Origin: Clostridium sp.
Lineage (GTDB): Bacteria > Bacteroidota > Bacteroidia > Bacteroidales > Bacteroidaceae
Reading direction: 5' to 3'
NCBI GenBank assembly: GCA_023663705.1
Contig: JAMPGY010000027.1
Location: 1 to 33,197 of the forward strand
Length of the DNA stretch: 33,197 bases
Below are positions 1-33,197 of the stretch, in pieces (the stretch's first letter is position 1; every line of letters begins with the position of its first letter). Under the pieces are notes generated by a model, which worked only from the letters and a program-made list of their open reading frames with translations, was not told where the DNA came from and did not search any database. The translations under genes and the position numbers were made by a program.

Positions 1-310
1 CTTATTCCGACTGGCAAAACTATTTGCTTTCCCCCACTGATTTTCTACTGAGCCAAAGATAGCGCTCCGCGCCCCCGGCGGATGCGATGGCTGACGATGG
101 CTGACGATGGTGTGCGACAGGCTGCCGGAGCCTTTCCGCCGCCCCGTGCGGAGCACGGAAAAGCCGCCTGCCGGACAGCCTTGCAGGCCACAGGCAGGCG
201 GCTGGGGGAGCCGTGGGTAAGGGGCTGCAGAAGCCACAGGCAAGCGGCTGTGTGAGCCACAGGCAAGGGGCCGGGGTAGCCGCAGGCAAGGGGCTTCGAC
301 AGCCACAGGC
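1..310. other. Left-edge intergenic stretch without a convincing gene
   Basis: No reading frame here looks like a protein: leftward frames translate to low-complexity Pro/Leu/Ala/Cys-rich text generated by short DNA repeats. What can be seen is a -7-like box on the minus strand at 54-61, a 10-bp tandem CGATGGCTGA (2.6 copies, 85-110), a small hairpin CCGTGC-GGA-GCACGG at 144-158, and most of a 23-bp tandem array (187-324). Confidence 0.6.
54..61 (-). promoter_or_regulatory. Possible Bacteroidetes -7 box reading out of the window
   Basis: The minus strand reads TATCTTTG here, identical to the boxes in front of maeB and the methyltransferase gene. It would transcribe leftward into a gene beyond the window edge. 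No -33 TTG is visible at the expected distance, so this is tentative. Confidence 0.35.
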
Positions 311-324
311 CTACGGCTCGCCCA
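187..324. repeat. Six-unit 23-bp tandem array with variable 6-nt segments
   Basis: Six head-to-tail units start at 187, 210, 233, 256, 279 and 302. Read on the minus strand, each unit has a conserved part close to AGCCSCTTGCCTGTGGC (17 nt) and about 6 variable nt (TGGGCG, TGTCGA, TACCCC, TCACAC, TTCTGC, TCCCCC). The unit is not a multiple of three, so the array does not preserve a reading frame. The last unit (302-324) covers the final codons and stop of the DUF4248 gene, as if the array grew from the gene's 3' end. Confidence 0.85.
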
Positions 325-541
325 GGTGGCTCACGATGATGCGCACCTGGCGGGCGCTGAAGTAGCGGTTGCGGGGACGGTAGCCCGTGGCCAGCAGCTC
401 GTTCATCAGCGGGCGGCACAGGGTGAGCTCGGCGCGCAGGCGGGCCACGGCCGATGCGGGGGTGGACAGATAGGGGTAGTAGAAGGCGGCCAGCCGGCGC
501 TTGCTGTAGGGCCGGATTTCGAATGCTGTTGTTGTTTCCAT
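311..541 (-). CDS. DUF4248 family protein
   Basis: A 76-residue protein of a small Bacteroidales-specific family of unknown function (DUF4248). The visible family signature runs the whole length: FEIRPYSKRRLAAFYYPYL near the N-terminus, a central LCRPLMNELLATGYRPRNRYF, and the C-terminal FSARQVRIIVSHLGEP, which resembles a small helical DNA-binding fold. I chose the ATG at 541 because conserved residues begin directly after it; an in-frame ATG at 574 would add 11 unconserved residues. It lies about 200 bp downstream of, and in the same direction as, the VirE-N/DUF3987 gene, the usual partner of this family. Between them sits one copy of the 68-bp inverted element, so co-transcription is plausible but not shown. 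The function is unknown. Confidence 0.85.
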   Translation of the reverse strand: METTTAFEIRPYSKRRLAAFYYPYLSTPASAVARLRAELTLCRPLMNELLATGYRPRNRYFSARQVRIIVSHLGEP

Positions 542-629
542 GATTACGGTTTGTTTTTGATGTGAATGATTCATGCTGCGTTTGAATGAGGCGCGAAGAA
601 CAGCCGGGGCGACGAACCGGATCCCCCGA

Positions 630-698
630 GGGGGGGACAAGGGGACACAGGGGACAGCCCCGCTCTGTTCTACGCGCGCGTGTACATTAGTTAATATA
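630..698 (+). repeat. Copy A of an inverted 68-bp element (intergenic)
   Basis: This stretch matches, on the opposite strand, the segment at 2200-2268 inside the DUF3987 gene. Exact shared blocks are 641-661 (21 nt, G-rich, ending ACAGCCCC), 668-680 (TTCTACGCGCGCG) and 682-689 (GTACATTA), in the same order and spacing apart from single-base indels. It lies between the end of the VirE-N/DUF3987 gene and the DUF4248 gene. Its core TACGCGCGCGTGTA is nearly palindromic. Confidence 0.8.
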
Positions 699-739
699 CG
701 AGTCAGTGATTAAAGTTCTGCCCGCGCGCACCTTCGCCA

Positions 740-3376
740 TCAGGCAAGGTCGGACGGAGGAAAGCTGTACACGCCGTCTTCCGATTTCCACAGACGGCCT
801 TGCCGCCGGGCACGCTTCAGCCACTGTACGGCCGTGGGAATCTTGATGCCCAGTTCCCCGGCCTGCGCCAGATAGTCGCGGCGGGTGAAGGTGTCGCCCA
901 TCCGGCTGAAGAGCGCCTCGCGGTCGGCCGATCCGCGGTGGGTGAGCTCCACCTCGGGCATGAGCGAGAGCACGTGCATGGCGTGGGAGAACATCACGCC
1001 GCCCAGCTCCATCACGTGGCCGAAGTCGGCCTCGCCGATGCCGTAGGTGTAGCGGGGCACGATGCCGTCGTCCACGTTGTCGGCCGGCAGGTCGGCGTCG
1101 GGCTCCAGCCCCTGCCCCGTGTGGAGGCAGCGCATCAGCGCCACCACGCTCATCATGCGCAGCAGCTGGGGGGCTATGCGCACCACGGTGCTCACGGCCT
1201 CCACGCCCACGGCGTTCTGCCCGCGGCGGAACAGGGCGGCCATGCAGGCGTCCAGGCGCTGCTGCTGGGCGGGGGTGAGCCGGAAGGTGAGGTGGGACAC
1301 GGAGCGGAGGGCGTCCACCCGCTGCTTCCACTCCGCGGCCAGCGTGCGGAACAGGGCGTCCATGTCGTCCGGGCGGTCGAACTGGCTCTGCCAGCGGCGC
1401 ACGGGGGGCATGTAGTAGAAGGCGAAGCGGCTGGCCAGCCCGTTGGCATAGGTCTTGATGAGCGCGCGCACCTGGCCCGGGGTGCCGGAAAGGAGGATGC
1501 TCAGATAGGTGGCGGCCACGGCCTTGCACTCGTCGTCCGTGCGGCGGTAGAAGGCGATGCCCTCGTGGTCGAAAGCGTTGCGCAGGGCATCGTCGAAGTG
1601 TCCGTAGTCGGCGTTGAGGGCAGCGCTGAGCGTGTCGGCCTCGGTCTGGAAGATGATGCCGTGGCCGCCGGAGTCGATAAGGTTGGCCTGTATGCCCGTG
1701 CCGCTGTTGTTGCCGGGGATGATGAACATGCGGCGCACGGGGGGCACGGGCACGTCCTGGGGCGCCACTTCGCTGCGGCGGCTGCCGCGGCTGTCGTAGA
1801 GCTGCTTCTGCTGCTTGTAGACGCACATCTCGGCCTCGTAGCGCCCGCGCAGCTCGTCGTGGTAGGGCTGCACGATGTGGCGCAGCCACGAGAGCGCGCC
1901 CTTGCCCGAGGCGGGCGGCGCCACGGCAAAGAACATCAGGCTGGGCGCGAGCCAGCGGCCGTCGTAGAGCGTGCGCACGCGGGGTGCCACGGTGGCTCCG
2001 AACACACACAGTGCCCCCAGCAGCAGGATGTCGCGCTGGGCGGGGGTGCGCCCTGCCTCCACCACGCGGGCCAGCAGCGGCGGCCACACGCCGGCGGGGC
2101 GGTCGAACACGGGCAGGGGCAGATGGGGGTCGGTGCCGTCGAACACCTCGTCGGCCACCTCGTCGGGGCCGAGGTCGTCATCTTCAGTGCCCGCTTCTCC
2201 ATATAATAATGTACCCGCGCGCGTAGAATGGAGAGGGGCTGTCCCCTGTGTCCCCCTTGTCCCCCGTGCCGCACCTCCGGCTCCCCCTCCGCCCCGTCGG
2301 GGCGCGGGCATCGTCCAAGTGCCGAAGTCGGCCGTGTGGCTGTAGCACGAGCGCACGATGGCGTCCACCTCGCCGCTGCCGAGGTCGCTTCCGCGCCCCC
2401 GGGCCCAGCTGTCGGCCTCGGAGCGGCTCATGCCCAGGCGGTTGAGCATCATCAGGCAGCGCATCAGGTAGTCGTTGCGTCCGCCCGGGGCATAGCTGTA
2501 GCCGTGGCTCCGCACCACGCGCTCGACAAACTCCACGGGCGTTTCGCTCCGCGTGTGGAAGACGAAGCGGCGGCTCACGCCGCGCGGCGTGAGGGCGGCG
2601 GGGGCAAAGGCACCCTCCGCAGGGGCGCCACCGGGCACGGCATCGGACATGGGCGCAGCCTCCGCAGGGGCGTCGGAAGGGTTCGCCACGGGTGTGGGGT
2701 AGTCTCCGGCAGCTGGGGTGGCGGGGTCGGCGGGTGCCTCTGCGCAGGCATCGCTATCGGCGGCGGAGGTCTCCGCCCCAGTGGAGTCGTCCCACACGAT
2801 GTGGGGCGTCAGCTCGTCCGTGCAGAAGGGTTCGGCCTCGGGGCGCAGCAGGGCCAGCGGGTCGTGGCAAAGGGCGGAGAGGCGTCCGGGGTTGGCGCAC
2901 GAGGCGTCGAAGGGCACTCCGGTCAGGTCGGCATAGTGGCAGTTGGCTATGAGGAAGGCGCGGCGGTAGGCGTCGCGGTCGGCCGTGCCGGGCACGGGCT
3001 CGTAGCGGCACATCACGCGCACGCCGCGGCCGGACACGGTGACGTGGCTCATCATCGTGTGGGGGTCGGCGTTCACCAGCCGGCGCACCTCCTCCACCCT
3101 TTCGGGCGGCAGGCGGTCCAGGTCCACCATCGTCACTCCGGTCAGGGCCGTGATGTTCTCCTCGCGCTTGCCCGTGCCGTCCAGCCGCACGGCGGGGGTG
3201 AGGCAGGGCAGCCGCGATTTCCACTGGCGGTGGCCCGTCCGGCGGTAGCGCAGGGTGAGTTCGTCGAGCGCTCCCGAGCGCATGAGTTGCAGCGCCTCGT
3301 CCCACGTGGCGGGGCGCGATTGGGTGGTGTCGAAGCCGTTCAGCAGCGACGGCATCACATTGTTCTGTTGCTTCAT
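740..3376 (-). CDS. VirE N-terminal (BT4734-like) and DUF3987 domain protein
   Basis: An 878-residue, probably cytoplasmic, primase/helicase-like protein common in Bacteroidales accessory regions. Residues about 15-180 form the BT4734-like/VirE-N domain: MVDLDRL (83-89) with the acidic pair of archaeo-eukaryotic-primase-like folds, SGRGVRVMCRY (115-125) and CANPGRLSALCHDP (160-173). After an Ala/Pro-rich linker comes a small helical segment (280-350), then a Gly-rich linker (360-395), then DUF3987 with a Walker-A-like APPASGKGALS (486-496) and a C-terminal winged-helix-like tail (from about 815). The Gly/Thr-rich linker (residues about 369-392) is encoded by copy B of the inverted element. 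The start at 3376 gives a natural N-terminus and follows a possible minus-strand -7 box (3404-3411). The role is unproven; the family is usually linked to mobile or phage-like DNA. Confidence 0.9.
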   Translation of the reverse strand: MKQQNNVMPSLLNGFDTTQSRPATWDEALQLMRSGALDELTLRYRRTGHRQWKSRLPCLTPAVRLDGTGKREENITALTGVTMVDLDRLPPERVEEVRRLVNADPHTMMSHVTVSGRGVRVMCRYEPVPGTADRDAYRRAFLIANCHYADLTGVPFDASCANPGRLSALCHDPLALLRPEAEPFCTDELTPHIVWDDSTGAETSAADSDACAEAPADPATPAAGDYPTPVANPSDAPAEAAPMSDAVPGGAPAEGAFAPAALTPRGVSRRFVFHTRSETPVEFVERVVRSHGYSYAPGGRNDYLMRCLMMLNRLGMSRSEADSWARGRGSDLGSGEVDAIVRSCYSHTADFGTWTMPAPRRGGGGAGGAARGTRGTQGTAPLHSTRAGTLLYGEAGTEDDDLGPDEVADEVFDGTDPHLPLPVFDRPAGVWPPLLARVVEAGRTPAQRDILLLGALCVFGATVAPRVRTLYDGRWLAPSLMFFAVAPPASGKGALSWLRHIVQPYHDELRGRYEAEMCVYKQQKQLYDSRGSRRSEVAPQDVPVPPVRRMFIIPGNNSGTGIQANLIDSGGHGIIFQTEADTLSAALNADYGHFDDALRNAFDHEGIAFYRRTDDECKAVAATYLSILLSGTPGQVRALIKTYANGLASRFAFYYMPPVRRWQSQFDRPDDMDALFRTLAAEWKQRVDALRSVSHLTFRLTPAQQQRLDACMAALFRRGQNAVGVEAVSTVVRIAPQLLRMMSVVALMRCLHTGQGLEPDADLPADNVDDGIVPRYTYGIGEADFGHVMELGGVMFSHAMHVLSLMPEVELTHRGSADREALFSRMGDTFTRRDYLAQAGELGIKIPTAVQWLKRARRQGRLWKSEDGVYSFPPSDLA
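2200..2268 (-). repeat. Copy B of the inverted 68-bp element (inside a gene)
   Basis: The reverse complement of this segment matches 630-698. The shared blocks are at 2235-2255, 2216-2228 and 2207-2214. It lies in frame within the DUF3987 gene and encodes the linker around residues 369-392 (GTRGTQGTAPLHSTRAG) between the primase-like half and the ATPase-like half. About 1.5 kb separates the two copies. Confidence 0.8.
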
Positions 3377-3684
3377 AATCGTTGGTATTTAGAATTAGCA
3401 CCGTAAAGCTATGGCAATTTGCGGCGCCGCCCCCATCTGTCCGCGCCGTCCTCATTCTGTCCGCAAAAGCGTGGACAGCGCGCCCCACACGCGCCCGGCC
3501 GGCGTCCCTACAGCAGTGTGCGATATTATCGCACATAAAATTTTTCAGGCTAAAGACTTGCAAGTGTTGAAGGAAAATAGTAATTTGGCTGCAATCCCAC
3601 CTGCGAAAAGCGAAGGGCGGGAACAAACCGAGAGAGAGAAGCAAGCATCGAGTGTTACTAACCAACTGATCAACAACCTGAATA
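3377..3684. other. Divergent intergenic region
   Basis: This 308-bp region separates the leftward VirE-N/DUF3987 gene from the rightward unknown gene. It holds a minus-strand TAGCTTTA (3404-3411) that could be the -7 box of the leftward gene, and a perfect 9+1+9 palindrome (3517-3535). Base composition shifts from GC-rich (3420-3510) to AT-richer (3535-3684). No strong plus-strand promoter match is visible, and no gene. Confidence 0.6.
3517..3535. promoter_or_regulatory. 19-bp palindrome, candidate operator
   Basis: TGTGCGATA-T-TATCGCACA is a perfect inverted repeat with a single central base. It sits roughly midway between two divergent start codons (3376 and 3685), where a dimeric repressor could control one or both genes. 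It differs in sequence from the hip operators at 5423 and 5483. Confidence 0.5.
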
Positions 3685-4383
3685 ATGGAAGAGGGAACTG
3701 CCCGGCAACTGCTGCTCAGGCTGCTGAGGGACGAGACCGCCGCCGAGCACTATCATCGCGAGATACTGACGTGCGCCAACGCACGCGAGCTGTTCGACCG
3801 CGTGATTCTGCCGCTCATCAGCGCCAGACTGGTGGACGAGGACAGCGCGCGCAAGAGCAGCTTCTACCTGACGCTGGCCCGGCCGATGGAGGAGCGCACG
3901 GGGCAGCCCGTGAACAAGAGCACGCTGCACGGACTCATCGACAGGCACTATACCACACGCAAATCGAAGCTGTCCACCGAGGAGCTGATGGCCCACATCA
4001 GCCGCACGCTGCCGGAGGGCGAATGCGTGAGCCTGACCATCAACCCGGCCACGGGCAGCATGCACCTCATCCGCATCACGCAGACCACCGTGGTGGACAA
4101 GGAAACGGCGCTGGAGCTGATGCGCGAGGGCTTGCGGCAGCACGCCGAGTTCAGCCTGCGCCACGAGAAGCACTTCAACGCCCGCCAGCACATCCGCCGC
4201 GCGGGGCTGCAGCTGACGTGCGAGGCGCCCGACGTGTGCGCCCTGCTCAGGGGCTGGCAGGCCATCGGGGGCTGCCGGGCGCTGCGCTTCACCTGCGCCA
4301 ACGCGCTGACGGAACAGGAGGGGCTGACGCTGGAGGAGGTTATCGACATGTGGAACTCCGCAAACACCGACGGCCATGTGTGA
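3685..4383 (+). CDS. Unknown protein, first gene of a pair with a HExxH protein
   Basis: A 232-residue, predicted soluble protein; I do not recognise its family. It has no signal peptide or membrane segment. The N-terminal 100 residues are mostly helical and charged (for example LLRLLRDETAAEHYHREIL, 10-28). A short beta-like stretch (CVSLTINPATGSMHLIRITQ, 114-133) and a helical, His/Cys-containing C-terminal half follow (C180, C185, C197, C204). The start at 3685 is the first ATG with coding-like composition. Its last 8 bases (ATGTGTGA) contain the start codon of the next gene, so the two are almost certainly translationally coupled and may act together. A regulator, inhibitor or substrate of the downstream putative metalloprotease are all possible; nothing in the sequence decides between them. 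Confidence 0.75.
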   Translation: MEEGTARQLLLRLLRDETAAEHYHREILTCANARELFDRVILPLISARLVDEDSARKSSFYLTLARPMEERTGQPVNKSTLHGLIDRHYTTRKSKLSTEELMAHISRTLPEGECVSLTINPATGSMHLIRITQTTVVDKETALELMREGLRQHAEFSLRHEKHFNARQHIRRAGLQLTCEAPDVCALLRGWQAIGGCRALRFTCANALTEQEGLTLEEVIDMWNSANTDGHV

Positions 4384-5410
4384 GCTAAATGGTTTCTACA
4401 AGAGGATAGTGAAGTCGTTCAACGTGTACAACGGCTTCCACGCCCGCCTGCTGGAGAGCCCGCGCTACGTGTTGCTGCCGCGCACGGAGACCGAGGAGCA
4501 GACCGTGGAGTTCAACACGCGCATGGAGGGTCTGCTGTGGCTCCACCGCATGGCGGCCGTCGACTCCGCCACGGCCGGCCGCGCCATAGCCGCCACGATG
4601 CTCTTCCACGCCTATATGCAGAAGAACCTGTATGTGCGCGCCGAGGACGCGCTGGCGGAGATGGAGAAACATCTGCCCCGTCTGTACCGGACGGCACAGG
4701 CCGAGGATATCGGACGGGTGGACGACGGCATCGGCCTGCAGATGGGCTTCCTGCTGGGGCACGAGCTGGGCCACATCTGCTATGCCTGCCGCCCGGAGCT
4801 ACTGGACGCCGACACCGCCGCCATGAGCCGCACGATAGACCGCGACCTGCAGATAGTGGACAAGATAATGGGCACCTGGAAACAGCGGCTGCTGTGTATG
4901 GTGATGCCCGGCGTGGCGCGGAAGAACATACGCAGCCTGGAGAAGGCGAAGGCCGATGCGGAGCTGCTGGAGGAGATGGTGTGCGACTACAGGGCCTGGA
5001 CAATGATGCGGGAGATACTGGAGTGCCACACGGGGGGCGAGGAGCTGGCCCGCCTGTGCGCCCAGGTGGCGCTCACGCTCAACACGCTGGAGGTGCACCA
5101 GGCCATCGAGGTTTTCTACCTGCCGCCCGACGCGGAGCAGCTGGACTTCGAGATGGGCTTCAACTCGGCGCGCCAGCTGGTGATCGGACAGGTTATCTGG
5201 GAGTGGCTCTACCACGAGCACTCGCCCCGGCTGGCCCATCACTATCAGACGTTTATCCGCCGATACGGCCGGCACGACCGCTGGAGCATCATCAAGGCGG
5301 CGCTCATGGATTTGCTGAGCCACCCCGACATCCGCCGCCCCCGCGCGCCCTACGACAGCAGCGAGGCCGAACGCCTCGACCTGCAATACCGCCAGCTGAT
5401 GGGCGCATAG
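4376..5410 (+). CDS. Putative zinc metallopeptidase with HELGH motif
   Basis: A 344-residue, predicted cytoplasmic protein. The clearest feature is GHELGH at 128-133 at the end of a hydrophobic helix (IGLQMGFLLGHELGHICYA), the gluzincin-type HExxH zinc site. About 66 residues later LLEEMVCDYRAW (197-208) offers a plausible third ligand (E199 or E200) with a nearby Asp, as in families with an ExxxD second motif. No signal peptide or convincing membrane helix is seen apart from a short hydrophobic stretch near 171-180. It overlaps the upstream gene by 8 bp and ends 12 bp before the first hip operator. The family is unknown to me; the motif recalls ImmA/IrrE-like and Lit-like intracellular proteases, but similarity outside the motif is not apparent. 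The coding call is strong, catalytic activity is an inference. Confidence 0.75.
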   Translation: MCELNGFYKRIVKSFNVYNGFHARLLESPRYVLLPRTETEEQTVEFNTRMEGLLWLHRMAAVDSATAGRAIAATMLFHAYMQKNLYVRAEDALAEMEKHLPRLYRTAQAEDIGRVDDGIGLQMGFLLGHELGHICYACRPELLDADTAAMSRTIDRDLQIVDKIMGTWKQRLLCMVMPGVARKNIRSLEKAKADAELLEEMVCDYRAWTMMREILECHTGGEELARLCAQVALTLNTLEVHQAIEVFYLPPDAEQLDFEMGFNSARQLVIGQVIWEWLYHEHSPRLAHHYQTFIRRYGRHDRWSIIKAALMDLLSHPDIRRPRAPYDSSEAERLDLQYRQLMGA

Positions 5411-5422
5411 CGCCACGGCCAT

Positions 5423-5440
5423 ATCACAATGCACTGTGAT
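5423..5440. promoter_or_regulatory. hip operator 1 (inverted repeat)
   Basis: ATCACAATGCACTGTGAT has perfect 6-bp arms ATCACA/TGTGAT. It shares its arms and most of its centre with a second copy 62 bp downstream, both upstream of the HTH gene. The likely ligand is the HipB-like protein. Confidence 0.75.
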
Positions 5441-5482
5441 TTTCGCTGCCAAGGGGGCGTTTTACCCCTCGGGAGAGGCAGA

Positions 5483-5504
5483 ATATCACAATGCGTTGTG
5501 ATAT
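5483..5504. promoter_or_regulatory. hip operator 2 (longer inverted repeat)
   Basis: This is a perfect inverted repeat with arms ATATCACAA/TTGTGATAT around TGCG. It ends 5 bp before the probable -33 element, so a bound HipB dimer would contact or block RNA polymerase. Between the two operators lies a small hairpin AGGGG/CCCCT (5452-5469). Confidence 0.8.
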
Positions 5505-5509
5505 GGCGC

Positions 5510-5539
5510 TTGCCATTTCGTTTTTTATCGCTATATTTA
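5510..5539 (+). promoter_or_regulatory. Promoter of the hipBST-like operon
   Basis: TTG (5510-5512), 19 nt, then TATATTTA (5532-5539), close to the Bacteroidetes -33/-7 pattern. The start codon of the HTH gene is 33 bp further on. Confidence 0.55.
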
Positions 5540-5572
5540 CAGCGGAATAACCCTACCCGACATCTTTTGCCC

Positions 5573-5779
5573 ATGACTGACTATCCGGAAATAGGCCAAA
5601 TCATCAGAGACCGGCGCAAGCAGCTGAACATCAACCAGCCCACGCTGGCCGCCTTGTCCGGCATCGGACTGAACACGTTGGTAGCCATAGAGCGTGGGAG
5701 TGGCAACCCGAAGATTCAGACACTGATAGCCGTGCTTGACACGCTCGGTCTGAGTGTGAACATAACCCTTAAAGACTGA
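5573..5779 (+). CDS. hipB: HipB-like HTH antitoxin/repressor
   Basis: A 68-residue protein that is almost entirely one XRE/Cro-type helix-turn-helix: IGQIIRDRRKQLNINQPTLAA leads into the recognition helix region SGIGLNTLVAIERG and then NPKIQTLIAVLDTLGLSVNI. This is the HipB arrangement: it should dimerise, bind the inverted repeats just upstream and repress its own operon. I chose the ATG at 5573; the same frame is open further upstream but that part crosses the operators and is unrelated to the family. The stop is 5 bp before the next gene. In tripartite HipBST systems HipB mainly gives DNA binding and complex assembly while HipS neutralises the kinase; that assignment here is by family analogy. 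Confidence 0.88.
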   Translation: MTDYPEIGQIIRDRRKQLNINQPTLAALSGIGLNTLVAIERGSGNPKIQTLIAVLDTLGLSVNITLKD

Positions 5780-5784
5780 ACGAT

Positions 5785-6111
5785 ATGCGCCGATGCAGAG
5801 TTTTCATCAACGGCACGGAAGCCGGCATCCTGACGGAGCATGAGCATCCGCGGGCCTACAGCTTCAGGTATCACGAGACGTATGTGGACATGGCACTCCC
5901 GCCGGTGAGCCTCACCATGCCGCTGCGGCGGGAGGAATACCGTGCGCCGGTGTTGTTTCCTTATTTTTTCAACCTGCTCTCCGAAGGCGAGAACCGGGCG
6001 CTGCAATCCGCCTTGCATCACATCGACCGGGAGGACGACTTCGGCATACTCCTGGCCACGGCACAACACGACACCGTGGGTGCCGTCACGGTGGATCCAA
6101 TCAACGACTGA
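5785..6111 (+). CDS. hipS: HipS-like protein (detached HipA N-terminal subdomain)
   Basis: A 108-residue protein matching the HipA N-terminal subdomain (HipA_1): VFINGTEAGILTEHE near the start, YSFRYHETYV, then PPVSLTMPLRREEY (39-52), the turn LFPYFFNLLSEGENR (57-71), and DDFGILLATAQHDTVGAVTV near the end. In classical HipA this region is fused to the kinase; here it ends in its own stop codon one base before the start of the kinase gene. That is the layout of HipBST, where HipS is the antitoxin that binds HipT. It begins 5 bp after hipB, consistent with one operon. HipS function is inferred from architecture. Confidence 0.85.
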   Translation: MRRCRVFINGTEAGILTEHEHPRAYSFRYHETYVDMALPPVSLTMPLRREEYRAPVLFPYFFNLLSEGENRALQSALHHIDREDDFGILLATAQHDTVGAVTVDPIND

Positions 6112-6112
6112 C

Positions 6113-7123
6113 ATGATGAATCCCCCGAGCATCAGCGTCTGCCCCTCCCTGCTGACAGCAGGGCACGCCACGTATTGCACGGCCGCACTCAGACGGCTGT
6201 TCGACGGCCGCCCCGTGAGCCACATCCTGAACTTCGACTCGCCGGCTTCTGCCGCCACCGACGGCCAACAGGCCGTGGACAACGCGGGGCGGCTGTCGCT
6301 CTCGGGCGCCCAATCCAAATTCGGGCTGGTGGTGGACGCAAGCGGCGCACTGCGTTATTCCAAGCCGGGCGAGCAAAGCACGCATATCCTGAAGCCCCGC
6401 CCGACAGGCTACCAGATTGTAAATCCGGACTGCTGTGCGGCCAACGAGCATCTCACCATGCAGATGGCATCGCAGGCCTATGGAATAGAGACCGCGGCCA
6501 ACGGGCTCTGCTTCTTCCGCGACGGACAGGCGGCCTACATCACACGCCGCTTCGACGTAGGCCACGGAGGAAAGCACGCACAGGAGGATTTCGCCTCGCT
6601 GATGGGACTGACCAAAGCGGACGGCGGTTCGGACTTCAAATACAACAACGGGAGCTATGAGGAGTGTGCGGAGATTATCCGCCGGTATGTGAAGTCCGCT
6701 CCGGTGGACATCCTACGCTTTTTCAGAGTGGTGCTGTTCAACTTCATCACCCTGAACGACGATGCCCATCTGAAGAACTTCAGCCTCGTGAGCCACGGGC
6801 GAGAGTATCATCTCTCACCGGCATACGACCTCATAAACACGTCTCTTCAAATCTATCATCCGAGGATATTCGCCCTGGACAAGGGGCTGTTTCGCGAAGG
6901 CATGCAACTGACCGACACGCATCAGGTGTCGGCAGACGATTTTGCCGAATTGGGACGCAGGGCAGGACTGCCGGAAAAGGTGGTGTGGCAGGAGATAAAC
7001 CGCTTCGCGACGGAGAACACGAAAGCCGACGCCCTCATCGAGCGCTCGTTCCTGCCTGCCGGGTTGAAAAGGATGTACCGTGCCGGCTATCACCACCGCC
7101 AATCGATGTTGCGGCCGCAGTGA
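6113..7123 (+). CDS. hipT: HipT-like serine/threonine kinase toxin
   Basis: A 336-residue HipA-family kinase without the N-terminal subdomain. Visible elements: the Gly-rich loop RLSLSGAQSKFGLVV (60-74), which carries the S-x-S pair (S62, S64) at the place where HipT kinases are autophosphorylated; the ATP-binding lysine in HILKP (K94); ETAANGLCFFRDGQAAYITRRFD-type hinge region (126-148); the catalytic stretch NDDAHLKN (215-222); and the metal-binding SPAYDL (235-240, D239). Tandem ATGs at 6113 and 6116 are possible starts; a longer frame reading back into hipS is an artefact. HipT of E. coli phosphorylates tryptophanyl-tRNA synthetase and HipA targets glutamyl-tRNA synthetase; the target here is unknown. 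No frameshift or missing catalytic residue is seen, so the toxin looks intact. Confidence 0.88.
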   Translation: MMNPPSISVCPSLLTAGHATYCTAALRRLFDGRPVSHILNFDSPASAATDGQQAVDNAGRLSLSGAQSKFGLVVDASGALRYSKPGEQSTHILKPRPTGYQIVNPDCCAANEHLTMQMASQAYGIETAANGLCFFRDGQAAYITRRFDVGHGGKHAQEDFASLMGLTKADGGSDFKYNNGSYEECAEIIRRYVKSAPVDILRFFRVVLFNFITLNDDAHLKNFSLVSHGREYHLSPAYDLINTSLQIYHPRIFALDKGLFREGMQLTDTHQVSADDFAELGRRAGLPEKVVWQEINRFATENTKADALIERSFLPAGLKRMYRAGYHHRQSMLRPQ

Positions 7124-7203
7124 GGCGGCAATGCCCTGCCCCAGGAAAGCCGGGAACGGTGGCAGCGCCGTGCCGCGGAGGCGCGAAGAGAAACCACACG
7201 GAA

Positions 7204-7252
7204 GCGCCCCGCACGGAGCCTCTCACCGAGGAGAGGGCTCCGTGCGGGGCGC
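7204..7252. terminator. Long hairpin between convergent hipT and typA
   Basis: A 17-bp perfect stem (7204-7220 with 7236-7252) extends by TCTC/GAGA with a single bulged G (7235) and closes on ACCGAG. It sits between two convergent genes, so a bidirectional terminator is the natural reading. There is no U-run on either side, which is odd for an intrinsic terminator. Confidence 0.7.
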
Positions 7253-7283
7253 GGATGTATCCCGCCTGCGCGGCCGGGGCGGC

Positions 7284-9086
7284 TCAGTCGCGATTCGCGC
7301 GCTTGCGCTCCAGATGGTCGAGGATGATCTTGCGCATGCGCATGCTCTTGGGCGTCACCTCCACGTATTCGTCCTCCTTGATGTATTCGAGGGCCTCCTC
7401 GAGCGAGAAGACCACGGAGGGCACGATGCGCGCCTTCTCGTCCGATCCGGAGGCACGCATGTTGGTGAGCTGCTTGCTCTTGGTGACGTTGATGACGAGG
7501 TCGTTGTCATGCACGTGCTCGCCCACCACCTGGCCGGCATACACCTGGTCCTGCGGGTCGATGAAGAACTTGCCGCGGTCCTGCAGGTTGTTGATGGCAT
7601 AGGCGAAGGCGGTGCCGCTCTCCAGGGCTATCATGGAGCCGTTGGTGCGGCGGGCTATCTCGCCCTTGTAGGGCTGGTATTCCTTGAAGCGGTGGGCCAT
7701 GATGGCCTCGCCCTGGCTGGCGGTGAGCACGTTGGTGCGCAGGCCGATGATGCCGCGCGAGGGGATGCTGAACTCGATGTTCACGCGCTCGCCCTGCGAC
7801 TCCATGGAGGTCATCTCGCCCTTGCGGCGCGTCACCATGTCGATCATCTTGCTGGCGAACTCCTCGGGCACGTTGATGGTGAGCTCCTCGATGGGCTCGC
7901 ACTTCCGGCCGTCTATCTCCTTGTAGATGACCTGGGGCTGGCCCACCTGCAGCTCGTAGCCCTCGCGGCGCATGGTCTCGATGAGCACGGACAGGTGGAG
8001 CACACCGCGGCCTGAGACGATCCAGCGGTCGGTGTAGCCGTCCTGGAAGGCCACGCGCAGGGCGAGGTTCTTCTCCAGCTCCTTCTGCAGGCGGTCGTTG
8101 ATGTGGCGGCTGGTGCAGTATTTGCCCTCCTTGCCGAAGAAGGGGGAGTCGTTGATGGTGAAGAGCATGCTCATGGTGGGCTCGTCGATGGAGATGGGGG
8201 GCAGGGGCTCGGGGTTCTCGTAGTCGCAGAGGGTGTCGCCGATCTCGAAGTGTTCCAGCCCCACGATGGCGCAGATGTCGCCCGAGGATACTTCGGCAGC
8301 CTTCTGGCGTCCCATGCCGGTGAAGGTGTGGAGCTCCTTGATGCGGGTCTTCTCGCGCGAGCCGTCGCGGTGGCAGATGGTGATGTTCATGCCCTCGCGC
8401 AGGGTGCCGCGGTGCACGCGTCCCACGGCGATGCGGCCGGTGTAGTTGGAGTAGTCGAGCGAGGTGATGAGCATCTGGGGGGTGCCCTCCAGCTGCTCGG
8501 GGGCGGGGATGTATCGGAGGATGGCGTCGAGCAGGTAGAAGATGTCGTCGGTGGGCCGGCTCCAGTCGGGGCCCATCCAGTTGTTCTTGGCCGAGCCGTA
8601 GATGACGGGGAAGTCGAGCTGCTCCTCGGTGGCGTCGAGCTCGCACATGAGGTCGAACACCATCTCATACACTTCCTCGGGGCGGCAGTTGGGCTTGTCC
8701 ACCTTGTTGATCACCACCACGGGCTTGAGGCCTATCTCGAGGGCCTTCTGCAGCACGAAGCGCGTCTGGGGCATGGGTCCCTCGAAGGCGTCGACCAGCA
8801 GCAGGCAGCCGTCGGCCATGTTGAGCACGCGCTCCACCTCGCCGCCGAAGTCGCTGTGGCCCGGTGTGTCTATGATGTTTATCTTGGTGTCCTTGTAGTT
8901 GATGGAAACGTTTTTGGACAGGATGGTGATGCCTCGCTCACGCTCCAGTTCGTTGTTGTCCAGCATTAATTCTCCGGTTTGCTGGTTCTCGCGGAAGAGG
9001 TTTCCGGCCAGCAGCATTTTGTCCACCAACGTAGTCTTTCCATGGTCTACATGGGCAATAATGGCAATGTTTCTGATGTTTTGCAT
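7284..9086 (-). CDS. typA: Translational GTPase TypA/BipA
   Basis: A full-length 600-residue ribosome-binding GTPase of the EF-G family, involved in 50S subunit assembly and growth under stress, especially cold. Visible G motifs: AHVDHGKTT (11-19, P-loop with the family His), ERERGITI (48-55, switch I), DTPGH (73-77) and NKVD (127-130). The C-terminal half has the BipA-specific region, including [20 protein letters not shown] and [19 protein letters not shown]. The start [16 protein letters not shown] is the standard N-terminus. It is monocistronic as far as can be seen: GH30 lies upstream in the same direction but a terminator hairpin separates them, and a -7 box precedes typA. Confidence 0.98.
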
Positions 9087-9109
9087 ACTTTACCTTAACA
9101 ATATGACGG

Positions 9110-9117
9110 CAAAGTTA
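9110..9117 (-). promoter_or_regulatory. typA promoter -7 box
   Basis: The minus strand reads TAACTTTG, 23 bp ahead of the typA start codon. A -33 element is not clear. Confidence 0.55.
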
Positions 9118-9164
9118 CAACAAAAAAACGGAACTGCGTTTAAGCATCTCATTTAAATAGGAAT

Positions 9165-9200
9165 GGGGATGCTGCAAAATGTGTATTTCGCAGCATCCCC
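9165..9200 (-). terminator. Terminator after the GH30 gene
   Basis: A perfect 11-bp stem (9165-9175 GGGGATGCTGC with 9190-9200) has an inner AAAT/ATTT extension around GTGT. It lies 24 bp beyond the GH30 stop on the minus strand and is followed there by an AT-rich tract. Confidence 0.75.
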
Positions 9201-9224
9201 ACAGTCATGCGCCTGCGCGGGGCT

Positions 9225-10727
9225 TCACTCCTTCACCACGTAGGTGTTGAAGGAGTGGGCCGGCATGCGGGCGTTGAGGTATTTCTTTCCGATCTTCACA
9301 CAGAGGGTTTTCTCCTCGTCGTTGAAGTTTCCGGCAATCACGACATGCCTGTTCTCCGGCGTGCGATACACCACCACGGGCATGTGGTCGCCGCCACGGG
9401 GCGAATAGCCCACCATGAGGCTGCCGGGCGCCACGTAGTGGCTGAAATGCTTCACGGCATAATACTCTGCCGTGTAGCGGAACCGACGGGTCTGCGAGTC
9501 GATGTGTATCAGGGCGTTCTGGTTCCATCCCCAGGGGCTGGTGCCGCGGTCGGGCAGCAGGAAGTTCCAGTTGAACCACTCGTCGCATCCCTGCCCCATG
9601 TTGTCGCTGATGAGGAAGAAGGTGTGTTCGCCGGCGCGCCAGTCCATGCTGCCGTTGCCACACTCGCTCTCGGAGCAGATGTAGTGGTAGCCGGGATACT
9701 GGCGGCGGATCTCGGGCAGGATCTCGCGGCCCTCCCACTGGAAGGCCAGCCCGTCTATGCAGCCGCGCAGGCCTTCGTCCGAGAGGATTTTCTCCACGTG
9801 GTCCTGGCGGTTGGTATTGAACGTGCCCAGGTAGAGCTTCACCTCGGGGTGGTGCTTGCGCAACGTGGGCGCCAGGTAGTCGCGGTTGAAACGGATGGTT
9901 CCCTCGGCCGTCCAGGCGCAACCGGGATAGGGCGTGTAGCTGTAGGCCTCGTTCTGATAGATGATCATGTCGATGGGCACGCCCTGCTCCCTGTAGGCGT
10001 CGATGAAGCGGCAGAAGTAGTTGGCATAGGCCTGCAGATAGCGGGGATCCTGGATGAAGTAGTCCTGCGTGGCCAGCTTGCGGGGGAACTTGCCGTTGCG
10101 CTCGCCCAGAAACTTCATCTCGTCCTCGTCTATCTCGTCCACCGAGCCGAACAGCAGGTAGTCTATGCGGCTGTCCTGCCGGTTGTGGCGGCTGCTCACC
10201 ACGGGGTAATCGTTGTTGATCTTCATCCAGCCGGGCGGGCTCCAGGGCGAGGCCCAGAAGGTGAGGTCGGGGTTGTACTTCTGTGCGGCACGGATGAGGG
10301 GGATGATGTTGCGCTTGTCGCGCTCGATGTTGAAGTAACGCAATTCCAGATCGCCCTGCACCTCGTCGCAACTATACCACTCACGGCCGTAGTCGTTGCA
10401 GTTCATCCCGATGCGTCCGCGGGTCAGCTTCAGGTCGCCCCCGGGGGAGAACAGGTTGCGGAGTATCTCGTCCTGCTCATTGCGGGTGAGCATCAGCAGG
10501 GCGTCCCAGTCCAGCTCGTTGAAGGTGGTTCCCCAGGCGCGCAGCGCCACTCCGTCCTCCGTCCCGTCTATTTCGAGCACGGGAGCGGCGAGGGACTTGC
10601 CGCTCATGCTTGTCCTGCCTTGTTTCCACGGCTCGTTCTCCGTGGTGGTGAAGCGGGTCACCGTCTGTGCCACAAGTGCGGAGGCCGCCACAAGCGTCAT
10701 CCCCACCGTTGATAGGATTCTGTTCAT
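9225..10727 (-). CDS. Secreted GH30 family glycoside hydrolase
   Basis: A 500-residue enzyme with a signal peptide (hydrophobic residues 4-20, then AQ at 20-21), so periplasmic or surface located. It is a GH30 (beta/alpha)8 barrel with side beta-sandwich: GTTFNELDWDAL (66-77), FWASPWSPPGWMK (157-169), the acid/base in IIYQNE (E260) and the nucleophile region YICSESECGNG (349-359, E353 the likely nucleophile). The tail (YVAPGSLMVGYSPR to the end) is the sandwich domain that closes GH30 enzymes. Family members hydrolyse beta-1,6-glucan, glucosylceramide, xylan or beta-1,6-galactan; the ASPWSPPGWMK/SESEC style resembles Bacteroides GH30_3 beta-1,6-glucanases. No SusC/SusD pair or regulator lies next to it, so it is an orphan rather than part of a polysaccharide utilisation locus. 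No clear promoter is visible. Confidence 0.92.
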   Translation of the reverse strand: MNRILSTVGMTLVAASALVAQTVTRFTTTENEPWKQGRTSMSGKSLAAPVLEIDGTEDGVALRAWGTTFNELDWDALLMLTRNEQDEILRNLFSPGGDLKLTRGRIGMNCNDYGREWYSCDEVQGDLELRYFNIERDKRNIIPLIRAAQKYNPDLTFWASPWSPPGWMKINNDYPVVSSRHNRQDSRIDYLLFGSVDEIDEDEMKFLGERNGKFPRKLATQDYFIQDPRYLQAYANYFCRFIDAYREQGVPIDMIIYQNEAYSYTPYPGCAWTAEGTIRFNRDYLAPTLRKHHPEVKLYLGTFNTNRQDHVEKILSDEGLRGCIDGLAFQWEGREILPEIRRQYPGYHYICSESECGNGSMDWRAGEHTFFLISDNMGQGCDEWFNWNFLLPDRGTSPWGWNQNALIHIDSQTRRFRYTAEYYAVKHFSHYVAPGSLMVGYSPRGGDHMPVVVYRTPENRHVVIAGNFNDEEKTLCVKIGKKYLNARMPAHSFNTYVVKE

Positions 10728-10851
10728 GATTCGTTTCTTTTTTTTCTACGTGTTGTGTTTGTTATATCAGTTATACGGTCTCATCTTCATTTTTCCCGCT
10801 CCGTGGACGGATATATGTATGCGCGGCCTGGGCGGAAACGGCAAAAAGATG

Positions 10852-10859
10852 TATCTTTG
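10852..10859 (+). promoter_or_regulatory. -7 box of the methyltransferase gene
   Basis: TATCTTTG is a perfect match to the Bacteroidetes -7 consensus, 40 bp before the chosen ATG. No clear -33. Confidence 0.65.
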
Positions 10860-10899
10860 CAGCATTGATGTCTCACCCCTATTAACATTGCACAAACGA

Positions 10900-11634
10900 A
10901 TGGACACCCTTTTGCTTGCCGCCGGGAAGGACCCGATGGGACGGGCCATACACGACTACCACACCCGCGGACGGAGCGCGCGCCTGCGCGTGTTCTCCCC
11001 GCAGTTTGACGAGGACGAGATGCCCGTGGCCACCCTGTTCCGCACGCCGGAGCAGATGCCGCCGCTGGAGCGCCGGGCGCTGGATCTGTGCCGCGGACGC
11101 GTGCTCGACGTGGGCGCCGGAGCCGGCTGCCACAGTCTGGCCCTGCAGGCCGCGGGACTGGAGGTGACGGCCATCGACATCTCCGCCCTGGCCGTGGAGA
11201 CGATGCGCGCCCGCGGCGTGAGGGATGCACGACAGGCCGACCTGTTCGGCACGGAACTGACGGGCCGGTTCGACACGGTGGTGATGCTGATGAACGGCTC
11301 GGGCATCATCGGCCGGCTGGAGCGCATGCCCGCCTTCTTCCACCGGATGAAGCAACTGCTGGCGCCGGGGGGCAGCGTGCTGATGGACTCCACCGACCTG
11401 CGCTACATCTTCGAGGACGAGGACGGCGCGCTGGACATCGACCTGAACGCGGGCTACTACGGCGAGCTGGACTTCAGCATGCAGTGCGGACGGGTGAAGG
11501 GCGACTCCTTCCCCTGGCTCTACGTGGACTTCGACACGCTGAGCTATCACGCCCGGGCCAACGGCTTCCGCGCGGAGCGGGTGGAGCGGGGCGCGCACTA
11601 CGACTATCTGGCGCGGCTCTGGCCGGCAGGCTGA
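10900..11634 (+). CDS. Class I SAM-dependent methyltransferase
   Basis: A 244-residue cytoplasmic protein. The SAM-binding motif I is VLDVGAGAGCHSLAL (68-82), followed by the acidic end of beta-2 in LEVTAIDIS (the adenosine-ribose contact) and DTVVMLMNGSGIIGR as motif IV. LLAPGGSVLMDSTDLRY is the usual post-motif loop. The substrate cannot be told from the sequence; the acidic FEDEDGALDIDLNAGYYGELDF segment is family-specific. I chose the ATG at 10900 because the -7 box ends at 10859 and homologous sequence starts soon after; upstream in-frame starts would include the promoter. It is single, divergent from GH30 and convergent with the next gene. Confidence 0.88.
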   Translation: MDTLLLAAGKDPMGRAIHDYHTRGRSARLRVFSPQFDEDEMPVATLFRTPEQMPPLERRALDLCRGRVLDVGAGAGCHSLALQAAGLEVTAIDISALAVETMRARGVRDARQADLFGTELTGRFDTVVMLMNGSGIIGRLERMPAFFHRMKQLLAPGGSVLMDSTDLRYIFEDEDGALDIDLNAGYYGELDFSMQCGRVKGDSFPWLYVDFDTLSYHARANGFRAERVERGAHYDYLARLWPAG

Positions 11635-11747
11635 GCGCACCCCCCTGCCCCATCCGGCGGCGATTCGCCGAGGAGCGCTTCCGGCCTGCACAAACCGCGC
11701 AATGTGAGCGAATGCCCGGCCGGGGGATATGCTTCACGCTGCAAGGT

Positions 11748-11780
11748 GGCGGGAGCAGGAACGCCCGCCCCCTCCTTTTT
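11748..11780 (+). terminator. Terminator of the methyltransferase gene
   Basis: Stem GGCGGG (11748-11753) with CCCGCC (11764-11769), then a T-rich tract 11775-11783 (CTTTTTATTT). It overlaps the 3' end of the convergent gene. Confidence 0.65.
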
Positions 11781-12618
11781 ATTTCTCCGAACGGTTGTAT
11801 CCGCCCTCGTTCCGGGTCTGATCCTCCGCCTGCGTGTCAGTCTTTACCTCCGTTTTCATCAGGTTTTCAGGCGTTGGTGCTTGCGGAGCCTCCGTGCCGG
11901 GCGCGGGCTCACCGCCCTCCCTGGGGCTGAGCATACGGTAGGCCGTCACCAGCATGAAGTGGGATATGATGAGTGTGAACAGGATGCCCACGCAGCAGCA
12001 CAGCAGGCCGATGATGTTGATGCCTATCATCACGACGACGAGCAGCAGCAAGTCCAGCACGTGCCCCTTGGTCAGGTCCCACGAGCGGTTGCACACCTCG
12101 CCGAACGACCACTCGGGATGGTCCACCACTATCACGGGCACGAATATCCAGCGCAGCCACAGATAGATGCCGGGGACGAGGCAGAGCATCGAGGCAAAGG
12201 CCGTGGCGATGCCCAGCACGAGACTCGTGCCAAGATACATCAGCAGCGGACGGAAGCTGCCCTTGACGGCCACCGGCAGATTGGGCTTGTCCAGGTCGGC
12301 AGCATCGAGATACATGCGGTAGTTCACCACACTGAAGAAGCCCTCTATCACCCAAGCGATAATCCACACCCACACGGCCACCATCAGGAAAGCCATGAGC
12401 AGGGGAATGAGCACGGACTCCTGCATGCCCCCGCCCGAGGCAAGCGCCGTCATCAGCTCCGTGCCCTCGAGCGGCAGGCTCACCAGCCGGCTCACTATCC
12501 ACGAGAGAATCAGCGTGACGAGAAACAGGGGGAAGTGGCGGCAGGACAGCGTCCATGCCCGGGACAGGATGTCGCCCACCGGCAGCGAGACGGGACGGGC
12601 GGAAGTAGATGTAGTCAT
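11779..12618 (-). CDS. Multi-pass integral membrane protein of unknown function
   Basis: A 279-residue inner-membrane protein with about six hydrophobic segments. The first is HFPLFLVTLILSWIVSRL, the second lies in the VAVWVWIIAWVIEG region, and the last pair includes LLLLVVVMIGINIIGLLCCC. The polar C-terminal tail of about 45 residues (GGEPAPGTEAPQAP onward) is probably disordered. The middle, IYLWLRWIFVPVIVVDH followed by FGEVCNRSWDLTKGH, resembles the membrane domain of the glycerophosphodiester-phosphodiesterase-like/DUF975 group, which suggests this family without defining a role. The ATG at 12618 is preferred over an in-frame TTG at 12639 because the latter overlaps the -7 box. It stands alone with its own promoter. 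Confidence 0.8.
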   Translation of the reverse strand: MTTSTSARPVSLPVGDILSRAWTLSCRHFPLFLVTLILSWIVSRLVSLPLEGTELMTALASGGGMQESVLIPLLMAFLMVAVWVWIIAWVIEGFFSVVNYRMYLDAADLDKPNLPVAVKGSFRPLLMYLGTSLVLGIATAFASMLCLVPGIYLWLRWIFVPVIVVDHPEWSFGEVCNRSWDLTKGHVLDLLLLVVVMIGINIIGLLCCCVGILFTLIISHFMLVTAYRMLSPREGGEPAPGTEAPQAPTPENLMKTEVKTDTQAEDQTRNEGGYNRSEK

Positions 12619-12636
12619 AATGTATTGCGTTTTCAG

Positions 12637-12667
12637 CAAAGCTACGATTATTTCCCGACAGCGGCAA
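12637..12667 (-). promoter_or_regulatory. Promoter of the membrane-protein gene
   Basis: The minus strand has TTG (12665-12667), a 20-nt spacer and TAGCTTTG (12637-12644), a good -33/-7 pair, 18 bp before the ATG at 12618. Confidence 0.65.
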
Positions 12668-12706
12668 CAGTTTGCTTTCCTTTTTTTACATTATCAGCCG
12701 CTTCGG

Positions 12707-12747
12707 CTTTCTCCGCTGCGCTGCGGGACGGGCCGTGCAGGAGAAAG
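12707..12747 (-). terminator. Possible terminator hairpin after the DUF2752 gene
   Basis: CTTTCTCC (12707-12714) pairs with GGAGAAAG (12740-12747), enclosing a GC-rich loop with further pairing potential. It lies just beyond the DUF2752 stop on the minus strand. It lacks a U-run, so this is tentative. Confidence 0.35.
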
Positions 12748-12757
12748 AACGGGAGAA

Positions 12758-13141
12758 TCAAGAATCACGAATGAGCAGATTGCGCACCAGTCCCCAAATC
12801 AGGAACAACGCGACATAAATCCATCCGGCGCGGGGCGTGAACAGCCGGTCGGCCGCCAGGCGCGGATGGCGGCGGCACAGGCCGGGGCAGCACTGCCGCA
12901 GCAGCCACAGGGCGCCCACCGGCAGAAACAGAAACAGCAGAGGATTGCAGGCGAAGGCCCGGGCCACGCGCCCGCACAGCAGGTGGTGCATCATGCGCTG
13001 CCCGCCGCAGAAGGGGCAGTCCCACCCCGTGAGCCGGTGGAGCGGGCACACCACGTAGAGGCGCTCGCCCCCGGGCAGCCACAGAAGCGCCAGGGCCAGC
13101 ACCACCAGCGAGAGGAGCACGATGCGGTTGCTGCGCGGCAT
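12758..13141 (-). CDS. DUF2752 domain membrane protein
   Basis: A 127-residue small inner-membrane protein. The DUF2752 signature is clear: CPLHRLTGWDCPFCGGQRMMHHLL (32-55), with three of its cysteines in a CP-x-CG-type arrangement, then GRVARAFACNPLLFLFLPVGA, where the ArAFxxNP part is diagnostic. There are three hydrophobic helices: residues about 8-23, 66-81 and 107-122. The function of the family is unknown. The start at 13141 is placed by the hydrophobic N-terminus and the -7 box at 13171; frames extending further upstream give unrelated, promoter-derived residues. Confidence 0.88.
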   Translation of the reverse strand: MPRSNRIVLLSLVVLALALLWLPGGERLYVVCPLHRLTGWDCPFCGGQRMMHHLLCGRVARAFACNPLLFLFLPVGALWLLRQCCPGLCRRHPRLAADRLFTPRAGWIYVALFLIWGLVRNLLIRDS

Positions 13142-13170
13142 GGCGGAGTGTGTTTTGAAATGACCGGCCA

Positions 13171-13178
13171 CAAAGATA
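13171..13178 (-). promoter_or_regulatory. -7 box of the DUF2752 gene
   Basis: The minus strand reads TATCTTTG, 29 bp ahead of the ATG at 13141. The -33 position has no TTG. Confidence 0.6.
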
Positions 13179-13292
13179 GCAATCCCGGCGCAATAAACCT
13201 CGCCCCGCCCCCTGAAAATGAGTCCGGCAGACCGCTGCGGAGCTCTTTGCACCACATTTTGCACAGACAGGCAGCAAAAAAGAGATTAAATA

Positions 13293-13324
13293 TTTGTTCC
13301 ACAAGCCGGAAAGCCGTATCTTTG
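13293..13324 (+). promoter_or_regulatory. rpsO promoter
   Basis: TTTG (13293-13296), exactly 20 nt, then TATCTTTG (13317-13324): a textbook Bacteroidetes primary-sigma promoter. It leaves a leader of about 35 nt with an AT-rich stretch before the start codon. Confidence 0.85.
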
Positions 13325-13364
13325 CACCCGCTAACAAAATCATAATTTATTTAAATTACAAATC

Positions 13365-13634
13365 ATGTATTTAGACGCAGCAAAAAAACAAGAAATCTTT
13401 GGACAGTACGGAAAGTCTAACACTGACACCGGTTCCGCCGAGAGCCAGGTGGCATTGTTCTCATACCGTATTTCCCACTTGACGGAGCACATGAAGAAGA
13501 ACCGTAAAGATTATAGCACTGAAAGAGCTTTGACCGGTTTGGTGGGCAAGCGTCGCGCCCTGCTGAACTACCTGAAGGATCGCGATATCAATCGCTATCG
13601 TGCCATCATCAAGGCTTTAGGCTTGCGCAAATAA
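13365..13634 (+). CDS. rpsO: 30S ribosomal protein S15
   Basis: An 89-residue protein of normal S15 length, a primary 16S rRNA-binding protein of the small subunit platform that contacts h20/h22 and takes part in the B4 bridge. Visible conserved parts: FGQYGKSNTDTGSAESQVALFSYRI near the start, LTEHMKKNRKDYS in the middle, and GLVGKRRALLNYLKDRDINRYRAIIKALGLRK at the end. The start is fixed by the family N-terminus. It is a single-gene unit with its own promoter and terminator. Codon use is plainer and less GC-rich than in neighbours, as expected for a highly expressed gene. Confidence 0.99.
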   Translation: MYLDAAKKQEIFGQYGKSNTDTGSAESQVALFSYRISHLTEHMKKNRKDYSTERALTGLVGKRRALLNYLKDRDINRYRAIIKALGLRK

Positions 13635-13659
13635 TCGCGCGGATGCCCGAACGAATTGT

Positions 13660-13704
13660 GCGGCCCTGCTTTCATCGGAAAGCAGGGCCGCTTTTCGTCT
13701 ATTT
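13660..13704 (+). terminator. rpsO intrinsic terminator
   Basis: A 14-bp perfect stem (13660-13673 with 13678-13691) closed by ATCG is followed by TTTTCGTCTATTT. This is a classical intrinsic terminator 25 bp after the rpsO stop. Confidence 0.92.
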
Positions 13705-13762
13705 ATCCTCCCGCCCACCGCTTTTCCGGTCCCGCAACGAAGTTAGTTGTTTAAAAAATCGC

Positions 13763-13770
13763 TACCTTTG
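13763..13770 (+). promoter_or_regulatory. -7 box of the YfhO/LTA-synthase-like operon
   Basis: TACCTTTG matches the -7 consensus, about 92 bp before the YfhO start codon. The -33 is not clear. Confidence 0.55.
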
Positions 13771-13861
13771 CAGGCGGACGGTCCCTCACGCACGCCTATA
13801 TAAAAAAGGTGAAGACCGGGAGGCGGCCCCACCAACCGGAAATCAAAACAGAAACCGAGAT

Positions 13862-16414
13862 ATGAATACACTGAAACGTTTGCTGCCCGACGCGGCGGCT
13901 GTGCTCTTCTTCGTAGCCATTGCCTTTGTCTACTTTTTCCATCCCGTGACGGAAGGACTCATCCTGTCCGGACACGACCACAGCGGAGGCATAGGAGCCG
14001 GCGTGGAGATGCAGGAGTATCGCGAACGCACGGGCGAACGCACCCGATGGACCAACACGCTGTTCTGCGGCATGCCCACCTATCAGATGTCGCCCAGCTA
14101 CCCGTCCACCGACCTGCTGGCCCGGGTGGAGACGGTGTATCAGCTGGGGCTGCCGGACGTGATGATGTATGTGTTCGTGCTGCTCACGGGATTCTACATC
14201 CTGCTGCGCTCACTGAAGTTCCGCGCCTGGATGGCCACGCTGGGCGCCGTGTTGTGGGCCTTCTCGTCCTACTTCTTCATCATCATCGGAGCCGGACATA
14301 TCTGGAAACTGATGGTGCTGGCCTTCATCCCGCCCACCGTGGCGGGCATGGTGCTCTGCTACCGGGGCCGCTACCTGTGGGGAGCCGTGGTGACGGCATT
14401 CTTCATGGCACTGCAGATTTTCTCCAACCACGTGCAGATGACGTATTACTTCCTGCCCGTGTTCGCACTGATGGCGCTGGCCTACCTGATTGAGGCGCTG
14501 CGCAAGGGGGAGCTGGCCGCATGGGCCAAGGGCACGGCCGTGTTTGCCGTGGCCGCCCTGCTGGGCGTGTGTATCAATCTGTCCAACCTCTACCACACGT
14601 ATGAATACAGCAAGGAGAGCATGCGCGGCCCCAGCGAGCTGACACAGAAAGCCGGCAAGGACCCTGCCACCGCCACGGGCAGCGGACTGGACAAGGACTA
14701 CATCACGGCATGGAGCTACGGCCTGGGAGAGACATGGACCTTCCTGGTGCCCAACACCAAAGGCGGTGCCTCGCAATTGCCCCTTGCGGCCAACGAACAT
14801 GCACGCAGGAAGGCCCGCGCGGAATATTCGTTCGTCACGGGCCAACTGGGGCAATACTGGGGCGACCAGCCCGGCACGAGCGGTCCGGTGTATGTGGGAG
14901 CCTTTGTGCTGATGCTCTTCGTGCTGGGGCTGTTCATCGTGCGCGGCCCCATGAAGTGGTGCCTGCTGGCGGCCACCGTGCTGTCCGTGCTCCTGTCGTG
15001 GGGACACAACTTCATGTGGCTGACCGACCTCTTTATCGACCACGTGCCGATGTACAATAAATTCCGCACCGTAGCCTCCATACTCGTGGTGGCCGAGTTT
15101 ACCATCCCCCTGCTGGCCATGCTGGCATTGAAGAAGATTGCGGACGAGCCCGACACGCTGAGAAACAACCTGCGCGCCGTGTACATCAGCTTCGGTCTGA
15201 CCGGAGGCATGGCTCTGCTCTTCGCCCTGATGCCTGACGTATTCTTCGGCACGTATATCTCGCAAAACGAACTGGCCATGTTGCAGAACGCCGGTGCACA
15301 GAACCCCGAACTGGGGCAGATGCTGCCCGGCCTGATAGCCAACATCGAGGACATGCGGCGCGCCATCTTCACGGCCGACGCCTGGCGCAGTTGTGCCATC
15401 GTCACGGTGGGACTGCTCCTGCTGCTGGCCTACAACCTGCGCAAGCTCAATGCCGGCTGGCTGACCGCCGGCCTGCTGGTCCTCTGTCTGTTCGATATGT
15501 GGCAGGTGAACAAACGCTACCTCAACGACGACATGTTTGTGAGCCCGCGCCGCCAGGCCCGTGATTTCAGTCCCACGGCCACCGATGAGTATATCCTGCA
15601 GGATCCCGACGCCTACTACCGTGTGCTGAACATGGCCGGCAACACGTTTAACGAGAGCAACACGTCCTACCACCACAAGAGCGTGGGCGGATACCATCCC
15701 GCCAAGTTGCGCCGCTATCAGGAGATGATCAACGAGCACATCCAACCCGAGGAATCGGCCTTCATGGACGCCGTCATCGAGACCGGCGCACAGCTGGACT
15801 CCATCAACGGCGATTCGCTCTTCCCCGTGCTGAACATGCTCAACGTGAAGTATGTGATCCTGCCGCTGAAAGACGGACAGACCATGCCCGTGATGAACCC
15901 GCATGCCGCAGGCAACGGATGGTTTGCCGCCCAACTGCGCTACGTGGACAATGCCGACGAGGAAATCATGGCGCTTCATGAGGTGAATCCGCGCCGGACG
16001 GCTGTGGCCGACAAGCGGTTTGCCGACGTGCTGGGCGAGGCCTACACACAGGCCGCAAGCGACTCTACGGCTTCCGTCGTCCTCACCCGTTACGATGCCA
16101 ACGCCCTCTCCTACGAAGTAAACTCCGCACAGGGTGGCGTGGCCGTATTCTCCGATGTGTACTATCCGGGCTGGACGGCCACCGTGGACGGCACACCCAC
16201 CGATGTGGCCCGTGTGGACTACATCCTGCGCGCCATCCGTCTGCAACCGGGCACCCACAAGGTGGAGTTCCGATTCGACCCGCAGAGCCTCCACATCACC
16301 GAGGCCATCGCCCACACGGCCCTGGTTCTGTTGCTGGTGCTGACACTCGGTCTGTCCGGCTATTCGCTCTACAAGCAACGCAAGAATACAGACAACCCAC
16401 AGACGGAGGCATGA
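13862..16414 (+). CDS. YfhO family membrane protein
   Basis: An 850-residue polytopic inner-membrane protein of the YfhO family (GT-C-like fold). YfhO proteins of Firmicutes help glycosylate lipoteichoic acid; in Bacteroidales the role is not established, and transfer of a lipid-linked sugar to an envelope polymer is the usual guess. An N-terminal helix (about 8-26) precedes a periplasmic loop with SGHDHSGGIGAGVEMQEYRERTG (its acidic/His residues are where GT-C enzymes bind metal or donor), then a dozen or so membrane helices to about residue 560. The C-terminal soluble part ends with the typical VFSDVYYPGWTATVDG and a final membrane helix. The start at 13862 gives this N-terminus; the open frame upstream includes the rpsO terminator. 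Its stop overlaps the next start by ATGA. Confidence 0.88.
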   Translation: MNTLKRLLPDAAAVLFFVAIAFVYFFHPVTEGLILSGHDHSGGIGAGVEMQEYRERTGERTRWTNTLFCGMPTYQMSPSYPSTDLLARVETVYQLGLPDVMMYVFVLLTGFYILLRSLKFRAWMATLGAVLWAFSSYFFIIIGAGHIWKLMVLAFIPPTVAGMVLCYRGRYLWGAVVTAFFMALQIFSNHVQMTYYFLPVFALMALAYLIEALRKGELAAWAKGTAVFAVAALLGVCINLSNLYHTYEYSKESMRGPSELTQKAGKDPATATGSGLDKDYITAWSYGLGETWTFLVPNTKGGASQLPLAANEHARRKARAEYSFVTGQLGQYWGDQPGTSGPVYVGAFVLMLFVLGLFIVRGPMKWCLLAATVLSVLLSWGHNFMWLTDLFIDHVPMYNKFRTVASILVVAEFTIPLLAMLALKKIADEPDTLRNNLRAVYISFGLTGGMALLFALMPDVFFGTYISQNELAMLQNAGAQNPELGQMLPGLIANIEDMRRAIFTADAWRSCAIVTVGLLLLLAYNLRKLNAGWLTAGLLVLCLFDMWQVNKRYLNDDMFVSPRRQARDFSPTATDEYILQDPDAYYRVLNMAGNTFNESNTSYHHKSVGGYHPAKLRRYQEMINEHIQPEESAFMDAVIETGAQLDSINGDSLFPVLNMLNVKYVILPLKDGQTMPVMNPHAAGNGWFAAQLRYVDNADEEIMALHEVNPRRTAVADKRFADVLGEAYTQAASDSTASVVLTRYDANALSYEVNSAQGGVAVFSDVYYPGWTATVDGTPTDVARVDYILRAIRLQPGTHKVEFRFDPQSLHITEAIAHTALVLLLVLTLGLSGYSLYKQRKNTDNPQTEA

Positions 16415-16870
16415 AACGAAGCAGCTCCCCCATCCGATGGCTACTGACCGTCCACCTGACGGCTTTGGCCGTGCTCAGTCTGTTCCGCCTGCTTCTGCTG
16501 GCGCTCAACCGGTCCGACACCGGCACGGAAACAGGCCTCATCCTGCGTGCCCTGCTCATGGGCGTGCGTTTCGACAACGCCGTGTGCTGCTATGTGCTCA
16601 TCCTGCCCGCCGCCGTATTGACGGCCACCGCGCCCTTTCCCCGTGTCCTGAAGGCCTGCGGCAAGGCCATGACCGCATGGACCTGCGCGCTGCTGTCGGC
16701 GGTGATGCTCATCGCCGCCGCCGACATTCCCTACTATCACAACTTCTCCAAGCGCATCAACGCCTCCATCTGGAACTGGCTGGACGAGCCGGCCTTCGTG
16801 GCCGACATGGCGCTGCAGGAACGGTCGCTGCTGGCCTATCTGCTGGCGGGCGCCGCGGCGGCGGTGGCTC
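16411..16870 (+). pseudogene. LTA-synthase-like protein, N-terminal membrane part (frameshifted)
   Basis: The first about 150 codons encode four membrane helices (WLLTVHLTALAVLSLFRLLL, then AVCCYVLILPAAVLTA, then the TAWTCALLSAVMLIAAADI region, then LLAYLLAGAAAAVA) plus the family loop IPYYHNFSKRINASIWNWLDEP. This is the normal N-terminal part of Bacteroidales LTA-synthase-like proteins. The catalytic part continues in the next frame (+1) from near 16871, so this frame is coherent only to somewhere between 16855 and 16915 and then runs on as nonsense. The start codon overlaps the YfhO stop by 4 bp (ATGA), implying coupled translation. The break lies beside a GCG/CGG-rich run; a sequencing error cannot be excluded. 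Confidence 0.75.
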
Positions 16871-18337
16871 GTGCCCGACGGCACAAGCCACCGCCCGTGT
16901 TGGACGGCTCCCCTGGCCGTGGCGCTCGTGGTGCCCCTCTACGTGCTCGGCATACGCGGCCGGCTGGAGGTGAAGTCGCCCCTGCGCATCGGCACGTCCT
17001 ACTTCTGCGCCAATCCCTTTCTCAACCAACTGGGACAGAATGCGGCCTTCGTGCTCCTGCGCACCTCTATGGACATGGGCAAACGCGACCGGCAACACCT
17101 CGACTACATGCCCGCAGGCGAGGCAGTGACGCTCATCCGCACGGAGCTGGGACTGAGCGGCGAACCCGCCGACAGCCTGCGACCGCTGGCCCGGACGGTG
17201 GTGCCCCAAGGCACCCCCACACGCCAGAACGTGGTGGTGATACTCATGGAGAGCATGGCGCTCCACTACATCGGGGATCCCTCGCTGACCCCGTTTCTCA
17301 ACAGCCTCATCCGGCGCTCGGACTACTACACCCACGCCTTCTCGGCCGGCATCCACACCATGAACGGCCTGGCCGCCACCTTCTTTGCCGAACCGGCGCT
17401 GATGAACCAGCATCCGTTCAAAACCAATCAGATACAACGTCAGCAGTCGCTCCCGGAGGAACTGCGCAGACGGGGGTACCGGACGTATTACTTCACCACA
17501 CACGACGAACAGTTCGACAATGTGGCCGGCTATCTGCTGGCCAACGATGTGGAACACATCATCTCCAAAAAGGATTATCCCGAAGAGGAAATACTGAGCA
17601 GCAGCCTCGGCTGTGCCGACGACTACCTCTTCCGCCACGGCATAGGCGTGCTCAACCGTGCGGCGGAACAGGGCGACACTCCCTTCCTCGGTGTGTTTCT
17701 CACCATCAACAACCACCCGCCCTATACCGTACCGCCCTACTACAAGGCACGCCATAGGGACATGGAGGAACAAGTGGTGGAATATGCCGACTGGGCGTTG
17801 AGCGAGTTTTTCCGTCTGGCCGAACAGGAGCCGTGGTACGGGAACACGCTCTTCGTGCTGACGGGCGACCACGGGCGGGTGCAGAGCGGTGAACCCTACG
17901 ATGTGTCGCTGGCCTACCACCGCATCCCGCTCTGCTTCTTCGATCCCACCCACACCGCCGGAAGCGTCCGGCACGGTCTGGCTCTGCAGAACGACGTTTT
18001 CCCCACCGTGATGGGGCGCCTCAATCTGCCCTGGACGAACACCACCACCGGAATCGACCTGGAGCGGGACAGCCACCGCTACGTATGCTTCTCGTCGGAC
18101 AACGCCTATGCCTGCGTGGACAGCACACACTACTACGTATGCCGCGACACAGGACTGAAAACACTCTACGACTATACAAAAGAAGACGGACGGGACCTGT
18201 TGGCCATGCCCGACAGCCGGGCCGAAGAAAAGAAACAGCTGGCCGAGCGGATGGATTCGCTGGCACGGGCTTATCTGCAAACGGGGCAACATCTGGTGGA
18301 TCTGCGCATACGCAGCAACGAATCCACACCCCGATAA
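16871..18337 (+). CDS. LTA-synthase-like sulfatase-fold phosphoglycerol transferase, catalytic part
   Basis: About 488 codons hold the extracytoplasmic sulfatase-fold domain of the alkaline-phosphatase superfamily, preceded by one last membrane helix (WTAPLAVALVVPLYVLGIRG). Numbering from 16871: NVVVILMES (120-128) gives the metal-binding Glu 127, and HTMNG (162-166) carries the probable catalytic Thr 163. TGDHGRVQSGEPYDVS supplies the Asp-His metal ligands. The family transfers phosphoglycerol (or related groups) to envelope glycans or lipids. Together with the upstream frame this is one gene of about 640 codons, usual for the family. The GTG at 16871 is only the first codon of an open frame and unlikely to be a true start, because it lies after three lost membrane helices. 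If the shift is real the enzyme is probably inactive in this strain. Confidence 0.8.
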   Translation: MPDGTSHRPCWTAPLAVALVVPLYVLGIRGRLEVKSPLRIGTSYFCANPFLNQLGQNAAFVLLRTSMDMGKRDRQHLDYMPAGEAVTLIRTELGLSGEPADSLRPLARTVVPQGTPTRQNVVVILMESMALHYIGDPSLTPFLNSLIRRSDYYTHAFSAGIHTMNGLAATFFAEPALMNQHPFKTNQIQRQQSLPEELRRRGYRTYYFTTHDEQFDNVAGYLLANDVEHIISKKDYPEEEILSSSLGCADDYLFRHGIGVLNRAAEQGDTPFLGVFLTINNHPPYTVPPYYKARHRDMEEQVVEYADWALSEFFRLAEQEPWYGNTLFVLTGDHGRVQSGEPYDVSLAYHRIPLCFFDPTHTAGSVRHGLALQNDVFPTVMGRLNLPWTNTTTGIDLERDSHRYVCFSSDNAYACVDSTHYYVCRDTGLKTLYDYTKEDGRDLLAMPDSRAEEKKQLAERMDSLARAYLQTGQHLVDLRIRSNESTPR

Positions 18338-18411
18338 GGCTCGCAAGGCGGGCTGCACCGGCTTCTCCCCCTTCCACCCCCTGCCCGGTCATCCGAATCG
18401 GTTTATAAACG

Positions 18412-18451
18412 AAATTACGCAGGCGCGCCCGGCACCTGCGTAATTTTTTTT
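18412..18451. terminator. Bidirectional terminator between the sulfatase-fold gene and argD
   Basis: A 12-bp perfect stem (18412-18423 AAATTACGCAGG with 18435-18446) is followed on the plus strand by a run of eight Ts (18444-18451). It serves the rightward operon well and, by symmetry, may also stop argD transcripts. Confidence 0.88.
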
Positions 18452-18464
18452 CCAGTATCTGCTT

Positions 18465-19604
18465 CTATACACGTTCCGTCATCGCCCGCCGGAAGCGTTG
18501 CAGGAAGTCGTCCGCCTCGGCCATGGACAGGCACAGCGGCGGCAACAGGCGCAGCACATTCGTACCGCTGCATCCGGTGAAGCAGTGCTCCTCGAACAGC
18601 AGGCGGCTCCGCACCTCCTTGTAAGGCACGTCGAGTTCCACACCGATCATGAGTCCGCATCCGCGCACATCCGTCACATGGGGCAGACGGAGCGCTTTGA
18701 TGCCCTTGATAAGGTGCTCGCCCACACGGGCTGCATTGTCGACCAACCGTTCCTGCTCCATCACGTCTATCACCGCCAATGCTGCGGCACAGGCCAGGTG
18801 GTTGCCGCCGAACGTGGTGCCCAACTGACCGTAGACAGCCGTGAAACGGGGCGAGATGAGCACACCGCCCATGGGAAATCCGTTGGCGATGCCCTTGGCC
18901 ACCGTGATGATGTCCGGACGGATGCCCAGATGCTGATGGGCAAAGAACTTGCCGGAACGTCCGTATCCGCACTGTATCTCGTCGCAGATAAGCACCGTGC
19001 CGGTCTCGTCGCACAGGCGCCTCAACTCCCGGGCAAACCCGGGTGTCACCATGCGGATACCGCCCACACCCTGTATGCACTCGATGAGCACGGCACAGAC
19101 ATCGCCCTTCGACAGCTCGCGACGGAAAGCCTCAATATCGTTGATGGGCAGATAGGTGACATGTCCGTTGGCATTGACGGGGGCGATAATCTTGGGGTTG
19201 TGTGTGGCCTCCACAGCGAGCGATGTGCGCCCGTGGAATGCCTTCTCAAACGTCAGCACACGGGTGCGGCCGTTGGTAAACGAAGCCAGCTTCAGCGCAT
19301 TTTCGTTGGCCTCGGCTCCGCTGTTGATCAGAAACAGCCGGTAGTCCTCGTATCCGCAGAGCCGTCCGAGACGTTCGGCCAATTCCTCCTGCAGACGATT
19401 GACCACGGAATTGGAATAGAATCCCAACTGTCCCAGTTGTTGCGACACCTTGTTGATATAATGAGGATGGCAATGCCCGATGCTGATCACAGCGTGCCCG
19501 CCATAAAGATCCAGATACTCTTGTCCGCGGTCGTCCCACACGCGGCATCCCTGCCCTTTGACGATGTTTACATCGAACAAGGGATATACGTCGAATAGTT
19601 TCAT
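18465..19604 (-). CDS. argD: Acetylornithine/succinylornithine aminotransferase
   Basis: A 379-residue class III PLP aminotransferase catalysing the ornithine-forming transamination of arginine synthesis. Visible parts: YLDLYGGHAVISIGHCHPHY (30-49), INSGAEANENALKLA (93-107), FHGRTSLA (123-130), CDEIQCGYGRSGKFFA (207-222, D208 binds the PLP pyridine) and the Schiff-base lysine in TVAKGIANGFPMGG (K237). Bacteroides species are known to use N-succinylated intermediates with a succinylornithine transcarbamylase, so the natural substrate here may be N-succinylornithine. The start at 19604 (MKLFDVYP) fits the family; longer frames upstream run into argC. Only 2 bp separate it from argC, and it is the last gene of the operon. 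Confidence 0.95.
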   Translation of the reverse strand: MKLFDVYPLFDVNIVKGQGCRVWDDRGQEYLDLYGGHAVISIGHCHPHYINKVSQQLGQLGFYSNSVVNRLQEELAERLGRLCGYEDYRLFLINSGAEANENALKLASFTNGRTRVLTFEKAFHGRTSLAVEATHNPKIIAPVNANGHVTYLPINDIEAFRRELSKGDVCAVLIECIQGVGGIRMVTPGFARELRRLCDETGTVLICDEIQCGYGRSGKFFAHQHLGIRPDIITVAKGIANGFPMGGVLISPRFTAVYGQLGTTFGGNHLACAAALAVIDVMEQERLVDNAARVGEHLIKGIKALRLPHVTDVRGCGLMIGVELDVPYKEVRSRLLFEEHCFTGCSGTNVLRLLPPLCLSMAEADDFLQRFRRAMTERV

Positions 19605-19606
19605 AA

Positions 19607-20626
19607 TCAAAATGCTGATGCTTTCAGATTCAGTCCGGCACGTTCGTCCAGCCCGAACATGATGTTCATATTCTGCACGGCCTGCCCCACGGCTCCCTTC
19701 AACAGGTTGTCGATGCACGACGTGATGAGCAGTTTGTCGCCATACTTGTCGCAATGCACAAGCGCCTTGTTGGTGTTCACCACCTGTTTCAGGTCGATCG
19801 GCCCGTCGCTGTAGTGGGTGAAGGGCTCGCCGGCATAAAAGTCCTTGTACGCCGCCACAATGTCTTCCATCGGCGCCTGGGTGCGCACCACCTCGGTGGC
19901 AAAAATGCCACGGGCAAAGTCGCCCCGGTAAGGGATGAAATCAATGTCGGCTTCCAGAGTGCCCTGCACCTGACGCAGGCTTTGCTTGATCTCGGGCACG
20001 TGCTGGTGGGTGAAGGCCTTGTAGATGCTCATGTTGCCCGCACGCCACGAGAAGTGGGTGGCAGCCGTCGGTTTCTGTCCGGCTCCGGTGGAACCGGTGA
20101 TGGCGTTGACGGACACATCCTCCGTGATGAGCCCCATCCGGGCTGCCGGAAGCAGTCCCAGCTGGATGCACGTGGCGAAACAGCCGGGGTTGGCCACATG
20201 CTGTGCCCGGGCGATGCGTTCGCGGTTGATCTCGGGGAGTCCGTACACGTAGTCGTTGCCGGGAGCGGCCAGACGGAAATCCTGCGCCAGGTCGATGATT
20301 TTCACACGGGCGGGGATGGTGTGTTCCTTCAGAAAGGCCTCGCTCTTGCCGTGACCGAAGCAGAAGAAGAGCACATCGATGGCCTCGAAAGGCATCTCGG
20401 ACGTAAAGGTCAGATCGGTCTCGCCCCACAGGCCGCCGTGCACGTCGGCCACGGGATTGCCGGCATTGCTCTCGCTGTTGGCAAATACGATCTCGGCCTG
20501 CGGATGATTGAGCAGCAGGCGGATAAGTTCGCCGCCGGTGTATCCGGCAGCGCCCAATATGCCCACCCGGCACTTCGGCTTCTGCGGGCTTCCGCCCTGG
20601 GGGGATGTTATTGTATTGTCACACAT
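19607..20626 (-). CDS. argC: N-acetyl(succinyl)-gamma-glutamyl-phosphate reductase
   Basis: A 339-residue NADPH-dependent reductase, third step of ornithine synthesis. The N-terminal nucleotide-binding motif is VGILGAAGYTGGELIRLL (21-38), and the catalytic cysteine is in VANPGCFATC (C149). GSTGAGQKPT lies in the substrate-binding region, with FIPYRGDFARGIFAT further on. A roughly 17-residue Ser/Pro/Lys-rich N-terminal extension precedes the family start; an alternative start is not obvious, since no closer ATG lies before the Rossmann motif. It is 12 bp after pspC and 2 bp before argD. Substrate may be N-succinyl rather than N-acetyl, as for argD. Confidence 0.95.
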   Translation of the reverse strand: MCDNTITSPQGGSPQKPKCRVGILGAAGYTGGELIRLLLNHPQAEIVFANSESNAGNPVADVHGGLWGETDLTFTSEMPFEAIDVLFFCFGHGKSEAFLKEHTIPARVKIIDLAQDFRLAAPGNDYVYGLPEINRERIARAQHVANPGCFATCIQLGLLPAARMGLITEDVSVNAITGSTGAGQKPTAATHFSWRAGNMSIYKAFTHQHVPEIKQSLRQVQGTLEADIDFIPYRGDFARGIFATEVVRTQAPMEDIVAAYKDFYAGEPFTHYSDGPIDLKQVVNTNKALVHCDKYGDKLLITSCIDNLLKGAVGQAVQNMNIMFGLDERAGLNLKASAF

Positions 20627-20638
20627 AGTCTTTTCTCT

Positions 20639-20830
20639 TTATATATTGTTTTCGCGCGGAGCGAGCAACCAGATCAGCAGATAGACCCACAGTCCCATCG
20701 TGCCACACCAGATGAGGGCGAACACAGCGATGCGTACGAGCAGCGGGTCGACACCGAAGTAGTCGGCCAGTCCGCCGCACACGCCGCCTATCTTCTTGTC
20801 GCGGTCGGATAAATAAAATTGTTTGTTCAT
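20639..20830 (-). CDS. PspC domain protein inside the arginine operon
   Basis: A 63-residue protein consisting of one PspC domain: the signature RDKKIGGVCGGLADYFGVDPLLVRIA (10-35) is followed by one membrane helix (VFALIWCGTMGLWVYLLIWLLA, 36-57) and a short charged tail. PspC proteins sit in the inner membrane and sense envelope stress together with PspA in Proteobacteria; in Bacteroidetes similar short proteins are frequent but their role is not established. Here it is in the same direction as argG and argC, 30 bp after the first and 12 bp before the second. It is therefore almost certainly on the same transcript, with no visible link to arginine. Confidence 0.93.
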   Translation of the reverse strand: MNKQFYLSDRDKKIGGVCGGLADYFGVDPLLVRIAVFALIWCGTMGLWVYLLIWLLAPRENNI

Positions 20831-20860
20831 TACCGAATAGGGGATTTCATCATAACCGTG

Positions 20861-22060
20861 CTACTTTCTCTCGTCCGGATGGAGTGAATAGTAGGCACGC
20901 AGCGGGGTGCTGGTCACCTTGATGAATCCCTTGGCCTCATCGCTGGTCCATCCCTTCTGCGTCTCACCATACTCGCCGAACTTGTTCTTCACCAGGTCGT
21001 CGGGCGTGTCCACACCCACGGTCTGGAATCCGTAGGGACGCAGCTCCAGGGTAACCGTTCCGTTCACGTTGCGCTGTGAGGAGGTGAGCATGGCCTCGAT
21101 GTCCGGCATCACCGGTTCGAGATATTGGCTCTCGTGGAGGAACATGCCGTACCAGTTGGCCACCTGATCCTTCCAATATTGCTGCCACTTGGACAGGGTG
21201 TACTTCTCCAGGAAGCGGTGGGCGGCGATGATGAGCATGGGAGCGGCGGCCTCAAAGCCCACACGTCCCTTGATGCCGATGATGGTGTCGCCCACATGGC
21301 AGTCGCGGCCGATGGCATAGGCGGCACCTATCTCTTCCACCTTCTGTATGGCCGCTATCTTGTCGGCAAACTCCTCGCCGTTGACGGAGCACAGCTCGCC
21401 CTGCCTGAAGCCGAGGCTCAACGTCTCCGGCTCGCTCTTGGTGGGATGCTTCAGGTAGGCGCTCTCGGGCAGTCCCTGTTTGGAATCGAGCAACTCACCT
21501 CCACAGATACTGGTGCCCCAGATGCCCACATTGTAGGAGTACTTCAACTTGGTGAAGTCGGCCGTGAAACCGTGGGCATTCAGATAGTCCACCTCTTCCT
21601 GACGGCTCAAGTTGCGGTCGCGGGTGAGCGTTATAATCTCCACGCCCGGCGCCATCACCAGGAAAGTCATGTCGAAACGGATCTGGTCGTTGCCGGCTCC
21701 GGTGGAACCGTGGGCAATGGCATCGGCACCGATCTCCTTGGCATAGCGTGCGATAGCGATAGCCTGAAAGATACGTTCGGAGCTGACGGAAATGGGATAG
21801 CAGTTGTTGCGCAGCACGTTGCCATACACCATATATTTGAGCGACTTCTCGTAATACTCCTGCATCACATCGAGCGTCACATATTTCACCGCACCCAGTT
21901 TGTAGGCATTTTCCTCGTTGGTTTTCAGTTGCTCCGCACTGAATCCGCCGGTGTTTGCACACGCTGCATACACTTCGTACCCCATCTCGCGGGTGAGATA
22001 CATCACGTTGTAGCTCGTGTCGAGTCCGCCACTGAACGCTACCACTACTTTCTTTGCCAT
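20861..22060 (-). CDS. argG: Argininosuccinate synthase
   Basis: A 399-residue enzyme joining citrulline and aspartate with ATP to give argininosuccinate. The ATP pyrophosphatase P-loop is AFSGGLDTS (8-16). GADAIAHGSTGAGNDQIRFD holds the family citrulline/aspartate-binding stretch. It is of the shorter, Bacteroidetes-type ASS lineage with GIWGTSICGGEL and a normal C-terminus (STPLRAYYSLHPDERK). The start directly precedes KKVVVAFSGG, as usual. It lies 38 bp after the GNAT gene and 30 bp before pspC in one operon. Confidence 0.97.
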   Translation of the reverse strand: MAKKVVVAFSGGLDTSYNVMYLTREMGYEVYAACANTGGFSAEQLKTNEENAYKLGAVKYVTLDVMQEYYEKSLKYMVYGNVLRNNCYPISVSSERIFQAIAIARYAKEIGADAIAHGSTGAGNDQIRFDMTFLVMAPGVEIITLTRDRNLSRQEEVDYLNAHGFTADFTKLKYSYNVGIWGTSICGGELLDSKQGLPESAYLKHPTKSEPETLSLGFRQGELCSVNGEEFADKIAAIQKVEEIGAAYAIGRDCHVGDTIIGIKGRVGFEAAAPMLIIAAHRFLEKYTLSKWQQYWKDQVANWYGMFLHESQYLEPVMPDIEAMLTSSQRNVNGTVTLELRPYGFQTVGVDTPDDLVKNKFGEYGETQKGWTSDEAKGFIKVTSTPLRAYYSLHPDERK

Positions 22061-22098
22061 AATCTATTCTTGTTTAGCTTTTTATTATTCTGTATCAG

Positions 22099-22758
22099 TC
22101 ATCTCAGGTCTCTCTCGGCCGCTTCCCGTGCCATCCTCACCACGTCCTCGGGCAACTCCACGGGGAGTTTGTCATCGGGATGAGCCTCCGGATCGTAGAG
22201 CATGGCCGTACACACACAGTATTTGCGTCCCGTGCGTTGCAGGATGTCGTAATTGATGCAGCACGGATGTTCGGGTGTGCCGCAACCTTTCCAATAAGCG
22301 TCGTCGTCAGTGAGCTCGGCAAAAGTGACGGGCACATAGCCCAGCGCCGTGTTGATCTTCATCACCGCGCTCTGGCTGGTCAGCCCGAACAGTTTTGCCT
22401 TGGGCCAGCGCAGACGGGACAGCGTGAAGGCCGTGCGCTTGATGCGCGTGGCCAGATGGTGCTTGCGGAACTTCTCCACCACAATCAGACCGGAGTTGGC
22501 CACATAGGCTTTGTTGCCCCAACTCTCGATGTAGCAGAAGCCGGCAAACTCCTCGTTCCCGCCCTCACCGGCCAGCGCGATGACCGCCTTGCGTTCCTTC
22601 ATCTTGGTGGCCAGATATTCGTGGGTGCGGGAAGCGATGCCCGACCCTCTTTTCTTGGCCGAATCGGTGATTGTGGCCAGGATGATGTCTACGTATTTCT
22701 CGTGGCTGGCATCGGCCACCACCACTCTTATTCCATCGTTGTATTGTTCGTTTTCCAT
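22099..22758 (-). CDS. GNAT acyltransferase of the arginine operon
   Basis: A 219-residue GNAT-fold protein. The acetyl-CoA pocket is seen as GLIVVEKFRKHHLATRIKRTAF (92-113), where a V-x-x-x-x-R-x-x-G/H-x-A-like pattern replaces the canonical Q/RxxGxG/A. Upstream strands include VIALAGEGGNEEFAGFCYIESW, and TSQSAVMKINTALGYVPVTF is the motif-B-like end. A Cys-rich tail (GCGTPEHPCCINYDILQRTGRKYCVC) may bind metal. It lies between argR and argG with spacings of 16 and 38 bp. Bacteroides lack a classical argA, and a GNAT at this exact operon position is a good candidate for the first acylation of glutamate (N-acetyl- or N-succinylglutamate). That is an inference from position; the fold assignment is firmer. 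Confidence 0.85.
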   Translation of the reverse strand: MENEQYNDGIRVVVADASHEKYVDIILATITDSAKKRGSGIASRTHEYLATKMKERKAVIALAGEGGNEEFAGFCYIESWGNKAYVANSGLIVVEKFRKHHLATRIKRTAFTLSRLRWPKAKLFGLTSQSAVMKINTALGYVPVTFAELTDDDAYWKGCGTPEHPCCINYDILQRTGRKYCVCTAMLYDPEAHPDDKLPVELPEDVVRMAREAAERDLR

Positions 22759-22774
22759 TGCGTCTTTTCGCTTT

Positions 22775-23266
22775 TTACCTCAAGTCGGGCACCACGGAGG
22801 CCAGCTTTCTCAACACCGTCTCGCGCTCCACACCCTCGGCCAGCACGAGCAACACGGTGTCGTCGCCGGCTATGGTCCCTATAAATTCGTCTATCTTGCT
22901 GTTGTCTATATCGTAGGCCACATGGCTGGCATGGCCGGGCAGCGTGTGCACCACAGCCAGATTGCCGGAAAACTTCACCGACAGGGCGCCCATGCGGTTC
23001 ATGGCCGTCACCGTCAGATGGGTGTCGGACACGCGGCGATACTGGGCGTTGGCCGGAAGCATATACACGTAGTGACCCGAAGAACCGGCCGCTTTCACCA
23101 CCTTCAGTTTCTTCAGGTCGCGGGAGAGCGTGGCCTGCGTGGAGGCAAACCCGGCCTTGTCCAGCTCCACCAGCAAGTCTTCCTGGCTGGCGACTTCCTG
23201 GCTGGACAAGATCATCTTGATTACTTCCAGACGTGTGTTCCTATTCTTCATCCCTGTATATGCCAT
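22775..23266 (-). CDS. argR: Arginine repressor
   Basis: A 163-residue ArgR, full length. The N-terminal winged helix is seen in LEVIKMILSSQEVASQEDLL followed by GFASTQATLSRDLKKLKVVKA (the recognition helix ATLSRDL). The C-terminal oligomerisation and arginine-binding domain includes the family GTIAGDDTVLLVLAE with its GDD pair that binds arginine. Two starts are possible: 23266 (MAYTG) or 23251 (MKNRNTR); homologues suggest that the domain begins after the second. It leads the leftward arginine operon and likely controls it from ARG boxes upstream. A near-consensus box at 23400-23417 and AT-rich half-sites at 23299-23320 support autoregulation. Confidence 0.95.
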   Translation of the reverse strand: MAYTGMKNRNTRLEVIKMILSSQEVASQEDLLVELDKAGFASTQATLSRDLKKLKVVKAAGSSGHYVYMLPANAQYRRVSDTHLTVTAMNRMGALSVKFSGNLAVVHTLPGHASHVAYDIDNSKIDEFIGTIAGDDTVLLVLAEGVERETVLRKLASVVPDLR

Positions 23267-23278
23267 TGATTACGGATG

Positions 23279-23286
23279 CAAATATA
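23279..23286 (-). promoter_or_regulatory. -7 box of the arginine operon
   Basis: The minus strand reads TATATTTG, 12 bp ahead of the argR start at 23266 and 27 bp ahead of 23251. The short distance favours the second start. The -33 region overlaps the AT-rich half-sites at 23299-23320. Confidence 0.55.
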
Positions 23287-23298
23287 CAACTTAATTGC

Positions 23299-23320
23299 AT
23301 TCATATTTATTTTTATTCAT
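23299..23320. promoter_or_regulatory. Partial ARG-box-like sequence over the argR promoter
   Basis: This AT-rich tract contains two ATTCAT half-sites (23299-23304 and 23315-23320) in direct orientation, the half found in ARG boxes. The inverted partner half-sites are degenerate, so this is weaker than the box at 23400. Confidence 0.4.
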
Positions 23321-23399
23321 AAATTATTCCATCCAAAGCTATTTATTTTAAATTATAAGGTGTATACGGAGAAGACGGCTTAGGTGCCGGAGGAGGACA

Positions 23400-23417
23400 A
23401 ATGAATATTTATTCCTA
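23400..23417. promoter_or_regulatory. Near-consensus ARG box
   Basis: AATGAATATTTATTCCTA fits the proteobacterial ARG box WNTGAATWWWWATTCANW at 17 of 18 positions (C instead of A at position 16). It lies between the divergent argR and trpB2 genes, about 115 bp upstream of the argR -7 box and 70 bp upstream of the trpB2 -7 box, so ArgR could act on either. Confidence 0.6.
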
Positions 23418-23487
23418 TTTGCCCTATTTGTGACTTTTCCACCGTGTCTTTTTCGGTATATTGATAGGAAAAATCGTTGTTTTTGTC

Positions 23488-23495
23488 TACATTTG
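23488..23495 (+). promoter_or_regulatory. -7 box of the trpB2 gene
   Basis: TACATTTG matches the -7 consensus, 60 bp before the start codon. A TTG at 23461 is 24 nt upstream, slightly too far for a good -33. Confidence 0.5.
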
Positions 23496-23555
23496 CCAAA
23501 AATATTACCCAAACAAGAACAGAAACCCGACCATCCGTCGTAATACATCTACATT

Positions 23556-24917
23556 ATGAGTAAGACCAAAAGATTCTTCCTTGCGGAAGACGATATTCCA
23601 CGCCAGTGGTATAACATCCAGGCCGACATGGTGAACAAACCCCTGCCGCCGCTCAATCCCGCCACCAAGGAACCGCTGAAACCGGAGGATCTGTATCCGA
23701 TCTTTGCAGAGGAACTGAGCCAGCAGGAACTGAATCAGACCGACCGCTGGATAGACATTCCCGAGGAGGTGCGCGAGATGTATAAGTACTACCGCAGCAC
23801 GCCGCTGGTGAGAGCCTATGGACTGGAGAAGGCTCTGGACACACCGGCACACATCTATTTCAAGAACGAGAGCGTGAGCCCCATCGGATCCCACAAACTG
23901 AACTCCGCGCTGGCGCAGGCCTACTACTGCAAGAAGGAGGGCGTGACCAACGTCACCACCGAGACCGGTGCCGGACAGTGGGGCGCCGCCCTGTCCTATG
24001 CCGCCAAAGTGTTCGGTCTGGAAGCCGCCGTCTATCAGGTGAAGATCAGCTATGAGCAGAAGCCCTACCGACGCAGCATCATGCAGACGTTCGGCGCTCA
24101 GGTGACGGCCTCCCCCTCGATGTCCACCCGCGCCGGAAAGGACATCCTGACCAAGAATCCCAACTATCAGGGCTCGCTGGGCACGGCGATCTCCGAGGCC
24201 ATCGAACTGGCACGCACCACGCCCAACTGTAAGTACACACTGGGGTCCGTGCTGAGTCATGTCACCCTTCATCAGACCATCATCGGACTGGAAGCCGAGA
24301 AGCAGATGGAGATGGCCGGTGAATACCCCGACGTAATCATCGGCTGTTTCGGCGGCGGCTCCAACTTCGGCGGCATCTGCTTCCCCTTCATGCGCCACAC
24401 CATCCTGGAAGGCAAGCAGACGCGCTACGTGGCAGCCGAACCGGCCTCCTGTCCCAAACTGACGCGAGGCAAGTTCCACTACGACTTCGGCGACGAGGCC
24501 GGCTACACACCGCTGCTGCCCATGTTCACGCTGGGTCACAACTTTGCCCCGGCCAACATCCACGCCGGCGGTCTGCGCTACCACGGTGCGGGTGTCATCG
24601 TGTCGCAGCTGTTGAAGGACAAGCTGATGGAAGCGGTGGACATCCAGCAATTGGCATCATTCGAGGCCGGTACCCTGTTTGCCAAGGCCGAGGGCATCAT
24701 CCCCGCACCGGAATCGTGCCACGCCATCGCGGCCGCCATCAACGAGGCCAAGCAGTGCAAGCAGACGGGAGAGGAAAAAGTCATCCTGTTCAACCTGTCC
24801 GGCCATGGCCTCATCGACATGACGGCCTACGACCAATACCTGGCCGGCAACCTGACCAACTTTGAACTGAAGGAAGAGGATATCGCTCACAATCTGGAGG
24901 AGATCCAGAACCTGTAG
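23556..24917 (+). CDS. trpB: TrpB2-type tryptophan synthase beta subunit
   Basis: A 453-residue PLP enzyme of the longer TrpB2 class, which makes tryptophan from indole and serine and is often encoded without trpA. The N-terminal extension (AEDDIPRQWYNIQADM, PPLNPATKEPLKPEDL) is typical of TrpB2. The PLP lysine is in GSHKLNSALA (K114). ETGAGQWG (136-143) is the catalytic Glu region, and the phosphate-binding loop is GCFGGGSNFGG. No trpA or other trp gene lies in the window, so it probably salvages indole or serves as a back-up to a complete operon elsewhere. The start is fixed by the family N-terminus. It diverges from argR and ends before a hairpin terminator. Confidence 0.95.
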   Translation: MSKTKRFFLAEDDIPRQWYNIQADMVNKPLPPLNPATKEPLKPEDLYPIFAEELSQQELNQTDRWIDIPEEVREMYKYYRSTPLVRAYGLEKALDTPAHIYFKNESVSPIGSHKLNSALAQAYYCKKEGVTNVTTETGAGQWGAALSYAAKVFGLEAAVYQVKISYEQKPYRRSIMQTFGAQVTASPSMSTRAGKDILTKNPNYQGSLGTAISEAIELARTTPNCKYTLGSVLSHVTLHQTIIGLEAEKQMEMAGEYPDVIIGCFGGGSNFGGICFPFMRHTILEGKQTRYVAAEPASCPKLTRGKFHYDFGDEAGYTPLLPMFTLGHNFAPANIHAGGLRYHGAGVIVSQLLKDKLMEAVDIQQLASFEAGTLFAKAEGIIPAPESCHAIAAAINEAKQCKQTGEEKVILFNLSGHGLIDMTAYDQYLAGNLTNFELKEEDIAHNLEEIQNL

Positions 24918-24950
24918 CCACTGAATATCCTCACGCCCCACAGAAGCATC

Positions 24951-24990
24951 TACGCCCGTGCGCGGACAAAAATCCTTGCGCACGGGCGTA
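24951..24990. terminator. Terminator after trpB2
   Basis: A 13-bp perfect stem (24951-24963 TACGCCCGTGCGC with 24978-24990) lies 33 bp beyond the trpB2 stop. The downstream tract is only modestly T-rich. It lies between convergent genes and may serve both. Confidence 0.75.
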
Positions 24991-25052
24991 ATCTGTTCCT
25001 TACCTCCATACCGACACACAATGCACGCGTCCCAACTTTCCGGTGAGGAGAA

Positions 25053-25790
25053 TCAGCCCCGATCGTAATTGGACGCATCGGCCTCTCCCTCATGGGGCGG
25101 CTCCGCCTTCACCGATATTCCCTCTATCTTTTTCTGCAAAGAATTCCCAAGGCACAACAGAAGGAAAACCGCAACAAACGGACTAATGAACAGACTGACC
25201 ACAATCCAAACAGAAGAACTCCTGCCGCGTCGGCTGGCCATGGAAGCCACCAGAGCATAGAGCCCGGTGAAGACACCCACCATCCAAGACACGCACATCA
25301 AACCGAACAGCCAATCGCCGTCCCCCGACGACACGTCGGCCGAATCCTCTTCCGGCGTCTCTTCCGGTGTATCCTCTCTGACGGCCACGGCGTCCTCTTC
25401 CACAGTCCGGTTATAGCCCCGCAGCTCATATTTGATCTTAAACCTGCGGGTGGGATACAAATACTCCGATTTATAGTACGCATAAGACTTGTCGTGTTCA
25501 TAGGCCGGAATATCCACTCTACGGGTCATGCCCGGTTTGATGCCGACCTCAACGGCATATTCCTCGTAGTCTATCGGACAACCGGACATATCGAGATAGG
25601 TGATCTGAAAAGCAACGTCATAGACATCCTCCCCGGTATTATTCTTCAAGGCCAAAGCCCCCTTGGAGTCCATCCAAGCCTGCTCATACGACACCATGTT
25701 GACGGCCACACTCCCCGCCCCGCCGGCAGCGGAAATGGGCAGCGACAACAACAGACCGCAAAGAAATGAAATGATATTGCGTGCTCTCAT
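25053..25790 (-). CDS. Membrane protein with signal peptide and small ectodomain
   Basis: A 245-residue envelope protein. Residues 1-20 are a signal peptide (IISFLCGLLLSLPISAAGG). The next hundred or so form a beta-rich ectodomain: VNMVSYEQAWMDSKGALALKNN, then DVYDVAFQITYLDMSGCPIDY and FKIKYELRGYN, which recalls FxLYD/Ig-like folds with an upstream DxxxALKNNT strand turn. An acidic stretch (PEETPEEDSADVSS) leads into two membrane helices (WLFGLMCVSWMVGVFTGLYALVA and VWIVVSLFISPFVAVFLLLCLG) and a charged tail. I chose the ATG at 25790 because it opens the signal peptide; the longer frame starts before the promoter. I do not recognise the family with confidence. Confidence 0.75.
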   Translation of the reverse strand: MRARNIISFLCGLLLSLPISAAGGAGSVAVNMVSYEQAWMDSKGALALKNNTGEDVYDVAFQITYLDMSGCPIDYEEYAVEVGIKPGMTRRVDIPAYEHDKSYAYYKSEYLYPTRRFKIKYELRGYNRTVEEDAVAVREDTPEETPEEDSADVSSGDGDWLFGLMCVSWMVGVFTGLYALVASMASRRGRSSSVWIVVSLFISPFVAVFLLLCLGNSLQKKIEGISVKAEPPHEGEADASNYDRG

Positions 25791-25837
25791 ACTTGATTCG
25801 GTTTTCAGCAGACAAGCCGCTGACAGGTTAATGAACG

Positions 25838-25845
25838 CAAATATA
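25838..25845 (-). promoter_or_regulatory. -7 box of the small-ectodomain gene
   Basis: The minus strand reads TATATTTG, 47 bp before the ATG at 25790. Confidence 0.5.
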
Positions 25846-25970
25846 GGAAAAAAACACGAGTCTGCATACTGACAGGACAAAGATGACATTGCAATCGAAA
25901 CCGACGTCTATTGAATGAGATAAACATGTTTGTTTGGGACACAATTAGGTAATATCTCGTTTTTTTATTA

Positions 25971-25978
25971 TATCTTTG
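25971..25978 (+). promoter_or_regulatory. -7 box of the DUF3472 gene
   Basis: TATCTTTG is a perfect -7 match preceded by an AT-rich tract. It leaves a leader of about 110 nt before the ATG at 26096; nothing with clear structure is visible in the leader. Confidence 0.6.
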
Positions 25979-26095
25979 CCGGGCACAGCGTACGGTAGGA
26001 TGATCTTTATATATATATGGCACCCATACTATTAAAAATAATCCAGCTTGTACGTTATGCTTCAACCTGACTAATACAAAATATAAGAATCTGAT

Positions 26096-27400
26096 ATGAC
26101 CAAACCACTTACTTCATTCCTAAGCCATGCTGTGGCCATGCTATTTGCTGTGGCAGCAGTTCCTGCCATGGCACAAATACAAGAACAGACAGTTCCGCTG
26201 GCCGGCAATGCCTATGTGACACATCGTGCCGACGGGACACGCATTTCCGAACACGGCGTGGACAACTGGAGCAACCCACAGACCGTGGTGAGCACTTATT
26301 TTCATATACAGGAACCGCAGACCCTGACCTTATCTTTGCGTGGCTGCGGCCATGCCACCGTACGTATGACCTGCAACGGCAAGAAACAACGGGTACGATT
26401 CGACTCGGACGAAGCAGTCAAGGCCGGCAACCTCAAAGTGAAAATAAAGAAAGCAGGATATGTCCGCGTTGACCTCCAAGGTGTGAAGCGTGAGGACGAA
26501 CACTACACCCATGTTACCGACCTGCTGGTAACAACCGAAAATGGTCTGTTGACGTGCGTGCGCGATTTCTCCAACTATTGGGGACGCCGCGGACCGTCTG
26601 TGCACATGAACTACGGCCTGCCGAAAGGAAACGACTACGAATGGTTTTACAACGAAGTGACCGTCCCTTGCGACGGGGAGGTGCTGCACAGCTACTACAT
26701 GACCGCAGGATTTGGCGAAGGATATTTCGGCATGCAGTACAACTCGGACAGCGAACGCCGCATACTCTTCTCCGTTTGGAGTCCGTTTGACACCCAGGAT
26801 CCACGCAACATTCCCGAAGACCAGCGCGTACGCATGCTACGCCGAGGCAAGGATGTGCACATCGGCGAGTTCGGCAATGAGGGCTCGGGCGGACAGAGCT
26901 ACCTGCGCTATCCGTGGAAGGCGGGCACAACATATCCGTTCCTGATGCGTGTGCACCCCGATGGCAAGGGAAACACCATATATACGGCCTATTTCTACGC
27001 CACAGACGACAAAGAATGGCGCCTCATTGCCGAATTCCTGCGCCCGAATACCCACACATGGTATCGCCACGCACACTCCTTCCTGGAAAACTTCAGTCCG
27101 GAGCAAGGCTATCTCACACGCAGCGTGCGCTTCTCCAACCAATGGGCACGCACATCCGACGGACGCTGGATGCGTCCTTCGGGTGCAGTCTTCACCAACG
27201 ACAATACGGCACAATCCGGAGTACGTCTTGACTACGCCGGCGGACAAACAGAAGACGGGAAGTCTCTCTATCTGAAAATGGGCGGTTTCTTTGACGGGAA
27301 CGTGGCAGCACACTCCCGTTTCCCCATACCAGACTATGGAAACGCACAGCCTCCGCAGGTAGACTGGGATACTTTGGAGAAATTGGGAACTGACTTCTAA
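26096..27400 (+). CDS. Secreted DUF5077/DUF3472 protein
   Basis: A 434-residue exported protein. A signal peptide covers residues 1-26 (VAMLFAVAAVPAMAQ). The N-terminal domain (about 28-155) fits DUF5077, a beta-sandwich often attached to carbohydrate-active proteins: VPLAGNAYVTHRADGTRISEHGVDNW and TLSLRGCGHATVRMTCNGK. The DUF3472 domain follows: NDYEWFYNEVTVPCDGE, then YYMTAGFGEGYFGMQYNSDSERRILFSVWSPFD, with the GYFGxQxNS and LFSVWSP parts diagnostic. The C-terminal third (GHAxx-like SGVRLDYAGGQTEDG) completes the domain. The function is unknown; these proteins are common in gut Bacteroidetes and are suspected to bind or cleave glycans. A lipoprotein gene follows 57 bp downstream in the same direction. 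Confidence 0.88.
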   Translation: MTKPLTSFLSHAVAMLFAVAAVPAMAQIQEQTVPLAGNAYVTHRADGTRISEHGVDNWSNPQTVVSTYFHIQEPQTLTLSLRGCGHATVRMTCNGKKQRVRFDSDEAVKAGNLKVKIKKAGYVRVDLQGVKREDEHYTHVTDLLVTTENGLLTCVRDFSNYWGRRGPSVHMNYGLPKGNDYEWFYNEVTVPCDGEVLHSYYMTAGFGEGYFGMQYNSDSERRILFSVWSPFDTQDPRNIPEDQRVRMLRRGKDVHIGEFGNEGSGGQSYLRYPWKAGTTYPFLMRVHPDGKGNTIYTAYFYATDDKEWRLIAEFLRPNTHTWYRHAHSFLENFSPEQGYLTRSVRFSNQWARTSDGRWMRPSGAVFTNDNTAQSGVRLDYAGGQTEDGKSLYLKMGGFFDGNVAAHSRFPIPDYGNAQPPQVDWDTLEKLGTDF

Positions 27401-27457
27401 ACAATCTCCACGGGCAACCGCATACTTTGATAGCGTTGTAAACCAAATTGGTTTTTC

Positions 27458-28195
27458 ATGAAGAAACACTTCGTATTTCTACTTGCTATCCTCTCCCTGC
27501 TGAATGCCTGCACAGAGGAAACGAAAGACACTTCCACAGACAACGTATCGGTGTTTGAGGCCAGTTTTTTGGATGCAGAACCCGAATCAATCATCCCGGA
27601 AGAATACTATTCGCCGGAGGTGGCACTGGCCTTGCTGACGGCCAACGACATCCGTTTCGACCGAAAAGTGGTATCAGGAACGGCAGAGTATACCAACATA
27701 TCCAAAAGAGTGAAGACATATTCGCTGTCGTTGGCCGCCACAAGCGCCAACCTGACCATCACCACTACCGAGACTGCCACCGTGCACCGGCGGCAGACGG
27801 AGACAACGACCTACACGTTCACGCCCGGACTCTACCGGCAGAAAGAGTCGGCACCCCCCTCGATCCCCTATGTGTGCTATCTGCGAATCACGGACAACGA
27901 CATACGCATCTGTTACGAATACGAAGAAGGGAAGTTTGCCGATTACTCCCCCGTAGTGCTTCCTTTGGACAAGGGAACCTTTGTAAGCCGGCAATATATA
28001 GGAGAAGACCATACACATGAGGAAGAACTACCCTCACAAACCCACGAAAGCATGCTAAACGCTGTCACCGATCCCAACGGCGTGGTGGCACTACGCAACA
28101 CGAACTATACGTTCCACTTCACTCCGGCCACGGGCATGCTCACCCAACTGGAACCCGAATATAAGGAAATAGGAGTGTTGGACCGGATGAGATGA
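27458..28195 (+). CDS. Lipoprotein of unknown function
   Basis: A 245-residue lipoprotein: MKKHFVFLLAILSLLNAC ends in a lipobox with the acylated Cys 18. The mature part starts with a TEETKDTSTDN spacer; lipoprotein residues after Cys are acidic-poor (T, E, E), so surface export is not predicted or excluded. The rest is beta-rich and repetitive in Thr (LTITTTETATVHRRQTETTTYTF) with FTPATGMLTQLEPEYKE near the end, which suggests an adhesive or structural domain. I do not recognise the family. It follows the DUF3472 gene closely and is likely co-transcribed; a small AAACCA/TGGTTT hairpin lies just before the start codon (27440-27454). Confidence 0.72.
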   Translation: MKKHFVFLLAILSLLNACTEETKDTSTDNVSVFEASFLDAEPESIIPEEYYSPEVALALLTANDIRFDRKVVSGTAEYTNISKRVKTYSLSLAATSANLTITTTETATVHRRQTETTTYTFTPGLYRQKESAPPSIPYVCYLRITDNDIRICYEYEEGKFADYSPVVLPLDKGTFVSRQYIGEDHTHEEELPSQTHESMLNAVTDPNGVVALRNTNYTFHFTPATGMLTQLEPEYKEIGVLDRMR

Positions 28196-28237
28196 CCGGA
28201 CAAAAGGCAGGAGACACTCTTTCAAAGGCACAGGGAT

Positions 28238-29683
28238 TCAGTCCTCTTTCTGCGTGATAAACAAAAGTTTGTCACCCACTTCCAGTTCCATGCTGCCGTT
28301 GGGCACCAGAAAACGGTCGCCCCGCTTCACCATCATCACAAGTGTGCCCTGAGGCAGATTCATATCCTTGAGTGTGGTGGCACGTTCGAGCATGGCCGCC
28401 GTCACAGTGCGGTCGGACAGTTTGCTGTCGATCTCCTCAGGCAATTCCACCCCAAAAGAGTTTCCGCTCTCGGGCAACGGAATGGACAGGCGCAGACGAC
28501 GTGCCGCACGTGATACCGTGGTGCCCTGCACAACCAACGAAACAATGGTGATGAAAAACACCACATTGAATATCAGCGAGGCCCCCTCCACACCGGCCAC
28601 CACCGGATAAGTAGCGAAAATGATGGGGACGGCACCGCGCAACCCCACCCACGACACAAACAGACGGGAGGGTAGCGTGAGACGGCGGAACGGAAGCAAA
28701 CAAAGAAATACACTCAGCGGACGGCTCACAAGAATCATGAACACACCGATAAGCAAGGCCACACCAGCCACCGAAAGCATCTCGTGGGGATTGACCAGCA
28801 AACCCAACACCAGGAACATGACGATCTGGAAGAGCCACGTCAGTCCGTCCATGAAGGTGGTAATCTCACGGGAATACATGATCCGGTGGTTGCCTACCAC
28901 CATACCGGCGATATAGACGGCCAGATAGCCGTTACCCCCCAGCAGATCGGTGATGGAAAAGATGAAAAACACAAATGAAAGGAGCAGGATGGGATAGAGC
29001 GACGGATTGTCCACCCCGATACGGTTGATGATGAGAATGGCCATCCTACCCAGCAGATAGCCGGCCAGAGCGCCCACGGCAAACTGCACCACGAAACTCC
29101 AGGCAATGGCTCCCCATCCCATACCCGATGTCTGAATGAGCTGGATGAGCATCACGGTGAGCATATAGGCCATGGGATCGTTGCTTCCGCTTTCCAACTC
29201 GAGCATCGGACGCAGATTGTGCTTCAGATTCATTTTCTGGGAACGCAGAATGCCAAAGACCGATGCCGAGTCGGTAGACGACATGGTTGCGGCCAAAAGC
29301 AAGGATACCGTGAGCGAGAAGGAAAGATGGGTCCACTCCATACCGGACAACCACCAGATGAATAATCCGGTGAACAAAGCTGTGAAAAGCACCCCCAACG
29401 TGGATAGCGTCAGGCCGGGCTTCCAAATGGGGCGTACATCGGAAAGTTTGGTGTCCATACCACCGGAAAACAGAATGACACTCAGTGCCAACATACCGAT
29501 GAACTGTGCTGTGCCCACATCGTTGAACTGCAAGCCGAGTCCATCGCTGCCAAACAGCATGCCTACCACCAGAAACAGCAGCAACGTAGGCACTCCGAAC
29601 CGATAACCGGTGCGACTCACCACGATACTGACAAACAAAAGGATCGACCCTACCAAAACTACATTCTCTCCAGTAAACATCAT
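28238..29683 (-). CDS. nhaP2: K+/H+ antiporter, NhaP2/CvrA type
   Basis: A 481-residue CPA1 antiporter. The membrane part has 12 or so helices (first VVLVGSILLFVSIVVS) with the transport core: SSTDSASVFGILRSQ (TDSA, where the Asp pair takes part in ion exchange), then LESGSNDPMAYMLT and GLRGAVPIIFATYPVVAG. After the last helix a TrkA-C (RCK-C) domain of about 85 residues (LPEEIDSKLSDRTVTAAM to LEVGDKLLFITQKED) provides cytosolic regulation by nucleotide or K+. NhaP2/CvrA controls cell volume and K+ homeostasis at high pH or low osmolarity. Two adjacent ATGs (29683, 29680) could be the start. It is transcribed leftward from its own promoter. Confidence 0.92.
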   Translation of the reverse strand: MMFTGENVVLVGSILLFVSIVVSRTGYRFGVPTLLLFLVVGMLFGSDGLGLQFNDVGTAQFIGMLALSVILFSGGMDTKLSDVRPIWKPGLTLSTLGVLFTALFTGLFIWWLSGMEWTHLSFSLTVSLLLAATMSSTDSASVFGILRSQKMNLKHNLRPMLELESGSNDPMAYMLTVMLIQLIQTSGMGWGAIAWSFVVQFAVGALAGYLLGRMAILIINRIGVDNPSLYPILLLSFVFFIFSITDLLGGNGYLAVYIAGMVVGNHRIMYSREITTFMDGLTWLFQIVMFLVLGLLVNPHEMLSVAGVALLIGVFMILVSRPLSVFLCLLPFRRLTLPSRLFVSWVGLRGAVPIIFATYPVVAGVEGASLIFNVVFFITIVSLVVQGTTVSRAARRLRLSIPLPESGNSFGVELPEEIDSKLSDRTVTAAMLERATTLKDMNLPQGTLVMMVKRGDRFLVPNGSMELEVGDKLLFITQKED

Positions 29684-29731
29684 AGGAAACTACTATTTTA
29701 TATGCAACAGAACGAATCTACAAACACAATG

Positions 29732-29739
29732 CAAAAGTA
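29732..29739 (-). promoter_or_regulatory. nhaP2 -7 box
   Basis: The minus strand reads TACTTTTG, 48 bp before the antiporter start codon. It fits TAnnTTTG; the -33 is unclear. Confidence 0.45.
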
Positions 29740-29954
29740 CGGAATAAAGAAGTCCCACCGTATTTGTATTCCACTTTTTTGTGTTTTTTTCAGCAAAGTG
29801 TCTCTTTCCGTACAGTATGGCGGGACCGGCCCACAACGCCTTCACCGGACCTGCAACCGCACAAGGGTCACCAATATCTCACAAAATGCAAACGTTATCC
29901 TTTAAAAGATTGCAAATTGACAGCCTAAATAGCTATTTAAAGAAAAATAATCGC

Positions 29955-29962
29955 TATCTTTG
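29955..29962 (+). promoter_or_regulatory. maeB -7 box
   Basis: TATCTTTG matches the consensus exactly, 46 bp before the maeB ATG at 30009. The -33 position reads CTATTT and has no TTG. Confidence 0.65.
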
Positions 29963-30008
29963 CCACTTCAAAACAAACGTGAATATTCATCTTATACATT
30001 ATATTACT

Positions 30009-32297
30009 ATGGCAAAGATAACAAAAGAAATGGCTCTGCTCTATCATTCACAGGGGAAACCGGGCAAGATAGAGGTGGTGCCGACAAAGCCCTACAGTAC
30101 GCAGACCGACCTGTCGCTGGCTTATTCTCCCGGTGTGGCGGAACCGTGTCTGGAGATTGAGAAGAATGCACACGATGCTTATACATACACGGCCAAAGGA
30201 AATCTGGTGGCAGTCATTTCGAACGGAACGGCAGTGCTCGGACTGGGCAACATCGGAGCCTTGGCCGGCAAACCCGTGATGGAAGGTAAAGGATTGCTGT
30301 TCAAGATATATGCAGGCGTAGATGTGTTCGACATCGAGATAGACGAAACGGATCCCGACAAGTTTATCGAAGCCGTGAAGGCCATCGCACCCACATTCGG
30401 TGGTATCAATCTGGAGGACATCAAGGCCCCTGAATGCTTTGAGATAGAGCGCCGCTTGAAAGAGGAACTCGACATCCCCGTGATGCACGACGATCAGCAC
30501 GGCACAGCCATCATCTCCAGCGCCGGACTGCTGAATGCCCTGGAGGTGGCCGGCAAAAAGATCGAGGAGGTGAAAATCGTGGTCAATGGTGCCGGTGCAT
30601 CGGCTGTCTCGTGCACCAAACTGTATGTGTCACTGGGCGCACGGCTGGAAAACATCGTCATGCTGGACAGCAAGGGCGTCATCTCCAAGCAACGCACCGA
30701 CCTGAACGAGCAAAAGCGCTATTTCGCCACCGACCGCACGGACATCCACACCCTGGAAGAGGCTATCCGGGGCGCTGATGTGTTCCTGGGTCTGTCGCGC
30801 GGCAACGTACTCACCCCGGACATGGTGCGCAGCATGGCTCCCTCGCCCATCGTGTTTGCCCTGGCCAATCCCGTGCCGGAAATTTCCTACGAGGACGCCA
30901 TGGCTTCGCGCCCCGATGTGCTGATGGCCACCGGGCGCTCGGACTATCCCAACCAGATTAACAACGTTATCGGCTTCCCCTACATCTTCCGTGGAGCATT
31001 GGACACCAGCGCCAGCGCCATCAACGAGGAGATGAAGTTGGCCGCCGTGCGGGCCATTGCCGGACTGGCCAAGCAACCCGTACCCGATGTGGTGAACGAG
31101 GCTTACCACATGAACAACTTCACATTCGGTCCCAAATACTTTATCCCCAAGCCTGTGGACCCGCGCCTCATCACCGAGGTGTCTATGGCTGTGGCCAAGG
31201 CGGCCATGGAGTCCGGTGTGGCACGCAAACCCATCACCGATTGGGAAGAGTATCGCCAACGCCTGAAGGAACTGATGGGCTATGAGTCGAAACTCACCCG
31301 CCAGTTGCGCGACACGGCACGTCAAAACCCGCAACGCGTGGTGTTTGCCGAGGGCATTCACCCCAACATGCTGAAAGCCGCCGTGGAGGCCAAGGCAGAA
31401 GGCATTTGCCACCCCATCCTGCTGGGCAACGACGAGCGCATAGAGAAACTGGCCAAGGAACTGGATCTGAGTCTGGAAGGCATAGAAGTGATCAACCTGC
31501 GCCACGACCGCGAGGCCGAACGCCGTGAACGCTACGCCCACATCCTGGCCGAGAAGAGAGCCCGCGAAGGCTACACCTTCGAGGAGGCCAACGACAAGAT
31601 GTTTGAGCGCAACTACTTTGGCATGATGATGGTGGAGACCGGCGAGGCCGACGCTTTCATCACGGGTCTCTACACCAAGTATTCAAACACCATCAAGGTG
31701 GCCAAGGAGGTAATCGGCATCCGCCCGGAGTTCAACCACTTCGGCACCATGCACATCCTGAACTCCAAGAAGGGTACCTACTTCCTGGCCGACACGCTCA
31801 TCAACCGTCATCCCGACACGGACACGATTATCGACATTGCCCGGTTGGCCGACCAGACCGTACGGTTCTTCAACCACGAACCGGTCATCGCCATGCTGTC
31901 CTATTCCAACTTCGGTGCCGACACTGCGGGCAGTCCGGCTCAGATGCACAAGGCCGTGGAACACATGCAGACCAACTATCCCCAGCTGGCCATCGACGGC
32001 GAGATGCAGGTGAAGTTTGCCATGAACAACGAGTTGCGCGACAGCAAGTATCCCTTCACCCGTCTCAACGGCAAGGAGGTGAACACACTGGTGTTCCCCA
32101 ACCTGAGCTCGGCCAACGCCGGCTACCAACTGTTGCAGGCCATGAACGGTGATGACATGGAGATTATCGGCCCCATCCAGATGGGACTGAACAAACCCAT
32201 CCACTTCACCGACAACGAAAGCAGCGTGCGCGACATCGTCAACACCACCGCCGTGGCCGTCATCGATGCCATCGTGGCCAAGAAGAAGCAAGGTTGA
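30009..32297 (+). CDS. maeB: NADP-dependent malic enzyme / phosphotransacetylase-domain fusion
   Basis: A 762-residue cytoplasmic enzyme of the MaeB type, which decarboxylates malate to pyruvate with reduction of NADP. The N-terminal malic domain (about 15-160) has TQTDLSLAYSPGVAEPC (31-47), the lysine of FKIYAGVDVFDIEID, and the metal-binding MHDDQHGT (159-166). The NAD-binding domain starts at IVVNGAGASAVSC (190-202). From about residue 425 a phosphotransacetylase-like domain follows (VVFAEGIHPNMLKAAV and KVAKEVIGIRPEF), which in MaeB proteins is regulatory and binds acetyl-CoA rather than catalysing. The start at 30009 (MAKITKEMALLYHSQG) fits the family; the upstream open frame includes the promoter. 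It is monocistronic with a strong terminator. Confidence 0.97.
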   Translation: MAKITKEMALLYHSQGKPGKIEVVPTKPYSTQTDLSLAYSPGVAEPCLEIEKNAHDAYTYTAKGNLVAVISNGTAVLGLGNIGALAGKPVMEGKGLLFKIYAGVDVFDIEIDETDPDKFIEAVKAIAPTFGGINLEDIKAPECFEIERRLKEELDIPVMHDDQHGTAIISSAGLLNALEVAGKKIEEVKIVVNGAGASAVSCTKLYVSLGARLENIVMLDSKGVISKQRTDLNEQKRYFATDRTDIHTLEEAIRGADVFLGLSRGNVLTPDMVRSMAPSPIVFALANPVPEISYEDAMASRPDVLMATGRSDYPNQINNVIGFPYIFRGALDTSASAINEEMKLAAVRAIAGLAKQPVPDVVNEAYHMNNFTFGPKYFIPKPVDPRLITEVSMAVAKAAMESGVARKPITDWEEYRQRLKELMGYESKLTRQLRDTARQNPQRVVFAEGIHPNMLKAAVEAKAEGICHPILLGNDERIEKLAKELDLSLEGIEVINLRHDREAERRERYAHILAEKRAREGYTFEEANDKMFERNYFGMMMVETGEADAFITGLYTKYSNTIKVAKEVIGIRPEFNHFGTMHILNSKKGTYFLADTLINRHPDTDTIIDIARLADQTVRFFNHEPVIAMLSYSNFGADTAGSPAQMHKAVEHMQTNYPQLAIDGEMQVKFAMNNELRDSKYPFTRLNGKEVNTLVFPNLSSANAGYQLLQAMNGDDMEIIGPIQMGLNKPIHFTDNESSVRDIVNTTAVAVIDAIVAKKKQG

Positions 32298-32326
32298 TAG
32301 TTCATTTATCCACAACAAAATCATAC

Positions 32327-32371
32327 AGAACGTGTACTGAGGAAGATATTCCACAGCACACGTTCTTTTTT
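32327..32371 (+). terminator. maeB intrinsic terminator
   Basis: An outer 9-bp stem AGAACGTGT (32327-32335) with ACACGTTCT (32358-32366) and inner pairs CTG/CAG and GGAA/TTCC form one long arm with two mismatches, closed by GATA and followed by TTTTTT (32366-32371). Confidence 0.88.
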
Positions 32372-32474
32372 ATACAGCAAACTCATCTATATATGTCATA
32401 AGGTTAACAAACAATAAAAACTTATTTAGTTATTAATAAATAAAATGTTTTTTATAATTTTATTGCAAAATTAT

Positions 32475-32482
32475 TATCTTTA
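32475..32482 (+). promoter_or_regulatory. -7-like box of the NVEALA-like gene
   Basis: TATCTTTA lies in very AT-rich DNA 24 bp before the ATG at 32506. Its last base departs from TAnnTTTG, and no -33 is clear. Confidence 0.4.
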
Positions 32483-32505
32483 TTAACCCTATAAATCTAT
32501 TCTTT

Positions 32506-33078
32506 ATGTATAAAGCAAGAATCATCATCGGCGTTACTGCATTCGCAACCGTTATCGGTTTAAATATCAGACATGCGCTCAACGATTACGGAATAACCGA
32601 AAATGCTTGGATTCAAACAGCACTTGCTACAGTAGACTCCGTACAATCCATGAAACTATGTGGAGAAGAAAACGGACAGCCCAAATATTGTCATTCAAGA
32701 TCAGTTGAAAAGCCTGGCCTTGCTGATTGCGACCACTACTTTACAATCATCAAAGCTGAGGCTCCCACTTCGATTTACAATGGAAAAATTCAAGGAACAA
32801 AAGTGGTAGAATTACAACGTTTTGATGAGCATGATACAAGAGGATGGGTTTATGACATTCCGGATTTCAGCGACATGTATCTTACCCAATGGGATATAGA
32901 GCATGATTTTGTAATTAATAAAATTATAGAAGGAACGATTTCTGTAGAATACCATCACGACACAGAAACTTTCCAATTCAGCTCTAATGACTGTATTCCT
33001 GATCCCATTACATCTTGCGTGCCTGAAGCTGGTGTGAACACTGCATGTGAAGCTGCATATGGATATGCTACCAACTAA
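32506..33078 (+). CDS. NVEALA-like exported protein
   Basis: A 190-residue protein with an N-terminal hydrophobic segment (ARIIIGVTAFATVIGLN, 4-20) followed by IRHALNDYGITENAWIQTALA (21-41). That resembles the leader of Bacteroidales NVEALA proteins, in which an export signal ends in an xxEALA-like motif; here the motif has drifted to QTALA. The rest has six cysteines (52, 62, 75, 163, 171, 181), suggesting disulfides and a periplasmic location. DNA here is clearly AT-richer than all preceding genes, including codon third positions, a sign of foreign or differently selected origin. The last 14 bp overlap the start of another exported protein. NVEALA genes are usually paired with an envelope protein gene, which fits. 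The function is unknown. Confidence 0.72.
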   Translation: MYKARIIIGVTAFATVIGLNIRHALNDYGITENAWIQTALATVDSVQSMKLCGEENGQPKYCHSRSVEKPGLADCDHYFTIIKAEAPTSIYNGKIQGTKVVELQRFDEHDTRGWVYDIPDFSDMYLTQWDIEHDFVINKIIEGTISVEYHHDTETFQFSSNDCIPDPITSCVPEAGVNTACEAAYGYATN

Positions 33079-33197
33079 TTACATAAAACGATTCTTACTG
33101 CTTTTTCTTTCCCTGATATTCCTACCCACCATCGGCATGGCACAGTCGGACGCCGTGGCTCTGGCACAGCTGAAGAACTTCGCACGCAATGTGCATG
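33065..33197 (+). CDS. Exported protein, N-terminal fragment cut by the window edge
   Basis: The first 44 codons of a rightward gene are visible. KRFLLLFLSLIFLPTIGMAQ is a clean signal peptide with an AQ cleavage site, followed by SDAVALAQLKNFARNVH. The start ATG at 33065 lies within the preceding gene and overlaps its end by 14 bp, so translation is likely coupled. The segment after the signal peptide (LKNFARNVH) is reminiscent of large Bacteroidales periplasmic proteins with MG2-like domains, but too little is present to assign a family. GC content rises back to the local norm here. Confidence 0.7.
   Translation, partial: MLPTNYIKRFLLLFLSLIFLPTIGMAQSDAVALAQLKNFARNVH

Follow-up and report, generated by a model that had tools for sequence, protein, structure and literature searches.

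A rare pair of overlapping genes, encoding a predicted zinc metallopeptidase and its partner, recurs in a few related bacteria

What do two tightly coupled genes of no recognised family do between a primase-like gene and a toxin-antitoxin operon? We addressed this question for P1 and P2, which lie on a stretch of 33,197 nucleotides (referred to as the window). The original prediction described the two as coupled by an 8-bp overlap, recognised the family of neither, and assigned to P2 a HELGH motif at residues 129-133 with a plausible third zinc ligand about 66 residues further on. The reading frames run as described, and the pair has the following features:

3685..4383, plus strand: P1, partner gene of 232 aa without known family (open reading frame, codon statistics, profile test)
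4376..5410, plus strand: P2, predicted zinc metallopeptidase gene of 344 aa without known family (open reading frame, codon statistics, relatives)
4376..4383, plus strand: 8-bp overlap of the P1 and P2 reading frames
4760..4774, plus strand: HELGH codons, P2 residues 129-133 (HExxH kept in 4/4 members)
4964..4999, plus strand: LLEEMVCDYRAW codons, P2 residues 197-208 (LLEE[ML]xCDxxAW kept in 4/4 members)

Only the claimed frames of the two genes carry a coding signal. GC by codon position is 0.63/0.44/0.91 for P1 and 0.65/0.39/0.89 for P2, and the codon log-odds of each gene are above zero in the claimed frame and below zero in the five others. Because the highest 19-residue Kyte-Doolittle means are 1.05 (P1) and 1.11 (P2), no membrane segment is indicated for either protein, and both look soluble. 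AF2 models built without an alignment, before the relatives were known, had pLDDT values of 36 and 40 for P1 and P2 and were too poor for use. The HELGH motif of P2 was found at the predicted position; from composition alone, 0.047 HExxH motifs would be expected in this protein. The LLEEMVCDYRAW segment starts 64 residues past HELGH, with LLEEMVCD at 197-204, and E200 lies 67 residues after H133, in good agreement with the predicted ligand; E199/E200 together with D204 are the candidate third ligand. Both general features of HExxH zinc metallopeptidases, the HExxH itself and, as judged from sequence, a downstream acidic ligand, are present in 4/4 members.

Results of the family searches also bore out the original failure to recognise the pair, as Pfam, NCBIfam, PADLOC and PHROGs held no significant match to either protein. 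For P2, Pfam gave no match up to E 10, PADLOC and PHROGs gave nothing, NCBIfam gave two sub-threshold matches (0.073 and 0.17), and the best value among PDB sequences was 0.36, none being significant. P1 had sub-threshold matches in Pfam (0.1 and 0.12) and PHROGs (0.22), no match in PADLOC and no significant one among PDB sequences (best 0.035). Neither the profile of P2 nor that of P1 matched a PDB sequence up to E 10, and searches of these sequences by single protein and by profile returned only noise. Up to E 10, P2 and its two full-length relatives gave no match to the ImmA/IrrE model (M78, PF06114), a negative limited by the HMMER filters, which discard most matches above 0.1; the Lit (U49) model was likewise absent among the matches. 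P2 carries EExxCD in place of the M78 pattern of ImmA. PADLOC-DB 2.0.0 held no match for P1, P2 or two relatives of each, and one SAVED match at 0.022 for the third relative of P1. Sequence comparison led to no known family for P1, P2 and their relatives, the matches listed being below cut-off or weak.

When 399 same-family genomes were searched with P2, relatives were found in 4 of them, counting the source genome: G429 (E 5.1e-7), G284 (3.2e-6) and G193 (3.2e-6), from two other genera. These proteins share 24-25% identity with P2 and 53-67% among themselves. A profile of the three scored P2 at 34.6 bits, while the best of 1000 shuffles reached 9.0 (0/1000 as high), and pairwise tests with the two full-length relatives gave z values of 19.4 and 13.5 (0/300 shuffles each). 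The G193 protein, split over two contigs, entered the alignment and profile test with its N-terminal part, counted for the LLEE motif only with its C-terminal part, and was omitted from the pairwise test. These comparisons indicate that P2 is homologous across the four loci. Its HExxH reads HELGH in the window, HESFH in G429 and G284, and HESCH in G193, and the second motif reads LLEEMVCDYRAW, LLEELACDRQAW (G429), LLEELSCDRQAW (G284) and LLEELACDRLAW (G193). The histidine-to-glutamate distance is 67 residues in the window and 98, or 31 longer, in G429 and G284; it is not measurable in G193, where the motifs stand on separate contigs.

Directly upstream, an open reading frame of 216-232 aa overlaps P2 in 4/4 loci (by 8, 11, 17 and 17 bp); in the three relatives it is 216-218 aa long and the overlap is 11-17 bp, with ATG starts of our own choice. 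Since 3/3 P2 relatives have such a partner-sized overlapping gene, the pairing recurs, in a small sample. Its absence from other genomes was one of two refuting outcomes set beforehand, and all three relatives carry it; the other was a structural match of both proteins to a known housekeeping family, and by sequence no known family was reached. The profile score of P1 was reached by 0/3000 shuffles and by 0/235 control frames (mechanical ORFs of 120-600 aa starting at ATG, from 30 sources, not proven proteins, with P1's own left out), while pairwise tests did not beat the controls; homology of P1 across the loci is no more than probable. In one P1 relative a single stretch weakly matches two response-regulator models, CreB and PhoB (2.7e-4 and 0.046, far below cut-off), and no HTH model, including the HTH_3 typical of ImmR, was among the matches for P1 and its three relatives. 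A resemblance of P1 to the small genes that face away from other primase genes was tried and rejected (best E 0.32; 102/500 shuffles as good; for the hipB profile, 165/500). Small genes of this kind, divergent from other primase/DUF3987 genes, occur in the source genome and G011 (L034 9953-10254, L036 3019-3293, L033 5950-6279 and L035 6646-6975), and the 109-aa type looks common to L033 and L035.

The pair was sought more widely in genome samples that overlap in part. An alignment search in 160 relatives of G193 matched 2, both already known; P2 in 150 relatives, P1 in the 399 family genomes and peptide words in genome contigs returned nothing but the proteins themselves or noise. In 393 order genomes P2 gave 7 weak hits (E 0.012-0.048), 5 of which have internal stop codons, and the frames of the remaining two, L005 and L007, hold no HExxH. 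The 6 weak hits of P1 and P2 in 395 phylum genomes include 2 with stop codons, and the other 4 have no HExxH in the matching frame. No relatives of either protein were found in the viral contigs or in the plasmid and phage records searched, and no description of the pair, which has no searchable name, was among the literature matches listed. P1-P2 is a rare pair named by no family library searched and recurs in a few related bacteria.

The surroundings of the pair in the window are as follows:

311..580, minus strand: DUF4248 stretch (extent as tested), following the primase gene
740..3376, minus strand: divergent gene with BT4734-like_N primase domain and DUF3987 (1.1e-30, 3.1e-57)
3517..3535, no strand: palindrome of 19 bp, TGTGCGATATTATCGCACA, between the divergent genes (operator candidate)
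5573..5779, plus strand: hipB-like HTH gene, a neighbour outside the unit (HTH_3 7.4e-11)
5785..6111, plus strand: hipS-like gene, neighbour (Couple_hipA 2.7e-21)
6113..7123, plus strand: hipT-like kinase gene, neighbour (HipA_C 7.7e-43)

The order DUF4248, primase/DUF3987, divergent P1-P2 and hipBST corresponds to the primase-like VirE-N/DUF3987 gene and toxin-antitoxin operon first reported on either side of the pair. Passages of PMC5862659 treat BT4734-like primases as an AEP family and DUF3987 as a predicted mobile-element helicase, and the tricistronic hipBST layout downstream of the pair is that described in passages of PMC8262856. No protein relatives of the primase were found in viral contigs. 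Two segments before hipB, 5423-5440 (ATCACAATGCACTGTGAT) and 5485-5502 (ATCACAATGCGTTGTGAT), are operator candidates. We also observed 59-nt inverted repeats (631-689 and 2207-2265, 86% complementary), one just downstream of the primase/DUF3987 gene and the other inside it, with no further copies found in the genome, and GC-rich tandem units of 23 bp at 187-318, near the left end of the contig. Of the 17 other genomes of this genus, 13 were read at the typA flank: DNA similarity ends at the typA 3′ end in 13/13, and apart from short hits (E 0.05-0.1) no homologue of the primase, P1, P2 or hip genes turned up in those 13. The window is thus variable in its left part.

In the other three loci, genes without a Pfam hit were named by eye. 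G429 has an integrase, a 228-aa gene without Pfam hit, Amidase_2 and HU-HIG, then P1-P2 in the opposite direction, followed by a flippase-like gene, a polysaccharide pyruvyl transferase and further glycan-type genes. G193 has a NusG-domain gene, Amidase_2 and HU-HIG, with P1-P2 divergent from HU-HIG; its P2 is cut by contig ends, and what comes after is unlike the other loci. The G284 contig (3.6 kb) begins just before P1; the first sizeable gene beyond the pair, read in the direction of P1-P2, encodes a protein kinase. HU-HIG and Amidase_2 recur in 2/4 loci, and P1 is divergent from a DNA-handling gene in 3/3 loci with a visible upstream side (HU-HIG twice, primase/DUF3987 in the window). Because the downstream genes differ in all four loci, we regard the unit as two genes. 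By eye, hipBST was not seen beside the pair in the other three, so that the "defence-like neighbourhood" of the original prediction holds for the window, where hipBST adjoins the pair, and is specific to it.

The perfect palindrome predicted upstream was recovered as TGTGCGATA-T-TATCGCACA, with arms of 9 around one base, 150-168 nt before P1. Arms as long occurred in 5/1000 Markov sequences of the same intergenic stretch, and the palindrome has one other place in the genome (2 mismatches; 43 contigs searched, up to 3 mismatches allowed). The relatives (3/3) share CCGAAYGTTCGG 46-70 nt before P1, from which the window palindrome differs and than which it is longer; chance alone gives arms of 5, the length seen in G429 and G193, in 762/1000 and 554/1000 Markov sequences. 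Repeats upstream of P1 would fit autoregulation.

Proteins with both motifs at similar spacing exist elsewhere, so we considered whether P2 belongs to a widespread HELGH...EExFCDF protease family accompanied by a dCTP-deaminase-like gene. The pattern HELGH-(60-70)-EE[FILMV]x[ACGSW]D[FY], with the first His codon fixed, matched 6 genome contigs and 0 viral contigs; the other His codon gave 1 viral contig. The six proteases (about 425 aa) align as one family, which the seventh resembles, and a small gene (about 150-190 aa) lies upstream in 7/7 loci. By eye, a dCTP-deaminase-like gene follows: 4/7 loci have it whole, one more has its beginning, and in two it lies past the end of the locus. For L095, with an interrupted protease frame, the first part only was used. 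Three of these proteases had no Pfam or PADLOC match and nothing in NCBIfam better than 0.046. The seven loci (L090-L095, L098) come from diverse bacteria, one being a viral contig beside a tail-like gene, and make up a candidate undescribed module in their own right. For P2, nothing was shared with them outside the motif: 160/200 motif-keeping shuffles scored as high as P2, pairwise z values with two members were 0.8 and 0.03, and the hhalign alignment spanned just 17 columns around the motif, a match already imposed by the search pattern. No dCTP-deaminase-like gene adjoins P1-P2, where the next gene is hipB. Membership of P2 in this family, which we rate as highly improbable, is rejected on these sequence comparisons.

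P1-P2 probably works as a switch or defence device. Both genes, their overlap, the P2 motifs, the partner-sized overlapping gene in 4/4 loci and the divergence in three loci are observed. We tentatively favour, at somewhat below even chances, a self-contained protease/partner switch working like ImmR-ImmA or CapH-CapP, a likeness of mechanism that we infer from the gene arrangement. P2 would be an intracellular zinc metallopeptidase using HExxH and the downstream glutamate of LLEE[ML]xCD, and P1 the partner that goes with it, most likely a regulatory and possibly a DNA-binding protein, its gene probably co-transcribed with that of P2. P2 would cut P1, ending or changing its activity, and the switch would act on the operon divergent from P1 (primase/DUF3987 in the window, HU-HIG and amidase elsewhere), with the inverted repeats upstream of P1 as candidate operators.

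A defence or abortive-infection role, in which P1 senses or inhibits and released P2 cuts a host or phage protein by Lit-like logic, seems to us rather unlikely. The pair is rare and patchy (4/399 same-family genomes), occupies a variable segment adjoining a toxin-antitoxin operon, and joins a soluble-looking protease to a tightly coupled partner, all of which would suit defence; yet PADLOC matched neither P1, P2 nor 4/5 relatives (0.022 for one P1 relative), no relative turned up in phage or plasmid records or viral contigs, and by eye no defence genes stand next to the pair in the other three loci. That the pair regulates or matures proteins of an adjoining polysaccharide locus is less likely still. 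This reading draws on G429, where the pair has amidase/HU-HIG on one side and flippase-like, pyruvyl transferase and glycosyl genes on the other, on G193, where NusG-domain, Amidase_2 and HU-HIG genes are next to it, and on Parabacteroides capsule loci with UpxY and amidase insertions (passages of PMC9409006). Against it, what was read of the window and of the 3.6-kb G284 contig holds no polysaccharide gene next to the pair, and other proteins come after the G193 P2. We consider it improbable that P2 is a pseudoenzyme or metal-binding structural protein with P1 as binding partner: the failed AF2 models would allow it, but both motifs survive at 24-25% identity, with a 31-residue spacing difference in two full-length relatives.

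Taken more broadly, the switch reading could extend to an undescribed protease-based immune or switch system, in which peptidases of a new zinc-dependent family, their activity gated by a partner protein that evolves fast, sense phage or mobile-element activity and cut the partner or a cell target; this is possible, though doubtful. With similar reserve we picture it carried as a cassette of two genes next to HU-HIG/capsule or primase genes, in hosts that, to go by their gene families, are probably Bacteroidales. Modules of two genes, one for a metalloprotease and one for its partner, are known as controls of mobile elements and anti-phage systems. P1-P2, outside the searched family libraries and present in three genera, would represent a further, independent lineage of protease-partner pairs, in a unit small enough to test.

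The original prediction compared the pair to ImmA/ImmR or Lit; an unrecognised, recurring pair with a metalloprotease signature stands, while kinship with M78 or U49 was not detected. On sequence grounds, P1-P2 appears to belong to none of the families tested. Lit (peptidase U49) is an intracellular zinc metalloprotease, as P2 is predicted to be, and is not known to act with a coupled partner gene; P2 has no U49 match. The HELGH/dCTP-deaminase family shares HELGH, EExxCD and a small upstream gene with the pair, but neither similarity outside the motif nor the third gene. HipBST is the next operon in the window, yet a separate one with its own operator-like repeats and, by eye, absent beside the pair in the other three loci. 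CapH-CapP of CBASS (named in PMC10233336) is also a regulator and metalloprotease pair, from which P1-P2 differs by the lack of a family match and, by eye, of CBASS genes in the stretches read. ImmR-ImmA modules, according to passages of the same source (PMC10233336), are two-gene repressor/metalloprotease units on mobile elements. Although P1-P2 has no M78 or HTH_3 match and DNA binding by P1 is putative, it resembles the ImmR-ImmA of ICEBs1 and TnSmu1 in being a presumed two-gene operon on accessory DNA, with the partner gene first and the HExxH protease gene after it.
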